NCBI RefSeq assembly: GCF_000384215.1
Contig: NZ_KB913032.1
Location: 5,571,602-5,635,601, forward strand
Origin: Amycolatopsis alba DSM 44262
Lineage (GTDB): Bacteria > Actinomycetota > Actinomycetes > Mycobacteriales > Pseudonocardiaceae
Direction: 5' to 3'
DNA: 64,000 bases
Both the position numbers and the translations under genes were made by a program. Every line of letters begins with the position of its first letter. Position 1 is the stretch's first letter. The notes under the pieces were generated by a model, which saw only the letters and a list, made by a program, of their open reading frames with translations, did not search any database and was not told where the DNA came from. Positions 1-64,000 of the stretch are shown piece after piece.

Positions 1-764
1 TGCGCCGGGGAAGGCGTCAAGACCAGCGAAGCCCGCAGTTCCCGCAGCCGTGGCCCCGGTTCGGTGCCGAGTTCCTCGGCCAGTACCTTTTCGGCCGTTT
101 CGTAGGCTTCGATCGCGTCGGCGGTGCGGCCGTCGGCCCGTAACGCGACGATCAGCTGCTGCCAGAGTTCCTCGCGCAGGGGATGCTCGGTGACCAGGCC
201 GCGCAGTTCCGCGACGGCCTCGGCGGTGCGGCCGAGTTCGATCCTCGCGCGCAGCCGTTGTTCCTGGACCGCGAGCCGCGATTCCGTCAGCCGGGCCACG
301 GTCGCGCCCCAGCCATGGTCGTGGGGGAGCCCTTCGAGTACCTCCCCGCGCCACAGCGCTTCGGCCTGATCCAGCAGGCCGAGGGCGGATTCGGCGTCCC
401 CGTGGCCGAGCGCGTCCTGTGCGCGGGCGGCCAGCTCGCCGAACTTGATGTGGTCGATCTCCCCTGGGCTGGCTTTGAGGATGTATCCGGATGCCCGGCT
501 GCCGATGCGCTCCCCGAGTCCGGGGTCGTGGTCGGCGAGCCGCTTGCGGAGTGAATGGACGTAGGTGCGGATGTTCGCCGCCGCCGAACGGGGTGCCGAC
601 GAGGGCCACAGGACCTCGATCAGCAGTTCGGTGGAGACGACGACGTTGGGCTGGAGCAGGAGAGCAGCGAGCAGCAGACGTGGTTTGGGGCCGCCGAGCG
701 GCACCACCTGTCCGTCCACCGCCACTTCGAGCGGGCCGAGAACGCGAAATCCGAGAATAGTCAC
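1..764 (-). CDS. SARP/AfsR-type transcriptional regulator (partial, 3' end beyond window)
   Basis: The reading frame starts at a GTG at 764 and is still open at base 1, giving about 254 visible residues. Residues about 5-95 form an OmpR-like winged-helix DNA-binding domain (LGPLEVAVDG near the start, then ANIRTYVHSLRKRL). Residues about 98-250 form the bacterial transcriptional activation (BTAD) helical domain (IDHIKFGELAARA onward, with EALWRGEVL and EELWQQLIVAL). This pairing defines SARP-family activators, which often control secondary metabolism or secreted enzymes. Whether NB-ARC and TPR domains follow, as in AfsR, cannot be seen. The 765-907 gap is AT-richer than its surroundings and separates it from the divergent secreted-protein gene, so it should hold both promoters. 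Confidence 0.85.
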   Translation of the reverse strand, partial: MTILGFRVLGPLEVAVDGQVVPLGGPKPRLLLAALLLQPNVVVSTELLIEVLWPSSAPRSAAANIRTYVHSLRKRLADHDPGLGERIGSRASGYILKASPGEIDHIKFGELAARAQDALGHGDAESALGLLDQAEALWRGEVLEGLPHDHGWGATVARLTESRLAVQEQRLRARIELGRTAEAVAELRGLVTEHPLREELWQQLIVALRADGRTADAIEAYETAEKVLAEELGTEPGPRLRELRASLVLTPSPA

Positions 765-907
765 CTAAACCGCCAATACGGCAGGAGCCCCATATCCGCC
801 GATAATATTGCCGTCCCGCCATGGTTGGCTAGATCCATTTGCATGCTTGTGCAGACGCCCGGTCCGGTTTGTACGTGATGTGTACGACTCCGGTCGACGC
901 TGACGCC

Positions 908-1564
908 ATGAAGCGTTCAAGTGTCCGGCGGCTCGCCGGTTTCTTTCTCGTACTGGCGACGGCGGGCGCCTTGGGCCTCGCCGGAGCGACTCCCGCGCTG
1001 GCCGCGGCCACCGGGACGGTGAAGACGGCGGGTGATCCGCTGAACGTGCGCCGCGCCCCGAGCACGTCGTCGTCCGCGGTGCGCACGGTCGCCAACGGCG
1101 CCTCGGTGACCATCGACTGCCAGACGATCGGGACCGAGGTCACGGGTCCCTTGGGCAAGACGACGTTGTGGGATTACGTGCCCGCGCTCGGCGGCTACAT
1201 CTCGGACGGTTACGTCTACACCGGCTCGGATCAGCGGATCGCGCCCGACTGCGGGGTCGGCTCCGGCAGTGCCGAATGTTCCACCGGCGTCTGCGCAGGC
1301 GAGGGCCAGTTCCGCTCGTCGGACGCGCATTTCCTGGTCTACGACAAGGACGCCGACGGCAAGTCCGCCGTGGTCGCCTACTGGCTGAAGGGCGGCGCCG
1401 GCCCGTTCTACGTCTGGGCTTCCGGCGGCAACGGCACACACGTCGACAAGGCCGTCCCGGTCGCGAAGGGATCGTGGGTCTATTACAAGGTCTGCGTCGC
1501 CAACGCCGCCGCGAATCCGACGCTCGAAGCGTGCAGTGGCGGCCTCACCGATTACGCCGCGTGA
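908..1564 (+). CDS. Secreted SH3-like domain protein
   Basis: This 218-residue protein starts at ATG 908. In-frame codons further upstream would spoil the N-terminus, whereas this start gives a clean Sec signal peptide: basic KRSSVRR, a hydrophobic stretch, and cleavage near ATPALAAA at about residue 30. Residues about 36-105 resemble a bacterial SH3 (SH3b) domain: DPLNVRRAPSTSSSAVRTVA, then a WDYV...GYISDGYVYTG ending. The C-terminal half (about 115-218) has paired cysteines and aromatic beta-strand-like segments but no family I recognise. SH3b domains often bind cell wall, so an extracellular or wall-associated role is inferred. It precedes phoD by 43 bp on the same strand and could be co-transcribed with it. 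Function is unknown. Confidence 0.75.
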   Translation: MKRSSVRRLAGFFLVLATAGALGLAGATPALAAATGTVKTAGDPLNVRRAPSTSSSAVRTVANGASVTIDCQTIGTEVTGPLGKTTLWDYVPALGGYISDGYVYTGSDQRIAPDCGVGSGSAECSTGVCAGEGQFRSSDAHFLVYDKDADGKSAVVAYWLKGGAGPFYVWASGGNGTHVDKAVPVAKGSWVYYKVCVANAAANPTLEACSGGLTDYAA

Positions 1565-1607
1565 AATCCCTCCCCGTTCTTTCCCCACTTCGAAAGGTTG
1601 AATTCTC

Positions 1608-3179
1608 ATGGGTCAGGTGAACCGGCGGGCGGTACTCCTCGGTGGAGCAGCGGCGGTTTCGGCGGCGGCCTTGTCGTCGACGGTGCCTTCGTGGGCGAAC
1701 GCGAGAACCTTGGCGGCGGCGCCCGCCATCCGCGACCCGTTCCAGCTCGGCGTCGCCTCGGGTGACCCGCTGCCGGACAGTGTCGTGCTGTGGACGCGGC
1801 TCGCTCCCGCCCCGCTGAACCCCGACGGTTTCGGCGGCATGCCGGACGCTTCGTACACAGTGGACTGGGAGATCGCGAACGACCAGGCGTTCTCCTCGGT
1901 CGTGCAGAACGGCACCGCGACCGCGGCCCGCGCCTCCGGGCACAGCGTGCACATCGAACCGGCAGGGCTCGAAGCGGGACGTGAATACTTTTACCGGTTC
2001 AAGACCGGTGGCTACATTTCGCCGGTCGGCCGGACCCGGACCGCTCCCGCCGCCGGCGCCGCGGTCAATCAGCTGAAGTACTGCTTCTCCTCCTGCCAGC
2101 ACTGGGAGGAGGGCTGGTACCACTCGTACAAGGGCATGCTCGCCGACAACCCGGAACTCGTGCTGTTCCTCGGCGACTACATGTACGAGAAGAAGTCCGG
2201 CCGCGCCGCCGCCGAACGGAATCCGCGCCACCTGGCCTTCACCGAAGACGTGACGACGCTGGCCCAGTACCGCGCCCGGCACGCCCAGCACAAGACCGAC
2301 GCCGATCTGCAGAACGCGCACGCGATGGCGCCGTGGATCGTGGTCTTCGACGACCACGAGGTGATGAACAACTGGAACGGCACCACCAGCCCGGCCACCG
2401 CCGACCGCAAGGCCGCCGGATTCCAGGCGTTCTACGAGAACATGCCGATCCGGTCCACCGCCAAGCCGAGCGGCTCGACGATCCGCCTGTACCGGCAGTT
2501 CGGCTGGGGCAACCTCGCGCGGTTCCACATGCTCGACACCCGGCAGTACCGCAACGCGCAGGTGCCCGACCCCTCCGGTTCGGCCGGTCCCTCGTGCACC
2601 GACATGCGGTCGACGTCACGCAGCATCCTGGGCACCGCGCAGGAAGCGTGGCTGCTGAAGGCGCTGGAGACACAGCCTGCGAAGTGGGACTTCCTCGGCC
2701 AGCAGGTCTTCTTCGCCACCCGTGACGGTGACGGCAACAAGGCCACCTGTGAGAGCCCCGATTCCTGGCAGGGTTACGAGGCTTCGCGCGACCGGATCGC
2801 GAAGGGCATCGTGGACCGCAAGGTGCCGAACCCGATCGTGCTGACCGGCGACGTCCACCGGCACTGGGCGGCCGATCTGCGCCGCGACTACTTCAACCAC
2901 AGCGACCCGGTGTTCGGTTCGGAACTGGTGACGACCTCGGTCACCAGCAACAGCGACACCGCGACCGATCCGTCGTCGGCGTGGCTGTCGAACAACCCGC
3001 ACATCAAGTACTGCCGGGGAAAGCGCGGTTATGTCCGGGTGACGGCGTCGCAGACGCAGATGCGGGCCGACTTCATGACGGTTTCGGACACCACCGAGTA
3101 CGACTTCTCGAAGGTGACCCTGGCCGCGGACCGCAGCTACGTCGTGGAAGCCGGGAAACCAGGACTGCAGAAGGCCTGA
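1608..3179 (+). CDS. phoD: Alkaline phosphatase D (PhoD-like), Tat-exported
   Basis: This 523-residue protein matches PhoD phosphodiesterase/alkaline phosphatases, secreted metalloenzymes that release phosphate from organophosphates. The N-terminus has a twin-arginine signal (NRRAVLLGG, residues 5-13) and an Ala-rich region ending near SWANA. The PhoD N-terminal domain follows (FQLGVASGDPLPDSVVLWTRL). The catalytic domain has the metal-binding segments SSCQHW, LFLGDYMYE, FDDHEVMNNW and LTGDVHRHW, in family order. Length is typical. A GAAAGG ribosome site lies about 10 nt before ATG 1608. The expected Pho-regulon binding site was not recognised in the short upstream gap. The gene ends at the first of the palindromic repeats in 3203-3470. 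Confidence 0.93.
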   Translation: MGQVNRRAVLLGGAAAVSAAALSSTVPSWANARTLAAAPAIRDPFQLGVASGDPLPDSVVLWTRLAPAPLNPDGFGGMPDASYTVDWEIANDQAFSSVVQNGTATAARASGHSVHIEPAGLEAGREYFYRFKTGGYISPVGRTRTAPAAGAAVNQLKYCFSSCQHWEEGWYHSYKGMLADNPELVLFLGDYMYEKKSGRAAAERNPRHLAFTEDVTTLAQYRARHAQHKTDADLQNAHAMAPWIVVFDDHEVMNNWNGTTSPATADRKAAGFQAFYENMPIRSTAKPSGSTIRLYRQFGWGNLARFHMLDTRQYRNAQVPDPSGSAGPSCTDMRSTSRSILGTAQEAWLLKALETQPAKWDFLGQQVFFATRDGDGNKATCESPDSWQGYEASRDRIAKGIVDRKVPNPIVLTGDVHRHWAADLRRDYFNHSDPVFGSELVTTSVTSNSDTATDPSSAWLSNNPHIKYCRGKRGYVRVTASQTQMRADFMTVSDTTEYDFSKVTLAADRSYVVEAGKPGLQKA

Positions 3180-3202
3180 ACCCTCGTGAGCCGCGTTCGG
3201 AA

Positions 3203-3470
3203 GTCCGTGAAGGCCTCCTTGAGGGACTCAGAGTCCCTCAAGGAGGCCTTCACGGACCTGCCACCTGGGGCACGGCGTAGCCCATGGGAAGGGTTGCGAA
3301 AGCCACTTTCGCAACCTTCAACGTTGCGAAAGTGGCTTTCACAACGCCGCTTCCGCCAGTCTCACGCGAGGCCACGCGCTCGCGGGTACCGGCGTCGGGT
3401 GTCTGGAAACCGGTGTCGCGAAAGCCACTTTCGGGACACCTGACGTCGCGAAAGTGGCTTTCGCGACACC
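3203..3470. repeat. Palindromic repeat cluster (family A) in convergent gap
   Basis: The 322-bp gap between the 3' ends of phoD and the ArsR-like gene holds three compound palindromes. The first has perfect 27-bp arms at 3203-3229 and 3231-3257 with a one-base centre. The second, 3293-3345, pairs two copies of GTTGCGAAAG...CTTTCGCAAC in opposite orientation; each copy is itself palindromic. The third, 3413-3470, is a variant with GTCGCGAAAG. Related elements occur at 26660-26712, 58736-58788, 58829-58911 and 58964-59016. They could form strong stems in transcripts from either side and are best read as terminators or 3'-end elements of unknown origin. No gene was seen here. Confidence 0.8.
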
Positions 3471-3501
3471 TCAGGCGGGATGGACGCTTTCAGCCCACCG
3501 C

Positions 3502-4506
3502 TCACGAGAGCAGGTCGACCAGGGCGTCACCGCGAGGTGTCCGGACCACGAGGACGACCTGACCCTCGCGGTGCCGCTGGATCAGGCCCGCCGACACGAG
3601 CTGCTCGCAGTGATACGTCGCGGTGCTCGCGGCGCAGGACAGGAGATTCGCGATCTCCCCCATCCGGGCGGGTTTTCCCAGATGACGCAACAGTTTGGCG
3701 CGGTGGGCGCCGACCACCAGGTCGAGCCCGTCGACACCGGGGGGCGTTTCGTTCCTGCCGTTGTCGAGCAGGCCGTCCAGACCCGGCAAGGGGTAGCCGA
3801 TCCAGATGGCGTCCTCTTCGTCGAAGTTGGACACCGCCGACCGGCAGCCGGCGAGCATCGGGACGAGGATCAGCTTGCGGCCGCGGGTGGTGTACCGGGC
3901 CGGTTCGGCGTCGGGCAGCAGCAGGGAACCGTTGCTGAACCGGAAATGGGGCCGCAGCAGGCCGAGTACCGCGTCGGTCCCGCCGCGGACGTAGGCGACC
4001 CCGATCCGCTCGATCTCGCGGTCGAGCAGGGGACGGGCCTTGGTCCACAGGTTTTCGGTCGCCACCCTGGTCGCGGTGAAGGCGTCCGCGAGTGAGGCGA
4101 CCCAGCGTCTCGGATGGTCCGCGGCCTGCCGCCACTGCGCGGGTAATCGATCTCCGAAGACCTCTTCGAGGCCTTTCAGGATGTCGGTTTCCGTCAGGTC
4201 GCGCAGCATTTCCGACTGCGCGGCGGCGGAGGAGTCCTCGCCGGGACTGATCGGAACGATGAAGTCCGGCTGTACCGAGGTGCCCCGCCGGGCGAGCGCG
4301 CTCGCCGCGCGGTACCCCTGCTCGGGGATCGCCGAGCCCACCTGGCGGCGCCAGGGGGCGGGCAGGCCGCGGTCGTACCCGCCGACCACCTCGACGAGCA
4401 TCGAAACCAGCGAGACGTGCGGAGAAACCGTCACACCTACCGGGATCGTGCTGGTGTCACCGAGTTCGAGCCGGGTATAAGAAGCCTGGGGCGGCGTCTC
4501 GCGCAT
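3502..4506 (-). CDS. ArsR-type winged-helix transcriptional regulator
   Basis: This 334-residue protein begins at an ATG (MRETPPQASY). The C-terminal ~75 residues form an ArsR-like winged helix: AHRAKLLRHLGKPARMGEIANLL, then STATYHCEQLVSAGLIQRHREG. The ~250 residues before it are an effector or oligomerisation region that I do not recognise at sequence level, with a RYTTRGRKLILVPML strand region. Long ArsR-like regulators of this layout are common in actinomycetes and usually lack metal-binding cysteines; none of the usual motifs is seen here. It lies downstream of the GH105-type gene on the same strand, separated by a hairpin at 4590-4636, so it is probably an independent unit. Its target is unknown. 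Confidence 0.8.
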   Translation of the reverse strand: MRETPPQASYTRLELGDTSTIPVGVTVSPHVSLVSMLVEVVGGYDRGLPAPWRRQVGSAIPEQGYRAASALARRGTSVQPDFIVPISPGEDSSAAAQSEMLRDLTETDILKGLEEVFGDRLPAQWRQAADHPRRWVASLADAFTATRVATENLWTKARPLLDREIERIGVAYVRGGTDAVLGLLRPHFRFSNGSLLLPDAEPARYTTRGRKLILVPMLAGCRSAVSNFDEEDAIWIGYPLPGLDGLLDNGRNETPPGVDGLDLVVGAHRAKLLRHLGKPARMGEIANLLSCAASTATYHCEQLVSAGLIQRHREGQVVLVVRTPRGDALVDLLS

Positions 4507-4589
4507 CCGGTCGTCCCTCCTGGGAGTGGGCGTCGCAGCACGCGATGTTAGCGCCTCCCGTCAATACCCGGCACTGCCCCCGAAAACGA

Positions 4590-4636
4590 CCGAAGGACAC
4601 TTTCCCCAGGTGGAGCGCGGGGAAGGTGTCCTTCGG
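4590..4636. terminator. Stem-loop, likely terminator of the GH105-type gene
   Basis: Arms at 4590-4607 and 4619-4636 (CCGAAGGACACTTTCCCC and its near-exact complement, one mismatch) enclose an 11-nt loop. The element lies just past the 3' end of the leftward hydrolase gene and before the start of the ArsR-like gene. There is no U-tract, as is usual in high-GC actinobacteria. It resembles the other intergenic palindromes in layout but has a different sequence. Confidence 0.6.
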
Positions 4637-4650
4637 CCGGTGCGGCGACC

Positions 4651-5811
4651 TCAGCGGGCGAGCTGCTCATTCATGATGAGGAACGCGCCGAGACCGTGGA
4701 AATCGTTGGTGTTGCGTTTGCGCCCGTAGTAATACGCGGAGTCGCCGACGTTGGTGCCCTCGGAGATGTTCGCGATGTCGGTCAATCCGTCGGGACCGGT
4801 CGAAACCTGGGATAAAACCCCGCGATAGCCCTTCGCGGCCACCGGGCCGTACTCCGCGCCGATGTGGCCGCGTTCCACCGCGCGGGAGAGCAGGAACGTG
4901 TACATCGCCGAAGCCGAGGTCTCCAGCCAGTTGTCCTTGTCGCCCGCCCGGTCGACGACCTGGAACCAGCGGCCCGAGGCCCGGTCCTGCCAGCGGGTGT
5001 AGCCCGCCGCGAGGAACCGGACGATCTCGACGAGACGCCGCCGTCGCGGATGTCCGGCCGGCAGGATCTCGAGGAGGTCGATCGCCGTCATGCCGAGCCA
5101 GCCGATCGCGCGGGCCCAGTGGAACTTCGAATGCCGTCCGGCGCCGGTGGCCCACGGTTCCGAGCCGTCCTCGTCGTAGGCGTGGTAGAGCAGGCCCTTG
5201 CCGGGTTCTTTGAGCCGGTCGAAGTACACGATGACGTTCTTCGCGGCTTCTTCGTGGCAGTAGCCCGCATCGCCGAAGGTCGTGCCGTACAGGGCGAGGA
5301 ACGGCTGCGCCATGTACACGCCGTCCGCCCACAGCTGCCCGGTCTTGCTCGTGGCGTGGAACATCCCGCCGTCGGACGTCCGGGGATAGGACGGGAACCG
5401 CCGGCGCAGCTGGTCCGCCGCGGTCTTGTACTTCGCCTGCCCGGTTTCGGTGTACAGCAAGGGGAACATCTGCCCGGACCGCATCGCGTCCAGGTTGGTG
5501 AATCCGTTCGAGATCCCGCTTTCGGTGACGAAACGGTCGTACCAGGCGAGGATGTAGTCGAGGTAGGACTTCTCGCCGGTGCGCCGGTACACCAGGTACT
5601 GGCCGTAGAGGTAGAGACCTCGGGTGTAGCCCCAGCCGCCGAGGGTGGCGGGGGTCCAGCGTTTCATCGTCGAGTCGACGACCGCGCGCGACCAGTCGGC
5701 CGTCGCCGCGGTGGCCACGCCGGGCAAGGCGAGCGCGCCGAGGGCACCCGCGGTTCCCGCCAGCACCGTGCGCCGCGAAAGGCGTGCCGCGCGAAGAGGA
5801 TCCAGTGGCAT
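4651..5811 (-). CDS. Glycoside hydrolase family 88/105-type protein, Tat-exported (unsaturated rhamnogalacturonyl hydrolase-like)
   Basis: The family acts on unsaturated uronic-acid oligosaccharides left by pectin and related polysaccharide lyases. The protein is about 386 residues from ATG 5811, which follows an AGGAAGG ribosome site; the frame extends upstream but without signal-peptide sense. A twin-arginine signal (RLSRRTVLAGTAG) ends near GVATAA. The mature part looks like an alpha/alpha six-hairpin barrel: YTRGLYLYGQYLVYRRTG, NLDAMRSGQMFPLLY, the family motif QLWADGVYMAQPFLA with the likely catalytic Asp, WATGAGRHSKFHWARAIGWLGM, and C-terminal GTNVGDSAYYYGRK. The export signal suggests an extracellular enzyme, although many GH105 members are cytoplasmic. 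The promoter and a possible operator lie at 5929-5958. Exact substrate is uncertain. Confidence 0.82.
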   Translation of the reverse strand: MPLDPLRAARLSRRTVLAGTAGALGALALPGVATAATADWSRAVVDSTMKRWTPATLGGWGYTRGLYLYGQYLVYRRTGEKSYLDYILAWYDRFVTESGISNGFTNLDAMRSGQMFPLLYTETGQAKYKTAADQLRRRFPSYPRTSDGGMFHATSKTGQLWADGVYMAQPFLALYGTTFGDAGYCHEEAAKNVIVYFDRLKEPGKGLLYHAYDEDGSEPWATGAGRHSKFHWARAIGWLGMTAIDLLEILPAGHPRRRRLVEIVRFLAAGYTRWQDRASGRWFQVVDRAGDKDNWLETSASAMYTFLLSRAVERGHIGAEYGPVAAKGYRGVLSQVSTGPDGLTDIANISEGTNVGDSAYYYGRKRNTNDFHGLGAFLIMNEQLAR

Positions 5812-5928
5812 TCGAGGCCCTTCCTGCGCAGGGGGAGCGGTGGCCGGGATGCCGATCCGCCGTCCGTCGGCATCCCGGCCAGCTGTGGGGCGACCGCTGC
5901 CGCCGGGCTGAACTTCCTTGCGGGACAA

Positions 5929-5958
5929 CGTTTACTCGCCTTCGCGACGGCGAGTCAA
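5929..5958 (-). promoter_or_regulatory. Promoter of the GH105-type gene with palindromic operator in the spacer
   Basis: Reading leftward there is TTGACT (5958-5953), an 18-nt spacer, and TAAACG (5934-5929). The spacer is almost exactly filled by a palindrome at 5934-5955 (ACTCGCC...GGCGAGT, 20 of 22 positions symmetric). A repressor bound there would block RNA polymerase. A second short near-palindrome, CATATATCAGATATG, lies at 5980-5994 just upstream and may bind another sugar regulator. Site assignments are by eye. Confidence 0.6.
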
Positions 5959-6080
5959 GAGAGATCCGATCTCTTGGGTCATATATCAGATATGCCACTC
6001 GAATGGCCGTTCCCGGTGCACGGGACGGTCCCGGTGGGCGGCATGCCCCGTGAAAGCGCCCGCTCGCCTACGATCGGTCC

Positions 6081-6947
6081 GTGAACGAGCTGACCTTCCG
6101 CGGACGCCGCGTCGCCCGAGACCGCGCCCTGGTCATGGCGATCGTCAACCGGACCCCTGATTCCTTCTACGACAGGGGCTCGACCTTCTCGGATCCGGAC
6201 GCGCTCGCGGCCGTCGCGCGGGCGGTGGCCGACGGCGCCGACATCGTCGACATCGGCGGGGTCAAGGCGGGTCCCGGTGCGGACGTCGACGTCGAGGAAG
6301 AGATCCGACGGGTGGTCCCGTTCGTGGAACGGATTCGAGAACTGCACCCCGGCCTGGTGATCAGCGTCGACACCTGGCGGCACGAGGTGGGCAGGCGCTC
6401 GGCCGAAGCGGGCGCGGACCTGATCAACGACACCTGGGCGGGGGCCGATCCGAAGCTGGCCGAGGTCGCGGCGGAATTCGGCACCGGTTACGTCTGCTCG
6501 CACACCGGGAACGCCGTCCCGCGCACCCGCCCGTTCCGGGTGAACTACCCGGACATCGTCGCGGACGTCGTCGCCGAGACGACGGCGCACGCCGAAGCGG
6601 TCGTCGCGCTCGGTGTCCCGCGCGAGGGGGTGCTGATCGACCCGACCCACGACTTCGGCAAGAACACGTGGCACAGCCTGGCGCTGCTGCGGCACGCGCG
6701 GGAACTGGCGGACACCGGCTGGCCGGTGCTGATGGCACTGTCCAATAAGGACTTCGTCGGGGAGACACTCGGCGTGGAACTCGCGGAGCGGGTCGACGGG
6801 ACCCTCGCCGCGACGGCCTGGGCGGTGGCCGAGGGGGCGAAGGTGTTCCGGGTGCACGAGGTGAAGCGCACGCGGCAGGTGCTGGAGATGATCGCGTCGA
6901 TCCAGGGGGTGCGCCCGCCCGCGCGCGCGATCCGAGGACTGGCTTAG
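6081..6947 (+). CDS. folP2: Dihydropteroate synthase homologue, FolP2 type
   Basis: This 288-residue TIM-barrel protein starts at GTG 6081. It keeps the family framework: VNRTPDSFYDRG near residue 22, VSVDTW-like ISVDTWRHEV, LINDTW, SHTGNAVPRTRP, LIDPTHDFGKNTWHSL, LMALSNKDFVGETLG and a C-terminal RVHEVKRTRQVLEM. The usual GGESTRPGA loop is replaced by DIGGVKAGPG. As I recall, this pattern matches the second DHPS-like paralogue of mycobacteria (Rv1207/FolP2), which does not replace true dihydropteroate synthase, so folate synthesis should not be assumed. No other folate gene is nearby. The stop codon overlaps the convergent sensor-kinase gene by 4 bp. Confidence 0.88.
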   Translation: MNELTFRGRRVARDRALVMAIVNRTPDSFYDRGSTFSDPDALAAVARAVADGADIVDIGGVKAGPGADVDVEEEIRRVVPFVERIRELHPGLVISVDTWRHEVGRRSAEAGADLINDTWAGADPKLAEVAAEFGTGYVCSHTGNAVPRTRPFRVNYPDIVADVVAETTAHAEAVVALGVPREGVLIDPTHDFGKNTWHSLALLRHARELADTGWPVLMALSNKDFVGETLGVELAERVDGTLAATAWAVAEGAKVFRVHEVKRTRQVLEMIASIQGVRPPARAIRGLA

Positions 6948-8494
6948 CCTTCCAACGGGATCACAGCCGAAACCGTGGTCCCCGAGCCGGGCCGACCGTC
7001 GACGATCAGTTCGCCGCCGAGCGCGCGGACCCGGTCGCGCAGGCCGTGCAGCCCGGAGCCGCCGTCGATGTCGGCCGTGCCGGTGCCGTCGTCGTGGACG
7101 TCCACCCGCAGGCTGCCCTCCTCGACGCCGATGCGCACGCGCACCTCCCGCGCCCGCGCGTGCTTCAGCGAGTTTGTGACCGCTTCGGAGACGACGAAAT
7201 AGGCCGTGGCCTCGACGGCGCCGCTGAGCCGGGGCACGTCCGCCCCGGCGAGGTCGACCGCGAGCGGGACTCGGTCCAGCAGCGACCGGACCGCGGGGAT
7301 CAGCCCGGCCTCGGTGAGGATCGCGGGCCGGAGCCCGCGCGCGAGTTCACGCAACTCGGTGATGGTGGCCTGCAGTTCGTCGATGGTGCTCCTCAGCAGG
7401 GTCGCGACGGACGGGGTGAGGTCGCTCCCGAGCCGCCGTTCGGCCATCCTCAGCAGCAGCACGATGCTGACCAGCCGTTGTTGCGCGCCGTCGTGCAGAT
7501 CCCGTTCGACGCGCCTGCGCTCGTCGTCGGCGGCGGCCACGATGCGGGCACGGGACGCCTGGACCTCGACGAGGCGTTCCTCCAGTTCCGCGGCGAGCCG
7601 CTGGTTGTCCAGCACCAGCCCGGCGGCGGCGTTGAGCGCGTCGATCGACCGGCTGTCCTTCCACACCTCGTCGTCCTGCACGAGCGCGGCCAGCCCGGAG
7701 CCGTCACGCTCCAGCAGCAGCCGGATCATCTCCGCGTTGCCGACCCGCGCCCGCAGCACCCCGATCAGGAACGCCAGCGGCCACAGGCAGAACGCGATCC
7801 GGTAGGCGTCCAGCAGCGGATCGGACACCGGATTCGCCGAGCCGAGCGCGCTGCCGACCGTGGTGCTCACCGCGCCGACCACGGCGATCGCGAGGACGGG
7901 GGAGAGCAGCCGCCGCTGCGGAAGCCGCCCGGAGAGCCAGCGGTAGAGCAGGACCACCACGACCCCGCCGCCGATCAGCGCGCCGACCAGCTCCAACAGC
8001 CGTTTGACCAGCTGTTCGGCCTCCGGTGACGCGGCGACCGCGGCGAGGTTCTCCGGGTCGTCGTTGACCAGCAGGCCGAGGACGGCCGCCCCGAAGACCA
8101 CGGCGTACGCGGAGAAGGCGAGTACGCGTTCCCAGCGTGAGCGCAGGTTCCCGTGCGGGAAGGCGAGGACGAGGTGCGCGATCACCGGACTGGACGCGGC
8201 CGTCAGCGCCAGCCCGGCGGTGTGCGCGACGGGCTCCCTGGCGAACTGCAGGTCTTCGGCGAACAACGCGAGCCCGGCCACCGCGATGAGCAGGCCGATG
8301 GGGTTCGAGGCGCGGCGCACGTGCGCGACGGCGCCGGCGAGGAGGAAGAGGAACCCGGTCGTGGTGGACAGGGTGGTGTCGAGCGCGGTGTGCGTGCCGT
8401 CGGCGATCTTGAGCGTCGTCGCGGCGACGCCCATCCCGATCCCGGTGGTCAGCACACCCGCCATCGCCAAGCTCCGGGGGTGCTTCACCGCCAC
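6944..8494 (-). CDS. NarL-family sensor histidine kinase
   Basis: This 516-residue membrane kinase is placed at GTG 8494, which follows AGGGGGAG with a 7-nt spacing. The N-terminal ~250 residues hold about seven hydrophobic segments, consistent with an integral membrane sensor. A coiled linker (LDNQRLAAELEERLVEVQASR) leads to a HisKA_3 domain with phospho-acceptor His in RDLHDGAQQRL (about residue 335). The HATPase domain has the N-box EAVTNSLKHA and the G-box GSGLHGLRDRVRALGG. Such kinases normally phosphorylate a LuxR-type response regulator, but none is adjacent, so it is an orphan in this window. Its signal is unknown. Confidence 0.9.
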   Translation of the reverse strand: MAVKHPRSLAMAGVLTTGIGMGVAATTLKIADGTHTALDTTLSTTTGFLFLLAGAVAHVRRASNPIGLLIAVAGLALFAEDLQFAREPVAHTAGLALTAASSPVIAHLVLAFPHGNLRSRWERVLAFSAYAVVFGAAVLGLLVNDDPENLAAVAASPEAEQLVKRLLELVGALIGGGVVVVLLYRWLSGRLPQRRLLSPVLAIAVVGAVSTTVGSALGSANPVSDPLLDAYRIAFCLWPLAFLIGVLRARVGNAEMIRLLLERDGSGLAALVQDDEVWKDSRSIDALNAAAGLVLDNQRLAAELEERLVEVQASRARIVAAADDERRRVERDLHDGAQQRLVSIVLLLRMAERRLGSDLTPSVATLLRSTIDELQATITELRELARGLRPAILTEAGLIPAVRSLLDRVPLAVDLAGADVPRLSGAVEATAYFVVSEAVTNSLKHARAREVRVRIGVEEGSLRVDVHDDGTGTADIDGGSGLHGLRDRVRALGGELIVDGRPGSGTTVSAVIPLEG

Positions 8495-8777
8495 CTGCCG
8501 TCTCCCCCTGGTGGTTCTTCGCGGCACGCTCCGGTTGTCCGGTCGTCGCCAACCGTGATTCGCCCGTTCGGCCCGGACCGTTACACCGGGAGGACGCCCG
8601 AGCGGGGGTCATGGTCATGGGACGGCCGTCCTGATATGTGGAACAGCTGTCTCGCCTGGTGTCAAGGTTTCGCCGGATCAATCCCGTCATGCGGATGACG
8701 ATGCATACGCATGGCCGAACATGCGACTCTGCGGCCACCACCCGAGGCCGAGCTGTATCCCCCGAAAGGCGACATCC

Positions 8778-9839
8778 GTGCGCACCCACCACAGAACCCG
8801 GATCCTGGCCGCGGCACTCGCCGCCCTGACCCTGGGCGGAGGAATCGCCGGGTGTTCACGCGCGGACAACGCCACCGCCCCGGCGGAGCAGAAGAGCCAG
8901 GGTGCCGCCGGTGAGGTTCGCGTCGGATACTTCCCCAACGTGACGCACGCGCCCGCGCTGATCGGGGTCAAGAACGGCTTCTTCGCCAAGGAGCTCGGCT
9001 CGACGAAGCTCACCACCCAGACGTTCAACGCCGGGCCCGAAGAGGTCAACGCGCTGCTCGGCAACTCGCTCGACATCGCCTTCATCGGCTCCGGGCCGGC
9101 GATCAACGCCTTCACCAAGTCCAAGGGTGCCATCCAGCTCGTCTCCGGCGCGGTCAGCGGCGGCGCGCAGCTCGTGGTGAAGCCCGAGATCACCACGCCC
9201 GAGCAGCTCACCGGCAAGAACATCGCGACGCCGTCGCTGGCGAACACCCAGGACGTCGCGCTCAAGAAGTTCATCGCCGAGAAGAAGCTGGCCGACGTCA
9301 AGATCACCAATCTCGACAACCCGAAGACGTTCGACGCCTTCAAGAAGGGCGAGCTCGACGGCGGCTGGCTGCCGGAGCCGTGGTCATCGCGGCTCGTGCT
9401 GGACGCGGGCGCGAAGGTCCTGCTGGACGAGAAGACCCTGTGGCCGGAAGGCAAGTTCCCGACCACGGTCGTGATCGTCCGCAGCGAGTTCCTGCAGCAG
9501 CACCCGGAGACCGTCACCGCCATCCTCAAGGGTGAACTCGCCGCCATCGACTGGGCGAAGACCAACCCCGCCGAGGCGAAGAAGGTGGTCAACGGAGAAC
9601 TCAAGGCGCTCGCGGGCAGCACACTGAGCGAGGCCGTTCTCGACCGCGCGTTCTCCGGCATCGACCTCGGAATCGACCCGGTGGCGTCGACCTTCAGCCA
9701 GCTCGCGAAGGACTCGGTGACCGCGGGTGTGGTGAAATCCGCGGTGGACCTCAAGGGGTTCGCCGATTTCGGCCCGCTCAACGCCGTGCTCAAAGAGCAG
9801 GGCAAGCCCGGCGTGAACGCGCCCGGGCTGACGAAGTGA
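8778..9839 (+). CDS. ABC transporter substrate-binding lipoprotein (SsuA/NrtA/TauA-like)
   Basis: This 353-residue lipoprotein is placed at GTG 8778, after GAAAGG. The longer frame would put about 19 odd residues ahead of a proper signal. The signal peptide ends in a lipobox (GGGIAGC, Cys about 26). The mature protein has the SsuA/NMT1-like pattern: VGYFPNVTHAPALIGVKNGFF, GPEEVNALLGNSLDIAFIGSGPAINAF, then PEQLTGKNIATPSLANTQDVAL and GGWLPEPWSSRLV. Members bind sulfonates, nitrate/bicarbonate or pyrimidine precursors; sulfonate import is the best guess. It is followed after 16 bp by the ATPase and then the permease, giving a complete importer operon. The 283 bp upstream hold no gene and no riboswitch that I recognise. 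Confidence 0.88.
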   Translation: MRTHHRTRILAAALAALTLGGGIAGCSRADNATAPAEQKSQGAAGEVRVGYFPNVTHAPALIGVKNGFFAKELGSTKLTTQTFNAGPEEVNALLGNSLDIAFIGSGPAINAFTKSKGAIQLVSGAVSGGAQLVVKPEITTPEQLTGKNIATPSLANTQDVALKKFIAEKKLADVKITNLDNPKTFDAFKKGELDGGWLPEPWSSRLVLDAGAKVLLDEKTLWPEGKFPTTVVIVRSEFLQQHPETVTAILKGELAAIDWAKTNPAEAKKVVNGELKALAGSTLSEAVLDRAFSGIDLGIDPVASTFSQLAKDSVTAGVVKSAVDLKGFADFGPLNAVLKEQGKPGVNAPGLTK

Positions 9840-9855
9840 CCGGAGGGGATCAGCG

Positions 9856-10638
9856 ATGACGACCACCTTGGAGCCCGGCCTGTCCACCGGTGTCGCCGTG
9901 CGGCTCGACGGGGTCCGGAAGGCGTTCGGCCCGACCGGCCGCGCCGTCGTGGCCCTCGACGGGATGGATCTGACGGTCGCCCCCGGCGAGTTCGTCTGTC
10001 TCCTCGGCGCCTCCGGCTGCGGCAAGAGCACCCTGCTGAACCTGGTCGCGGGCCTCGACCGGCCGACGTCCGGCTCGATCACGCTCGAAACCTCCCGGCC
10101 CGCGGTGATGTTCCAGGAGGCCGCGCTGATGCCGTGGCTGACCGCGGCCCGCAACGTGGAGCTGCCGCTGCGTCTCGCCGGTTTCAGCCGGGCCGAGCGC
10201 CGCGAGAAGGCCGCCGAACTGCTCGAACTCGTCCGCCTCGGCGGCGCGGGCGACAAGCGGCCGCACGAGCTGTCCGGCGGGATGCGGCAGCGGGTCGCGC
10301 TCGCCAGGGCGCTGGCCGCGACCCTGCGCGTCGGCGGTGACCCCGAGCAGTCGCTGCTGCTGATGGACGAGCCGTTCGCCGCGCTCGACGCCATCACCCG
10401 CGACGTCCTGCAGGGCGAACTGCTGCGCGTCTACCGCAGCACCGGCACTTCGGTGCTGTTCGTGACCCACGACGTCCGCGAGGCCGTCCGGCTCGGGCAG
10501 CGGGTCGTGCTGCTCTCGTCGCGGCCGGGCCGGGTCGTGCGGGAATGGCGCGAGGTCCAGGCCGCCGACGCCGAAGAGCTGACGCTGGAGATCACCGGTC
10601 ACCTCCGGGAGGTGATCAGTACCCATGCCGCGGCTTGA
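9856..10638 (+). CDS. ABC transporter ATP-binding protein (SsuB/TauB-like)
   Basis: This 260-residue ATPase powers the importer whose binding protein precedes it. It has Walker A GASGCGKST at about residues 51-59, a Q-loop in MFQEAALMPWL, signature LSGGMRQR, Walker B LLLMDEPFAALD and the switch His in LFVTHDVREAV. The family comprises nitrate, sulfonate and taurine import ATPases, which pair with a single permease acting as a homodimer. The ribosome site (GGAGGGGATCAGC before ATG 9856) is good. Its 3' end overlaps the permease start by 14 bp, which indicates translational coupling. Confidence 0.92.
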   Translation: MTTTLEPGLSTGVAVRLDGVRKAFGPTGRAVVALDGMDLTVAPGEFVCLLGASGCGKSTLLNLVAGLDRPTSGSITLETSRPAVMFQEAALMPWLTAARNVELPLRLAGFSRAERREKAAELLELVRLGGAGDKRPHELSGGMRQRVALARALAATLRVGGDPEQSLLLMDEPFAALDAITRDVLQGELLRVYRSTGTSVLFVTHDVREAVRLGQRVVLLSSRPGRVVREWREVQAADAEELTLEITGHLREVISTHAAA

Positions 10639-11518
10639 CCGCCCTGACACTTCGGCGGAAGAGGCCGACGAGGCCGTCGGCGCGGGACTCGACTCGCTCG
10701 ACACCCCGACCGGGGAACGCCGGGAAAGCCGGGGGAAGCGGTTCCTGCGCGGTTTCGTACCGCCGGTGGTCTTCCTGGCCCTGCTGGTCGCGCTGTGGCA
10801 GGCACTGTGGGCCGCCGCGTTCTGGCCGGAGTCGATGCTGCCCTCACCGCTGGCGGTGTGGGGCGAACTCGTCGACATCACGACCACGGGCCAGATCTTC
10901 GAGTTCGTGTGGACGTCGGTGCACCGGGCCGCGCTGGGCTTCCTGATCGGCGTGGTCATCGGGACCCCGCTCGGCCTGCTGGTGGCGAAGGTGCGGCTCG
11001 TCCGCTCGGCGGTCGGGCCGTTCCTGACCGGGCTGCAGAGTCTCCCGTCGGTGGCGTGGGTGCCGGCGGCGATCCTGTGGTTCGGGCTGAACGACGCGTC
11101 GATCTACTTCGTGGTCTTGCTGGGTTCCGTGCCTTCGATCGCGAACGGCCTCGTCTCGGGCATCGACCAGATCCCGCCGATCCTGCCCAGGGTCGGCCAG
11201 GTGATGGGCGCGAACCGGCTTTCGTCGGCGCGGCACATCCTGCTGCCCGCCGCGCTGCCCGGTTTCCTGGCCGGGCTCAAACAGGGCTGGGCGTTCTCGT
11301 GGCGTTCGCTGATGGCGGCGGAACTGATCGCGCTGTCCCCGGCGCTGGGCAAGGGGCTCGGCGCGTACCTGAACGAAGGTTCGTCGTTCAACAGCATGGA
11401 AGGCGTGATCTCGGCGATCTTCCTGATCCTGCTGGTCGGCGTCGGCATCGAGCTGCTGGTGTTCCGGCCGCTGGAGCGTTCGGTCCTGCGGGCGCGGGGG
11501 CTGACGGCCTCGCTTTAG
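10625..11518 (+). CDS. ABC transporter permease (SsuC/TauC-like)
   Basis: This 297-residue inner-membrane permease completes the SsuABC-type operon. After a hydrophilic N-terminus of about 45 residues there are roughly six membrane segments, starting FVPPVVFLALLVALWQALW. The cytoplasmic coupling region contains VGQVMGANRLSSARHILLPAALPGFLAGLKQGW, matching the EAA loop of binding-protein-dependent permeases. It starts at ATG 10625 inside the ATPase gene. Downstream, 11519-11931 has no gene but carries nested inverted repeats that may end this operon. Confidence 0.9.
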   Translation: MPRLDRPDTSAEEADEAVGAGLDSLDTPTGERRESRGKRFLRGFVPPVVFLALLVALWQALWAAAFWPESMLPSPLAVWGELVDITTTGQIFEFVWTSVHRAALGFLIGVVIGTPLGLLVAKVRLVRSAVGPFLTGLQSLPSVAWVPAAILWFGLNDASIYFVVLLGSVPSIANGLVSGIDQIPPILPRVGQVMGANRLSSARHILLPAALPGFLAGLKQGWAFSWRSLMAAELIALSPALGKGLGAYLNEGSSFNSMEGVISAIFLILLVGVGIELLVFRPLERSVLRARGLTASL

Positions 11519-11520
11519 GC

Positions 11521-11836
11521 CTCGTGAGTGGTGAGGATGGTTGGATCGGACCCATACTTGCTTACCCACGCCTGACCTGCGCGTGGGTGGCGATTCCGGG
11601 CCTGTCGGCTCGACGGTGAAGGAATCAGGACGTTGAACGTCCTGATTCCTTCACCGTCACGGGGTCGCCCGGTCTCGGATCTTGATCAAGGTCATGTCGA
11701 CCACACCCTGGGGTAGACGACGTGACGGGGAAGATTCCGGACGTTCAACGTCCCGAATCCTCCACACCCGACCCACCAGCCGCACCAGTGGGGAGGCAAA
11801 TACGGGTCCGTCAGAACCGGCCTTACCACTCACGAG
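11521..11836. repeat. Diverged long inverted repeat enclosing two palindromes
   Basis: The gap between the permease and desaturase genes contains outer arms at about 11521-11570 and 11788-11836. They begin CTCGTGAGTGGT in each inward direction and stay roughly three-quarters identical over about 50 bp, including CGGACCC-TA. Inside are a perfect 23-bp-arm palindrome at 11612-11658 with a one-base centre, and an imperfect relative at 11733-11759. The two share the core GGACGTTSAACGTCC flanked by GATTC. The whole could fold as a large branched structure. It has no coding potential and resembles a small non-autonomous repeat or a terminator array. Confidence 0.65.
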
Positions 11837-11866
11837 ACCGCACGTTCATCTTCCGTGCCTGGCTCA

Positions 11867-11897
11867 CCTACGGCACCGTAAGTTACGGTGTCGTAGG
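11867..11897. promoter_or_regulatory. Palindromic operator upstream of the desaturase gene
   Basis: A 31-bp near-perfect inverted repeat (CCTACGGCACCGTAA, then TTACGGTGTCGTAGG) lies 35 bp before the desaturase ATG. TetR-family regulators of fatty-acid desaturation and metabolism bind palindromes of this general build, so a lipid-sensing repressor is inferred. No such regulator gene is adjacent. Confidence 0.7.
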
Positions 11898-11931
11898 TAG
11901 GCGTTTTCCGTAGCCCGGAAGGACGAAACGC

Positions 11932-12864
11932 ATGGCGGTCCCCGAAAGCACCCGGCTGATGTTCGAGCTCGAGGGGACGGTCGAGGAGAACCTCAACCGG
12001 CATCTCTCGGTGGCCAAGGAATGGATGCCGCACGAGTACGTGCCATGGGACGAGGGCCGGAACTTCGCCGATCTCGGCGGGGAGGCGTGGGACCCCGAGC
12101 AGTCACGGGTGTCGCCGATCGCGCGGACCTCGCTGGAGGTCAACCTCCTCACCGAGGACAACCTGCCGAGCTACCACCGCGAGATCGAGCGCGCTTTCGG
12201 CCGCGACGGCGCGTGGGGTACCTGGGTGCACCGGTGGACAGCCGAGGAGGGCCGTCACGGCATCTGCATCCGCGACTACCTGCTGGTGACGCGCGCGGTG
12301 GACCCGGTCGAGCTGGAGCGGGCCCGGATGCAGACCATGCAGGCCGGGTACGACAGCGGCGACAAGCCGTTGCTGAACGTCTTCGCGTACGTGTCGTTCC
12401 AGGAGCTCGCGACGCGTCTTTCGCACCGCAACACCGGCAAGTACACGCAGGACCCGTTGTGCGAGAAGCTGCTCGCGCGCGTGGCGATGGACGAGAACCT
12501 GCACATGATCTTCTACCGGAACCTGGTGCAGGCGTCGCTGCAGCTTTCCCCCGACGCGATGATGCGCGCCATCACCGACGAGGTCGTCCAGTTCCAGATG
12601 CCGGGCGCGGTGATCCCGAGCTTCGTGCGGAAGGCCGCGCTGATCGCGAAGGCGGGCATCTACGACCTGCGGATCCATCACGACGAGGTGATCTGGCCGT
12701 TGCTGCGGCAGTGGAAGGTCTTCGAGCTGGAGGGGCTCGGCGAGGTGGGGGAGAAGGCCAGGGACGAGCTCGATCAGTTCCTGAAGGGCCTCGACACCCA
12801 GGCGTCGCGTTTCGAAGAGCGGCGCGCGGCCGCTGAAGCCCGCTCCGCCGCCCGACACGCGTAA
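11932..12864 (+). CDS. Acyl-[acyl-carrier-protein] desaturase (soluble diiron)
   Basis: This 310-residue protein belongs to the soluble acyl-ACP desaturase family (mycobacterial DesA1/DesA2 and plant stearoyl-ACP desaturase), which inserts a double bond into ACP-bound acyl chains using a diiron centre. The iron-binding EExxH motifs appear as EEGRH (about residues 105-109) and as DENLH (about 187-191), where the first Glu of the pair is Asp. The start at ATG 11932 follows GGAAGGA. The N-terminal segment RLMFELEGTVEENLNRHL and the downstream FVRKAALIAKAGIYDLRIHHDEV fit the family. A palindromic operator at 11867-11897 suggests lipid-responsive control. The gene ends at a family B repeat cluster. 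Confidence 0.9.
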   Translation: MAVPESTRLMFELEGTVEENLNRHLSVAKEWMPHEYVPWDEGRNFADLGGEAWDPEQSRVSPIARTSLEVNLLTEDNLPSYHREIERAFGRDGAWGTWVHRWTAEEGRHGICIRDYLLVTRAVDPVELERARMQTMQAGYDSGDKPLLNVFAYVSFQELATRLSHRNTGKYTQDPLCEKLLARVAMDENLHMIFYRNLVQASLQLSPDAMMRAITDEVVQFQMPGAVIPSFVRKAALIAKAGIYDLRIHHDEVIWPLLRQWKVFELEGLGEVGEKARDELDQFLKGLDTQASRFEERRAAAEARSAARHA

Positions 12865-12869
12865 CCCGC

Positions 12870-13042
12870 CCCCAGACACACGAGATCCGGCCCCAGTCAC
12901 ACGAGATCCGCCTCCAGTCACGCGAGATCCGCCGGGCCGCACGCCGAGCGGGCTCGGCGACGCCGTGTCGGGCGACGGATTACGCGTGACTGGAGGCGGA
13001 ACTCACGTGATCGGGGGCGGAACTCGCGTGATGGAGGGCGGA
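12870..13042. repeat. Family B repeat cluster in convergent gap
   Basis: The gap between the desaturase and DEAD-box helicase genes consists of units of about 20 bp related to ACTCACGTGATTGGAGGCGG. Three left-hand units read in one orientation (CACACGAGATCCGGCCCCAG-like) and three right-hand units in the other (GTGACTGGAGGCGGAACTC-like), around a short centre at about 12930-12970. The same family fills 33797-33955, 42096-42203 and 61350-61445, always between convergent genes. A bidirectional terminator or 3'-UTR role is inferred. Confidence 0.75.
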
Positions 13043-14710
13043 CTAGCGCGAGCGGCGTGAGCCGGCGCGGGTCCCCGAGGAGAACGCGGCGGCACCGCCA
13101 CGGCGGGCCGGAGCCCCACCGGACTGGTTACGCGAGGACTGGGACTTCGAGGCACCGGAACCACCCCGGCGCGGCTGGGACTCGGCGGCACTGTGGCGTC
13201 CCTGACGAGCCTGGCCGCCCTTCGGCGCACCTTCGCGACGTCCGGTGGTCTCGGCCGCACGACGGCCCTGACCAGCGGAAGCGCCACCGCGGCGGTCGCC
13301 ATCGGCGCGAGGCTGACGCGAACGGCCCTCGGAGGAGCCGCCACGGCCGGAGGAACCGCCACGGCCCCGGCCGCCACCGGAAGCACCGCGGCCACCGGCG
13401 GACGGGCCACGGCCGCGACCGGTCCTGGTGCCCCGGTTGGCGGGGCGCTCTTCTTCCTCGCCCTTGCCGCGGATGGCCTCACCGCCGGCGGTGACCTTCT
13501 TCGGCCGCGTGTCCACGATCGGCCGCCGCGGCGACGCGGTGAACGAACGCTCGCCGGGCGCCAGCTCCGACAGCAGCGGGTGGCCGGGGCCGAGCTGCGT
13601 CGTGGTCGGCTTGATGCCCGCCTTGCGGGTGAGGTCGCGGACGTCCCTGACCTGCTCGTCGGTCATCAGCGTGATGACGGTGCCGGACGCTCCGGCCCGT
13701 GCCGTGCGGCCCGAGCGGTGCAGGTACGCCTTGTGCTCGACCGGCGGGTCGGCGTGGATGACCAGCGTGACGTCGTCGACGTGGATACCGCGGGCGGCGA
13801 TGTCGGTCGCGACCAGCGTCTTCGCCGCGCCGGAGGCGAACGCCTCCAGGTTGCGCGTCCGCGCGGTCTGGCCGAGGTTGCCGTGCAGTTCGACCGCGGG
13901 CACGCCGGAGGCCATGAGCTTGCGCGTCAGCTGCTTGGCGCGGTGCTTCGTGCGGGTGAACACCAGCGTGCGGCCCGGCGCGGCGGTGAGGTCGATCAGC
14001 ACCGGCAGCCGGTGGGTCTCCTCCAGGTGCAGCACGTGGTGCTCCATGGTCGAGACCGGCGACTGGGCCGAGTCGACGCTGTGCGTCACCGGGTCGTGCA
14101 TGAAGCGCTTGACCAGCACGTCGACGCCCGCGTCGAGGGTCGCGGAGAACAGCAGCCGCTGCCCGCGCTCCGGGGTCTCGGACATGATGCGCCGGACGTC
14201 GGGCAGGAAGCCGAGGTCGGCCATGTGGTCGGCCTCGTCCAGCACGGTGATCTCGACGTGGTCGAGTTTCGCCTCACCCGAGCGCATGTGGTCGGCGAGG
14301 CGGCCGGGGCAGGCGACGACGATGTCGACGCCGTCACGCAGCCGGGTGATCTGCGGGTTGGGGCTGACCCCGCCGAAGATGGTGGTGACCTTGAGGCCGA
14401 GCGGTTTGGCCAGCGGCAGGAACGACGCCTCGATCTGGGTGGCCAGTTCGCGGGTCGGCGCCAGGACCAGCGCGCGCGGACGGCCGGGGCGGCGCCGGGT
14501 CGGGCCCTCGGCGAGCCGCGCGAGGACGGGCAGCACGAAGCCGTAGGTCTTGCCGGAGCCGGTGCGGCCGCGGCCGAGGACGTCCCGGCCTGCCAGCGAA
14601 TGCGGCAGCGTGGCGGCCTGGATCGGGAACGGGCTGGTGACGCCCTGCTCGGCGAGCGCGTCGACGAGGATTTCGGGCAGGCCGAGTTCGGTGAAGGTAG
14701 GTGTGCTCAT
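13043..14710 (-). CDS. DEAD-box RNA helicase with Arg/Gly-rich tail (RhlE-like)
   Basis: This 555-residue ATP-dependent RNA helicase is placed at ATG 14710 (MSTPTFTELGLPEILVDAL). Upstream in-frame codons give low-complexity sequence and are rejected. Core motifs are in order: Q-motif FPIQAATLP, motif I GRGRTGSGKT, Ia PTRELA, GG, DEAD in LDEADHMADLGF, SAT, then VATDIAARGIHV and HRSGRTARAG. From about residue 400 a basic, glycine- and serine-rich tail with many RG pairs follows, typical of RNA-binding extensions in actinobacterial DEAD-box proteins. It probably acts in ribosome assembly, mRNA turnover or cold adaptation. Its stop codon lies in a degenerate family B repeat unit. Confidence 0.92.
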   Translation of the reverse strand: MSTPTFTELGLPEILVDALAEQGVTSPFPIQAATLPHSLAGRDVLGRGRTGSGKTYGFVLPVLARLAEGPTRRRPGRPRALVLAPTRELATQIEASFLPLAKPLGLKVTTIFGGVSPNPQITRLRDGVDIVVACPGRLADHMRSGEAKLDHVEITVLDEADHMADLGFLPDVRRIMSETPERGQRLLFSATLDAGVDVLVKRFMHDPVTHSVDSAQSPVSTMEHHVLHLEETHRLPVLIDLTAAPGRTLVFTRTKHRAKQLTRKLMASGVPAVELHGNLGQTARTRNLEAFASGAAKTLVATDIAARGIHVDDVTLVIHADPPVEHKAYLHRSGRTARAGASGTVITLMTDEQVRDVRDLTRKAGIKPTTTQLGPGHPLLSELAPGERSFTASPRRPIVDTRPKKVTAGGEAIRGKGEEEERPANRGTRTGRGRGPSAGGRGASGGGRGRGGSSGRGGSSEGRSRQPRADGDRRGGASAGQGRRAAETTGRREGAPKGGQARQGRHSAAESQPRRGGSGASKSQSSRNQSGGAPARRGGAAAFSSGTRAGSRRSR

Positions 14711-15014
14711 AAGCGTATGGGCGCGGGAGCGCCCTGGTATCTCCGTAAGGATAGGAACGGTTGTCCTGCCCGGCGCAGACCTCGGGGGCCGCGGCGCGTG
14801 GTCTTCGACAACGAAACGCGGCCCGAGGCAGAACTGAGCGGACCGCAAGTCGAGTGTACCTGGGACGTGATCTCCCGTGCTACGTGATTTCCCCCGCACG
14901 GCGTTCGCGCGGCCCGACGAAGTGGGCGGGCGATGTTCGTCGGTTTCCACGAGCCCGGCATCCGCGCCCGGTGAAACGCTGGTTCGACCAGCCCCGGCGT
15001 GAAAGGTGACGCGA
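14711..15014. other. Divergent intergenic region (helicase / hydrolase)
   Basis: About 300 bp separate two divergent genes. No small ORF with a credible ribosome site was found. It should contain the helicase promoter and a long 5' leader, as often seen for DEAD-box genes, plus the hydrolase promoter. A short stem AGACC...GGTCT is visible near 14785-14812. I see no riboswitch or repeat of the two main families. Confidence 0.5.
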
Positions 15015-16346
15015 GTGTCGAAGGAACTTCAAGGCCTGCTCGACGAATGGGCGCGTGAGGCGGGCGTCCCCGGAGCCGTGGTGGGTGTGACGCACCGGGG
15101 CGAGGACTCGGTGTTCGCCACCGGGGTGTCCAGTGTGGACACCGGGCAGCCGGTCACCACCGGCACGTTGTTCATGATCGGCTCCACCAGCAAGACCTTC
15201 GCCGCGGCCGCCGTGCTCGCCCTGGTCGAAGACGGCGTACTGGACCTCGACAAGCCGGTGGTCGAGTACCTTGACGGGCTCGAGCTCGCCGATCCGGTCG
15301 CGCAGAAGTCGGTGACCCTGCGGCATCTGCTCACTCACTCGGCCGGGTTCCTCGGCGACGTGGACTTCGGCACCGGCTGGGGTGACGACGCGCTGGCCAT
15401 GGCGATCGCCCGGTTCGGCGACCTGCCGCAGGTGTTCCCGCCCGGTGCGGCGTTCTCCTACTGCAACGCCGGCTTCCAGCTGGCCGGACGGGTCGCGGAG
15501 GTGGTGTCCGGCGTTCCCTTCGAGGAGCTGGTCCGCACCCGGCTGCTCGAACTGCTCGGCATGACCGAGTCGTACTACTTCCCGTGGGAGGTGCTCACCC
15601 GCGGTCACGCCGTCGGCCACGCGCTGGGCGAGGCCGGGCCCGCCGTCGAGCACACCGTCGGCCTGACCCGCGCGGACAGCGCCAGCGGCGGGCTGTGGTC
15701 GACCGCCGCCGACCAGCTGAAATGGGCGCGGTTCTTCCTGGCAGGCGAGTCGGCGGGCAAGGCGCCGCTCACCGCCGAGACCCGTGATCTCCTGCGCGCG
15801 CCCCAGCGCGCCGCGGCGCTGCCGTTCGAAGAGGTCGGGCTCAGCTGGCTGCGCACGCGCCACGGCGACGCGCGGCTGGTCCGGCACGGCGGCAACGTCG
15901 GCAACCTGCAGATCTCGGAGTTCGTCACGCTGCCGGAGGAGGACTTCGCGGTCACCGTGCTGACCAACAGCGGGGGCGGCGGGGCGCTCGGCCCCCGCGT
16001 CGTCGACTGGTGCCTGGAGAACCTCGTGGGGCTGCCCCCGATCGCGAGCGCCCCGCCGTCACCCCAGCCGGATTCCGCCGAGTACCTCGGCCGGTTCGAG
16101 ACCGGTGACCTGGGGTTCGAGATCTCCGACCGGGACGGCGCCCTGTGGGGGCAGATGGTCGTGAACGTCGAGGACATCCCGTCCCCGCCCGCGTTCGAGG
16201 TCGTCTTCGTCGGTGAAGACGTGCTGGCCAAGGCCGCCGACACCCGTCGCCCCGCCGCGCGCTTCCTGCGTGACGAGCATGGACGGGTGACTTCGATCGA
16301 GTTCGGTGGCCGGACGGCGAAGCGGCGCGATACGGTTACCGAGTAG
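15015..16346 (+). CDS. Class C beta-lactamase-fold serine hydrolase
   Basis: This 443-residue protein belongs to the beta-lactamase/penicillin-binding-protein-like family (Pfam Beta-lactamase). Catalytic SxxK is STSK at about residues 57-60 (FMIGSTSKTFAAAAVLALVEDG). The YxN element is in FSYCNAGFQLAGRVAEVV, and a C-terminal VRHGGNVGN segment takes the KTG/HxG position. There is no signal peptide, so it is probably cytoplasmic, acting as an esterase or peptidase rather than an antibiotic resistance enzyme. GTG 15015 is preferred over GTG 15006 because GAAAGG then sits 8 nt upstream. A further domain of about 90 residues follows the catalytic domain. Substrate is unknown. Confidence 0.85.
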   Translation: MSKELQGLLDEWAREAGVPGAVVGVTHRGEDSVFATGVSSVDTGQPVTTGTLFMIGSTSKTFAAAAVLALVEDGVLDLDKPVVEYLDGLELADPVAQKSVTLRHLLTHSAGFLGDVDFGTGWGDDALAMAIARFGDLPQVFPPGAAFSYCNAGFQLAGRVAEVVSGVPFEELVRTRLLELLGMTESYYFPWEVLTRGHAVGHALGEAGPAVEHTVGLTRADSASGGLWSTAADQLKWARFFLAGESAGKAPLTAETRDLLRAPQRAAALPFEEVGLSWLRTRHGDARLVRHGGNVGNLQISEFVTLPEEDFAVTVLTNSGGGGALGPRVVDWCLENLVGLPPIASAPPSPQPDSAEYLGRFETGDLGFEISDRDGALWGQMVVNVEDIPSPPAFEVVFVGEDVLAKAADTRRPAARFLRDEHGRVTSIEFGGRTAKRRDTVTE

Positions 16347-16371
16347 TAACTTCGGCTGACCAGGAGTGACC

Positions 16372-18102
16372 ATGAGCGAAAAGGCGACCGCGTTGTTGCT
16401 GAACCCTGGCGGGTACGACCCCCGGCAGTTCGACCCGGAGACGCGTCGCCTGCTGCGTGCCACCATCGAGTGGTTCGAACAACGCGGCAAGCGCAAGCTC
16501 GTCGAGGACTATCACGACCGGACCTTTTACGCGGACTTCATCGAGTTCGCGGGCAAGGAAGGCCTGTTCTCGACGTTCCTCACTCCTGGCGCCAACGCCG
16601 AGGGCGACCCCGACAAGCGCTGGGACACCGCGCGCGTCGCGGCGCTCTCGGAAATCCTCGGTTTCTACGGCCTGAACTACTGGTACCCGTGGCAGGTCAC
16701 CATCCTCGGCCTCGGCCCGGTGTGGCAGAGCGCGAACGAGGCCGCCCGCAAACGCGCGGCGGACTCGCTCGCGGCAGGCGGCGTCGCCGCGTTCGGACTG
16801 TCCGAAAAGGAGCATGGCGCCGACATCTACTCGTCGGACCTCGTGCTCACCCCGGACGGCGAGGGCGGCTATCGCGCGAACGGGTCGAAGTACTACATCG
16901 GCAACGGCAACTGCGCGCGGACCGTGTCGGTGTTCGGCCGCATCGACGGTGTCGAGGGCCCGGACCAGTACGTGTTCTTCTACGCGGACTCGGAGCACCC
17001 GAACTACCGCGTGGTGAAGAACGTCGTCCCGTCCCAGATGTACGTCGCCGAGTTCGAGCTCGACGACTACCCGGTGTCCGAAGAGGACATTCTGCACGTC
17101 GGCGCCGAAGCGTTCTCCGCGGCGCTGAACACGGTCAACATCGGCAAGTTCAACCTGTGCTTCGGCGGCATCGGGATGTCGACGCACTCGCTGTACGAGG
17201 CGATCACGCACGCGCACAACCGGGTGCTCTACGGCAAGAAGGTCACCGACTTCCCGCACGTGCGCCGGGAATTCGTCGAGGCGTACGCGCGGCTCGTCGC
17301 GATGAAGCTGTTCTCCGACCGCGCCGTGGACTACTTCCGCAGCGCGAACGCGGACGACCGCCGGTACCTGCTGTTCAACCCGATCACCAAGATGAAGGTG
17401 ACCACCGAGGCGCAGAAGGTCATCGGCCTGGTCGCGGATGTGGTGGCGGCCAAGGGTTTCGAGGCCGACACTTACCTCGCGATGTCGAAGAACGACATCG
17501 ACGGCCTGCCGAAGCTGGAAGGCACGGTGGCGGTGAACCTCGCGCTGATCGCGAAGTTCGTGCCCGCGTACCTGTTCGCGCCGCAGGACTACGAGCCCGT
17601 GCCGACGCGCTCCGACGCCGCCGACGACGAGTTCCTGTTCCGCCAGGGCCCCGCGCGCGGGCTGTCCAAGGTGCGGTTCCACGACTGGCGTGAGGCCTAT
17701 GCCAAGGCGTCCGCGATCCCGAACGTCGCGCGGTTCACCGAACAGGCCGAGGCGCTGGTGAAGCTGTTCACCGACGCCACCCCGGACGAGACGCAGCAGC
17801 AAGACCTCGACTTCGGGCTCGCGCTGACGGAGCTGTTCACGCTGGTCGTCTACGGGCAGCTGGTGCTGGAGCAGGCGGAGATCACCGGTATCGAGACCGA
17901 GGTCGTCGACCAGATCTTCGGCACGCTGGTGCAGGACTTCAGCGTCGCCGCGGTCGACCTGCACGGGAAGTCGTCCTCGACCGAGGCGCAGCAGGCGCTC
18001 GCGCTGGCCTCGATCCGGAAGCCGGTCGTCGACGCGGCCCGCTTCGACCACGTGTGGTCGCTGGTGCGGGACCTCTCCGGCGCCTACGCGATGAACCCGT
18101 GA
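16372..18102 (+). CDS. Acyl-CoA dehydrogenase family protein
   Basis: This 576-residue flavoprotein starts at ATG 16372, five bases after AGGAG. It has acyl-CoA dehydrogenase features: GLSEKEHGADIYSSDLVLTP for the flavin/substrate loop, YRANGSKYYIGNGNCARTVSVFG in the beta domain, and IGKFNLCFGGIGMSTHSLYEAITHAHNRVLYGKKV beginning the C-terminal helical bundle. It is longer than the standard ~390 residues, with an N-terminal extension of about 100 residues and an extra C-terminal helical segment, so it belongs to the long actinobacterial FadE branch. Beta-oxidation is likely; chain-length preference is unknown. A strong hairpin at 18113-18152 ends the unit. Confidence 0.87.
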   Translation: MSEKATALLLNPGGYDPRQFDPETRRLLRATIEWFEQRGKRKLVEDYHDRTFYADFIEFAGKEGLFSTFLTPGANAEGDPDKRWDTARVAALSEILGFYGLNYWYPWQVTILGLGPVWQSANEAARKRAADSLAAGGVAAFGLSEKEHGADIYSSDLVLTPDGEGGYRANGSKYYIGNGNCARTVSVFGRIDGVEGPDQYVFFYADSEHPNYRVVKNVVPSQMYVAEFELDDYPVSEEDILHVGAEAFSAALNTVNIGKFNLCFGGIGMSTHSLYEAITHAHNRVLYGKKVTDFPHVRREFVEAYARLVAMKLFSDRAVDYFRSANADDRRYLLFNPITKMKVTTEAQKVIGLVADVVAAKGFEADTYLAMSKNDIDGLPKLEGTVAVNLALIAKFVPAYLFAPQDYEPVPTRSDAADDEFLFRQGPARGLSKVRFHDWREAYAKASAIPNVARFTEQAEALVKLFTDATPDETQQQDLDFGLALTELFTLVVYGQLVLEQAEITGIETEVVDQIFGTLVQDFSVAAVDLHGKSSSTEAQQALALASIRKPVVDAARFDHVWSLVRDLSGAYAMNP

Positions 18103-18112
18103 GCTGAGCCGA

Positions 18113-18152
18113 GGGCGGGGAATCCGGGTCGGCGACCGCGGATTCCCCGCCC
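18113..18152 (+). terminator. Strong stem-loop after the acyl-CoA dehydrogenase gene
   Basis: Perfect 13-bp arms (GGGCGGGGAATCC at 18113-18125 and its complement at 18140-18152) enclose a 14-nt loop, 10 bp after the stop codon. There is no U-tract, consistent with actinobacterial terminators. Confidence 0.75.
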
Positions 18153-18413
18153 GCCCGCTTCGGCGCGATCATTCTCCAGGTTGACTGAATCGACCTCGAA
18201 AGTATTCACCTTACTGCTATTGGGCTAATCGCATGATGCGAAGAGTGTTCAAACATGCGTTCCCGTGTGCGGTCGATGCCCCAATCAGTGGCTTTCCGAC
18301 GCCGATCTTGCGGATATGCACATCAAGATCTGCCTGATTCGCCGTTCATTGCGGTCATTGCCGTGACGGCAGTAAGGTGAACGTTCGCTCGTTCGCAGGC
18401 AGAGGGGGTCACC
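18153..18413. other. AT-richer intergenic region before the STAND cassette
   Basis: This stretch is visibly less GC-rich than the flanking genes and contains no credible gene. Its right end holds a promoter-like pair: TTGCGG at 18349-18354, an 18-nt spacer and TAAGGT at 18373-18378. It marks the left boundary of the lower-GC segment continuing to about 19290. Confidence 0.5.
18349..18378 (+). promoter_or_regulatory. Putative promoter of the DUF6879/STAND cassette
   Basis: TTGCGG and TAAGGT are spaced 18 nt apart, ending 35 nt before the TTG start at 18414. Assigned by eye only. Confidence 0.4.
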
Positions 18414-18683
18414 TTGTCTGGTCGATGGGAAGCCGATGCTTCGGCATCGTTCGCGCAGCGCTGGGGAAAGTCGGCTCTCGAGCTGGGAATGACCGATGAC
18501 ACACCGGCCTGCCCGGACATCTGGGAGCTGGATAACGGGGATGTCGCGGTAATCGGCCGAGACCTTACCGAAGCATACCGGGATCGACTTCCGGCGGGGG
18601 TGAGTGTCGGCCGGGACGAACGGTTGATTATCGTCCCACGCACCATGATGATCACGGCAAAGGTGGACATCCCTGATGTATGA
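18414..18683 (+). CDS. Small conserved hypothetical protein, partner of DUF6879
   Basis: This 89-residue protein starts at TTG 18414 behind AGAGGGGG; no other in-frame start exists before residue 26. The recognisable part is CPDIWELDNGDVAVIGRDLTEAY, followed by LPAGVSVGRDERLIIVPRTMM. I recall similar short proteins encoded directly before DUF6879 genes in streptomycetes, but cannot verify this. No catalytic motif is evident; it looks like a small beta-rich adaptor or immunity-like protein. It overlaps the next gene by 8 bp, so the two are translationally coupled. Codon use is less GC-biased than in neighbouring genes. Confidence 0.75.
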   Translation: MSGRWEADASASFAQRWGKSALELGMTDDTPACPDIWELDNGDVAVIGRDLTEAYRDRLPAGVSVGRDERLIIVPRTMMITAKVDIPDV

Positions 18684-19284
18684 CAGACCGGACGGCGTGG
18701 CAGGGGAGTCGTTGGGGCTGGATGCCTACTACGAGGATTTCCGGTCCCGCTTCCGGGACATCGAAGAACGCGACTGTTGGAAACTTGAGCGCGGGCAGAG
18801 CTTTCGGGAGAAAGACAGTCCAAGCTGGGAAGCCTTTGTCAAAGGCGACTGGAATCAGGCTCTCCGGTTGATCTCCGAACGGCGTGAAAGCCTGACGGAG
18901 TATTACGGGCGGGCGGCCGGAAATGGTGTTCATCTGTATCGGGTGCGGGTTGTCGCCGAGCCGATCAGCGCATATCTGCAATGGGAGCTGAACTCACTTC
19001 TGCAGCGGAGTGAATGCGGTGAACGCATTCGTGTCGTCGGGCTCGACGATGTCGCCGGGTTCGAGCGGAATGGTGAATTGCCCGAAATAGTCACGCTCGG
19101 GACGAAGGCCGTCTATCAAGTCGTCTACAGTCGGACGGGTCTGGCCGAAGGTGCTGTCAGGTCGCTCAAGGCCGACGACGTCGACCGATGGTACGAGCTC
19201 ATCAGTTCCCTCTACGAAAACGGCGAAGAGATCGCCGAGTTCGTGGAGCGAAAAGGTGTCTCGCTGCGGCAATCGTCGGCTTAG
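18676..19284 (+). CDS. DUF6879 family protein
   Basis: This 202-residue protein matches the pattern I associate with DUF6879: LDAYYEDFRSRFRDIEERDCWKLERGQ near the N-terminus, a central RVRVVAEPISAYLQWELN and a later LPEIVTLGTKAVYQVVY. No function is established to my knowledge. Homologues commonly sit beside XRE regulators or small partner proteins in actinomycetes. It overlaps the small upstream gene and lies 12 bp before the STAND ATPase gene, giving a three- or four-gene operon. The sequence is visibly less GC-rich than the window as a whole. Confidence 0.75.
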   Translation: MYDRPDGVAGESLGLDAYYEDFRSRFRDIEERDCWKLERGQSFREKDSPSWEAFVKGDWNQALRLISERRESLTEYYGRAAGNGVHLYRVRVVAEPISAYLQWELNSLLQRSECGERIRVVGLDDVAGFERNGELPEIVTLGTKAVYQVVYSRTGLAEGAVRSLKADDVDRWYELISSLYENGEEIAEFVERKGVSLRQSSA

Positions 19285-19296
19285 CGGGCTGAGGAC

Positions 19297-21588
19297 ATGC
19301 CACGGGACAACACGGGTCCGACGCCTCGTCAGCTTCCCGGCGATGTGCGTGGTTTCGTCGATCGCGCCGATGAGCTCGCCAGGCTGGACCTCATGCTTTC
19401 CCAGGACGAAGCGGACGCGATGGTGCCCGCGTTGTGCGTCATCGTCGGCACCGCCGGTGTCGGCAAGACGTCGCTCGCCGTGCATTGGGCCCATCGCGTT
19501 CACGACCGATTCCCCGACGGACAGCTGTATGTGAACCTTCGCGGCTACGATCCGGGCTCACCGGTCACCCCGGAGGAGGCGTTGGATCGATTCCTGCGGG
19601 CACTGGATCTGCCGAGCGCGGCGATTCCGGTCGACGTCGAAGCGAGTGCGGCGCTCTATCGCTCCCGGCTCGCCGGCCGCCGGATGCTGATCGTGCTGGA
19701 CAACGCTTCCAGCGTGGGTCAGGTCAGGCCGTTGCTTCCCGGTGCGGCCGGCTGCCTGGTCGTGGTCACCAGCCGCAACAGCATGCCGGGTCTCGTCGCC
19801 AGGGACGGCGCCCGTCGCCTGACGCTGACCATGCTGCCCGAACCGGACGCCGTGTCGCTGATCCGCCGGGTGGTGGGTGACTACCGTCCCGCGGACGACT
19901 CCGCCGAACTGACCGAGCTGGCCCGGTTGTGCGCGCGGCTGCCGCTCGCGTTGAGAATCGCCGCGGAACGCGCGGCCGGAAGGCCCTCGATGCCCTTGCG
20001 GGAGCTCATCAGGGATCTGCGGGACGAATCAGTGCTCTGGGACGCGCTCACCGCGGGAGACGACGACGAAGCGGACGCGGTCCGCGCGGTGTTCGCCTGG
20101 TCCTATCGTGCGCTGTCGGCCGACGCTTCGCGGTTGTCCCGGTTGCTCGGCCTGCATCCCGGTCCGGAATTCGGTGCCGCCGCGACCGCCGCGCTGGCCG
20201 GGCTTCCCGTCGGCGTGGCCCGGCGGCTGCTCGACCACCTGGTCGGCGTCCACCTCGTCGAACAGCCATCGACCGATCGCTACCAGCTGCACGATCTGTT
20301 GCGGGCCTACGCCATCGACCAGGTGCGCCAGCATGAGGACGCGGCCGCCATCGGAGCGGCGCTGCGGAGATTGCTGCTGTGGTACCTGCGGATGGCCGAC
20401 GCGGCACTGACCGCGATCATGCCTGCCGCGTGGCGTTTCCCGGTCCCGGCGGACACGGAAGAGGCGGAGCCGCACGGTTTCTCCGGTTACCGCGAGGCGA
20501 TGCGGTGGTTCGAACGGGAGCGGGCGAATCTGGTGGCCGCGACCCGTGCGGGAGCCGAGGCGGCCATGCCCGACATCGCCTGGCGGCTGCATGCGACGCT
20601 CAGCCGGATCTACGCCAACCGGAACCAGTTCGACGACTGGCGGGTGACCGGCACGATCGCACTGAACGCCGCACGGCACGTCGCGGACAGGGCAGGCGAG
20701 GCGGAGGTGCTGGAGAGTCTCGGGAAGCTGCACACCCAATCCCGTGACGTGGCGCAAGGAATCACGTATCACCAAGCCGCCCTCGCCATCCGCGCGGACC
20801 TCGGCGATCGTGCCGGCGAAGCGTCCTCACTGAACGGGATAGGGCTGGCGCTCCTGCGCGACCACAAGCTGGTGGAGGCGCAGTCGTATTTCGCCAGGAC
20901 CCTCGCGCTCGCGTCCACTCTCGACGACCGGGGCTGGGAAGCCATCGCGACCAACAACCTGGCCAATGTCAGTGCCGAGCTGGGCAGACTCGAAGAAGCC
21001 GAGCAGCGCATCGCCCGCGCGCTTTCGCTGTACCGCGAACTCGGAGACCGGGGACGTGAAGGTGAGGCGCTCCGGTGCGCCAGTCGAATTCAGCGCGATT
21101 CGGGCCGATTCCTCGAAGCCGCTCAATCAATGGAAACCGCGTTGAGTATCGCCCACGACTTCGACAACATGCCTTGGGAGGCATGGTGGCTGATCGAGTT
21201 CGGGCGGGTGCAGATGGCACTCGAAGAGTTCGACCATGCCCTGGAATCGTTCAACCGGGCCGCGGCTCTGCACCGAAGGCTGGGCGATCGGAGCAGGGAA
21301 GCCGAAGCATGGAACGCGACGGGGGAAGCGTATCGCGCGCTCGGGCGCTATCAGGAAGCCGTCGAATTCCACCGTCGTTCGGTCGACGTTCACCAGCGAC
21401 TCGGTGAACAATGGCAGCTCGCGCTCGCCTTGGGCAATCTGGCGAGCGCCTTGGCCGACACAGGGGCCGTGACGGAGGCGAACAACTGCTGGGGCCGGGC
21501 GGAACGTTCGCTCGAAGGCTTCGAAGACGCGGCGGCCTCGCGATTGCGGGCACGTGCCCGCGCGGCCTCCGGAACTTCGGACCGTTGA
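19297..21588 (+). CDS. STAND-class NB-ARC ATPase with TPR repeats
   Basis: This 763-residue protein resembles the C-terminal two-thirds of AfsR without a DNA-binding domain. Walker A is GTAGVGKTSLAVHWAH (about residue 51), Walker B is RMLIVLDNAS, VVVTSRN is the sensor-1 region and LPLALRIAAERAA the GxP/winged-helix boundary. A winged helix (YQLHDLLRAYAIDQV) follows. From about residue 430 to 740 there are seven or so TPR-like helix pairs (for example ADRAGEAEVLESLGKLH and GRYQEAVEFHRRSVDVHQRLGE). STAND proteins are signal-triggered switches. There is no effector or DNA-binding domain in this chain, so output must lie with partners. It begins 12 bp after the DUF6879 gene and its TGA overlaps a possible TTG start of the next gene. 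Confidence 0.88.
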   Translation: MPRDNTGPTPRQLPGDVRGFVDRADELARLDLMLSQDEADAMVPALCVIVGTAGVGKTSLAVHWAHRVHDRFPDGQLYVNLRGYDPGSPVTPEEALDRFLRALDLPSAAIPVDVEASAALYRSRLAGRRMLIVLDNASSVGQVRPLLPGAAGCLVVVTSRNSMPGLVARDGARRLTLTMLPEPDAVSLIRRVVGDYRPADDSAELTELARLCARLPLALRIAAERAAGRPSMPLRELIRDLRDESVLWDALTAGDDDEADAVRAVFAWSYRALSADASRLSRLLGLHPGPEFGAAATAALAGLPVGVARRLLDHLVGVHLVEQPSTDRYQLHDLLRAYAIDQVRQHEDAAAIGAALRRLLLWYLRMADAALTAIMPAAWRFPVPADTEEAEPHGFSGYREAMRWFERERANLVAATRAGAEAAMPDIAWRLHATLSRIYANRNQFDDWRVTGTIALNAARHVADRAGEAEVLESLGKLHTQSRDVAQGITYHQAALAIRADLGDRAGEASSLNGIGLALLRDHKLVEAQSYFARTLALASTLDDRGWEAIATNNLANVSAELGRLEEAEQRIARALSLYRELGDRGREGEALRCASRIQRDSGRFLEAAQSMETALSIAHDFDNMPWEAWWLIEFGRVQMALEEFDHALESFNRAAALHRRLGDRSREAEAWNATGEAYRALGRYQEAVEFHRRSVDVHQRLGEQWQLALALGNLASALADTGAVTEANNCWGRAERSLEGFEDAAASRLRARARAASGTSDR

Positions 21589-22463
21589 GTTCTTTTCACG
21601 GGCAGACTCCATCCGCGCTCCGGGTGGCGCTCGTTTCGTTTCGTTCGGATGTTTTCGCCGCGCTGCACGAGGGATGTGTGCGAGGCGGCCATCGGCCATC
21701 GCTGTATCTGACCGGGCGCGCCCGCCGGTCACGGAGGCCGAGCTACCCGAACATGGGCGAGAAAGTGACGGACATCCTCGGCGGCATGCCGGTCGACATC
21801 GACCTCCTGCTGCCGGCGAGCCCGGAGAGCATGGCCACGGCCCTGCGCGGCTACGCCATCGATGTCGCCGTGGTCTGCGGCTTTTCGTGGCGGCTGCCGC
21901 GGGTCGTGCTCGACGCGCCGAGGCTCGGTGTGCTCAACGTGCACTGTTCGTCGTTGCCGCGCTATCGCGGCCCGGCGCCGGTGCAGTGGGCCATCCGCAA
22001 CGGTGACCCGGACATCGGCGTGACCGTGCACTGGATGGACGAGCGCATCGACACCGGCAACGTCGTGGCGCGGCGCGAAGGCATCTCGTTGCCGGAATTC
22101 GTCGAGTTCGACGCGTTCTGGCGGCACGTGACGCCGGTCATCGGCGATCTGCTCGTCTTCGCCCTGGCCCGTGTCGCCGAGGGATACGGCGGCGAGCCGC
22201 AGAACCCGGACGAGGCCACGTACGCGGGCATGATGGAACCCGAGTTCAGCTTCCTCGACTGGTCGGGAACCGCTTCGGACCTGCACAACCAAGTCCGCAC
22301 GTTCCATTACGGCACCGGAACGCCCGGTCCGTTCGGCAAGGTCGCCGGCGAGTGGGTGCGCGTGCTGCGCACCAGCCTGGAACCGGGTAAGGGGACCAGG
22401 GTCGACTGCGCGGACGGGCCGATCTGGCTCGTCGAGACCGAACCGGCCCGTCCGCCGTCGTAG
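21585..22463 (+). CDS. Formyltransferase-fold protein (methionyl-tRNA formyltransferase-like)
   Basis: This ~292-residue protein has the 10-formyl-tetrahydrofolate-dependent transferase core. Catalytic Asn and His are in LNVHCSSLPRYRGPAPVQW, followed by RNGDPDIGVTVHWMDERIDTG with the catalytic Asp, so all three residues are intact. The C-terminal ~80 residues are shorter than and unlike the tRNA-binding domain of Fmt, which argues for a small-molecule or specialised substrate rather than initiator tRNA. The start is uncertain: TTG 21585 overlaps the STAND stop in TTGA, and GTG 21624 is the alternative. It ends 3 bp from the convergent tex gene. Its link to the STAND cassette may be functional or just positional. 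Confidence 0.75.
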   Translation: MSSFHGQTPSALRVALVSFRSDVFAALHEGCVRGGHRPSLYLTGRARRSRRPSYPNMGEKVTDILGGMPVDIDLLLPASPESMATALRGYAIDVAVVCGFSWRLPRVVLDAPRLGVLNVHCSSLPRYRGPAPVQWAIRNGDPDIGVTVHWMDERIDTGNVVARREGISLPEFVEFDAFWRHVTPVIGDLLVFALARVAEGYGGEPQNPDEATYAGMMEPEFSFLDWSGTASDLHNQVRTFHYGTGTPGPFGKVAGEWVRVLRTSLEPGKGTRVDCADGPIWLVETEPARPPS

Positions 22464-22466
22464 CCG

Positions 22467-24854
22467 CTACTTGCCGTAACCGGCCTTGCGGAGGGCGTCC
22501 GCCAGCGAACCGCCACCGCCGGAGTTCCCGCCCCGGCCGCCGCCACCGCGGTTGCCGCCGCCCTGACGCTGTCCGCCCTGACCGCCCTGGCGCTGCCCGC
22601 CTTGACGCTGACCGCCGCCCTGGCCGCGGTCACGGCCGCCCTGCTCGCGGGCAGGCTTGCCGGGCTCGTCGTCCAGGCGCAGCGTCAGCGAGATCCGCTT
22701 GCGCGGCACGTCGACCTCCAGCACCTTCACCTTGACGATGTCGCCGGGCTTCACGACCTCACGCGGGTCCTTGACGAAGTTCTTCGACAGCGCCGAGACG
22801 TGCGCGAGCCCGTCCTGGTGCACGCCGACGTCGATGAACGCGCCGAACGCGGCCACGTTCGTCACGACCCCTTCCAGGCGCATGCCGGGCTTGAGGTCGC
22901 CGATCTTCTCGACGCCGTCGGCGAAGGTCGCGGTCTTGAACGCCGGACGCGGGTCACGGCCCGGCTTGTCGAGTTCGGCGAGGATGTCGGTCACCGTCGG
23001 GAGGCCGAAGGTGTCGTCGACGAACTCGGCGGGCTTCAGCGCCTGCAGCGTCCGGGTGTTGCCGATCAGCGCGCGCAGGTCGGTGCCGGTCGAGGACAGG
23101 ATCCGCCGCACCACCGGATAGGCCTCAGGGTGCACCGAGGACGAGTCGAGCGGGTCGTCGCCGTCCGGGATGCGGAGGAAGCCCGCGCACTGCTCGAAGG
23201 CCTTGGGGCCGAGCCGCGCGACCTCCTTGAGCCCGGTCCGCGTCTTGAACGGGCCGTTCTCGTCGCGGTGCGCCACGATGTTCTCCGCCAGCGTCGTCGT
23301 GATGCCCGAGACGCGGGTCAGCAGCGGCGCCGACGCGGTGTTGACGTCCACGCCGACCGCGTTCACACAGTCTTCGACCACCGCGTCGAGTGAACGCGAC
23401 AGCGAGATCTCGGACAGGTCGTGCTGGTACTGCCCGACGCCGATCGACTTCGGGTCGATCTTCACCAGTTCCGCCAGCGGGTCCTGCAGCCGCCGCGCGA
23501 TGGAGACCGCGCCGCGCAGCGAGACGTCCATGCCCGGCAGTTCCTGCGACGCGAACGCCGACGCCGAGTAGACCGAAGCTCCGGCCTCGGAGACGACGGC
23601 CTTGGTCAGCTTCAGTTCCGGGTGCTTCTTGATCAGCTCGCCTGCCAGCTTGTCGGTCTCGCGCGACGCGGTGCCGTTGCCGATCGAGATCAGGTCCACC
23701 TTGTGCCGGGCGCACAGCGCGGCGAGTTCGGCGATGGACTGGTCCCATTTGTTGGCGGGCTGGTGCGGGTAGATCACGTGGGTGCCGACGACCTTGCCGG
23801 TGTCGTCGACGACCGCGACCTTGACGCCGGTGCGGAAGCCGGGGTCGAGGCCCATCGTGGCGCGGGTGCCTGCCGGGGCGGCGAGCAGCAGGTCGCGCAG
23901 GTTCGCCGCGAACACGCGGACGGCGTCGTCCTCGGCCGACTGGCGCAGCCGCATCCGCAGGTCGATGCCCAGGTGCAGCAGGATCTTCGTGCGCCACGCC
24001 CAGCGGACGGTGTCGCCGAGCCACTTGTCGCCCGGACGGCCCTCGTTGGCGATGCCGAACTTGTACGCGATGCGGCTCTCGTACTCGGTCGGCCCGGTCT
24101 TGGGCTCCTCGGAAGGCTCCTCCGACTCCATCGTGAGGTCGAGGATCTCTTCCTTCTCGCCGCGCAGCATCGCGAGGATCCGGTGCGAGGGGAGTTTGGT
24201 GTAGGGCTCGGAGAACTCGAAGTAGTCGGAGAACTTCGCGCCCTCTTCGGCCTTGCCGTCGCGGACCTTCGAGGCCAGACGGCCTTCCGTCCACATCTTC
24301 TCGCGCAGCTCGCCGATCAGGTCGGCGTCTTCGGCGAAGCGTTCGACGAGGATCGCGCGGGCGCCGTCCAGCGCGGCCTGCGCGTCCGCGACACCCTTGT
24401 CGGCGTCGACGAACACCGCGGCGGCGGCCTGCGGATCCGTGTTCGGGTCGTTCATGAGCCCGTCCGCGAGCGGCTCCAGGCCTGCCTCGCGGGCGATCAT
24501 CGCCTTCGTCCGCCGCTTGGGCTTGTACGGCAGGTAGATGTCCTCGAGGCGGGACTTGGTGTCCGCCGCCATGATCGAGGCTTCGAGCGCCTCGTCCAGC
24601 TTGCCCTGGCTCCGGATCGAGTCCAGGACGGCGACCCGGCGCTCGTTGAGTTCCCGCAGGTAGCGGAGGCGTTCTTCGAGCGTGCGCAGCTGGGTGTCGT
24701 CCAGCATCCCGGTGACCTCTTTGCGGTACCGGGCGATGAACGGCACGGTCGATCCGCCGTCCAGCAGGTCGACGGCCGCTTTGACCTGCCCCTCGCGCAC
24801 GCCGAGTTCTTCGGCGATCTTCTGCTCGACTGTCTGCAGGCCCTGCACGCTCAC
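22467..24854 (-). CDS. tex: Tex-like S1 RNA-binding transcription accessory protein
   Basis: This ~795-residue protein matches Tex. Order: N-terminal helical Tex domain ([30 protein letters not shown]), central region, YqgF-like RNase H fold ([17 protein letters not shown], with [19 protein letters not shown]), helix-hairpin-helix segment ([19 protein letters not shown]), and an S1 domain at about 630-700 ([30 protein letters not shown]). After the S1 domain a glycine/arginine/glutamine-rich tail of about 50 residues precedes [16 protein letters not shown] 24854 is chosen because AGGAG lies 7 nt upstream; GTG 24848 is possible. Tex acts in nucleic-acid metabolism and transcription fidelity; its exact role is unsettled. 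It is divergent from the chitinase gene. Confidence 0.94.
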
Positions 24855-24950
24855 TCCCACGCTCCTGAATCCGCCCTCGGGTGCTCTCGGACCCTGCATT
24901 CTGCCGCTTCCACCGAGCCGACTTTCGTATGGCCTCCTCTAACCGAACCC

Positions 24951-24980
24951 TTGACAGTTGTATTGGTCTAGTCCATTTTG
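24951..24980 (+). promoter_or_regulatory. Chitinase promoter with DasR-like (dre) operator
   Basis: TTGACA at 24951-24956 is a consensus -35. Overlapping the spacer and -10 region is ATTGGTCTAGTCCATT at 24962-24977, a 16-bp palindrome very close to the streptomycete DasR-responsive element (around TGGTCTAGACCA). DasR, a GntR-family repressor sensing amino-sugar phosphates, represses chitinase genes through such sites in Streptomyces. Control by N-acetylglucosamine status is inferred; dasR itself is not in this window. Confidence 0.82.
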
Positions 24981-25015
24981 ATGTGGCCGACATCACCCGT
25001 TCGTGGAGGCCAGTC

Positions 25016-26512
25016 GTGAAAGTGAAGCCGAAACACGCGTTCCTCGCCCTGCTGTCGTCAGTGGCCGTGTGCCTGGGGGTGACTTTCGCGGTCTCGGGCA
25101 GCGCCTCGGCCGCCAACATCCTGACCAACCCCGGTTTCGAACTCGGGACCACGAGCGGCTGGACCTGCAGCGGTACGTCCGAGGTGGTCAGCACGCCGGT
25201 CCACTCGGGCAGCCGCGCGCTCAGCGCCACCCCCGCCGGTCAGGACAACGCCCGCTGTTCGCAGAGCGTGCCGGTCAAGGCCAACACCGCGTACACGCTT
25301 TCGGCGTGGGTGCAGGGCAGTTACACCTACCTGGGTGTCACCGGCACCGGAACGGGTGACAAGAACACCTGGACCCCTGGCACCGGCAGCTGGTCGCAGC
25401 TCTCGCTGAGCTTCACCACCGGCGCGTCCACCACCAGCGTCGACATCTATCTGCACGGCTGGTACGGCCAGCCCGCGTACTTCGTCGACGACGTCAACCT
25501 CGACGGCCCCGGAGGCTCGCCGACCACGACGCCGACCACCACCACGGCGTCGCCCACCACCAGCATCTCGCCGACCACGTCGAACCCGCCGACGACCACG
25601 ACGGGCAACCCGCCGACCGGGAACCTGCCGAAGCACGTGATCACCGGCTACTGGCAGAACTTCTACAACGGCGCGAAGGCGCTCAAGCTCGCTGACGTCC
25701 CGACGAAGTACAACATCATCGCGGTGTCCTTCGCCGACGCGACGACCACGCCGGGCGCGGTCACCTTCACCCTCGACTCGGGGCTGTCGAGCCAGCTCGG
25801 CGGCTACACCGACGCGCAGTTCAAGGCCGACATCAAGACGGCGCAGGCGCGCGGGCAGAAGGTCATCCTGTCCGTCGGCGGCGAGAAGGGCACGATCCGC
25901 GTCGACTCCTCGGCCGCGGCGACGAACTTCTCCAACAGCATGAAGTCGCTCATCGCGTCCTACGGCTTCGACGGCGTCGACATCGACCTCGAGAACGGCG
26001 TCAACTCGACCTACATGGCGCAGGCGCTGCGGGCGATCCACGCGGGCGGCGGCACGGTCATCACCATGGCGCCGCAGACGATCGACATGCAGAGCACCGG
26101 CGCGGAGTACTTCAAGCTGGCGCTGAACGTCAAGGACATCCTGACGATCGTCAACATGCAGTACTACAACAGCGGCTCGATGCTCGGCTGCGACCAGAAG
26201 GTCTACTCGCAGGGCACGGTCGACTTCCTCACCGGGCTGGCCTGCATCCAGCTGCAGGGCGGCCTGCGGCCCGACCAGGTCGGTCTCGGCCTGCCCGCCT
26301 CGGGTTCGGCCGCCGGTGGTGGCTACCAGGCGCCCGGCAACACGGTCAACGCGCTGAACTGCCTCGCGAAGGGCACGAACTGCGGTTCGTACAAGCCGTC
26401 GACGACGTACCCGACGATCCGGGGCGCGATGACCTGGTCGATCAACTGGGACGCCTCGCAGGGTTACTCGTGGTCGAACACGGTGAGCGCGGGCCTGGCC
26501 GGTCTCCCGTGA
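25016..26512 (+). CDS. Secreted chitinase, GH18 with N-terminal carbohydrate-binding module
   Basis: This 498-residue secreted enzyme hydrolyses chitin. GTG 25016 is chosen because GGAGG lies about 7 nt upstream and it opens a proper signal peptide (VKVKPKHAFLALLSSVAVCL, cleavage near GSASAAN). Residues about 38-165 form a jelly-roll CBM (ILTNPGFELGTTSGWTCSG through WYGQPAYFVDDVNLDG). A Thr/Pro linker follows (about 168-205). The GH18 catalytic domain starts at KHVITGYWQNFYNG and contains the DxxDxDxE motif as DGVDIDLEN, with VNMQYYNSG later. Its architecture resembles streptomycete ChiC/ChiD-type enzymes. A DasR-like site overlaps its promoter. Confidence 0.95.
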   Translation: MKVKPKHAFLALLSSVAVCLGVTFAVSGSASAANILTNPGFELGTTSGWTCSGTSEVVSTPVHSGSRALSATPAGQDNARCSQSVPVKANTAYTLSAWVQGSYTYLGVTGTGTGDKNTWTPGTGSWSQLSLSFTTGASTTSVDIYLHGWYGQPAYFVDDVNLDGPGGSPTTTPTTTTASPTTSISPTTSNPPTTTTGNPPTGNLPKHVITGYWQNFYNGAKALKLADVPTKYNIIAVSFADATTTPGAVTFTLDSGLSSQLGGYTDAQFKADIKTAQARGQKVILSVGGEKGTIRVDSSAAATNFSNSMKSLIASYGFDGVDIDLENGVNSTYMAQALRAIHAGGGTVITMAPQTIDMQSTGAEYFKLALNVKDILTIVNMQYYNSGSMLGCDQKVYSQGTVDFLTGLACIQLQGGLRPDQVGLGLPASGSAAGGGYQAPGNTVNALNCLAKGTNCGSYKPSTTYPTIRGAMTWSINWDASQGYSWSNTVSAGLAGLP

Positions 26513-26586
26513 TGATCCGCTAGACCGGGGCGGGTGCCGGCGTCGCGCGGGCGACGGCACCCGCCCTTTCCACTTTCACGGGTTTC

Positions 26587-26792
26587 GTCCTCTGGATGCG
26601 GTAGTCGGCAGGGTGGCCTACCGCATCCAGAGGACGGTTGTGCGGCCACAGGCGAGCGCGTTGCGAAAGCCACTTTCGCAACGTTGAGGGTTGCGAAAGT
26701 GGCTTTCACAACGTCACCACCAGGTCCGGCGAGTGAGCGGACCACCACATGCAGGTGACTGAGTGCGGTCCTTGCGTGGGCGAAGGACCGCA
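26587..26792. repeat. Hairpins and family A palindrome in convergent gap
   Basis: The 292-bp gap between the chitinase and GMC oxidoreductase genes has three structures. A perfect 17-bp-arm stem lies at 26587-26603/26619-26635 (GTCCTCTGGATGCGGTA and complement). A family A compound palindrome lies at 26660-26712 (GTTGCGAAAGCC... paired with an inverted copy). A 10-bp-arm hairpin lies at 26764-26773/26783-26792; its right flank (CCGCATCCAGAGG) repeats part of the first stem. The set can terminate transcription in both directions. No gene was seen. Confidence 0.75.
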
Positions 26793-26804
26793 TCCAGAGG
26801 GGGA

Positions 26805-28472
26805 TCAGAGCGGGGTCAGGGGCAGCCGCAGGGCCGCGGGAGCTTCTGGAGGCACGACGGGCTTGAGCGGGGCGACAGGGGACAGCCGCCGGTAGGAGGA
26901 GCCGAGCGGCGGCCGCGGGTCGGTCCCACCCTTGTTGGGCCACAACGACATCGCGCGTTCCGCCTGCGCGGTGATGGTCAGCGACGGGTTCACCCCGAGG
27001 TTCGCCGAGATCGCCGAACCGTCGGCGATGTGCAGTCCCGGATGGCCGTGCACCCGCTGGTACGGGTCGACGACGCCGGTCTCGGCGCTGTCGCCGATCG
27101 TGCAGCCGCCGATGAAGTGGCCGGTGATCGGGATGTTCGCCAGATCCGTCCACGCGCCCTGCGCCAGCCCGCCGATCTTGTCCGCCACCCGCCGGGTGAT
27201 CTCGTGCCCCGCCGGGATCCACTCGGGATTCGGGTCGCCGATGCCCTGTCTCGTGGTCATCCGGCGGCCGAAGAGCCCGCGTTTCGTGTACGTGGTCACG
27301 GAATTGTCCATCGTCTGCATCACCAGCAGCCCGACCATCCGCTCCGACCACCGCCGCGGGTTGTGCAGCCGCACCAGGTCCCGCCGGTTCCGCCACAGTG
27401 CACGCGCGCCCAGCGCCCATCGGCGTTTGCCCGGCTCGGCGTCGACGAGGACCGTCGTCAGCAGGCCCATGAAGTTGCTGCCCTTGCCGTAACGCACCGG
27501 CTCGACGTGCGTGACGGCGTCGGGATGGATCGACGACGTGATCGCGACGCCGCGGGTGAAGTCCGTGTCCTTCCGCAGCGACCGTGCGGCGAGGACGGCC
27601 TCGGAGTTCGTCCTGGCGAGCAAACCCAGTCGCGGCGACAGCTCCGGCAGGGTGCCGGAGTCCTTCAAGGAATGCAGAAGCCTTTGTGTGCCGAGAGAAG
27701 CGGCGGCGAACACGACCTGATCGGCGGTGAAGGTCCGCTTGCCCTTGCGGGCCCAGCGTCCCGTCCGGACGGTGTCGACCGCGTAACCACCGCCGACCGG
27801 CCGGACCGAGACCGCGGTGGTCAGCGGATGGACCTCCGCACCCGCTTTCTCCGCCAGGTACAAGTAGTTCTTGACGGTCGTGTTCTTGGCGCCGACGCGG
27901 CAGCCGGTCATGCATTCGCCGCAGTGCGTGCACGGCTTCCGCAGCGGGCCCTCGCCGCCGAAGAACGGGTCGACGTCGCGCTCGCCGAAGTGGACGCCGA
28001 CCGGGGTCGGCCGGTAGGTGCCCGCGATGCCCATGTCCTCGGCGACCTCGCGCAGGACGCGGTCGGCCGGGGTGACCAGCGGGTTCTCCGTCACGCCCAG
28101 CATCCGCTTCGCCTGGTCGTAATGCGGGGCGAGTTCGGCCTTCCAGTCGGTGATGTGCGCCCACTGCGGGTCTTCGTAGAAGGTGTCCGGGGGTTCGTAG
28201 AGCGTGTTCGCGTAGACGAGCGAACCGCCGCCGACGCCCGCGCCGCTCAGCACGAACGTGTTCTTCAGCAGGGTGAGGCGCTGGATGCCGTAGCAGCCCA
28301 GTTTCGGGGCCCACAGGTACTTCCGCAGCCGCCACGACGTCTTCGCGAACTCGTCGTCGGCGAACCGGCGGCCGGTCTCCAGCACGCCGACGCGGTACCC
28401 CTTCTCGGTGAGCCGCAGCGCGGTCACGCTGCCGCCGAAACCGGAGCCGATCACCAGCACGTCGTAGTTCAT
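26805..28472 (-). CDS. GMC-type FAD oxidoreductase with four-Cys cluster
   Basis: This 555-residue flavoprotein starts at ATG 28472 (MNYDVLVIGSGFGGSVTALRL, an FAD-binding GxGxxG motif), not at the much longer open frame. It has the GMC/cholesterol-oxidase-like elements GAGVGGGSLVYANTLYEPP, GTQRLLHSLKDSG and the C-terminal IADGSAISANLGVNPSLTITAQAER. An unusual segment near residue 170, CTHCGECMTGCRVGAKNT, has Cx2Cx2Cx3C spacing as in [4Fe-4S] ferredoxins. The start overlaps the stop of the upstream monooxygenase in ATGA, so both are translated together. Alcohol or sterol oxidation is likely; the substrate is unknown. Confidence 0.85.
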   Translation of the reverse strand: MNYDVLVIGSGFGGSVTALRLTEKGYRVGVLETGRRFADDEFAKTSWRLRKYLWAPKLGCYGIQRLTLLKNTFVLSGAGVGGGSLVYANTLYEPPDTFYEDPQWAHITDWKAELAPHYDQAKRMLGVTENPLVTPADRVLREVAEDMGIAGTYRPTPVGVHFGERDVDPFFGGEGPLRKPCTHCGECMTGCRVGAKNTTVKNYLYLAEKAGAEVHPLTTAVSVRPVGGGYAVDTVRTGRWARKGKRTFTADQVVFAAASLGTQRLLHSLKDSGTLPELSPRLGLLARTNSEAVLAARSLRKDTDFTRGVAITSSIHPDAVTHVEPVRYGKGSNFMGLLTTVLVDAEPGKRRWALGARALWRNRRDLVRLHNPRRWSERMVGLLVMQTMDNSVTTYTKRGLFGRRMTTRQGIGDPNPEWIPAGHEITRRVADKIGGLAQGAWTDLANIPITGHFIGGCTIGDSAETGVVDPYQRVHGHPGLHIADGSAISANLGVNPSLTITAQAERAMSLWPNKGGTDPRPPLGSSYRRLSPVAPLKPVVPPEAPAALRLPLTPL

Positions 28473-29926
28473 CGCGGTCCCGCCGTCCGGTAGTCGCCGA
28501 GGTCGAGCGTTTTCGTCCGGCGGTCGTACTCGGTCACCAGACCCGGCCAGTTCGTGCTCACCCGGCCGTCGTCCTGGCGGTACCAGCTGACACAGGCCGA
28601 CCAGACACTGCGGCCGAGCCGTCGCTGGACCTCCTCGTCGTAGCGCTGCTCGACCTCGGGGACGACGTCCATATAGGACACTTCGGGGCGGCTCAGGTGT
28701 TCGACGGCCTGGCGGATGTAGCGGGCCTGCCGTTCGATCATGTAGATGATGGAGCCCGCGCCGAGGTTCGTGTTGGGCCCGTAGACGCAGAACAGGTTCG
28801 GAAAGCCCGGCACGGTCATCCCGAGGTACGCCCGCGCGCCGCCCTTCCACGCGTCGGACAGCGTCCGGCCGCCGAGACCCTCCACCTTGAGGTCGCCGAG
28901 GAAGTCGGTCGCCGCGAAACCGGTGCCGTAGACGATGACGTCGGCTTCGTGCTCGACGCCGTCCTCGGTGAGGACCCCGGACGGCGTGATCGCGCTGATG
29001 CGCCGCGTCTCCACGGCGACGTTGTGCTGCGCGAGCGCGGGCAGGTAGTCGTTGGTGAACAGGATCCGTTTGCAGCCCAGCGGGTAGTCCGGGGTGAGTT
29101 TCTCGCGCAGCGCCCGGTCCTTGAGGTGGCGGCGGCGCAGCTGGGCCGTCCGCAGTTCGAAGATCTTGGCCAGGAACGGATGTTTGGTCATCGCGTAGGT
29201 GGCGTACTCGGCGAGGAGGAAGATCCGGAGCCTGCCGAGCAGCTGGGTGGCCGGGAGATGCCGGAAGAGCCGCTGCTGCCACCGCCGGTAGCGGGTGTCC
29301 CGTTTGGCCATGATGTAGGGCGCGGTGCGCTGGAACACCGTCAGCTCACCCGCCTGGCGCTGGACCTCGGGCACGAACTGGATCGCGCTCGCGCCGGTGC
29401 CGATCACCGCGACCTTCCTGCCGCGCAGATCGACGTCGTGATCCCAGCGGGCGGAGTGGAAACTGGGGCCCTCGAAGGTTTCCTGGCCGGGGATGTCCGG
29501 CTGCACCGGCCGCGAGAGCTGCCCGACTGCGGGGACGAAGACGCCTCCTTCGAACGTCTCGCCGCCGGCGGTCTCGACCCGCCAGAGCCCGCGTTCCTCG
29601 TCGAAGGACGCGCCGGTGACGCGGGTGTCGAAGCGGATGTGCGGTTCGAGCCCGTAGCGGCGCACCACGCGTTTGAGGTATTCGTGGATGTCGGGCTGCA
29701 GCGAGAACCGCTTCGGCCAGTCGGGATTGGGCTCGTAGGAGAACGAGTACAGCGGCGACGGGATGTCGCAGCCCGCGCCGGGGTACGTGTTCTCCCGCCA
29801 GACGCCGCCGGGTTCGGCGGCGCTCTCCAGGATGGTGAAGTCGTCGAACCCGGCGCGTTTGAGCTCGATCGCCGTCCCGACCCCGCCGAAACCCGTTCCC
29901 ACGATCAGCACGCTCGTCTTGCCCAT
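28469..29926 (-). CDS. Flavin-containing Baeyer-Villiger-type monooxygenase
   Basis: This 485-residue protein starts at ATG 29926 (MGKTSVLIVGTGFGGVGTAI, FAD Rossmann motif). It carries the BVMO fingerprint FxGxxxHxxxW[P/D] as FEGPSFHSARWDHD (about residues 150-165). A second Rossmann motif for NADPH, VAVIGTGASAIQFVPEV, comes directly after. WRENTYPGAGCDIPSPLYSFS near residue 45 is also typical. It should convert ketones to esters with NADPH and O2. It overlaps the GMC oxidoreductase gene by 4 bp; an alcohol-to-ketone-to-ester route by the two enzymes is a reasonable inference. The upstream AlkZ-like gene is 53 bp away. Confidence 0.87.
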   Translation of the reverse strand: MGKTSVLIVGTGFGGVGTAIELKRAGFDDFTILESAAEPGGVWRENTYPGAGCDIPSPLYSFSYEPNPDWPKRFSLQPDIHEYLKRVVRRYGLEPHIRFDTRVTGASFDEERGLWRVETAGGETFEGGVFVPAVGQLSRPVQPDIPGQETFEGPSFHSARWDHDVDLRGRKVAVIGTGASAIQFVPEVQRQAGELTVFQRTAPYIMAKRDTRYRRWQQRLFRHLPATQLLGRLRIFLLAEYATYAMTKHPFLAKIFELRTAQLRRRHLKDRALREKLTPDYPLGCKRILFTNDYLPALAQHNVAVETRRISAITPSGVLTEDGVEHEADVIVYGTGFAATDFLGDLKVEGLGGRTLSDAWKGGARAYLGMTVPGFPNLFCVYGPNTNLGAGSIIYMIERQARYIRQAVEHLSRPEVSYMDVVPEVEQRYDEEVQRRLGRSVWSACVSWYRQDDGRVSTNWPGLVTEYDRRTKTLDLGDYRTAGPR

Positions 29927-29979
29927 GCCGATCGAAGTTACGCAGCCCTCACCCCCGGTGGAAGTACACGACCGGCCAT

Positions 29980-31095
29980 TCAATCGAGATTTTCGGCCAC
30001 GATCTCCACGGAGTGACTCTCGGCCTTCGGGTGGGCCCAGGTCAGGAGCCGGTAGGCGGAGCTTTCCAGTGCGTCCAGATCGCGCTTCGGGACGCGTTCG
30101 AACGGCGTGATCACCACCGAAGCCGCCTTCTTCACCGCCTTGATCTCCCAGAAGCCCTTCACCGACCCGTCGACCAGGATGGTGCCCTTGACCAGGCCGT
30201 TCTGCGTGATGACGACCTTGCGGTACTCGTCGCTGATCACCCGTGTGCGGTCGGCGTAGGACAGGACGGTCTGGTCGAACGGGCCCAGCAGCCGGGCGGG
30301 CGCGGGCGTGTCCGGATCAGGGCGCGAGGCCTCGGGCAGGTCGAAGAGCTCACGTCCGTTCTCGTCGCGGAACGTCCGCATCTCCGGCCGCAGCCGCTCG
30401 GCGACGTCGCCGAGTTTCGTGATCCCGGCCCACGCCTGCGCGTCCTGCACGCTCGCCGGCCCGAACGCGGCCAGATAGCGCTTGAACATCGCTTCGGGTG
30501 ACGGCGACTCGTCCGGCTCGGCGCCGAGCCAGTCGCCGGTGGTCTGATACGTCGGCTGTCCCGACTTGCCCCACACACCACGCGGCGGGATCTGCACCAG
30601 CGGCAGCAGCGCCCGCGCGACGTGCACCAGCGACGACGGCGCCACGCCCTCCCAATGCTTGGTGAGTTCCGCGCCGAGTCCGGCCGACGAAAGCGGCCGT
30701 TCGCCGAGCAGTTTGCGGGCGGTGCGGGCGATCTCCTGGTGGTCGAGGTCCTTGATGTCCGGGCCGAACTGGGTGTTGCCGGTCACCGAGCGGTCGTAGA
30801 GGGGTTGCACGATCGGCCGCCACGCCAGCGCGTCCGACGGCTTCACCAGGTGCACCGTGCCGCGCATGAGCGCGATCCGCACGACACTCTTGTCCAGCAG
30901 CAGGTTCGCCAGCTCTTCCTGGCGGAAGCCGTGCAGTCGTGTCCAGAGCGCGAAGTACGGCGGATTCGGCGCCTGCGCCTGCAACCCGGCGAGATGGTCG
31001 ACCGCTTCGAGCGCGGTCAGCTTCGAACGCCGGAGCAGCAGTTGCCGGTCCAGCATGGCGCGGTTCAGCGCGCGCCTGCTCAACGTGTCGGACAT
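29980..31095 (-). CDS. Winged-helix AlkZ/YcaQ-like protein
   Basis: This 371-residue protein starts at ATG 31095 (MSDTLSRRALNRAMLDRQLLL). It matches the HTH_42/AlkZ-like family of winged-helix proteins, which includes DNA glycosylases that unhook interstrand crosslinks or remove bulky alkyl adducts. Family features are LTALEAVDHLAGLQAQAPNPPYFALWTR near residue 30-55, with a QAQ triplet at the position where I expect the catalytic Q-x-Q of AlkZ, then ALMRGTVHLV, and a C-terminal LLGPFDQTVLSYADRTRV and FWEIK segment. Whether it repairs DNA or self-protects against a genotoxic metabolite is not shown. It may be transcribed with the two flavoenzyme genes downstream. Confidence 0.75.
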   Translation of the reverse strand: MSDTLSRRALNRAMLDRQLLLRRSKLTALEAVDHLAGLQAQAPNPPYFALWTRLHGFRQEELANLLLDKSVVRIALMRGTVHLVKPSDALAWRPIVQPLYDRSVTGNTQFGPDIKDLDHQEIARTARKLLGERPLSSAGLGAELTKHWEGVAPSSLVHVARALLPLVQIPPRGVWGKSGQPTYQTTGDWLGAEPDESPSPEAMFKRYLAAFGPASVQDAQAWAGITKLGDVAERLRPEMRTFRDENGRELFDLPEASRPDPDTPAPARLLGPFDQTVLSYADRTRVISDEYRKVVITQNGLVKGTILVDGSVKGFWEIKAVKKAASVVITPFERVPKRDLDALESSAYRLLTWAHPKAESHSVEIVAENLD

Positions 31096-31175
31096 ACCGC
31101 CCACCTTAAACGGGATCAAGGACAGTTACGGTCCTCAATGCGCCGATTGGTGCGAGGGGATCCATAATCCCGGCC

Positions 31176-32204
31176 ATGGAACTACCGCCGCCGGTGATCC
31201 GGGACTGGGACTACCCGCGCGGCACGGCGAGCATCGTGCTCATGGCCCGCTTCGCCGCCGAGAACGGTGTCGAGGGGCTGGAGTCCTACGAGCACGCTCC
31301 CGTCGACGGCCAGGTCGACGCGCGCCAGGAACTCGCGGTGGTCCGGCGCCTTGTGCGCGGACTCGGTGGCGGGGACGACGTCGCGCTGCGGCTGAGCAGG
31401 CGATACCGTGTCAGCGCCTTCGGCATCTTCGGCTTCGCGTGCATCAGCAGCCCGACGCTGGGGGACGCGATGCGCTTCGCCCTGCGGTATCTGGACTTGA
31501 GCTTCACCTTCTGCATCCCGCACGTGGCCGTCGAGGCCGGGCGGCTCGCGCTGACCATGGACGACAGCCGCGTGCCGGGCGACGTCGCCCGCTTCCTGGT
31601 GCTGCGCGACCTCGGCGCCATCCACACCGTCATGCGGGACATCCTGCCGGACATCTCCTTGCGTACACTGGCTTTCCGGCACGATAAACCGTCCAGTGTG
31701 GACGAATACGTGCGTACCTTCGGACTGGCGCCGTCATTCTCCGCGCCGTCGCACGTCGCCACCCTCGACCCGCTCTTCCTCGACAAACCGCTGCCGCAGG
31801 CCAACGATCAGACGGTCGCGGTCTGCGCCGCGCAATGCGATCTGCTGGTGTCGCGGAAACGTGAGCGCTCCGGGATCGCGCAGCAGGTGCGGGAACGGCT
31901 GGTGCGGCTCGGCGGTGTCGACGCGGGCATGGAGGAGGTCGCGCGGCGGCTCGCGCTCAGCCCTCGCACGCTGCGACGGCGGCTGTTCGAGGCCGGGACC
32001 GGCTACCGCGCGCTGCTGGACGAGGTCCGCCAGGCCCTCGCCGAGGAGATGCTGGACACCGGCGCGCTCAGCGTGGAGGACGTCGCGCTGCGGCTGGGCT
32101 ACGCCGAGGCGTCGAGCTTCATCTACGCCTTCAAACGCTGGAAGGGGATGACGCCGGCGGCCTACGCCCGGCGGAACGCGATGCGAGCACGGCCGGGTAG
32201 GTGA
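31176..32204 (+). CDS. AraC-family transcriptional regulator
   Basis: This 342-residue regulator starts at ATG 31176. The N-terminal ~200 residues resemble the arabinose-binding-like domain of OruR/ArgR-type AraC proteins (RRYRVSAFGIFGFACISSPTLGDAMRFALRYLDLSFTF). The C-terminal ~100 residues are a double helix-turn-helix: MEEVARRLALSPRTLRRRLFEAGTGY, then LSVEDVALRLGYAEASSFIYAFKRWKGMTPAAY. The gene is divergent from the AlkZ-like gene, and its 3' end overlaps the convergent tetR-type gene by 74 bp. Effector and targets are unknown. Confidence 0.9.
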   Translation: MELPPPVIRDWDYPRGTASIVLMARFAAENGVEGLESYEHAPVDGQVDARQELAVVRRLVRGLGGGDDVALRLSRRYRVSAFGIFGFACISSPTLGDAMRFALRYLDLSFTFCIPHVAVEAGRLALTMDDSRVPGDVARFLVLRDLGAIHTVMRDILPDISLRTLAFRHDKPSSVDEYVRTFGLAPSFSAPSHVATLDPLFLDKPLPQANDQTVAVCAAQCDLLVSRKRERSGIAQQVRERLVRLGGVDAGMEEVARRLALSPRTLRRRLFEAGTGYRALLDEVRQALAEEMLDTGALSVEDVALRLGYAEASSFIYAFKRWKGMTPAAYARRNAMRARPGR

Positions 32205-32796
32205 CCCGCAGCAGGTGCAGGATCGAATCGGTGAGGAAGACCCGTAGCTCGTCCCGGCCGAGCGTGCCGCGGACCAGCCATTCGCGGGACGCGGCCCGCA
32301 GCATCCCGCCGTACGACCGGATCATCGCGCGGAGCTCTTCGCGACCCTCGGTGACGTCGCTCATCAGCGCGGCCGCGAGCACCCTGTCCGCGGCGATCTC
32401 GTCACCCTCCAGCATGATCCGCTCGATGTCCGGGTCACGCCCGACGGCCTCCGTGCCGATCGCCGTCAGCCACGCCTGCTCGTTGCGTTCGACGACCTCG
32501 ATCCAGTGCCGGACGCTGATCGCGAGCCGCTCCTCGGCGGTGGTTTCGGGCAGGTTCTCGATCACCGGCGCCGGCACGATCATCATCTGCCGGACGACTT
32601 CCAGGTACAGCTCCCGTTTGCCGCCGAAGTAGTGGTTGATCAGCGGCCTCGCCACCCCGGCGGCCTTCGCGATGTCCGACGTCGAAACCGAGGCGTAGGT
32701 GCCCTCGCCGAACAACCGCCGGGCGGCCGCCAGGATCTCGGCGCGCCGCGCGGCCGGTTCGAGGCGGCGCCGCCGGGCTTCCGGATCGGTGCTCAT
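32131..32796 (-). CDS. TetR-family transcriptional regulator
   Basis: This 221-residue regulator starts at ATG 32796. The N-terminal helix-turn-helix is ARRLFGEGTYASVSTSDIAKAAGVARPLINHYFGGKRELY (about residues 25-65), followed by a helical ligand domain. The start overlaps the NUDIX stop (ATGA), so the two are coupled. The last 74 bp are antisense to the 3' end of the AraC gene. The first codons of this gene and about 20 bp upstream are duplicated at 33363-33399. Ligand unknown. Confidence 0.9.
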   Translation of the reverse strand: MSTDPEARRRRLEPAARRAEILAAARRLFGEGTYASVSTSDIAKAAGVARPLINHYFGGKRELYLEVVRQMMIVPAPVIENLPETTAEERLAISVRHWIEVVERNEQAWLTAIGTEAVGRDPDIERIMLEGDEIAADRVLAAALMSDVTEGREELRAMIRSYGGMLRAASREWLVRGTLGRDELRVFLTDSILHLLRVTYPAVLASRSAGRRPPASSPSSV

Positions 32797-32816
32797 GGGC
32801 CGAGCGTAACTGTTTC
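32780..32816. repeat. 37-bp direct repeat, copy 1 (tetR start)
   Basis: This sequence, beginning TCCGGATCGGTGCTCATGGG, spans the start of the TetR gene and the last codons of the NUDIX gene. It recurs identically at 33363-33399, 583 bp away in the same orientation, so that the NUDIX gene lies between the copies. Confidence 0.85.
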
Positions 32817-33308
32817 GGACAGGAAGCCGGGTGGTCGACCTGATTCGCGGAACACCGTCTCTCCGCTGTTCACCGCGTGCAGCGCGGCGCCGATCCGGCC
32901 GTGGAGGGGCGCCTTCACCAGTCGATCGGCCTCGGCCAGCGAGTACAGCCCTACCGAGCTGATTTCAGGATCGGTCGACTGGATGCCACGCACTTCCCGT
33001 TCGGTGATCAAGCCACCGTCGAAGACGAACGCCAGTCCCTCCGGCATGACCCCTTGCGTGGGGATGTGGTCGATGACCAGCAACGCACCGAGGGCGCGGG
33101 TGATACCCAGCTCTTCGTGGAGTTCGCGGGCCGCTGTCGCCCACGGAGCTTCCTCGGCCTCGACCGCGCCGCCTGGGATCTCCCATTCGGGTTTGTACGT
33201 GGTTTCCACCAGGAGCACTCGCGACCGATCGTCGCGGAGCAGTACTCCCGCCGCGGTGCGTTTCCGGTTGAGGGAGGCCGCGTATTCGCCGAAGGGAAGG
33301 AGATCCAC
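32793..33308 (-). CDS. NUDIX hydrolase
   Basis: This 171-residue protein starts at GTG 33308. It has the full Nudix box GGAVEAEEAPWATAARELHEELGI (about residues 47-70; G-x5-E-x7-REL-x-EE-x-GI), which binds Mg2+ and cleaves nucleoside diphosphates linked to another group. The segment before it, RTAAGVLLRDDRSRVLLVE, is the usual first strand pair. The last residues (ETVTLGP) come from the 37-bp direct repeat that also encodes the start of the tetR-type gene. No strong ribosome site precedes the start. Substrate is unknown, perhaps house-cleaning of oxidised nucleotides. Confidence 0.88.
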   Translation of the reverse strand: MDLLPFGEYAASLNRKRTAAGVLLRDDRSRVLLVETTYKPEWEIPGGAVEAEEAPWATAARELHEELGITRALGALLVIDHIPTQGVMPEGLAFVFDGGLITEREVRGIQSTDPEISSVGLYSLAEADRLVKAPLHGRIGAALHAVNSGETVFRESGRPPGFLSETVTLGP

Positions 33309-33319
33309 GATTTAGCAGG

Positions 33320-33378
33320 CTACTGCCCGGCCGGTTGCGCCGTGGTGTTCGGAACGGGCGTCTCCGGATCGGTGCTCA
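33320..33378 (-). pseudogene. 19-codon remnant of the tetR 5' end
   Basis: The second copy of the 37-bp repeat recreates the ATG and first codons of the TetR gene (MSTDPE). The frame then diverges and stops at TAG 33320-33322 after 19 codons (ending QPAGQ), 11 bp before the NUDIX start. It is a duplication scar. It could also be translated as a leader ahead of the NUDIX gene, but no evidence supports that. Confidence 0.55.
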
Positions 33379-33399
33379 TGGGCCGAGCGTAACTGTTTC
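33363..33399. repeat. 37-bp direct repeat, copy 2
   Basis: This is identical to 32780-32816. The pair flanks the NUDIX gene; identity ends abruptly on both sides. Confidence 0.85.
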
Positions 33400-33504
33400 A
33401 CCTGGCCGCCTGCCGTTATTCATTCGGAACGACCCGCCGGTAACTCCGAGAGCCTTCGAACCGACGTTCGTGGCGGGGGGACCGGGTGTCATGGGTAGGG
33501 ACGA

Positions 33505-33783
33505 ATGACCAGTGCTGAACGCGATCCGGTCCGCCGCGTCGGACGGTGGGTCAGTGTCCGGTTGCAGCATCGTGACGTCCGGATCCACAGTGACACCGGG
33601 GACGAACTCGTCTCGTACGCGGGCATCGTGATCACCAGCTTCGAGAACGGGGCCGAGGTCGGCGAACGCTGGATCCCGCTCGGCGGCGATCCGTCGGAGG
33701 CGGACGACGAACAGCTCATCCAGCAGCTGCGGGACGCGCTGATCTGGCAGGCGCGGCGCCCGCCGCAGGCAGCGGGGGAGTAG
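33505..33783 (+). CDS. Small hypothetical protein
   Basis: This 92-residue protein starts at ATG 33505 with GGGTAGGGACG just upstream. The sequence (RRVGRWVSVRLQHRDVRIHSDTGDELVSYAGIVITSF, then ERWIPLGG and DDEQLIQQLRDALIWQARR) looks like a compact alpha/beta protein; I recognise no family. An overlapping antisense frame at 33376-33798 is less protein-like. The gene ends at a family B repeat cluster. Confidence 0.6.
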   Translation: MTSAERDPVRRVGRWVSVRLQHRDVRIHSDTGDELVSYAGIVITSFENGAEVGERWIPLGGDPSEADDEQLIQQLRDALIWQARRPPQAAGE

Positions 33784-33796
33784 CCGAAGCCGGAAC

Positions 33797-33955
33797 ATGC
33801 GTGACTGAAGGCGGATCTCACGTGATTGGAGCCGGATCTCGCGTGTCTGGAGCCGGAACAGCTCCGGTCAGGCGAGTCACGGCTTCAATCACGCGAGTTG
33901 CGGCTTCGGGCACGCGAGTTGCGGCTTCGGGCACGCGAGTTGCGGCGGGGGGTTC
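33797..33955. repeat. Family B repeat cluster in convergent gap
   Basis: Units of the ACTCACGTGATTGGAGGCGG family occur here as CGTGACTGAAGGCGGATCTC and CGTGATTGGAGCCGGATCTC in one orientation, followed by inverted units around CACGCGAGTTGCGGCTTCGG, the last repeated nearly exactly in tandem at about 33890-33945. They lie between the small hypothetical gene and the convergent paaR-like tetR gene. Confidence 0.75.
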
Positions 33956-33961
33956 CGCCAG

Positions 33962-34555
33962 TTACTGGGCCCGAAGGCCCTCGAAAGCGATCTTGCACAC
34001 CGCGTCCGCCAGTTCCGTCCCCGCCGAGCCCCGGCGCGGCCGGTACCACTCGATCAGCGAGTTCACCATGCCGTACAGCAGCCGCGCGGTGACCGCGGGA
34101 TCGATGTCGGGCCGCACGTCGCCTTCGGTCTCGGCCTGTTTCACCAGGTCCGTGACCAGCCGGTCGAATTCGCGCCGCCGCGCCAGGGCCGCCCGCTCGA
34201 TCTTGGTGTTGCCGCGCACCCGCAGCAGCAGCGTCACGAACGGCAGCTGCTCGACCAGCACGAGGACACTGCCCCGCACCAGATGCTCCAGCTTCTCGAT
34301 CGCCCTGCCCTCGAAGGATTCCGTCTCGGCGGCGACGGCGAACAGGCCGTTCAGCGCGCGGTCGACGGCGAGCCGCAGCAGCTCCTCCTTGCTCGGCACG
34401 TGGTGGTAGATCGCGGATTTCGTGATGCCGAGCTTGCGGGAGAGGTCCTCCATGCTGGTGCCGTCGTAGCCGCGTTCGTTGAACAGCCGGACGGCCACCT
34501 GCAGCAGCGACTCGAGGTCGTAGCCGGGGCGCCCCCGGCGTGCCGGGGTGGTCAA
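33962..34555 (-). CDS. paaR: TetR-family regulator of phenylacetate degradation (PaaR-like)
   Basis: This 197-residue regulator has the DNA-binding helices LLQVAVRLFNERGYDGTSMEDLSRKLGITKSAIYHHVPSKEELL (about residues 14-60). It begins at TTG 34555, overlapping the paaK stop in TTGA, and is the last gene of a paaI-paaK-paaR transcript. TetR-type PaaR repressors that release DNA on binding phenylacetyl-CoA are known for paa operons. Two palindromic sites in the divergent paaI/paaZ region (36258-36283 and 36378-36399) are the obvious targets. The functional name is inferred from location. Confidence 0.82.
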   Translation of the reverse strand: MTTPARRGRPGYDLESLLQVAVRLFNERGYDGTSMEDLSRKLGITKSAIYHHVPSKEELLRLAVDRALNGLFAVAAETESFEGRAIEKLEHLVRGSVLVLVEQLPFVTLLLRVRGNTKIERAALARRREFDRLVTDLVKQAETEGDVRPDIDPAVTARLLYGMVNSLIEWYRPRRGSAGTELADAVCKIAFEGLRAQ

Positions 34556-35835
34556 CCGCGGTCCCGTTCGTCGAGTACGCGGCGCATCTTGCCCAGCGAA
34601 CGCTCCAGCGTGTCCGGGTCGACGACCTCGACGCCGACGCTCACGCCGACCCCGTCCTTGACTCCGGCGATCAGCCGGGCGGCGGCCTCGGCGCGCTGGT
34701 CGGGGTTCGCGTCCGGGCGTGCCTCGACACGGACGGTCAGGTGGTCCATCCGGCCCTTCGTGGACCGGATCAGCTGGAAATGCGGCGCGAGCGCGGGGGT
34801 CACCAGCACGACTTCCTCGATCTGCGTGGGGAAGACGTTGACGCCACGCAGGATGATCATGTCATCGCTGCGCCCGGTCACCTTCTCCATCCGCCGGTAC
34901 GCGGGCCGCGCGGTGCCCGGCAGCAGCCGGGTGAGGTCGCGCGTGCGGTACCGGATGATCGGCAGCGCCTGTTTGGTGAGCGAGGTGAACAGCAGTTCGC
35001 CCTCGGCGTCGGTGGGCTTTTCGGTGAACGGGTCGATCACCTCGGGGAAGAAGTGGTCCTCCCAGATGTGCAGCCCGTCCTTGGTCTCGACGCATTCCTG
35101 CGCGACGCCGGGGCCCATCACCTCGGACAGGCCGTAGATGTCGACGGCGTCGATGCCGACGCGTTCCTCGATCTCCGTGCGCATCTGCTCGGTCCACGGT
35201 TCCGCGCCGAAGATGCCGACCTTGAGCGAACTCGACTGCGGGTCGACGCCCTGTCGCTCGAACTCGTCGAGGAGCGTCAGCATGTACGACGGGGTGACCA
35301 TGATGATCTCGGGTTTGAAGTCGGTGATGATCTGCACTTGGCGTGCGGTCATGCCGCCCGACGCCGGGATCACTGTGCAGCCCAGCTTCTCGGCACCGTA
35401 ATGCGCGCCGAGGCCGCCGGTGAACAGGCCGTATCCGTAGGCCACGTGGACCTTGTCGCCCGGCCGCCCGCCCGCCGCGCGGATCGACCGGGCCATCACC
35501 GTCGCCCAGGTGTCGATGTCCTGGGCGGTGTACCCGACGACGGTCGGCTTCCCGGTGGTGCCGCTGGACGCGTGGATCCGGCTGACCTCCGACTCCGGCA
35601 CGGCGAACATGCCGAACGGGTAGTTGTCGCGCAGGTCCTGCTTGGTGGTGAAGGGGAACTTCGCCAGGTCTTCCAGCGTTTTGCAGTCGTCCGGGTGAAC
35701 CCCGGCCTCGTCGAACTTCCGGGTGTAGAACGGCACGTTGTCGTAGGCGTGCCGCAGCGTCCACCGGAGGCGTTTCAGCTGCAGCGCCTGGAGTTCGTCG
35801 ATGGTCAGATTTTCGGCGTCGTCGCTGAAAGTCAT
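34552..35835 (-). CDS. paaK: Phenylacetate-CoA ligase
   Basis: This ~427-residue adenylate-forming enzyme converts phenylacetate, CoA and ATP to phenylacetyl-CoA, the first step of the pathway. Features are the AMP-binding P-loop IHASSGTTGKPTVVGYT, VHVAYGYGLFTGGLGAHYGAEKLG, DIYGLSEVMGPGVAQEC, the hinge TGRSDDMIILRGVNVFPTQIE and a C-terminal RAEAAARLI region. Length is standard. ATG 35835 lies 7 nt after AGAAGG; ATG 35841, overlapping the paaI stop, is the alternative. It lies between paaI and paaR on one leftward transcript. Confidence 0.95.
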   Translation of the reverse strand: MTFSDDAENLTIDELQALQLKRLRWTLRHAYDNVPFYTRKFDEAGVHPDDCKTLEDLAKFPFTTKQDLRDNYPFGMFAVPESEVSRIHASSGTTGKPTVVGYTAQDIDTWATVMARSIRAAGGRPGDKVHVAYGYGLFTGGLGAHYGAEKLGCTVIPASGGMTARQVQIITDFKPEIIMVTPSYMLTLLDEFERQGVDPQSSSLKVGIFGAEPWTEQMRTEIEERVGIDAVDIYGLSEVMGPGVAQECVETKDGLHIWEDHFFPEVIDPFTEKPTDAEGELLFTSLTKQALPIIRYRTRDLTRLLPGTARPAYRRMEKVTGRSDDMIILRGVNVFPTQIEEVVLVTPALAPHFQLIRSTKGRMDHLTVRVEARPDANPDQRAEAAARLIAGVKDGVGVSVGVEVVDPDTLERSLGKMRRVLDERDRG

Positions 35836-35837
35836 CG

Positions 35838-36242
35838 TCATGCCTTCTGGATGGTGCGGCTGCGGCCGCGGAATTCGGCGACGACCTCCGGGCCGTCGGG
35901 GGTCTCCCGGTGCACGGTGACGTCGTAGATGCCGTTGCGGCCGTAGCGGGTCCGCTCGGTGGCGGTGGCGATGAGGTGGTCGCCGAGCTTGCCCGCGGCG
36001 ACGAAGGAGATCTCCGCGCCGGACGCGACCGTCACCGGGCCGTGGCTGTTGCAGGCGCAGGCGAACGTCGTGTCGGCGAGCAGGAAGACATAGCCGCCGT
36101 GGGCGATGTCGTGCCCGTTGACCATCGTTTCGGTGATCCGCATGGTGGCGACGGCGTGCCCTTCGGCGGCCTCGACCAGTTCGATGCCCAGCGCGTTGGA
36201 CGCCAGGTCGTCGGCGAACATCGTGTGCGCGGCGTTAGTCAA
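35838..36242 (-). CDS. paaI: Hydroxyphenylacetyl-CoA thioesterase
   Basis: This 134-residue hot-dog-fold thioesterase hydrolyses dead-end hydroxyphenylacetyl-CoA and related esters, releasing trapped CoA. Family motifs are MRITETMVNGHDIAHGGYVFLLADTTFACACNSHG with the catalytic acidic residue, ASGAEISFVAAGKLGDHLIATATE, and RNGIYDVTVHRE. TTG 36242 follows AGGTGG at a 6-nt spacing; ATG at residue 8 is the alternative. It is first in the leftward paaI-paaK-paaR transcript, next to the operator at 36258-36283. Confidence 0.94.
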   Translation of the reverse strand: MTNAAHTMFADDLASNALGIELVEAAEGHAVATMRITETMVNGHDIAHGGYVFLLADTTFACACNSHGPVTVASGAEISFVAAGKLGDHLIATATERTRYGRNGIYDVTVHRETPDGPEVVAEFRGRSRTIQKA

Positions 36243-36257
36243 ACCGAAACCACCTAG

Positions 36258-36283
36258 TTACTGACCGAACGGACGGTTGTTAA
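36258..36283. promoter_or_regulatory. Putative PaaR operator 1 (paaI side)
   Basis: An imperfect palindrome beginning TTACTGACCGAACGGACGGT and ending TGTTAA lies 16 bp from the paaI start. It shares AACGGACGGT and the TTACTG edge with operator 2. It is positioned to block paaI transcription. Confidence 0.65.
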
Positions 36284-36346
36284 TGGGTGTCGCCAGTAAA
36301 GGCGTGTTTTCGGGCGGATGTCAAGGGTCCCCCGCCAACAGGGGGT

Positions 36347-36374
36347 TTGCAAGACCCCGGTCACGGGCTACAGT
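36347..36374 (+). promoter_or_regulatory. Putative paaZ promoter
   Basis: TTGCAA at 36347-36352 and TACAGT at 36369-36374 have a 16-nt spacer. Operator 2 begins 4 nt after the -10 and would cover the transcription start. A GC hairpin (CCCCC...GGGGG) sits just upstream at about 36330-36346. Confidence 0.55.
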
Positions 36375-36377
36375 CAA

Positions 36378-36399
36378 TTACTGAACGGACGGTCTGTAA
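36378..36399. promoter_or_regulatory. Putative PaaR operator 2 (paaZ side)
   Basis: A 22-bp palindrome from TTACTGAACG to CGGTCTGTAA lies directly after the paaZ -10 box and 26 bp before the paaZ start. Edges and core match operator 1, so one regulator probably controls both divergent transcripts. Confidence 0.7.
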
Positions 36400-36425
36400 A
36401 TCCCACCATGGTGAAGGGTCGACTA

Positions 36426-38456
36426 ATGGCATTGCTGCGCAGCTACGTCTCCGGCGGGTGGCACACGGCGGGAACTGACGGAGTACCGCTGCACGACGCC
36501 TCGACGGGCGAGGAGGTCGCCCGTGTCTCCTCCGAGGGCATCGACTTCGCCGCCGCGCTGGAGTACGGCCGCCGCACCGGTGGCCCCGCGCTGCGTGAGC
36601 TGACTTTCCACCAGCGCGCCGCACTGCTGAAGGCTCTGGCCTCCCACCTGCGCGAACACCGCGAAGAGCTGTACGCGCTCTCGGCGAGGACGGGCGCCAC
36701 CAAGGGTGACTCGATGGTCGACATCGACGGCGGTATCGGCGTCCTGTTCGCCTACTCCAGCAAGGGCAAGCGCGAACTGCCGAACGACACCGTCTACGTC
36801 GACGGCAACGTCGAGCCGCTGAGCAAGGGCGGCACCTTCGTCGCCCAGCACATCGCCGTCCCGCTGCGCGGCGTCGCCGTCCAGATCAACGCCTTCAACT
36901 TCCCGGTCTGGGGCCCGCTGGAGAAGTTCGCGCCCGCGTTCCTTGCCGGTGTGCCCAGCCTGATCAAACCGGCCAGCCAGACCTCGTACCTGACCGCGCG
37001 GCTGGTCGAGATCATCATCGAATCCGGCATCCTGCCCGAGGGCACGCTGCAGTTCGTCGCGGGCAGCGTCGGTGACCTGCTCGACCACGTCACCGCCCAG
37101 GACCTCGTCTCGTTCACCGGCTCCGCGTCCACCGCGCAGAAGCTGCGCACGCACCCCGCGATCGTGCGCAACTCCGTCCGGTTCAACGCCGAGGCCGACT
37201 CGCTGAACCTGTCGATCCTCGGCCCGGACGCGCGGCCCGGCACCACCGAGTTCGACCTCTTCGTCAAGCAGCTCACCACGGAAATGACGGTCAAGGCGGG
37301 CCAGAAGTGCACCGCCATCCGCCGTGCCTTCGTGCCCGCCGACCTGCTGGACGCCGTCGCCGAGGCCGCGAGCGCGCGACTGGCGAAGACCGTCGTCGGT
37401 AACCCCACCGCCGAAGGGGTCCGGATGGGCGCCCTGGCCAGCCTGGAGCAGCGCGAGGAGGTCCGGCGATCGCTCAAGGCGCTGCTGGACGTCGGCACGG
37501 TCGTCTTCGGCGACCCGGAGCAGGTCGACGTCGTCGGCGCGGACGCCGAACGTGGCGCGTTCATCTCGCCGGTGCTGCTGAAGGCCGACCCGGAGCGTTC
37601 CGAGCCGCACGAGGTCGAGGCGTTCGGACCCGTGTCGACGCTGCTGCCCTACACCTCGACCGAGCAGGTCATCGAGCTCGCGGCACGCGGCGGCGGCAGC
37701 CTGGTCGGCTCGATCGTGTCCGCGGACCAGGAGTTCGTGCGCGAGGTCGTCCTCGGTGTCGCGCCGTACCACGGCCGCCTGCTGGTGCTGGACGCCGAAG
37801 ACGCCAAGGAGTCGACGGGACACGGTTCGCCGATGCCGCAGCTGGTGCACGGTGGCCCCGGCCGCGCCGGTGGCGGCGAGGAGATGGGCGGCGTCCGCGG
37901 CGTGCTGCACCACATGCAGCGCACCGCCGTCCAGGGTTCGCCCGCCGTGCTGAGCACGGTCACCGGCCGCTGGGTCACCGGCGCGCCGCGCAACGCGGAG
38001 GACGTCCACCCGTTCCGGAAGTCCTTGGCTGAACTGAAGATCGGCGACTCGGTCGTCGCCGGGCCGCGTGAGGTCCTGCAGTCCGACGTCGACCACTTCG
38101 CCGAGTTCACCGGCGACACCTTCTACGCGCACACTGACCCCGAAGCGGCCGCGGCGAACCCGCTGTTCGGCGGGATCGTGGCGCACGGCTACCTCGTGGT
38201 CTCCTTCGCCGCCGGCCTGTTCGTCTCGCCGGAGCCCGGTCCGGTGCTGGCCAACTACGGCCTGGAGAACCTGCGGTTCCTCACCCCGGTCAAGGTCGGC
38301 GACACCCTCACGGTGACCTTGACCGCCAAGCAGATCACCCCGCGCATCGACCAGGAGTACGGCGAGGTCCGCTGGGACGCCGACGTCACCAACGCCGACG
38401 GCGACTCGGTCGCCAAGTACGACGTCCTGACCCTGGTGGCGAAGGAGCAGTCATGA
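36426..38456 (+). CDS. paaZ: Bifunctional oxepin-CoA hydrolase / 3-oxo-5,6-dehydrosuberyl-CoA semialdehyde dehydrogenase
   Basis: This 676-residue fusion opens the oxepin-CoA ring and oxidises the resulting aldehyde. ATG 36426 follows AAGGG; the frame extends upstream into the operator and is rejected. The N-terminal ~510 residues are an aldehyde dehydrogenase: [29 protein letters not shown], catalytic Glu in [15 protein letters not shown] and catalytic Cys in [13 protein letters not shown]. The C-terminal ~140 residues are a MaoC-like hydratase: [18 protein letters not shown], with [13 protein letters not shown]. Architecture equals E. coli PaaZ. It overlaps paaA by 4 bp and begins the paaZABCDE operon. 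Confidence 0.95.
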
Positions 38457-39397
38457 CAGCCACATTGCCCGAGGAAGACCTCGAAAAGCACTTCGAGGCG
38501 ACCATCGAGCGTGACCAGCGCATCGAACCGCGCGACTGGGTGCCCGAGGGCTACCGCAAGACGATGATCCGCCAGATCGCGCAGCACGCGCATTCGGAGA
38601 TCATCGGCATGCAGCCCGAGGGCAACTGGATCACCCGCGCGCCTTCCTTGCGGCGCAAGGCGATCCTGCTCGCCAAGGTGCAGGACGAGGCCGGGCACGG
38701 CCTGTACCTGTACTCGGCGGCGGCCACCCTCGGCGCCGACCGCGCGGACCTGACCGACAAGCTGATCAACGGCAGGCAGAAGTACTCGTCGATCTTCAAC
38801 TACCCGACGCTGACCTTCGCCGACGTCGGCGTGGTCGGCTGGCTGGTCGACGGCGCGGCGATCTGCAACCAGGTCCCGCTGTGCCGCAGCTCGTACGGGC
38901 CGTACGCCCGCGCCATGATCCGCATCTGCAAGGAGGAGTCCTTCCACCAGCGGCAGGGTTTCGAACTGCTGATGACGATGATGCGCGGCACCGAGAAGCA
39001 GCGGGAGATGGTGCAGGAGGCGGTGAACCGCTGGTGGTGGCCGTCGCTGATGATGTTCGGCCCGCCGGACGCGGATTCGCCGAACACCGCGCAGTCGATG
39101 GCGTGGAAGGTCAAACGCCACACCAACGACGAGCTTCGGCAACGCTTTGTCGACATGTCCATCCCGCAGGCCGAGGCGCTGGGTGTCACCTTCCCGGATC
39201 CGGACCTGAAGTGGAACGCCGAACGCGGGCACTACGACTTCGGCGCCGTCGACTGGGACGAGTTCAAGAACGTGTTGAAGGGCAACGGCCCCTGCAACGC
39301 CCAGCGCGTCGCGCACCGGCGCCGGGCGCAGGAAGACGGTGCATGGGTGCGGGAAGCCGCGGCCGCCCACGCGGCGAAGAAAGAGGTTTCGGCATGA
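38453..39397 (+). CDS. paaA: 1,2-phenylacetyl-CoA epoxidase, catalytic subunit A
   Basis: This 314-residue subunit holds the diiron site that epoxidises the aromatic ring of phenylacetyl-CoA. Metal-ligand helices include [35 protein letters not shown] (ExxH-type) and [18 protein letters not shown] (EExxH-type). [22 protein letters not shown] near the C-terminus is typical. It overlaps paaZ and paaB by ATGA, showing tight coupling. Confidence 0.96.
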
Positions 39398-39678
39398 AGC
39401 ACGACTGGCCGTTGTACGAGGTTTTCGTCCGGGGCAAGCGCGGGCTGAATCACGTGCACGTGGGTTCGCTGCACGCGGCGGACGACGACATGGCGCTGCA
39501 CCACGCGCGGGATCTGTACACCCGCCGCAACGAGGGCGTGTCGATCTGGGTCGTGCGCGCGTCCGACATCACGGCGTCTTCACCGGACGAGAAGGACCCG
39601 TTCTTCGCGCCCAGCGGCGACAAGGTGTACCGGCACCCGACGTTCTACGACATCCCCGACAACGTCCCCCACATCTGA
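39394..39678 (+). CDS. paaB: 1,2-phenylacetyl-CoA epoxidase subunit B
   Basis: This 94-residue small structural subunit bridges epoxidase heterodimers. Recognisable segments are [41 protein letters not shown] and the C-terminal [22 protein letters not shown] 39394 overlaps the paaA stop; length is exactly as expected. paaC follows after 1 bp. Confidence 0.95.
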
Positions 39679-39679
39679 C

Positions 39680-40537
39680 ATGAGTTTCGACAACGCCTAC
39701 GAGGCGATCACCGAGGAAAACGACTCGCGCTGGGCCTTCGGCACCGGGTTCGAGGATCCGCTGTCCGGTGTGGACACCACGGTTCCGTCCGGTGTGGACG
39801 GTGCGCGGCTGGCGGCCTACTGCCTGATGCTCGGCGACGACGCGCTGATCTTCTCGCACCGGCTGCAGGAGTGGTGCACGAACGCGCCCGAGCTCGAGGA
39901 CGAGGTCGCGATCGCCAACATCGCGCTCGACCTGCTCGGACAGGCCCGGCTGCTGCTCGCCCGTGCGGGCAAAGCGGACGGCAGCGAGCGCACCGAGGAT
40001 TCGTACGCGTTCTTCCGGGGCGAGCAGGAGTACCGCAACGTCCGCCTCGCCGAACTCGAAGGCGGGCACTTCGGGCATCTGATCGCGCGGCTGCTGGTGT
40101 TCTCGATCTGGCGGCTGGCCCTGCTGCAACGGCTTCAGTCCTCTGTGGACCCGGTGCTGGCGGCCATCGCGGACAAGGGCGTCAAAGAGGTCGCTTACCA
40201 CCGCGACTACGCCGCGCAGTGGGCCGTGCGGCTCGGCGACGGCACGGAGCTGTCCCACGAGCGCATGCAGGAAGGCCTCGACGCGGTCTGGCCGTACGTG
40301 GGCGAGCTTTTCGCCGCGCACGAGGTCGAGTTCGTCGAGTCGCCGTCGCTGCGGCCCGAATTCGACGCGATCCTCGACCAGGTGCTGGCCGTCGCTCACT
40401 TGACCCGGCCCGAGGTCGGCGCGCTCGCCGGGGTTTCCGGCCGGATGGGCCGCGACGGCGTGCACACCGAGCGGATGGGCTTCCTGCTGGCGACCCTGCA
40501 GAGCGTCGCCAGGGAACACCCGGACGCGACATGGTGA
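39680..40537 (+). CDS. paaC: 1,2-phenylacetyl-CoA epoxidase subunit C
   Basis: This 285-residue ferritin-like subunit pairs with PaaA but carries no full diiron site; it is structural. Segments include LAAYCLMLGDDALIFSHRLQEWC, IALDLLGQARLLLARAG, ELEGGHFGHLIARLLVFSIWR and KEVAYHRDYAAQWAVRLGDGT. Its stop overlaps the paaD start region (ATGGTGA). Confidence 0.94.
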   Translation: MSFDNAYEAITEENDSRWAFGTGFEDPLSGVDTTVPSGVDGARLAAYCLMLGDDALIFSHRLQEWCTNAPELEDEVAIANIALDLLGQARLLLARAGKADGSERTEDSYAFFRGEQEYRNVRLAELEGGHFGHLIARLLVFSIWRLALLQRLQSSVDPVLAAIADKGVKEVAYHRDYAAQWAVRLGDGTELSHERMQEGLDAVWPYVGELFAAHEVEFVESPSLRPEFDAILDQVLAVAHLTRPEVGALAGVSGRMGRDGVHTERMGFLLATLQSVAREHPDATW

Positions 40538-41019
40538 CCGCGTACGCCGTGGCGGCCACGGTCACCGACCCGGAGCTGCCGATGCTCACCCTCGCCGACC
40601 TCGGCGTGCTGCGTGAAGTGTCCGAATCCGGCGGTCGGGTGGTCGTGGCGATCACCCCGACCTACACCGGGTGCCCGGCGATGGACACCATGCGCGACGA
40701 CCTCGTCCACGCGCTCACCGGCGCGGGCTACGGCGACGTCGAGGTCCGCACGGTGCTTCAGCCGGCGTGGTCCACCGACTGGATCACCGAAGACGGCAAA
40801 CGGAAACTGGCCGAGGCCGGGATCGCGCCGCCGGGGGCCGCGCCGCGGCGGACCGGCCCGATCCCGCTCACGCTGAGCCCGGCGGTGTCCTCGGTCCGCT
40901 GTCCCCATTGTGGTTCGGCGGACACCGAGGAGCAGTCCCGGTTCAGTGCGACAGCGTGCAAAGCCTTGCGCCGCTGCCGGTTCTGCCTCGAACCGTTCGA
41001 ACACGTCAAGGAGATCTAG
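40531..41019 (+). CDS. paaD: Phenylacetate degradation protein PaaD (MIP18/DUF59 family)
   Basis: This 162-residue protein is probably needed to mature the iron centres of the epoxidase. The DUF59 domain spans residues about 5-90 (VTDPELPMLTLADLGVLREV, then ITPTYTGCPAMDTMRDDL). The C-terminal ~40 residues hold four cysteines as two CxxC pairs (RCPHCGSAD and CRFCLEPFEHVKEI), a likely zinc or Fe-S site. ATG 40531 or GTG 40534 may be used; both overlap paaC. Confidence 0.93.
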   Translation: MVTAYAVAATVTDPELPMLTLADLGVLREVSESGGRVVVAITPTYTGCPAMDTMRDDLVHALTGAGYGDVEVRTVLQPAWSTDWITEDGKRKLAEAGIAPPGAAPRRTGPIPLTLSPAVSSVRCPHCGSADTEEQSRFSATACKALRRCRFCLEPFEHVKEI

Positions 41020-41020
41020 C

Positions 41021-42091
41021 GTGACCGCGATCCTGCGCCGCACCGGGTTTCACACCCTGAAGGTGTCCGACGTCCAGCGGCTGTGCGACGACGCCGTCGC
41101 CGTGACCTTCGACGTGCCCGAAGACCTCGCCGAAACCTTCCGCTTCAAGGCCGGTCAGTCGCTGACCCTGCGCCGCGAGGTCGAGGGCCGCGACGAACGC
41201 CGCTCGTACTCGATCTGCGCGCCCGCCGGGGCGGCCCCGCGGGTCGGTGTGCGCGAGGTGCCGGGCGGGCTGTTCTCGTCGTGGCTCGTGCGCGACGTGA
41301 AACCCGGCGACGAGATCGAGGTCGCGCCGCCCACCGGCAGCTTCAGCCCCGATCTCGAAGCCGCCGGGCACCACGTGCTGATCGCGGCCGGGTCCGGGAT
41401 CACGCCGGTGCTGTCGATCGCGTCTTCGCTGCTCAGCGACTCCGACGCGACGGTGACCGTGCTCTACGGAAACCGCCGCACGGACACGGTCATGTTCGCC
41501 GACGACCTCGCGGATCTGAAGGACCGTCACCCCGCGCGGCTCGAACTCGTCCACGTGCTCTCCCGTGAGCCGCGCGAGGCAGAACTGTTCACCGGACGGC
41601 TCGACGTCGAAAAGCTGCGGCGCCTGTGCACCGTGCTGATCCCGGTCGAGGACGTCTCGCACTGGTGGCTGTGCGGACCGTTCGAGATGGTGACCGGCGC
41701 GCAGGAACTCCTGCGCTCCCTGGACGTGGCCGAAGAGAAGATCCACCAGGAACTGTTCTATGTGGACACTCCGCCGGAGCCGGTGCGGCACGTCGACCCG
41801 GCCGTCGTGGGTTCGTCCAGCGAAGTGACGCTGGTCCTCGACGGCCGGTCGACGACGATGACGCTGCCGCGCGAGTCCTCCCTGCTCGACGGCGCGCAGA
41901 AGTACCGGCCGGACCTGCCGTTCGCCTGCAAGGGCGGAGTGTGCGGCACCTGCCGGGCGAAGATCTGCGACGGCAAGGTGGACATGCGGCGCAACTTCGC
42001 CCTGGAGAAGGCCGAAGTCGACGCCGGGTTCGTGCTCACCTGCCAGTCCGTGCCGGTGTCCGACGCCGTCACCGTGGACTTCGACGCCTGA
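41021..42091 (+). CDS. paaE: 1,2-phenylacetyl-CoA epoxidase reductase subunit
   Basis: This 356-residue reductase passes electrons from NADPH to PaaA. The N-terminal ferredoxin-reductase module has FAD-binding RRSYSICAP and GGLFSSWL, then the nucleotide segment VLIAAGSGITPVLSIASSLL. The C-terminal plant-type [2Fe-2S] domain has CKGGVCGTCRAKIC and a final FVLTCQ cysteine. GTG 41021 follows AAGGAG at a 7-nt spacing, just after the paaD stop. It is the last gene of the operon and is followed by a family B repeat cluster. Confidence 0.95.
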   Translation: MTAILRRTGFHTLKVSDVQRLCDDAVAVTFDVPEDLAETFRFKAGQSLTLRREVEGRDERRSYSICAPAGAAPRVGVREVPGGLFSSWLVRDVKPGDEIEVAPPTGSFSPDLEAAGHHVLIAAGSGITPVLSIASSLLSDSDATVTVLYGNRRTDTVMFADDLADLKDRHPARLELVHVLSREPREAELFTGRLDVEKLRRLCTVLIPVEDVSHWWLCGPFEMVTGAQELLRSLDVAEEKIHQELFYVDTPPEPVRHVDPAVVGSSSEVTLVLDGRSTTMTLPRESSLLDGAQKYRPDLPFACKGGVCGTCRAKICDGKVDMRRNFALEKAEVDAGFVLTCQSVPVSDAVTVDFDA

Positions 42092-42095
42092 TTCC

Positions 42096-42203
42096 CGTAA
42101 CTCGCGTGTTTGAACCCGTAACTCGCGTGCTTGAAGGCGGAACTCACGTGCTGAATCGTGTTACGGCTCTGATCACGCGAGTTACGGCTCTGATCACGTG
42201 AGT
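42096..42203. repeat. Family B repeat cluster in convergent gap
   Basis: Two near-identical direct units (CCCGTAACTCGCGTGTTTGA and CCCGTAACTCGCGTGCTTGA) and GGCGGAACTCACGTGCT face two inverted units (CTGATCACGCGAGTTACGG, CTGATCACGTGAGTTCC). The right edge enters the ABC-F gene: its last four codons and TGA (TELT-stop) are part of a repeat unit. Confidence 0.8.
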
Positions 42204-43768
42204 TCCGTGTTCAGCCACCTCGTGATGCCGATGTCGGCGAGGAACGGCCGGTCGTGGCTCGCCACGATCAGCGTGCCCCGGTAGGCCAGCAACGCCTCGG
42301 TGAGCCGGCGGACACTCGCCAGGTCGAGATTGTTCGTCGGCTCGTCGAGCAGCAGCAGTCTCGGCGTCGGTTCGGTCAGCAGCAGCGTCGCCAGTGTCGC
42401 GCGGAACCGTTCCCCGCCGGACAGCGACGCGACCTCGCGGTCGGCCGTCGTGCCCCGGAACAGGAACCGCGCCAGCCGCGCGCGGATCTCGTTGTCCGTG
42501 AGCGACGGCGCGACCAGCCGCACGTTGTCCACAATGGACAGCGTGTCGTCGAGGATGTCGAGCCGCTGGGGGAGCAGCCTGGCGGGCACGAACAGCCCCA
42601 CTTCGCCCGACTTCGGCGGGAGCTCGCCGGTGATCGTGCGGAGCAGGGTGGTCTTCCCCGACCCGTTCGGGCCGGTGAGCGCGATCCGCTCGGGGCCCAT
42701 GACGTGCAGGTTCACCGCCGGGCCGAATCGGGGCACGGCGTCGATCCGGAGCACGTCCGTCCCTCGCGGGACCGTGGTCTCCGGCAGTTCGACGCGGATC
42801 TCGGCGTCCTCGCGCACCAGGTCCTCGGCGGCCTTCAGCGCTTCGACGGCGCCCTCCAGCCTGTCGGTGTGCAGGTTCCGGTGCTTGCCCGCGGCGATCT
42901 GCGCGTCCTCCTGGCGTTTGCGCATCCGCACCTTGGGCTCGCGCTTCTGGTCCCACATCTTCTGGCCGTAGCGGGCGCGCCGGGCGAGTTTGATCCCGGC
43001 CTCGACCAGCTCCCGCTTCTGCCGCTTGACGTCGGATTCCGCCGCGCGCAGATGCCGCCGCGCGGCTTCCTGGGCGACCTCGACGGCGTGTTCGTAGTCC
43101 GCGAGGTTGCCGCCGTACGTCGTCACCTCGCCGTCGCGGACCTCGTCGATCCGGTCGACGAGCTGAAGCAGTTCGCGATCGTGCGAGACGACCACGAGGA
43201 TCCCGCTCCAGGCCGCCACCTCGCGGTGCACGAGTTCGCGGGCCCGCAGGTCGAGGTTGTTCGTCGGCTCGTCGAGCAGCAGCGCGGCGGGCCGCCGCAG
43301 GAGCAGGGCGGCCAGCCCGAGCAGCGTGAGTTCGCCGCCGGACAGTTCGCCCGCCCGCTGATCCAGCCGGACGGCGGACAGGCCGAGCCTGTCGAGGATC
43401 GCGCGGGTGCGTTCCTCGACGTCCCAGTTGTCGCCGATGGCGGCGAAGTGCTCTTCGGTGGCAGCACCGCTCTCGACGGCCCTGATCGCCGCGCGGATCG
43501 CGGTGACGCCCAGCACGTCGTCGACGCGGCGTTCGGTGTCGAGGACGAGGTTCTGGGGCAGGTAGCCGAGTTCGCCGGGCGCGGTCACCGAGCCCGTGGT
43601 GGCCTTCAGGCGACCGGCCAGCAGCCTGAGCAGCGTGGACTTACCGGATCCGTTGGTGCCGACCAGGCCGGTTCGGCCCACCCCGATGGTGAGCGAGAGG
43701 CGCTCGAATACCGGAACGCCGTCCGGCCAGGTGAAGGTGACGTCGGAAAGCGTCAAGGAAGAAGACAT
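42194..43768 (-). CDS. ABC-F family ATP-binding protein (ribosome-associated, possible antibiotic resistance)
   Basis: This 524-residue protein has two ABC domains and no membrane segment. Domain 1 has Walker A GTNGSGKST, signature LSGGELTLLG and Walker B LLLDEPTNNLDL. Domain 2 has GPNGSGKTT, LSGGERFRATLATLL and LLLDEPTNNLD. A linker of about 80 charged residues between them (RRHLRAAESDVKRQKRELVEAG through RMRKRQEDAQIA) is the arm that enters the ribosome exit/peptidyl-transferase region in antibiotic-protecting ABC-F proteins. ATG 43768 follows GGGAG. An MFL leader and a stem sequestering this ribosome site lie directly upstream, which supports drug-inducible control. Which drug class is unknown. 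Confidence 0.9.
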   Translation of the reverse strand: MSSSLTLSDVTFTWPDGVPVFERLSLTIGVGRTGLVGTNGSGKSTLLRLLAGRLKATTGSVTAPGELGYLPQNLVLDTERRVDDVLGVTAIRAAIRAVESGAATEEHFAAIGDNWDVEERTRAILDRLGLSAVRLDQRAGELSGGELTLLGLAALLLRRPAALLLDEPTNNLDLRARELVHREVAAWSGILVVVSHDRELLQLVDRIDEVRDGEVTTYGGNLADYEHAVEVAQEAARRHLRAAESDVKRQKRELVEAGIKLARRARYGQKMWDQKREPKVRMRKRQEDAQIAAGKHRNLHTDRLEGAVEALKAAEDLVREDAEIRVELPETTVPRGTDVLRIDAVPRFGPAVNLHVMGPERIALTGPNGSGKTTLLRTITGELPPKSGEVGLFVPARLLPQRLDILDDTLSIVDNVRLVAPSLTDNEIRARLARFLFRGTTADREVASLSGGERFRATLATLLLTEPTPRLLLLDEPTNNLDLASVRRLTEALLAYRGTLIVASHDRPFLADIGITRWLNTELT

Positions 43769-43812
43769 GAGACTCCCTGCGAAGGAGGTGGATGAGGGCG
43801 CAGGTTCGTCTC
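43769..43812 (-). promoter_or_regulatory. Attenuator stem sequestering the ABC-F ribosome site
   Basis: In the leftward transcript, GAGAC (43812-43808) pairs with GTCTC (43773-43769), and CCTGCG (43804-43799) pairs with CGCAGG (43781-43776). The two helices are separated by 3-nt and 2-nt bulges and enclose an inner loop of 17 nt. The stem starts at the leader stop codon and ends on the base before the ABC-F ATG, burying the GGGAG ribosome site. A ribosome stalled on the leader could open it. Confidence 0.7.
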
Positions 43813-43822
43813 ACAAGAACAT
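43811..43822 (-). CDS. Three-codon leader peptide MFL (leaderless uORF)
   Basis: ATG-TTC-TTG-TGA at 43822-43811 lies 42 nt upstream of the ABC-F gene. A -10-like TAGGCT occupies 43834-43829, leaving six bases before the ATG, so transcription would start at the A and the leader would be translated leaderless. Very short leaders that stall drug-bound ribosomes are established for antibiotic-responsive ABC-F genes in other bacteria. Confidence 0.6.
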   Translation of the reverse strand: MFL

Positions 43823-43828
43823 CGGGCC

Positions 43829-43834
43829 AGCCTA
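43829..43834 (-). promoter_or_regulatory. -10 element for the ABC-F leader transcript
   Basis: TAGGCT on the minus strand is six bases ahead of the MFL ATG. No clear -35 is visible, as is common for actinobacterial leaderless promoters. Confidence 0.55.
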
Positions 43835-43885
43835 GCCCGCACGCGTCCGCGGTGCGACCGATTTAGCGGGGGCATACTGGCGGAC

Positions 43886-44974
43886 GTGACCGAACGCCCC
43901 CATGTCCTGCTGTCCGCCGCTGTCTCACTGGACGGCTACCTCGACGACGCGACCGACACCCGGCTAGTGCTGTCCAACGAGGACGACTGGGCCAGGGTGG
44001 ACGGGCTGCGCGCCGCGTCGGACGCGATCCTGGTCGGCGCGAACACGGTCCGCGCGGACGACCCCCGGTTGCTGGTCCGCTCGCCGGAGCTGGTCGCCGG
44101 GCGGGTCGCGGCGGGCCGTCCGGAGCAGCCGGTCAAGGTCACGCTCACCCGGAGCGGGTCGCTCGACCCGGCCGCGAAGTTCTTCACCGTCGGGGACGTG
44201 GAGAAGCTGGTCTACGCGCCGCCCGGCGTCGTCACCGGGGTGAAGGCGACCGTCGTCGAGCTGACGGATCTGCGCGGTCTGCTGGCCGACCTGCACGCGC
44301 GGGGCGTCCGGCGGCTGATGGTCGAAGGCGGCGGCGCGATCCACACACAGTTCCTCACCGAAGGGCTCGTCGACGAACTGCACCTGGCCGTCGCGCCGTT
44401 CTTCGTCGGTGATCCGCGCGCTCCGCGGTTCACCGGACCAGGCGCGTTCCCGCGAGGACTCACGCTCGTCGAAAACACCCGGCTGGGCGAAATCGCCGTG
44501 CTGGAATACCACGCGACGCCAGAACCGTCCGAAGTGGACATTCTGCGCCTGCGCGAGGCCATCGCGCTGGCCGAGAACTGCCCGCCGCGCACGTTCCGCG
44601 TCGGCGCTGTCATCACCGACGCCGACGGCGAAGTGATCTCCACCGGCTATTCGGGCGACGGCGATCCCGCCAACCACGCCGAAGAAGCCGCGCTCGCCAA
44701 ACTCGAACCCGGAGACCCGAGACTGGCGGAGGCGACGATGTACACGTCGCTGGAGCCGTGCAGCTCCCGGACATCACATCCGCGGAGCTGCACCCAGCTC
44801 ATCCTCGACGCCGGCCTCCCGCGCGTCGTGTTCGCCTGGCGCGAGCCGTCGGTGTTCGTCGACTGCGTCGGCGCCGAGACACTGGAGGCGGCCGGACGCC
44901 GGGTGATCGAGGTAGGGGCCCTCGCCGCCGACGTCCGCCGCGCGAACACTCATATCGCGGGTGTCCGCCCCTGA
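43886..44974 (+). CDS. RibD-like fusion: reductase (N) and deaminase (C), domain order reversed
   Basis: This 362-residue protein starts at GTG 43886. Residues about 1-210 are an RibD C-terminal/dihydrofolate-reductase-like domain: LSAAVSLDGYLDD, SDAILVGANTVRADDPRLLVR and RRLMVEGGGAIHTQFL. Residues about 215-345 are a cytidine/deoxycytidylate-deaminase-type zinc domain: NHAEEAALAKL (HAE motif) and YTSLEPCSSRTSHPRSC (PC...C). In canonical RibD the deaminase comes first, so the order here is swapped. Both active sites look intact. It could supply the two middle steps of riboflavin synthesis or act in a related pyrimidine/deazaflavin pathway. No other rib gene is nearby, so no symbol is given. 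Confidence 0.85.
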   Translation: MTERPHVLLSAAVSLDGYLDDATDTRLVLSNEDDWARVDGLRAASDAILVGANTVRADDPRLLVRSPELVAGRVAAGRPEQPVKVTLTRSGSLDPAAKFFTVGDVEKLVYAPPGVVTGVKATVVELTDLRGLLADLHARGVRRLMVEGGGAIHTQFLTEGLVDELHLAVAPFFVGDPRAPRFTGPGAFPRGLTLVENTRLGEIAVLEYHATPEPSEVDILRLREAIALAENCPPRTFRVGAVITDADGEVISTGYSGDGDPANHAEEAALAKLEPGDPRLAEATMYTSLEPCSSRTSHPRSCTQLILDAGLPRVVFAWREPSVFVDCVGAETLEAAGRRVIEVGALAADVRRANTHIAGVRP

Positions 44975-44975
44975 A

Positions 44976-45068
44976 CTACTTACAGGCGTCGCAGCAGCCG
45001 CAGCCCTGACCGGTGCACGCCGAGCAGCAACCGTGGCGAAGCACGACCTTCAACAGACGCTTGATCAT
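44976..45068 (-). CDS. 30-residue cysteine-rich peptide
   Basis: A short frame from ATG 45068 to TAG 44976 encodes MIKRLLKVVLRHG followed by CCSACTGQGCGCCDACK. Seven of the last 17 residues are Cys (positions 14, 15, 18, 23, 25, 26, 29), in CC and CxxC arrangements. GGGAGGA sits 5 nt before the ATG, a near-perfect ribosome site. It lies 107 bp past cobN on the same strand; TTAGCGT near 45112 may be its own -10. The gene was found by reading the gap, and its 3' end is 1 bp from the convergent RibD-like gene. Metal binding is inferred from composition; family unknown. Confidence 0.65.
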   Translation of the reverse strand: MIKRLLKVVLRHGCCSACTGQGCGCCDACK

Positions 45069-45175
45069 CGCTGTCCTCCCGATCGTTGTCATCCCACCGC
45101 CCCTGTCACGCTAAGTTCTGCGCATACGACAGTGGTACCGCCGGGAGTGCCATGCCCCCGCTCCAAGGGGTGACG

Positions 45176-48100
45176 TCAGGATTCGAGGTCCCCCTCCAGC
45201 GATAAGTAGACCTCGCGCAGCTGAGCCAAAAGGTCGGCGTCCGGCTCCGCCCACAGTCCCCGATCGGCCGCCTCGTTCAGGCGCTCGATGATGCCGCGCA
45301 GCGCCCACGGGTTGGCCTGGCGCAGGAACTCCTGATTGACCTCGTCGAGCACGTAGGACTCGGTGAGCTTCTCGTACATCCAGTCGCCGACCACCCCGGC
45401 CGTGGCGTCGAACCCGAAGAGGTAGTCGACCGTCGCCGCCAGTTCGAAGGCGCCCTTGTAGCCGTGCTTGCGCATCGCCGCCAGCCAGCGCGGATTGACC
45501 ACGCGGGCCCGGAAGACGCGGGCGGTCTCCTCGCCGAGGGTGCGGGTGCGGACCGCGTCCGGCGTGGTGCTGTCGCCGACGTAGGACGCGGGCGCTGTGC
45601 CGGTCAGCGCGCGGACCGTCGCGATCATCCCGCCGTGGTACTGGAAGTAGTCGTCGGAGTCGGCGATGTCGTGCTCGCGGGTGTCGGTGTTCTTGGCCGC
45701 GACCACGATCCGCTTGTACGAGTTCTCCATGTCCTCGCGCGCGGGCCTGCCGTCGAGGTCACGGCCGTAGGCGAATCCGCCCCAGACCGCGTAGACCTCG
45801 GCGAGATCCTTGTCGTCGCGCCAGTTCCCGGAATCCATCAGCGGCAGCAGGCCCGCGCCGTACGCGCCGGGCTTGGACCCGAAGATCCTCGTGGTGGCAC
45901 GGCGTTCGTCGCCGTGCGCGGCCAGATCCGCGCGGGTGTGGGCGCGGACGAAGTTCTGCTCGTCCGGTTCGTCCAGGTTCGCGACCAGGCGCACGGCGTC
46001 GTCCAGCAGTGTGATCACATGCGGGAAGGCGTCGCGGAAGAAACCACTGATCCGCACGGTGACGTCGACACGCGGGCGCCCGAGTTCGGCGAGCGGGATG
46101 GCCTCGATCCCGGTGACCCGCCGCGAAGCCTCGTCCCAGACCGGCTGGACTCCCAGCAGCGCCAGGACTTCCGCGGCGTCGTCACCCGAGGTGCGCATGG
46201 CCGACGTGCCCCAGACCGACAGGCCGACCGAACGCGGCCAGTCACCCGTGTCTTCCTTGTAGCGGCGGAGAAGCGAGTCGGCGAGCGCCTGCCCGGTCTC
46301 CCAGGCGAGACGGCTCGGGATGGCCTTCGGGTCGACGGTGTAGAAGTTGCGGCCGGTCGGCAGCACGTTGATCAGGCCGCGCAACGGAGAACCGCTGGGA
46401 CCGGCGGGGATGTAGCCGCCGTCGAGCGCGTGCAGGACGGCGTCGATCTCGGCTCCGGTGCCCGCCAGCCGCGGCACGATCTCGGTGGCGGCGAAGGTCA
46501 GCACGTGCGCGACCTCCTGGTGTTCCGGCACGTCGGCGACGACCTCGGCGACGGCGGCGGGGGACCAGTCACGGGCCTCCATCGCCACGACGAGCGCCCG
46601 CGCCTTCTGCTCGATAGCGTCCACTTCGGACAGTGGAGTGTCGCTGTTCTCCTTGAGCCCCAACGCGGACCGCAGACCGGGGACCGCGCCCTGTTTGCCG
46701 CCCCACATCTGCTGGGCACGCAGCATCGCGAGCACGAGGTTGATCCGCGCCTCGCCTTCCGGCGCGGCACCGAGGATGTGCAGGCCGTCGCGGATCTGGG
46801 CGTCCTTGACCTCGCACAGCCAGCCGTCGATGTGCAGCAGGAAGTCGTCGAACTCCGCGTCGTGCGGGCGTTCCTCGACACCGAGGTCGTGGTCGAGCTT
46901 CGCGGCCTGGATGAGCGTCCAGATCTGCGCGCGGACCGCGGGCAGCTTCGCCGGGTCCATCGCGGCGATGTTGGCGTGCTCGTCGAGAAGCTGTTCCAGG
47001 CGGGCCATGTCGCCGTAGCTCTCGGCGCGGGCCATCGGCGGGATCAGGTGGTCGACGATCGTGGCGTGGGCGCGCCGTTTCGCCTGCGCGCCCTCGCCGG
47101 GGTCGTTGATCAGGAACGGGTAGATCAGCGGCAGATTGCCGAGGACGGCGTCCGGCGCACAGGAGTCCGAGAGACCGGCGGTCTTGCCGGGAAGCCATTC
47201 CAGCGAACCGTGTTTGCCGAGGTGGACGACGGCGTGCGCGCCGAACTCCTCCTCCAGCCAGCGGTACGCGGCCAGATAGTGGTGGCTCGGCGGGAGATCC
47301 GGGTTGTGGTAGATCGCGACCGGGTTCTCGCCGAACCCGCGCGGCGGCTGGATCATCAGGATGACGTTGCCGGACTGCAGGGACGCGAGGACGATGTCGC
47401 CGTTGTCGACGTACAGCTCACCGGGCGCCGGGCCCCAGTGCTCCTCCATGCCCTCGCGCAGTTCCGCGGGGAGCTCGGCGAACCACGCGCGATACTTGTC
47501 GGCCGGGACGCGGATCGGGTTGCCGGACAGCTGTTCTTCGGTGAGCCACTCCGGATCCTGGCCGCCCGCGGCGATGAGCGCGTGGATCAGGGCGTCGCCG
47601 TCCGGCTGGTCGGTGCCGGTGGGCTCGACGCCGGGGAACGGGTCCTCGCCGAGGTCGTAGCCCTGGTCGCGCATACGGCGCAGCAGTTCGATCGCGGACG
47701 CGGGGGTGTCGAGGCCGACGGCGTTGCCGACGCGGGAGTGCTTCGTCGGGTACGCGGACAGCATCAGCGCGATTTTGCGTTCCGGCGGCGGTGTGTGCCG
47801 CAACCGGGCGTGGGCGAGCGCGATCTTGGCGACCCGCGACGCGCGCTCGGCGTCCGGCACGTACTTGGGGAGACCGTCGTCGTCGATCTCCTTGAACGAG
47901 AACGGGACGGTGATGAGGCGGCCGTCGAACTCGGGGACGGCCATCTGGTTGCCCGCGTCGAGCGGGGAGAGGCCGTCGTCGTTGGCGGACCAGGTCTCGC
48001 GGTCGCTGGTGAGGCAAAGTGCCTGGAGGATCGGGATGTCGAGCGCGGCCATCTCGGAGACGTCCCACGCCTCGTCGTCCCCGCCGGCGCCGACCTCCGA

Positions 48101-48757
48101 CGGCTTCGTGCCGCCGGCGGCGAGCACGGTGACCAGGAGCGCGTCGGCCTTGGCCAGCTCGGCCATCATCTCCGGTTCGCGGGTGCGCAGGGAGGCACAG
48201 TGGATCGGGAGCGCGCGGCCCCCGGCGTCCTCGATGGCGTCGGAAAGGGCGTGGACGAACTCGGTGTTGCCGGACAGGTGATGCGCGCGGTAGTAGAGGA
48301 TCGCGATGACCGGGCCGGTCGTGGTCTTGGGCTCGCGTTCGAGGACGCCCCACAGCGGCTGGACGGCGGGCGGCTCGAAGCCGTCACCCGTGAGCAGCAG
48401 CGTGTCGCTCAGGAACCGGTGCAGCTGGGTGAGGTTGGCCGGGCCGCCCTGCGCGAGGTACGCGTGCGCCTCGGCCGCCGTGCCTGCCGGGACCGTGGAC
48501 AGCTTCATGAGCTGCGCGTCCGGTGTCTGCTCGCCGCCGAGGACCACCACGTGCGCGCCGCTCGCGCGGACCGTGTCGAGCCCCTCCTGCCAGCTCCGCT
48601 CGGACCCGAGGATCCGGACGACGACGATCTGGGCGCCGTCGAGCAGAGCGGGCAGTTCGGCAAGGTCGAGCCGGGCGGGGTTGGCGAGCCGGTAGTCGAC
48701 TTCGCTGGCCCGTGCGCTGAGCAGGTCGGTGTCCGAAGTGGACAGAAGCAGGATCAC
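45176..48757 (-). CDS. cobN: Cobaltochelatase subunit CobN
   Basis: This ~1193-residue large subunit of aerobic cobaltochelatase inserts cobalt into hydrogenobyrinate a,c-diamide with CobST- or ChlID-type ATPases, which are not in this window. It starts MILLLSTSDTDLLSARASEVDYR at GTG 48757, 5 nt after GAGGA; the longer GTG 48769 start is less likely. CobN/BchH signatures include AILYYRAHHLSGNTEFVHAL, FGENPVAIYHNPDLPPSHHYLAAYRWLEEEFGAHAVVHLGKHG, SVWGTSAMRTSGDDAAE and VTVRISGFFRDAFPHVI. Length is normal. A cobalamin riboswitch at 48800-48900 controls it, so it should be off when B12 is plentiful. Confidence 0.96.
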   Translation of the reverse strand: MILLLSTSDTDLLSARASEVDYRLANPARLDLAELPALLDGAQIVVVRILGSERSWQEGLDTVRASGAHVVVLGGEQTPDAQLMKLSTVPAGTAAEAHAYLAQGGPANLTQLHRFLSDTLLLTGDGFEPPAVQPLWGVLEREPKTTTGPVIAILYYRAHHLSGNTEFVHALSDAIEDAGGRALPIHCASLRTREPEMMAELAKADALLVTVLAAGGTKPSEVGAGGDDEAWDVSEMAALDIPILQALCLTSDRETWSANDDGLSPLDAGNQMAVPEFDGRLITVPFSFKEIDDDGLPKYVPDAERASRVAKIALAHARLRHTPPPERKIALMLSAYPTKHSRVGNAVGLDTPASAIELLRRMRDQGYDLGEDPFPGVEPTGTDQPDGDALIHALIAAGGQDPEWLTEEQLSGNPIRVPADKYRAWFAELPAELREGMEEHWGPAPGELYVDNGDIVLASLQSGNVILMIQPPRGFGENPVAIYHNPDLPPSHHYLAAYRWLEEEFGAHAVVHLGKHGSLEWLPGKTAGLSDSCAPDAVLGNLPLIYPFLINDPGEGAQAKRRAHATIVDHLIPPMARAESYGDMARLEQLLDEHANIAAMDPAKLPAVRAQIWTLIQAAKLDHDLGVEERPHDAEFDDFLLHIDGWLCEVKDAQIRDGLHILGAAPEGEARINLVLAMLRAQQMWGGKQGAVPGLRSALGLKENSDTPLSEVDAIEQKARALVVAMEARDWSPAAVAEVVADVPEHQEVAHVLTFAATEIVPRLAGTGAEIDAVLHALDGGYIPAGPSGSPLRGLINVLPTGRNFYTVDPKAIPSRLAWETGQALADSLLRRYKEDTGDWPRSVGLSVWGTSAMRTSGDDAAEVLALLGVQPVWDEASRRVTGIEAIPLAELGRPRVDVTVRISGFFRDAFPHVITLLDDAVRLVANLDEPDEQNFVRAHTRADLAAHGDERRATTRIFGSKPGAYGAGLLPLMDSGNWRDDKDLAEVYAVWGGFAYGRDLDGRPAREDMENSYKRIVVAAKNTDTREHDIADSDDYFQYHGGMIATVRALTGTAPASYVGDSTTPDAVRTRTLGEETARVFRARVVNPRWLAAMRKHGYKGAFELAATVDYLFGFDATAGVVGDWMYEKLTESYVLDEVNQEFLRQANPWALRGIIERLNEAADRGLWAEPDADLLAQLREVYLSLEGDLES

Positions 48758-48799
48758 GGCAGTCCTCACTCGGGGTGTCCGCGCCCCGTGTCGTGTGGT

Positions 48800-48900
48800 C
48801 GCGACGGCCGGAGTTCCTGGCTTCCCCTCTCCGGTGCCCGAGGGGTGACAGTGGCGGGACCGCCCCGGACTCTCACCGGGTTCCTCCCTCTGCCGTCGCG
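48800..48900 (-). promoter_or_regulatory. Cobalamin riboswitch upstream of cobN
   Basis: The leftward transcript contains the B12-riboswitch core: GGAACCCGGTGAGAGTCCGG, then GCGGTCCCGCCACTGT (GCCACTG at 48855-48849), and downstream GGGGAAGCCAGGA. Closing helix P1 pairs CGCGACGGC (48900-48892) with GCCGTCGCG (48808-48800), nine perfect base pairs. A short hairpin (CGGGG/CCCCG, 48788-48771) follows, three bases before the cobN ribosome site, and probably belongs to the expression platform. Ligand binding would shut off cobN translation or transcription. Confidence 0.92.
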
Positions 48901-49010
48901 TGGGTTCCCGCTCACTCTCCGGTGCGGTCCGGCGGGAGTCAAGGTGATGTGCCCTTCAGGCGGCTTCACCCTGGTCGTGCCTGGTTGCGGCCACGCCTGG
49001 GGCCGCAGGC

Positions 49011-49253
49011 TCACGCTGATCTTTCCGAAGAGTCACCGATCCGCGGGAAAGGCGCGGTGGAGAAGATGATCTCCACCGCCACCTCGAAGAATCCCGCGAT
49101 CCGCAAGGCGAGGTAGAGGCTCGGGCTGTACTCGCCGCGTTCGAGGTAGCCGATGGTCTGGTAGTGCACGCCCAGCGCATCGGCGAGCTCGCGGCGGGAG
49201 ATGCCGCGTTCCGCCCGTAGCATCGCGATCCGGTTGTAAACGACCTCGCTCAT
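49011..49253 (-). CDS. Small XRE-family helix-turn-helix regulator
   Basis: This 80-residue protein starts at ATG 49253. VVYNRIAMLRAERGISRRELADALGVHYQTIGYLERGEYSPSL is a Cro/C1-type HTH in full, and LYLALRIAGFFEVAVEIIFS follows, as in the short YozG/Cro-like regulators that accompany ABC-2 exporters. It lies 3 bp after the permease gene in a three-gene operon. The inverted repeat at 51039-51068 upstream of the operon is a possible binding site. Autoregulation is inferred. Confidence 0.9.
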   Translation of the reverse strand: MSEVVYNRIAMLRAERGISRRELADALGVHYQTIGYLERGEYSPSLYLALRIAGFFEVAVEIIFSTAPFPRIGDSSERSA

Positions 49254-49256
49254 GAG

Positions 49257-50108
49257 CTAGCCAATTCGCTGCATCGCCTTTTCCCGTCGTGCCGCCACCG
49301 AGGACCCGGATTCGCGCCGTGCCATCCGCCGCAGGACGACCGGGGCCAGCGTCAATCCGATCACGGCCCACGCCGCCAGTACGCCCAGGGTCTCCCAAGT
49401 CCGCCACGAATGCCCGATCTCGACCAGCACCGTCGAATCCGGCAGCAGCGCCGACCGCATGCCGAGGCCGAGCCAGTACATCGGGAACACCTGTCCGATG
49501 TACTGCAGCCATTCCGGCAGCGCGGTGATCGGGTAGAAGATCCCGGAGATCGCGCCGAGGCCGGTGGTGGGCAGCATGATCAGCCCGATGCTGCGCGCGT
49601 TCGCGGTCAGCGAGCCGAAGATCGCGCCGATGGGCAAGGTGGCGAGCAGGCCGAGCGCCAGCACCCACAGCAGGCCCAGCCACGATGTCAGCCCGCCGGG
49701 CGCGATGCCGTCGAACAGGAACAGGCTCGGGATCAGGACCAGCAGGATTCCGATGACCGTTCCGGCGGAGACCGTGACGACCTTCCCGACGAGGTAACCG
49801 AACATGCCGTTCGGAGTGGCTTTGGCGCGCAGCAGCGTGCCGTCCTCGCGTTCGACGGCGAGAACCCCGGCCATCCCGAGCATGCCGCTGAACACGATCG
49901 AAGCGCCCAGCACGCTCGGCACGGTCGCGGCGCCGAGCGAGAACTCCGTTCCCGGCAGTTTCGCGTTGCGCATGAAGAACATGGCGATCACGAAGAGCGC
50001 CGGGAAGAGGAAGATGTTGAACAGGTCTTCGGCGTTGGTCAGGTTCTGGCGTGTCTCGAGCCAGCCTCGCCGCACGCCCAGCCGGACACTGTGCTGAATC
50101 GGGTTCAT
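49257..50108 (-). CDS. ABC-2 type transporter permease
   Basis: This 283-residue integral membrane protein has about six hydrophobic segments (for example LFNIFLFPALFVIAMFFM, AGTVIGILLVLIPSLFLF and LGLLWVLALGLLATLPIGAIFGSL) and the ABC-2 hallmark GLGAISGIFYPITALPEWLQYIGQVFPMYWLGLGMR. ABC-2 permeases export drugs, lipids or polysaccharides. It overlaps the ATPase gene by 4 bp and pairs with it. Substrate unknown. Confidence 0.9.
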   Translation of the reverse strand: MNPIQHSVRLGVRRGWLETRQNLTNAEDLFNIFLFPALFVIAMFFMRNAKLPGTEFSLGAATVPSVLGASIVFSGMLGMAGVLAVEREDGTLLRAKATPNGMFGYLVGKVVTVSAGTVIGILLVLIPSLFLFDGIAPGGLTSWLGLLWVLALGLLATLPIGAIFGSLTANARSIGLIMLPTTGLGAISGIFYPITALPEWLQYIGQVFPMYWLGLGMRSALLPDSTVLVEIGHSWRTWETLGVLAAWAVIGLTLAPVVLRRMARRESGSSVAARREKAMQRIG

Positions 50109-51013
50109 CGCGCACCCACCTCCGCGAGCGGGGATTCCGCCTGGCGCACCAGGGTCATGTAGGTGTCTTCGAGCGACGCCCGCCGGACCTCCAGGTCGCC
50201 GATGGCGTCCCCGTGCTGCTTGAACAGTTCGTGTACGTACTTCGTCGATTCCGTCGTCGAGTGGACGAACCGCTGGCCGTCCAGCGTCCAGCGAACCTCG
50301 GCCTCGCCGGCGATCTGCCTGCTCAGCGCGTCGGCCGAACCGTCGGCCACGATCCGGCCGTGGTTCAGGATCAGGATCCGGTCGGCCAGCTTCTCGGCCT
50401 CGTCGAGGTCGTGCGTGGTGAGCAGGATCGTCGTGTCGTCGTCATCGGTCAGCCGGTGCACGAGTTCGTGGAACTCGCGCCGCGCCTCCGGGTCCAGTCC
50501 GGCGGTCGGCTCGTCGAGGAACAGCAGTTCCGGGCGGCCGACGATGCCGATCGCGACGTCGAGACGGCGCCGTTGCCCGCCCGAGAGCATCCGGACCCGC
50601 TTGTCCGCGTGCGCGGTCAGCCCGACCGCGGCGATCAGCTCGTCCGGATCCCACGGCCGCTTGATGCCGTCCGTGGAGTACGGCGCGTAGTAGCCGCCGA
50701 GATGCTCCAGTAGTTCCCGCACCCGCCATTTCGCGTGGTCCCGCCAGGCCTGGAGCACGACCCCCAGTCGCGCCCTCCAGTTTTCGTCCGCGTGCGCCGG
50801 GTCGACGCCCAGCACGCTGACCTCGCCCTCGGACCGCATCCGGAAGCCTTCGAGGATCTCGATCGTCGTGGTCTTGCCCGCCCCGTTCGGTCCCAGCAGG
50901 CAGATCACCTCGCCACGGTGCGCGGTGAAGTCCACGCCGTGGAGTACGTCGTTCGTCCCGTACCGCATCCGGAGATCTTGGACGGAGATCATCACGTCGT
51001 GTGGATCTCTCAT
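50105..51013 (-). CDS. ABC transporter ATP-binding protein (DrrA-like)
   Basis: This 302-residue ATPase starts at ATG 51013 after GGGGGTG. It has Walker A LLGPNGAGKTTTIEILEGF (about residues 34-52), signature MLSGGQRRRLDVAIGIVGRP, Walker B ELLFLDEPTAGLDPEARREFHEL and ILLTTHDLDEAEKLADRI. A C-terminal ~80-residue domain follows, ending in a VRRASLEDTYMTLVRQAESP motif typical of DrrA/CcmA-type exporters. It heads the ATPase-permease-XRE operon. Confidence 0.92.
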   Translation of the reverse strand: MRDPHDVMISVQDLRMRYGTNDVLHGVDFTAHRGEVICLLGPNGAGKTTTIEILEGFRMRSEGEVSVLGVDPAHADENWRARLGVVLQAWRDHAKWRVRELLEHLGGYYAPYSTDGIKRPWDPDELIAAVGLTAHADKRVRMLSGGQRRRLDVAIGIVGRPELLFLDEPTAGLDPEARREFHELVHRLTDDDDTTILLTTHDLDEAEKLADRILILNHGRIVADGSADALSRQIAGEAEVRWTLDGQRFVHSTTESTKYVHELFKQHGDAIGDLEVRRASLEDTYMTLVRQAESPLAEVGAR

Positions 51014-51038
51014 AGGTCACCCCCATCTCAGTGCTGCG

Positions 51039-51068
51039 ATCGAATGTAGCACATCTACTACATTCGAT
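51039..51068. promoter_or_regulatory. Inverted repeat between the ABC operon and cobG
   Basis: Perfect 11-bp arms (ATCGAATGTAG at 51039-51049 and CTACATTCGAT at 51058-51068) are separated by 8 bp. The element is 26 bp upstream of the ABC ATPase start and just before the cobG promoter. It is a good candidate operator for the XRE regulator of the exporter operon. Confidence 0.65.
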
Positions 51069-51075
51069 CCGATGG

Positions 51076-51105
51076 TTACTCTCCCTGAAACGAGCCATCT
51101 ACAGT
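51076..51105 (+). promoter_or_regulatory. Leaderless promoter of cobG
   Basis: TTACTC (51076-51081), an 18-nt spacer and TACAGT (51100-51105) are followed by six bases and then ATG 51112. The spacing predicts transcription starting at the A of the start codon; no ribosome site is present, which agrees. Confidence 0.6.
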
Positions 51106-51111
51106 GAGCGC

Positions 51112-52200
51112 ATGTCCGCGAGCGCACGTGTCCGAGCCGACGCGTGCCCTGGTGTTTTCGCCACGCACGACGCCGCCGACGGTCCGCTCGCCAGGGTCCG
51201 GCTGCCCGGCGGCGCCATCACCGCGGCCCGGCTTTCGGCTCTCGCGGACGCCGCCGAAGACCTCGGCGACGGTGCGCTCCACCTGACTTCTCGCGGCAAC
51301 GTCCAGCTTCGCGGCGTCACCCGTCCCGGTCTCGCGAGCAGGCTCGCGACCGCCGGGCTCCTGCCCTCGCCGTCACACGAACGCGTCCGCAACATCCTCG
51401 CTTCGCCCTTGAGTGACGTCGCCCAGGAGCTCGCCTCCGCGCTCGACAGAGCCCTGTGCGCCGTCCCCGAGCTGGCCGGACTTCCGGGACGCTTCCTCTT
51501 CGCGCTCGACGGCGGCCAAGGCGACGTCGCGGGAGAAGGCGCCGACGTCTGCTGGCGTGACGGAGCCTTGCTGCTCGCCGGCGACGACACCGGTCTGCGC
51601 GTCCCCTCTGAACACGCCGTCGACGCGCTGATCTCGGTCGCGCGCGCGTTCCTCCGGACCAGAGGGACGGCCTGGCGGGTCAGCGAACTCCCCGATCCGG
51701 AACCGCTGCTCAGCGGCGTCCCCGGCGAGCGGACCGAGCCGCGGGCCTTCGCGACGAGGCCCGGCCTGCCCATCGGGCCGATCGGCGATGCGGTCGTCGT
51801 CGCGCCGGTCTTCGGCCGCCTGACCTCGGCTCAGGCGCGAGCGATCGCGAAGGCCGGGAACGCCGTGGTCACCCCGTGGCGGTCGATCCTGGTCCTCGGA
51901 CCCCTGGAAGCGGGCACGGGGCTGGTCGCCGATCCGGACGCGCCGTCGCTCGGCGTCAGCGCCTGCATCGGACGTCCGGGCTGCGCGAAGTCGCTTGCCG
52001 ACGTCCGGGCCGACGCGGCTCGGGTCGGCAGGGCCCCGAGAGCTCACTTCGCCGGTTGTGAACGGCGGTGCGGAAAGCCCGCGCACGAGCACGTCGACGT
52101 GCTCGCGACGGAGGACGGTTATCTGGTCGACGGGGCGTTCGTCCCCGTCGGCGAGCTGACGGAGACGTTGGCGACGTTGGCGAAGAAGGGACAGCAGTGA
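51112..52200 (+). CDS. cobG: Precorrin-3B synthase
   Basis: This 362-residue protein belongs to the nitrite/sulfite-reductase-like CobG family, which hydroxylates and contracts precorrin-3A with O2. N-terminal ferrodoxin-like half: DGPLARVRLPGGAITAARLSALAD, GDGALHLTSRGNVQLRGV. The [4Fe-4S]/sirohaem-type cysteine motif is LGVSACIGRPGCAKSLADV, then FAGCERRCGKPAHEHVDVLA. ATG 51112 is preferred because of the leaderless promoter directly upstream. It overlaps cobH in GTGA. Its presence signals the aerobic B12 pathway. Confidence 0.93.
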   Translation: MSASARVRADACPGVFATHDAADGPLARVRLPGGAITAARLSALADAAEDLGDGALHLTSRGNVQLRGVTRPGLASRLATAGLLPSPSHERVRNILASPLSDVAQELASALDRALCAVPELAGLPGRFLFALDGGQGDVAGEGADVCWRDGALLLAGDDTGLRVPSEHAVDALISVARAFLRTRGTAWRVSELPDPEPLLSGVPGERTEPRAFATRPGLPIGPIGDAVVVAPVFGRLTSAQARAIAKAGNAVVTPWRSILVLGPLEAGTGLVADPDAPSLGVSACIGRPGCAKSLADVRADAARVGRAPRAHFAGCERRCGKPAHEHVDVLATEDGYLVDGAFVPVGELTETLATLAKKGQQ

Positions 52201-52820
52201 TCGACTACATCCGGGACGGGGCCGAGATCTACCGGCATTCGTTCGCCACCATCCGCGAGGAGGCGGATCTCGCGATCCTCCCCGACGACGTCGCGGTGCT
52301 GGCCGTGCGGATGATCCACGCCTGCGGGATGGTCGACCTGGTCGACGACCTCCGCTACAGCCTCGACGTGGTGGAGTCCGGCCGCGCGGCGCTCGAAGCG
52401 GGCGCGCCGATCCTCTGCGACGCCAACATGATCGCCTCCGGCGTCACCCGCAAACGTTTGCCTTCCGCCAACGAGGTGCTGTGCACGCTGTCCGACCCGA
52501 AGGTGCCGGGGCTCGCGGAGCGGATGGGGACCACCCGCTCCGCGGCCGCGCTGGAACTCTGGCGCGACAAGCTGCCCGGTTCCGTGGTGGCGATCGGCAA
52601 CGCTCCCACCGCGTTGTTCCGCCTGCTGGAGCTGCTCGACGAGGGGGTCGGCGCCCCGGCGGCGATCATCGGTGTCCCGGTGGGTTTCGTCGGCGCCGCC
52701 GAGTCCAAAGTGGAGCTCGCCGAGCGGGCACCCGCGCCGTACCTGGTGGTGCACGGACGCCGCGGCGGCAGCGCGATGGCCGTCGCCGCGATCAACGCGA
52801 TGGCGAGTGAGGTCGAATGA
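52197..52820 (+). CDS. cobH: Precorrin-8X methylmutase
   Basis: This 207-residue enzyme moves the C11 methyl group to C12, forming hydrogenobyrinate. CobH/CbiC motifs are YIRDGAEIYRHSFATIREEADL, VRMIHACGMVDL with the catalytic His, ILCDANMIASGVTRKRL, and VVAIGNAPTALFRLLELLDEG followed by IGVPVGFVGAAESK. GTG 52197 overlaps the cobG stop and follows AAGAAGGGA. It overlaps the cobI-cobJ gene by 4 bp. Confidence 0.96.
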   Translation: MIDYIRDGAEIYRHSFATIREEADLAILPDDVAVLAVRMIHACGMVDLVDDLRYSLDVVESGRAALEAGAPILCDANMIASGVTRKRLPSANEVLCTLSDPKVPGLAERMGTTRSAAALELWRDKLPGSVVAIGNAPTALFRLLELLDEGVGAPAAIIGVPVGFVGAAESKVELAERAPAPYLVVHGRRGGSAMAVAAINAMASEVE

Positions 52821-54322
52821 GCGGGCTCGGGAAACTCTGGGGTGTCGGGCTCGGTCCCGGTGACCCGGAACTGATGACGGTCAAGGCCGCACGGCTGATC
52901 GGCGAGGCCGACGTCGTCGCCTATCACAGCGCGCGGCACGGCCGGAGCATCGCGCGTTCGGTCGCCGAGCCGTACCTGCGGGACGGCCAGCTCGAAGAAA
53001 AGCTGGTCTACCCGGTCACGACCGAGACCACGGATCACCCCGGCGGCTACGAAGGCGCCATCGCCGATTTCTACGAGCTGAGCGCGAAACGGCTCGCCGA
53101 GCACCTTGACGCCGGACGCGACGTGGTCGTGCTCTGCGAAGGCGACCCGTTCTTCTACGGCTCCTACATGTACATGCACGAACGGCTCGCCGACCGCTAC
53201 GAGGCGACCGTGGTGCCCGGCGTGACGTCGGTCAGCGCGGCGTCGTCGGTGCTCGGCCGCCCGCTGGTGCAGCGCGACGAGGTCCTCACCATCCTGCCCG
53301 GCACCCTGCCCGCGCCGGAACTCGCGCGACGCCTCGCCGACACGCAGGCCGCGGCCGTGCTCAAACTCGGCCGCACGTTCGGCAACGTCCGCGAGGCGCT
53401 GGCCGAGGCCGGGAAGCTGGACGACGCCTTCTACATCGAACGCGCGACCTGGCAGGCGCAGCGTGTCGAGCCGCTGGCCGACGTCGACCCGGAGTCGGTG
53501 CCGTACTTCTCGCTGGCGCTGCTCCCCAGCCCGGCGTACGCGTCCCGGCTCGACGGCGAACCCGAGGTCACCCGGACGCCGGAAACGCACACCGGCGGCG
53601 AAGTCGTGGTCGTCGGCCTCGGTCCGGCGGGTCCTGGCTGGCTGACGCCCGAAGCGACCGAAGAGTTGGCCGCGGCGGAGCATGTCGTCGGCTACGGCCC
53701 GTACGTCGCGCGGGTTCCTCAGCGAGCGGGCCAGCAGCGGCACGCGTCGGGCAACCGCGTCGAGGCCGAACGTGCCGTCGAGGCGCTGGAGCTGGCCGCG
53801 AACGGCGCCAAGGTCGCGGTCGTGTCCTCGGGTGACCCCGGCATCTTCGCGATGGCGTCCGCGGTGCTGGAGCAGCTCGCCGCCGGGCACGGCGCGGGAA
53901 CGCGGGTGCGGATCGTGCCGGGCGTGACCGCCGCGCAGGCGGCCGCGTCCAGGGTCGGCGCGCCACTGGGCCACGACTACTGCGTGCTCTCGCTGTCCGA
54001 CCGGCTCAAGCCGTGGGAGATCATCGAACGACGGCTCGACGCGGCCGGCGCGGCGGATCTCGTGCTCGCGTTGTACAACCCGGCGTCCCGCACGCGGACC
54101 ACGCAGCTCGCGCAGGCCCGCGACGTCCTGCTGCGGCACCGCGCGCCGGAGACGCCGGTGGTCGTCGCCCGCGACGTCGGCGGGCCCGAGGAGGACATCC
54201 GCGTCGTCACCCTCGGCACCCTGGATCCCGCGGAAGTGGACATGCGCTGCCTGCTGATCGTGGGTTCGTCCAAGACCCGCGCCGAGAACGGAGTGGTCTG
54301 GACGCCGCGCAGCTACGAGTGA
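52817..54322 (+). CDS. cobIJ: Fused precorrin-2 C20-methyltransferase / precorrin-3B C17-methyltransferase
   Basis: This 501-residue fusion joins two SAM-dependent tetrapyrrole methylases. Residues about 1-240 are CobI: LWGVGLGPGDPELMTVKAARLI, VVVLCEGDPFFYGSYMYMHERL and VVPGVTSVSAASSVLGRPL. Residues about 255-500 are CobJ: VVVVGLGPAGPGWLTPEATEEL, VVGYGPYVARVP, VAVVSSGDPGIFAMASAVLEQL and VPGVTAAQAAASRVGAPLGHDYCVLSLSD. Both SAM-binding GDP motifs are intact. Such fusions are common in actinobacteria. It is last in cobG-cobH-cobIJ, and its end overlaps the convergent LuxR gene by 10 bp. Confidence 0.95.
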   Translation: MSGLGKLWGVGLGPGDPELMTVKAARLIGEADVVAYHSARHGRSIARSVAEPYLRDGQLEEKLVYPVTTETTDHPGGYEGAIADFYELSAKRLAEHLDAGRDVVVLCEGDPFFYGSYMYMHERLADRYEATVVPGVTSVSAASSVLGRPLVQRDEVLTILPGTLPAPELARRLADTQAAAVLKLGRTFGNVREALAEAGKLDDAFYIERATWQAQRVEPLADVDPESVPYFSLALLPSPAYASRLDGEPEVTRTPETHTGGEVVVVGLGPAGPGWLTPEATEELAAAEHVVGYGPYVARVPQRAGQQRHASGNRVEAERAVEALELAANGAKVAVVSSGDPGIFAMASAVLEQLAAGHGAGTRVRIVPGVTAAQAAASRVGAPLGHDYCVLSLSDRLKPWEIIERRLDAAGAADLVLALYNPASRTRTTQLAQARDVLLRHRAPETPVVVARDVGGPEEDIRVVTLGTLDPAEVDMRCLLIVGSSKTRAENGVVWTPRSYE

Positions 54323-54942
54323 CGGCCGAGCCCGGCGTTCCGGGCCTGGCCCAGCAGCACTTCACGGTCGTCCGTGCCGACCTTGGCGTGGATCGACGAC
54401 ACGACGTTGCGCACGGTCTTGGGGGCGACCCCCAGCTGTCGCGCCACCTGTGCGACCACGAGCCCGCCCGCCAGGAGGTCGAGCACCTCGTGCTCGCGTG
54501 AAGTCAGCCTGGGGAACACCCGCATCGGCCGGGACTCGGCCAGCAGACCGTAGAGCCGGTCCGCGGCGCGCTCGCCGAACACGACCGCGCCCGCCGCCAC
54601 CCCCTGGATGAACCGGACCAGGTCGTCGTGGCCGGCGGTCCGGGACAGGACGCCGCGGGCGCCCGCGAGCATCGCGGCGACCACGAGTTCGCCGTCACCG
54701 GGCGGGGTCAGCACGAGCACGGCGGTTCCCGGTACGCGGGAAGCCACTTCGCGCGTCACGGCGAGCCCGTCGAGCGCGGGCGGGTGAACGGACAGGACCA
54801 GGACGTCCGGGCGCAGCGCGGTGGCGTGCCAGACCGCCTCGCGTTCGTCGGGGGTATGGGCGACCACCTCCAGTTCAGAAGACTCGGGCGGCTCGGGGAC
54901 ACCGGCGAAGACCACGCTCACCAAAGGGGTTCGAATCGGCAC
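54313..54942 (-). CDS. LuxR-family regulator with degenerate receiver domain
   Basis: This 209-residue protein starts at GTG 54942; TACAAC seven bases upstream and no ribosome site suggest leaderless translation. The C-terminal ~65 residues are a NarL/LuxR HTH: LTSREHEVLDLLAGGLVVAQVARQLGVAPKTVRNVVSSIHAKVG. The N-terminal part follows a receiver fold (VLVLSVHPPALDGLAVTREV, GTAVLVLTPPGDGELVVAAMLAGARGVLSR) but lacks the acidic pair after strand 1, and Ser stands where the phosphorylated Asp should be. Control by phosphorylation is therefore unlikely. It is divergent from the nSTAND-WD40 gene across 94 bp. Confidence 0.85.
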   Translation of the reverse strand: MPIRTPLVSVVFAGVPEPPESSELEVVAHTPDEREAVWHATALRPDVLVLSVHPPALDGLAVTREVASRVPGTAVLVLTPPGDGELVVAAMLAGARGVLSRTAGHDDLVRFIQGVAAGAVVFGERAADRLYGLLAESRPMRVFPRLTSREHEVLDLLAGGLVVAQVARQLGVAPKTVRNVVSSIHAKVGTDDREVLLGQARNAGLGRHS

Positions 54943-55036
54943 GCCATCGGTTGTAGCGCAGAACTTTTGTACAGTGTCCGGCCGTTTTCGGTGAACAATG
55001 TCCCTTCGATAACGCTTCGACGATCAGGGGGGCCTG

Positions 55037-58000
55037 GTGCCGAGACGCGAGCGCCCGCTGGGGCCGGGCGACGAGGTCGTCGTACGGTTCGCGGCGGATC
55101 TCCGCCTGCTCCGCGAAGAGGCCGGCGGGCCGACGTACCGGGAGCTTTCGTCCCGCGCGGGCTACTCGGCCGCCGCGCTGTCCGACGCGGCGGGCGGCCG
55201 GAAGCTGCCGGGACTCGCCGTCACGACCGCGTACGTCACCGCGTGCGGCGGCGACGTCGTGGCCTGGGAGGAACGCTGGCGCGCGGTCGCCGCCGGGCTC
55301 GCCGCGGCCTTCGGCGAACGCGACGACACCGAACTCCCGTACCTGGGACTGGCCGCGTTCCAGACCGCCGACGCCGCCCGGTTCTTCGGCCGCGAACGCC
55401 TGGTCGCCGAGCTGACCGGCAAGCTCGGCCGTCGACGGCTCGTCGGTGTCTTCGGCGCTTCCGGCTCGGGAAAGTCGTCCGTCCTGCGGGCCGGGCTCGC
55501 GGCGGCGAGCGAACGCCCCGTCGTCCTTCGCACGCCGGGCGCGCACCCGCTCGAAGAGGATCTCGACGTCGAGGGGCGGCTGCTGATCGTCGACCAGTTC
55601 GAGGAGGTCTACACCCTCTGCCGGGACCAGACCGAACGGGACAAGTTCGTCGACGCGCTGCTGGCGTCCGCCCGCGACGACCACGGGACCAGGGTCGTCC
55701 TCGGCGTCCGCGCGGACTTCTACGGTCACCTCTGCCGTCACGCGGGCCTGGTCGAGGCGCTCACCGACGCGCAGGTGATGGTCGGCCCGATGAGCGCCGA
55801 CGAGCTCCGGACCGCGATCGTCGAACCCGCCGTCCGCGCGGGCTGCCGGGTCGAGGCGGCGCTGGTCACCACGCTCGTCGCGGACGCGACCGGCCAGCCC
55901 GCGATGCTCCCGCTCGTCTCGCACGCGCTGCTGGAGACCTGGCGGCGGCGCCAGGGGATCACGCTGACCAGCGCGGCGTACGAGGCGACCGGCGGGATCC
56001 TCAACGCGATCGCGCAGACCGCGGAGGCGGTCTACACGGATCTCGAACCGGACAGGCGCGCCGTCGTCCGGCAGATCTTTCTTCGGCTCACCGCGCTCGG
56101 CGAAGGCACCGAAGACACGAAGCGACGTCTCAACCGGCGTGAACTCGACGACGATTCGGCGACTACGGACGTCCTCGAACGCCTCGCCGACGCGCGCCTG
56201 CTGGTCCTCGACCGCGACGGCGTCGAGATCGCCCATGAAGCCCTGATCCGCAGCTGGCCCCGGCTGCGTGACTGGCTCGCGGAGGACCGCGAAGGGCACC
56301 GCCTGCACCGGCAGCTGGCCGAGGCGACCGACCTGTGGGAATCGCTGGACCGCGACAAGGGCAGCCTCTACCGCGGCACCCGGCTGGGTCTCGCGGCCGA
56401 ATGGTCCGCCAGGGAACCGGACGCGCTGAGCACACGCGAACAGCAGTTCCTGAAGGCCGGGCTCGACGCCGAAGCCGAGGAAACCGCCGTCGGCCGCAAA
56501 CGGACACGGAGGCTGCGAAGGCTTGTCGTGCTCCTCCACGTGCTGCTGATCCTGGCGGTCGTGGCCGTCGTGTACGCCGTCGACGCCGGGAACACCGCGA
56601 CCGATCAGCGGAACGTGGCGCTCGCGCGCAAGGCCGTCGTCGACGCGAAGACGTTGCGGGAGTCGAACCCGGCGCTGTCGACACAGCTCAGCCTGGCCGC
56701 GTACCGGCTCGCGCCGATCCAGGAGACGCACGACGGCCTGCTCGCGTCCATGGCGGCGCCGTTCGCGACCCGGATGACCTTCGATCCCGGTGACGTGACC
56801 GTCGTCCTGAGCGGGCAGCTCATGATCACCTCCGACTCGTACCGGGCGACGCAGGTGTGGTCCATCGCCGATTCGCGGCATCCGGTGCTCCTCGCGACGC
56901 TGCCCGGTTCGGAGGAGGTCCGCGGCCCGCTCGCGGTCAGCAAGGACGGACGCGTGCTGGCGAGCGTCACCCGCGAGCACGCGGTCCGGCTCTGGGATCT
57001 GACCGAGCCGCGGCATCCGGTGCGGAAGGTGGACGTCACCGGGCACCGTGAGGTGCTGCTCTCCGTCGACTTCAGTCCCGACGGCCGCGTTCTCGTCACC
57101 GGCTCGGCGGATCACACCGTCCGGCTCACCGACGTCGGCGATCCCGGCGCGCCGAAACCGCTCGGCGTGCTCCCCGCCGAGCAGCTCGAACGCGCCGTCT
57201 TCAGCCCGGACGGCAAGCTGCTCGCGGTCACGAACACGAACTGGACGGCGGAACTCTGGGATGTCACCACACCCGCCGCGCCGCGGAAGCGCTCCGTCCT
57301 TTCCGGACACCAGGACCTGCAGCTCACCCCGGCGTGGAGCCCGGACGGCAAGCGGCTGATCACCACCAGCTGGGACCGGACGGCGAAGCTCTGGGACGTC
57401 GCCGACCCGGCGGCGCCCCGGCAGCTGTCGACGCTGACCACCCCGGCCGTGGTCTGGGCGGCCGGGTTCAGCCCCAGCGGCAGGCTGGTGGTGACCGCGG
57501 GGGACGACCAGTCCGTGCGCCTCTGGGACGTCACGGGACCGGCGAAGGAACTGCCGCCGCTGTCCGGGCACACGAACGCCATCTGGTGGACGGCGTTCTC
57601 CCCGGACGGCAAGACCATCGTGTCGACCAGCGCCGACCGGACCGTCCGGCTGCAGGACGTCGGCGAACTGGCGCTGGCTTCGAGCGCGGGCTGGAACGCG
57701 GGCCTGTTCACCGAACAGGGGCGGATCCTCGTCACCGCCGGGGACGACGTCCGGCTCTGGGCGATGGACGACCTCCGCGCCCCGCGACAGCTCGCGAAAC
57801 TCCCCGGCCCGGCCACCGTCACCGCCCTCGCGCTGAGCCCGGACCGGAAAAGCCTCGCGCTGGCCGCGCACGACGGCGCCGGTGTCGCCGGGACGTTCGT
57901 GCTCCAGCGCTGGGACATCAGCGATCCGGCGGCGCCGAAACTGACGGCGTCGACCGGGGTGAAACCCACGTATTCGCTCGCGTTCAGCCCGGACGGCAAG

Positions 58001-58696
58001 ACCTTCGCCTCCGGCCTCGACGACGGGCCGATCCAGCTCTGGGACGTCCATGACCCCAGCCGGTTCGCCGAACCGAGGATCCTGCCGGTCGGCGACGGCA
58101 CGGTCTGGTCGCTCGCGTTCACCCCCGACGGGCGGACGCTGGTGGGCGGTCAGGGGCTCGACTCGTCGGCGGTGACGGTGTGGGACGTCGCCGATCCCCG
58201 CAAGCCCGGCCTGGTGTCGACCCTGCGACCCGACGGCGGCGCGTTGTTCAAGATGGCGCTCAGCCCCGACGGCCGCACGGTCGCCGCGGGCAGCAGCGAC
58301 CGGAACGTCTACCTCTGGGACATCACCGACCGCGCGCACGCCGCGCGGCTGGCGAAACTGGGCGGCAACCCCGAAGGTGTCGGGCATCTCGCGTTCGGCC
58401 CGACCGGCAAGGAACTGGCGGCGTCGGCGTTCCGGACGGTGCGTGTCTGGGACCTGACCGATCCGCGGCACCCCGTCGAATCGGCGCAGCTCACCGGCTT
58501 CGCCGCGACGGTCAACTCGCTGGCGTACCGGGACGACGGGCATACGCTCGCGATCGGGAGCAGCGGCGTCCAGCTGTGGCAGACGGATACGGATCGCGTG
58601 GGCGAGGAGATCTGCAGGCTGGCGACGCCGAGGATCACCAGGGAAGAGTGGGAGAGGTACTTTCCGGGGCTCGACTACGCGCCACCGTGCGCGTGA
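55037..58696 (+). CDS. XRE-nSTAND-WD40 repeat membrane protein
   Basis: This 1219-residue protein starts at GTG 55037 behind GGGGGG. Residues about 15-75 are an XRE-like HTH (FAADLRLLREEAGGPTYRELSSRAGYSAAALSDAAGG). Residues about 100-480 are a novel-STAND ATPase: PYLGLAAFQTADAARFFGRE, Walker A GVFGASGSGKSS, Walker B LLIVDQFEEVY, then QPAMLPLVSHALLETW and EIAHEALIRSWPRLRDWL. One membrane helix, LVVLLHVLLILAVVAVVYAV, lies near residue 500. From about 580 to 1200 there are roughly a dozen WD40 repeats (FSPDGR...LWDV type), giving one or two propellers. By topology, the HTH and ATPase face the cytoplasm and the WD40 part the outside, or the helix only tethers it. Function unknown; signalling scaffold likely. 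Confidence 0.88.
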   Translation: MPRRERPLGPGDEVVVRFAADLRLLREEAGGPTYRELSSRAGYSAAALSDAAGGRKLPGLAVTTAYVTACGGDVVAWEERWRAVAAGLAAAFGERDDTELPYLGLAAFQTADAARFFGRERLVAELTGKLGRRRLVGVFGASGSGKSSVLRAGLAAASERPVVLRTPGAHPLEEDLDVEGRLLIVDQFEEVYTLCRDQTERDKFVDALLASARDDHGTRVVLGVRADFYGHLCRHAGLVEALTDAQVMVGPMSADELRTAIVEPAVRAGCRVEAALVTTLVADATGQPAMLPLVSHALLETWRRRQGITLTSAAYEATGGILNAIAQTAEAVYTDLEPDRRAVVRQIFLRLTALGEGTEDTKRRLNRRELDDDSATTDVLERLADARLLVLDRDGVEIAHEALIRSWPRLRDWLAEDREGHRLHRQLAEATDLWESLDRDKGSLYRGTRLGLAAEWSAREPDALSTREQQFLKAGLDAEAEETAVGRKRTRRLRRLVVLLHVLLILAVVAVVYAVDAGNTATDQRNVALARKAVVDAKTLRESNPALSTQLSLAAYRLAPIQETHDGLLASMAAPFATRMTFDPGDVTVVLSGQLMITSDSYRATQVWSIADSRHPVLLATLPGSEEVRGPLAVSKDGRVLASVTREHAVRLWDLTEPRHPVRKVDVTGHREVLLSVDFSPDGRVLVTGSADHTVRLTDVGDPGAPKPLGVLPAEQLERAVFSPDGKLLAVTNTNWTAELWDVTTPAAPRKRSVLSGHQDLQLTPAWSPDGKRLITTSWDRTAKLWDVADPAAPRQLSTLTTPAVVWAAGFSPSGRLVVTAGDDQSVRLWDVTGPAKELPPLSGHTNAIWWTAFSPDGKTIVSTSADRTVRLQDVGELALASSAGWNAGLFTEQGRILVTAGDDVRLWAMDDLRAPRQLAKLPGPATVTALALSPDRKSLALAAHDGAGVAGTFVLQRWDISDPAAPKLTASTGVKPTYSLAFSPDGKTFASGLDDGPIQLWDVHDPSRFAEPRILPVGDGTVWSLAFTPDGRTLVGGQGLDSSAVTVWDVADPRKPGLVSTLRPDGGALFKMALSPDGRTVAAGSSDRNVYLWDITDRAHAARLAKLGGNPEGVGHLAFGPTGKELAASAFRTVRVWDLTDPRHPVESAQLTGFAATVNSLAYRDDGHTLAIGSSGVQLWQTDTDRVGEEICRLATPRITREEWERYFPGLDYAPPCA

Positions 58697-58735
58697 GAGT
58701 TCCCTGAACTGTCCGCAAAGGATGGTGAGCCGGGT

Positions 58736-59016
58736 GTTGCGAAAGCCACTTTCGCAACCTTCAGCGTTGCGAAAGTGGCTTTCGCGACATGTCCAGGGCA
58801 TGGGGCTCGGCAAAGCCGCATCGGCAGCGTTGCGAAGGCCTCCTTCGCTACCGTCAGAGTAGGGAAGAAGGCCTTCGCGACCGTCAGAGTAGGGAAGGAG
58901 GCCTTCGTAACCGTCTGGGCCGACCCCGCTCGCGCCCCCGCTGCTTCCGCTGCCCCCGCGGGCGTTGCGAAAGCCACTTTCGCAACCTTCAACGTTGCGA
59001 AAGTGGCTTTCGCAAC
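58736..59016. repeat. Family A palindrome array
   Basis: The 480-bp gap between the nSTAND gene and helR holds three elements and no gene. Two standard compound palindromes of the GTTGCGAAAG...CTTTCGCAAC type lie at 58736-58788 and 58964-59016. Between them, 58829-58911 is a variant built on GAAGGCCTCCTTC, with a 30-bp direct repeat (58851-58880 and 58881-58910, CCGTCAGAGTAGGGAAG followed by AGGCCTTCG). Here the flanking genes are co-directional, so the array follows the 3' end of the upstream gene. Confidence 0.8.
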
Positions 59017-59063
59017 ACGCGCCGACTTAGGTGGATGCAGGGCCCGACGGGGCAGAGAAGTAG

Positions 59064-59124
59064 ACGGAGTAACTCCCTCCGTAATAAACATATAGCGCAT
59101 GGGGGGACTTGCCACAAGACCCCC
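59064..59124 (+). promoter_or_regulatory. helR promoter region with rifamycin-associated-element-like palindrome
   Basis: The palindrome at 59101-59124 has a GGGGG-A-CTTG left half and CAAG-A-CCCCC right half around a CCA centre. This closely resembles the rifamycin-associated element described upstream of rifamycin-inactivating and helR genes in actinomycetes. TATAGC at 59091-59096 may be the -10, placing the element at the transcription start. A second inverted repeat, ACGGAG...CTCCGT, lies at 59064-59082. Rifamycin-induced helR expression is inferred. Confidence 0.72.
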
Positions 59125-59176
59125 GTCATGCTTCAGACTCACTCGCCGTAGCCGAAACCTGGCGAAATGGGAGTCT

Positions 59177-61351
59177 GTGTCAACTCAGGGTCATGAAGAA
59201 GAGCTCCGGTCCGAACGCGACTACGTGGCCGGGCTCTACGCGCGCCTGGACGCCGAACGCGCGCGGGTGAAGGGGGAGTTCCGGGCCGCGCTCGGGGGAA
59301 CCGGCGGGACGGCCATGGAACGTGACGTCGAGGTACGCGCGCTGGGCAGGGAGTCGCGGCGGCTGGACGTCGTCGACAACGGCCTGTGCTTCGGCAGGCT
59401 GGACAGCGTCGCGGGGGAGACGTCCCACATCGGCCGCATCGGTCTCTTCGACGAGAAGAACGACTACGAACCGGTGCTGCTCGACTGGCGGGCACCGGCG
59501 GCGCGCCCGTTCTACACCGCGACCGCCGCGACGCCGGAGAAGATGCGCCGGCGTCGCCAGTTCCACACGCACGGGCGGGAGCTGCTCGGGTTCACCGACG
59601 AGGTGTTCGGCCGCCCCGGCGGCGACGCGGAAGGTGACGCGGCGCTGCTCGCGGCCGTCAACGCGCCGCGCGGCGAGGGGATGCGCGACATCGTCGCGAC
59701 GATCCAGTCCGAACAGGACGAGATCATCCGGCACGAGCACCCCGGCGTGCTCGTGATCGAGGGCGGTCCGGGTACCGGGAAGACCGTGGTGGCACTGCAC
59801 CGCGTCGCGTACCTGCTCTACACCCAGCGTGAGCGGATGGAACGCCACGGCGTGCTCGTGGTCGGGCCGAATCCGGCGTTCCTGCACCACATCGGCCGGG
59901 TGCTGCCGTCGCTGGGCGAGACCGACGTGGTGTTCATGACCACCGGCGATTTCGTCCCCGGCAAGCACGTCACCGCGGAGGACGGCCCGGAGGCGACGCG
60001 GCTCAAGGGGTCGCTGAAGATGCTGGACGTCCTCAAGGCCGCCGTCGCCGACCGTCAGCGGCTGCCGGAGGAGCCGGTGCTGATCGACCTGGCCGACGTC
60101 ACCGTGCGGATCGACGCCGAGACCGCGGACTGGGCGAGGGACGAGGCACGCAAGAGCGGTCTGCCGCACAACGAAGCGCGGGTGACGTTCATCGAGATCG
60201 TCACCTACGTGCTGACCGAGCGGGCGATCGCGCGGATCGGGCGCGGCTGGCTGTCCAGGGACGACCGCGACGAATGGGAGCGGCTGCGGAAGGACCTGCT
60301 CAAGGAACTGGCCGAGAGCGAGACGTTCACCACCGCGCTCGACACGCTGTGGCCGATCCTGACCCCCGAAAGCCTGCTGGGCTCGCTCCTCTCGTCGCCG
60401 GAACGGATTCGCGCGGCCGGCGCCGACCAGGCGTTGCTGCGGGCCGACGGGGAAGCCTGGACGGTGTCGGACATGCCGCTGCTCGACGAACTCGTCGACC
60501 TGCTCGGCCGCGACAAAAGCGCGGACCAGGCGGCGGAAAAGGCCCTCGCGCGGGAAAAGAAGGCCGAGGCCGAGTACGCCGAAGGTGTGCTGGACACGAT
60601 GAAACTCGACCGTGAGGAGATGGACGAGGACGTCATGCTGTCCGCGGAGAACCTCCTCTTCGCCGACGAACTCGCCGACCGGTTCGTCGAGCAGGACACG
60701 CGCAGCCTCGTCGAGCGTGCCTCCGCGGACCGGGACTGGACGTACCGGCACGTCGTGGTCGACGAGGCGCAGGAACTGTCCGAAATGGACTGGCGGGTGC
60801 TGATGCGGCGTTGTCCCAACCGGTCGTTCACCGTCGTCGGGGATCTGGCGCAACGCCGGTCCGAGGCCGGGGCGCGGTCGTGGGACGCGATGCTGGCGCC
60901 GTACGTGCCGGGCCGCTGGGTCTACCGGTCGCTGACGGTGAACTATCGCACGCCGTCGGAGATCATGGCCGTCGCGGCGTCGGTGCTCGCCGAATTCGCG
61001 CCCGAGGTCACGGCGCCGGAGTCGGTGCGCTCCAACGGTGTCCAGCCGTGGGCCCGTCAGGTCTCGGCGGACTCCCTGGCCGGCGCCATCGAGGAGTTCG
61101 TCAAGGACGAGGCCGGGCGTGAAGGCACCAGCGTCGTGATCGGGCCGCCGGGAGTGCCGGGGACAGTGCCCGCCTCGGAGACGAAGGGACTCGAGTTCGA
61201 CGCCGTCCTCGTCGTCGACCCCGCCCGGATCCTCGCCGACGGCCCGCGCGGCGCGGCTGAGCTCTACGTCGCCCTTACCCGCGCTACGCAGCGGCTCGGC
61301 GTCCTGCACGAGGGCGCCCTGCCTCCGGCCCTGACCGCCCTGACCCCGTAA
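59177..61351 (+). CDS. helR: RNA polymerase recycling motor ATPase HelR
   Basis: This ~724-residue UvrD-like helicase relative displaces rifamycin-bound RNA polymerase and confers tolerance. GTG 59177 (MSTQGHEEELRSERDYVAGLYARLDAERARV) follows GGGAG; the longer frame would run through the upstream palindrome. The N-terminal coiled coil inserts into polymerase channels in HelD/HelR proteins. Motifs are HIGRIGLFD...PVLLDWRAPAARPFY, Walker A VIEGGPGTGKTVVALHR, VVVDEAQELSEMDWRVLMRRC (DExx box), FTVVGDLAQRR, LTVNYRTPSEIM and C-terminal KGLEFDAVLVVDP with LYVALTRATQRLGVLHEG. HelR is preferred over HelD because of the palindrome at 59101-59124. Confidence 0.9.
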   Translation: MSTQGHEEELRSERDYVAGLYARLDAERARVKGEFRAALGGTGGTAMERDVEVRALGRESRRLDVVDNGLCFGRLDSVAGETSHIGRIGLFDEKNDYEPVLLDWRAPAARPFYTATAATPEKMRRRRQFHTHGRELLGFTDEVFGRPGGDAEGDAALLAAVNAPRGEGMRDIVATIQSEQDEIIRHEHPGVLVIEGGPGTGKTVVALHRVAYLLYTQRERMERHGVLVVGPNPAFLHHIGRVLPSLGETDVVFMTTGDFVPGKHVTAEDGPEATRLKGSLKMLDVLKAAVADRQRLPEEPVLIDLADVTVRIDAETADWARDEARKSGLPHNEARVTFIEIVTYVLTERAIARIGRGWLSRDDRDEWERLRKDLLKELAESETFTTALDTLWPILTPESLLGSLLSSPERIRAAGADQALLRADGEAWTVSDMPLLDELVDLLGRDKSADQAAEKALAREKKAEAEYAEGVLDTMKLDREEMDEDVMLSAENLLFADELADRFVEQDTRSLVERASADRDWTYRHVVVDEAQELSEMDWRVLMRRCPNRSFTVVGDLAQRRSEAGARSWDAMLAPYVPGRWVYRSLTVNYRTPSEIMAVAASVLAEFAPEVTAPESVRSNGVQPWARQVSADSLAGAIEEFVKDEAGREGTSVVIGPPGVPGTVPASETKGLEFDAVLVVDPARILADGPRGAAELYVALTRATQRLGVLHEGALPPALTALTP

Positions 61352-61445
61352 CTCGCGTGATCAGACACCGCACTCACGTGATTGGAGGCGGAACTCACGA
61401 GTTCCGCCTCCAATCACGTGAGTCACGGGTTCAGACACGCGAGTG
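61350..61445. repeat. Family B repeat cluster with perfect 25-bp stem
   Basis: Between helR and the convergent emb gene lies a perfect inverted repeat with 25-bp arms, 61372-61396 and 61399-61423, separated by two bases (ACTCACGTGATTGGAGGCGG... and complement). Single units flank it on each side (ACTCGCGTGATCAG, CAGACACGCGAGTGACG). The helR TAA stop falls in the first unit. This is the clearest candidate bidirectional terminator in the window. Confidence 0.82.
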
Positions 61446-61449
61446 ACGC

Positions 61450-64000
61450 CTAGCGGGTCGGGTCCTTGCCGTTCGGCTGCCGCGGCCCCGGACCCGGCGA
61501 CCACCAGCCGGGGACGACCTTCTCGCCGTGGATGATCGTCGGCGCGATCCCCTCGGTGAACGGTTCGACCTGCAGCAGCTGGCCCCAGGACTGGCTCGGC
61601 TGGCCGATCAGGTAGCTGGGCACCTCGGGTTCGGCGGCGACCTCTTCGAGCCAGCCGATCGGGCCGCCGTTGGTGCTGGACGCCCAGTTCGCCTCGTCGG
61701 CGACGGCGCCCGCGGTGATCCGGTATTCCGGCATCTTCGAGATGCCGTCGTGCGAGGTCACCGGCTCCACACACGGGTACACGAACGACGCGGGCCAGTC
61801 GACGTACACCGGCTTGCCCGCGATCTTCTCGGTCAGCGTGGTGAACGTCGGCACGCGCGGCGCGGACGCGGCGATCCAGCCGTCCTCGGTGAGGTCGTTG
61901 TCGACGATGTTGATCCGCACGGACGTCGTCTCGGCGGGCAGGTCGCGCAGGTTGATCCGGGTGTCGTTCCAGCCGTTGGTCCCGGCGCCCGGCGGGAGCA
62001 CGAACTGGCTGCGGACGACCTTCACGCCTTCAGGGGTGTTCACGCCGTAATCGAGGCTGACCGACGTCGGCCGCCGGGACGCGCCCGCGGTCGCGACCAC
62101 GATCTGGCCGTCCGCGGGCTTCTCGGCGAGGGCGTACCAGTCGCTGCGCAGCCGCCCGGCCCGCGTCTCGGGGTCGAGGAAGCTGCTCCACATCGGGACC
62201 TCGTCGGGTTTGAAACCGTGCGGAGGTTCCGCGAGGGGGTCCTTGTCGTCGATCGCGCGGGTGTGGAACCCGGTCTGCACGCGGCCGTTGTCCTGTTCCG
62301 GATCGGGCAGCGGCGGCGGAGTCTGCCCGGCGGGCGGCTCCTCCTTCTTGACCGGCACCGTCCGTTGTTCGGGCTGGGCCCGCAGGATGCTGGTCGCGGC
62401 GTCGCGTTCCACCATCACGTGGTCGGAGAGGTTGCAGCTCTTGCCGAACAGATGCCCGAAGTTCGCGGCGCCGAGGCTGTAGGAACCCTGCTGGTTGTGG
62501 ATCGCCCACGCCATGCTGACGAACTCGCCCCCGGCCATCAGGCCACAGACGACCACCAGCGAGAGCGACCCGAGCCGCAGCGAGCGGCTCCGTCCTTCCT
62601 GCGGTCCCGCCTGCTGGCCCGGCCGGTGCGCGCGGACGTTCTCCACGAACGCGTACACGCCGGATATCCCGGCCGCGACCAGCAGGATCGTCGACAGCGG
62701 GAGCCCGCCGATCGACGGCGCCACCGCGGTCCACTGCACGCCGAGTTTCGAGACGAACCAGAACGAGTTGGGCCCGGTCGCGGCCAGTGCGCCGACCACG
62801 AGCAGCCCGGCGAGGAACGCCGCCCGGTTCCGTCTCGACCGCAGCACCGTGGAACTGGTCGCCAGCGCGGTCAGCGCCGCCATGGCCGCGCCGACCGCGG
62901 CGAACGCGCCGAAGTGATGCGTCCACTTGGTCGGGGTCAGCGCCAGCAGCAGGAAGAACAGCGCGACCGTGCCGATCAGGCGGCGGCTGGGGCCGAGCGC
63001 GGCGCCGGGGATCCGGCCGCGGCGCAGCAGCACCACCAGACAGGTCCCGGTGCACAGCAGCACCAGCAGGACGGGGAACCGGCGTGGTACCGATCCGTCC
63101 GGAAGGCTTTCGAAGAGCAACTGGTAGCGCGCGAGTTCCTGGAACCACGACAGGTTCGGGCCGACCAGCGTGCGGATCCGGGTCGCCTCCTGGACGGTGG
63201 CGAAGGTCTGGTCGGCGAACACCACGACCAGCACCAGCAGCCCGGCGGCCAGCACCGGCGCGAGCACCGGCAGCCAGCCGTTCTCGGCGCGCTGGCGGAC
63301 CAGTTTGAACAGCGGGCGGGCGGCGACCAGGAACGGTGCGACCGCGATCAGCCCGGTCGGCGTCGCGGCCAGGGTGAACCCGGCCGCGGTGAGACCGAGC
63401 GCCAGCGGCAGCAGGCGGCGCGTCACGAGGGCGCGTTCCACCGCGCAGATCGCCAGCAGCGAGCCCAGCGCGGCGACCGGTTCCGGCCGGACACCGTTGT
63501 TGAACGGCATCCACCAGACCAGGAAGACCGCGGCCGCGGCCCAGCCCGCCGCACGGCTCATCCGGACCTGGGTGCCCAGCCGCGGCATGACCTCACGGCT
63601 GATCAGCAGCCAGCTCAGCACCCCGAGCAGGAACGACGGGAGCCGGATCCACGGCGGCACCGTGCTGACGTGCGCCATCAGCTGATAGACGTGGTAGAAC
63701 CAGCCGAACGGGGCCTCGGCGACGCCGAACCAGCGGTGGTAGTTGGTGAGATAGCCGGTTTCCTCGGCCACTCTGGACATCGTGAGGATGTAGCCGTCGT
63801 CGGAGGTGACCGGGCCGATGAAGACCCACGCGCCGAGCGCGATGATCACCGTCGCGTCGCGGGCGGTCAGCCGCCACCAGCCGACCGGCGCCCAGCGCGG
63901 CGCGCGGCGGGCGAAGCCGGAGTCCATCCGCCACACCGCGATCAGGCAGCCGATGAACGACAGCGCCGCGATCACGCCGATGATCCACTTCAGCAGGGTC
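61450..64000 (-). CDS. emb: Arabinosyltransferase of the Emb family (partial, 5' end beyond window)
   Basis: About 850 residues are visible, and the frame is still open at the right edge (TLLKWIIGVIAALSFIGCLIAVW). Emb proteins are GT-C fold membrane enzymes that add arabinose from decaprenyl-phosphoryl-arabinose to arabinogalactan or lipoarabinomannan and are ethambutol targets. Visible parts are a family loop GPVTSDDGYILTMSRVAEETGYLTNYHRWFGV, about nine further membrane segments, and a C-terminal extracytoplasmic ~350-residue region (WSSFLDPETRAGRLRSDWYAL, TFTTLTEKIAGKPVYVDWPASFVYPC) matching the Emb carbohydrate-binding end. Which paralogue (A, B or C) cannot be decided. It ends at a family B repeat. 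Confidence 0.9.
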   Translation of the reverse strand, partial: TLLKWIIGVIAALSFIGCLIAVWRMDSGFARRAPRWAPVGWWRLTARDATVIIALGAWVFIGPVTSDDGYILTMSRVAEETGYLTNYHRWFGVAEAPFGWFYHVYQLMAHVSTVPPWIRLPSFLLGVLSWLLISREVMPRLGTQVRMSRAAGWAAAAVFLVWWMPFNNGVRPEPVAALGSLLAICAVERALVTRRLLPLALGLTAAGFTLAATPTGLIAVAPFLVAARPLFKLVRQRAENGWLPVLAPVLAAGLLVLVVVFADQTFATVQEATRIRTLVGPNLSWFQELARYQLLFESLPDGSVPRRFPVLLVLLCTGTCLVVLLRRGRIPGAALGPSRRLIGTVALFFLLLALTPTKWTHHFGAFAAVGAAMAALTALATSSTVLRSRRNRAAFLAGLLVVGALAATGPNSFWFVSKLGVQWTAVAPSIGGLPLSTILLVAAGISGVYAFVENVRAHRPGQQAGPQEGRSRSLRLGSLSLVVVCGLMAGGEFVSMAWAIHNQQGSYSLGAANFGHLFGKSCNLSDHVMVERDAATSILRAQPEQRTVPVKKEEPPAGQTPPPLPDPEQDNGRVQTGFHTRAIDDKDPLAEPPHGFKPDEVPMWSSFLDPETRAGRLRSDWYALAEKPADGQIVVATAGASRRPTSVSLDYGVNTPEGVKVVRSQFVLPPGAGTNGWNDTRINLRDLPAETTSVRINIVDNDLTEDGWIAASAPRVPTFTTLTEKIAGKPVYVDWPASFVYPCVEPVTSHDGISKMPEYRITAGAVADEANWASSTNGGPIGWLEEVAAEPEVPSYLIGQPSQSWGQLLQVEPFTEGIAPTIIHGEKVVPGWWSPGPGPRQPNGKDPTR

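Follow-up and report, generated by a model that had tools for sequence, protein, structure and literature searches.

The attenuators known from ABC-F genes mostly stop transcription (PMC12421871, PMC10201436, PMC9226507). In S. coelicolor, the gene are5sc is preceded by are5scL1, a Shine-Dalgarno (SD)-led uORF that starts with TTG and encodes MLV, in a 232-nt 5'UTR with a predicted terminator and antiterminator, and tiaA of the same organism carries the nine-codon uORF tiaAL (MVGDDDISG) (PMC12421871). The three-codon uORFs 5' of the resistance ABC-F genes cplR (MRI), vmlR (MIN) and vmlR2 (MK[L/Q]) of Firmicutes are likewise SD-led and stand in long leaders with intrinsic terminators and with hairpins masking the ribosome site (PMC10201436, PMC9226507). 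The leader described here from Amycolatopsis alba DSM 44262 is probably a compact form of this class, the uORF attenuators of ABC-F genes: a short conserved uORF lies directly upstream of the ABC-F gene in 18 of 18 orthologs. It resembles are5sc in the three-codon uORF before a related ABC-F gene, but its uORF is predicted to lie at the 5' end, the start codon is RTG and the whole leader spans 54 nt. With cplR, vmlR and vmlR2 it shares the three-codon uORF and, by prediction, a masking hairpin, although the sequences are separate, and with tiaA a uORF on an ABC-F gene, although the proteins belong to different clades. Leaderless poly-cysteine short ORFs were reportedly described as attenuators in mycobacteria by Canestrari in 2020; here the likeness is a leaderless short ORF serving as an attenuator in an actinobacterium. 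Those ORFs, however, belong to biosynthetic operons and respond to the supply of cysteine (PMC13236596), whereas the ABC-F leader here would respond to drugs. No published case of a leaderless uORF on an ABC-F gene was found in the open-licence literature. Judging by sequence, four things appear to be new: a leaderless uORF, a leader of 54 nt, its combination with a WblC-type promoter and the step from an SD-led TTG uORF to a 5'-terminal RTG uORF.

The controlled gene (42194..43768, minus strand, ATG at 43768) encodes an ABC-F ATPase of 524 aa and lies in the window, by which we mean the whole 64-kb stretch of DNA that was analysed. The protein has two ABC_tran stretches, and its best NCBIfam match is NF000355 (ribosomal protection-like ABC-F; 324.6 bits, under the cut-off of 380). 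On the minus strand, the order 5' of the gene is CTAAAT-CGG-TCGCAC-N17-TAGGCT-GGCCCG-ATGTTCTTGTGA, followed by 42 nt to the ABC-F ATG. WblC promoters of S. coelicolor consist of a GAAAWY box, 3 bp, a TKGMNN element, a spacer of 16-19 bp and a -10 element, with the transcript start 7-8 bp on (PMC7157823). Here the WblC/WhiB7-type box CTAAAT (43861..43866, minus strand) agrees with GAAAWY at 4/6 positions, the -35 element TCGCAC (43852..43857, minus strand), 3 bp after the box, agrees with TKGMNN at 3/4, and the -10 element TAGGCT (43829..43834, minus strand) follows a 17-bp spacer and ends 6 nt (GGCCCG) before the uORF. The same pattern, scored against the S. coelicolor consensus (PMC7157823), was found in 18/18 ortholog leaders with TANNNT complete and at least 3/4 of the -35 element. 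The GAAAWY box is matched at 6/6 positions in nine orthologs, 5/6 in two and 4/6 in seven, the window being among the last, and for the 18 leaders at most 2/2000 shuffles were as good. A generic sigma-70 (E. coli-type) scan found no promoter at the leader. The genome also encodes a WhiB protein with an RPRGRPRKN tail, which we take to be WblC by its AT-hook. A WblC/WhiB7-type promoter appears, from its sequence, to precede the uORF, and binding and activation by WblC are predicted.

A terminator scan returned a terminator-like palindrome over the -10 element itself; we read it as a chance arrangement, though it would still end any transcript arriving from upstream. Three of the 18 orthologs (L020, L023 and L024) have an inverted repeat over the -35 element, CTAACGCAA-N6-TTGCGTTAG or near it, possibly the site of a second regulator. 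On the plus strand (43870-43888), a divergent RibD-like gene starts with GTG at 43886 and may be leaderless too, because CATACT stands 7 nt before its GTG.

The predicted uORF, ATG TTC TTG TGA (MFL; 43811..43822, minus strand), would begin at the predicted transcript start, 43822. The preliminary description had placed TAGGCT six bases before this frame, and all the letters it gave are present on the minus strand; its proposal that the frame is leaderless agrees with what the orthologs show. TANNNT is spaced from the uORF by 6 nt in 17/18 of them and by 7 nt in the remaining one, the start codon is ATG or GTG in all 18, and a loose SD-like motif precedes the uORF in three only, each time within GGTGG at the -10 element. 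In the 64-kb window the string TANNNT-N6-RTG-N6-TGA occurs once on both strands, at this leader, against 0.03 expected. TANNNT lies 6-7 nt before the uORF in 18/18 leaders of the window's clade vs 0/50 SD-led relatives (L079 was left out of this comparison and of that of the SD-like motif), and TTG, absent as a uORF start from the 18 orthologs, serves as such in 38/51 SD-led uORFs (RTG vs TTG, Fisher p 1.2e-8, uncorrected for kinship). In mycobacteria, ATG or GTG at +1 is needed for leaderless initiation (PMC4633059). With RTG, a -10 element at 6-8 nt and no consistent SD, the sequences of the clade have the marks of leaderless starts, the 5' end itself being predicted; the window's clade alone looks leaderless, and its leadered relatives SD-led. 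The possibility that the frame is an N-terminal extension of the ABC-F protein was rejected on account of the in-frame stop.

The three-codon uORF is itself a property of a wider family. Among 58 related ABC-F genes (54-69% identity), 51 carry a three-codon uORF (NTG-nnn-nnn-TGAG) led by an SD, where shuffles would give 0.2 under the loose SD test used, and the same pattern was found in 0/15 TiaA-like genes and 3/53 more distant ones. These relatives are not independent, many being from Streptomyces or near neighbours; L146, a duplicate of L063, was dropped from the count, and of L174-L193, which hold about 60 nt of coding sequence, four were counted as TiaA-like and the other 16 were excluded from the uORF counts. 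Streptomyces relatives at about 60% identity carry TTG-CTC-GTC-TGA, that is MLV, a peptide frequent among the 51. A protein tree of 47 rows unites the window's clade (100/100), sets beside it further Pseudonocardiaceae proteins whose SD-led uORFs encode MIF, MLL or MVR (100/100), and separates the TiaA-type group (100/100); it settles these groups, not the deeper forks, and the S. coelicolor proteins are outside the 47 rows. The window genome has a TiaA-type paralog as well (50% identity), whose uORF MAGEDDISG (L039, about 642-673) matches the published tiaAL.

A search of 80 Amycolatopsis genomes (60 + 20) with the ABC-F protein gave orthologs at an identity of at least 87% in 18, the window's own included, and all 18 keep the three-codon frame, the TGA stop, the -10 spacing and an unchanged stem. 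The peptide MFL, which had been expected to be conserved, is not: it occurs in 2/18 (ATG-FL), besides MIF in 11 (GTG-IF) and MIL in five (ATG-IL). In the clade, no change is seen in the 15 nt that follow the uORF stop or in the 23 nt next to the ABC-F ATG on its 5' side; the loop belonging to the long stem has five variable columns but an invariant ACCTCCTT. Over 19 rows, in which L062 duplicates L016, ungapped mean pairwise identity is 0.51 in the 16-nt promoter spacer and 0.30 in 30 nt lying farther upstream. A covariance model built from 16 leaders matches the same 18/80 genomes of the genus, once each and at the ABC-F gene; in 297 genomes of the family, under stricter filters, it gave 12 strong matches, all in the genus, the next best having an E value of 0.016, so that no spread beyond the ABC-F gene was found. 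Kept as it is by 18/18 close orthologs, the leader is more than a chance observation and is, by these comparative tests of sequence, real, conserved and functional.

The letters of the proposed 11-bp two-part stem, running from the uORF stop to the base before the ABC-F ATG, are all present and invariant in the 18 orthologs: GAGAC (43812-43808, beginning inside the stop codon) with GTCTC (43773-43769), and CCTGCG (43804-43799) with CGCAGG (43781-43776). Compensatory changes, which the preliminary description had predicted along with conservation of the stem, were sought in the alignment of the 18 orthologs and none was found, because every stem column is invariant; the conservation stood, the covariation did not. 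In the predicted fold of the RNA (all minus strand), the lower helix pairs UGAGAC (leader nt 10-15, 43808..43813), which overlaps the uORF stop, with GUCUCA (nt 50-55, 43768..43773), the last base of which is the A of the ABC-F ATG; the upper helix pairs CCUGCG (nt 19-24, 43799..43804) with CGCAGG (nt 42-47, 43776..43781). The first two bases of the start codon, A and U, are able to pair within the lower helix, which a G9-U56 pair may extend. The 60-nt leader is predicted to fold at -19.3 kcal/mol vs -12.4 +/- 2.6 for shuffles (z -2.67; 4/200 shuffles as good). As for the idea that the stem hides GGGAG, the SD of the ABC-F gene (nt 46-50, 43773..43777, minus strand), it holds in the predicted fold for G46, G47 and G50, which are paired, but not for G48 and A49, which lie in an internal loop.

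For 21 short leaders (the window's and 20 relatives') whole-leader folding energy gave p <= 0.05 in 15 (mean z -2.4), a duplex test of the stop-anchored pairing in six and the anchored pairs in the best fold in three, which supports the hairpin as a whole in the relatives and its exact anchor less so. When ribosome occupancy was modelled in 12 short-leader relatives, the opening cost was lower in five, unchanged in five and higher in two. A consensus fold of seven of the eight Nocardia-type short leaders (one near-duplicate left out) has 21 pairs, four with changes on both sides, and a small covariation term (-0.22). In the Nocardia-type leaders L087, L117, L166, L167, L170, L172 and L178, uORF codon 2 pairs with the ABC-F ribosome site, with one both-sides change.

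We propose that the leader is probably a minimal ribosome-mediated attenuator, mainly translational. The parts and their conservation are read from sequence, the promoter, leaderless start and folds are predictions, and stalling, drug class and, from folding, the switching are what we infer. The same idea had been put forward in the preliminary description for this ribosome-protection-like ABC-F gene, and it gains from the conservation in the clade and the known three-codon uORFs of the relatives. A WblC/WhiB7 activator would help RNA polymerase to start at or next to 43822, so that the uORF start codon forms the very 5' end of the message, and a ribosome would initiate there. In the absence of drug this ribosome would read the three codons and depart, and the leader would fold, its lower helix covering the ABC-F start codon. 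A drug of the peptidyl transferase centre (lincosamide, streptogramin A or pleuromutilin type) would hold the ribosome on the uORF start codon, where it would cover about leader nt 1-16, make the lower helix's 5' arm unavailable and free the ABC-F start codon together with GAG of its ribosome site. Macrolide sensing was rejected as the main use: the peptide has three codons, and erythromycin did not stall MLV (PMC12421871).

As far as the ABC-F start codon goes, folding calculations agree with such a switch. With nt 1-16 covered, the unpaired probability of the ABC-F start codon is predicted to rise from 0.26 to 0.93 in the 60-nt context, and is 0.77-0.78 in longer ones. The cost of opening the stretch from GAG to start codon +5 in the 18 orthologs falls from 9.9 (8.9-11.3) kcal/mol in free RNA to 1.9 (1.3-3.9); when the covered stretch extends to nt 19 or nt 22, it is 3.8 or 5.1 kcal/mol, respectively. 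In RNA contexts of 90-114 nt, even with the ribosome stalled, the SD remains largely in weak pairs with the first part of the coding sequence (unpaired 0.11). With nt 1-22 covered, the upper helix is lost too, and the invariant loop half CUCCUU (nt 36-41, 43782..43787, minus strand) is predicted to pair with AGGGAG in an alternative hairpin that hides the SD, a pairing which would explain why CUCCUU does not vary. A three-state, 5'-terminal drug sensor working through 70S leaderless initiation is a tentative elaboration that we hold to be possible and yet rather doubtful. Free RNA would be off, the long stem covering the ABC-F start; a codon-1 ribosome would turn it on by removing the lower helix and sparing the upper one, which keeps the anti-SD CUCCUU from the ribosome site; and a ribosome running to the stop would turn it off again by removing the upper helix as well, so that CUCCUU and AGGGAG pair. 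Stalling on codon 1 would then be the sole trigger of the switch, which would have evolved from the family's SD-led three-codon uORF by a shift of the promoter onto the uORF. When the full GGGAG is counted, the opening costs are 15.1 kcal/mol in free RNA and 8.3, 6.7 and 7.2 with nt 1-16, 1-19 and 1-22 covered, similar for any ribosome on the uORF; the occupancy model thus draws no sharp split between stalled and terminating ribosomes, and the three-state distinction hinges on which bases count as the ribosome site.

The mainly translational reading has to be weighed against one with the same uORF sensor, in which the hairpin chiefly ends transcription, or both ends it and masks the SD, and the stalled ribosome prevents its formation. 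The U-rich stretch UCUUCUUCCUU after the ABC-F start codon (43755..43765, minus strand) may be a terminator tail or a soft start region: the stem is followed by GUCUUCUUCCUU, with U at five of the first eight bases, but the U tail is interrupted, the loop has 17 nt and the stem is absent from the terminator scan, which takes loops of 3-8 only. The T count in gene nt 4-15 is 6.94 in the clade; comparison sets gave 3.46 (57 relatives), 3.36 (14 TiaA-like genes) and 2.10 (20 SD-led genes of the window, among which a single gene, perhaps this ABC-F gene itself, has 7); TCT makes up 36/52 Ser codons at codons 2-5 vs 4/340 elsewhere in the ABC-F gene. Synonymous conservation at codons 2-5 (0.86), however, is barely above that of the rest of the first 60 codons (0.69-0.90). 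This T-rich tract and TCT use, set against unremarkable synonymous conservation, make a terminator role possible. Among the known systems, control of are5sc is transcriptional (PMC12421871), and transcripts of cplR stop at the start codon (PMC10201436), but a leader of about 54 nt would probably leave a ribosome little time to load before the polymerase passes. We consider it unlikely that termination is the main or a joint function, and a purely translational read-out likelier, though not the sole option given the U-rich stretch that follows the stem.

It is improbable that WblC/WhiB7 simply activates a gene whose start region is conserved and structured and whose three-codon frame is translated but senses nothing. 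The promoter match is strong by itself and would already give drug induction; yet frame, stop and stem are kept in 18/18 orthologs where the promoter spacer is not, and a three-codon uORF is retained by 51/58 relatives whose promoters and stems are different. A chance arrangement without function is the least credible reading, hardly to be entertained: each single element is short and the fold z modest (-2.67), but the -10 element plus frame is expected 0.03 times per window, the arrangement is conserved in 18/18 and relatives have uORFs, and the sequence conservation already contradicts it.

If the mainly translational attenuator is true, a sensor of 12 nt and 42 nt of RNA would make it one of the smallest drug-responsive switches conceivable, and a 5'-terminal (leaderless) start could act as a drug sensor. 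Leaderless initiation, the WblC/WhiB7 resistance programme and ABC-F ribosome protection would be joined in one 100-bp stretch, and, because sister genes keep the SD-led form, the two would be a natural before-and-after pair for the passage from a leadered to a leaderless attenuator.

Seven of the 58 relatives (L030, L031, L032, L086, L147, L160 and L169) are without the strict uORF pattern. L031 and L160 have a three-codon frame that failed it. Palindromes between promoter and gene take the place of the uORF in L032 and L147, where they immediately precede the ABC-F start, and in L086 (CTTCTACA...TGTAGAAG in L032, AACGCAACTGTAGTTGCATT in L086); they look like repressor operators, and in these relatives the attenuator seems, from the sequence, to have been replaced by a DNA-binding regulator. 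L030 (G043), a 67% relative without a leader, stands directly behind a TiaA-type ABC-F gene with its own DDIS uORF, a position suggesting that two ABC-F genes may share one attenuator. In L169 (G427), the uORF is TTG CTC CTG ACG AGG TAG, with five codons instead of three.
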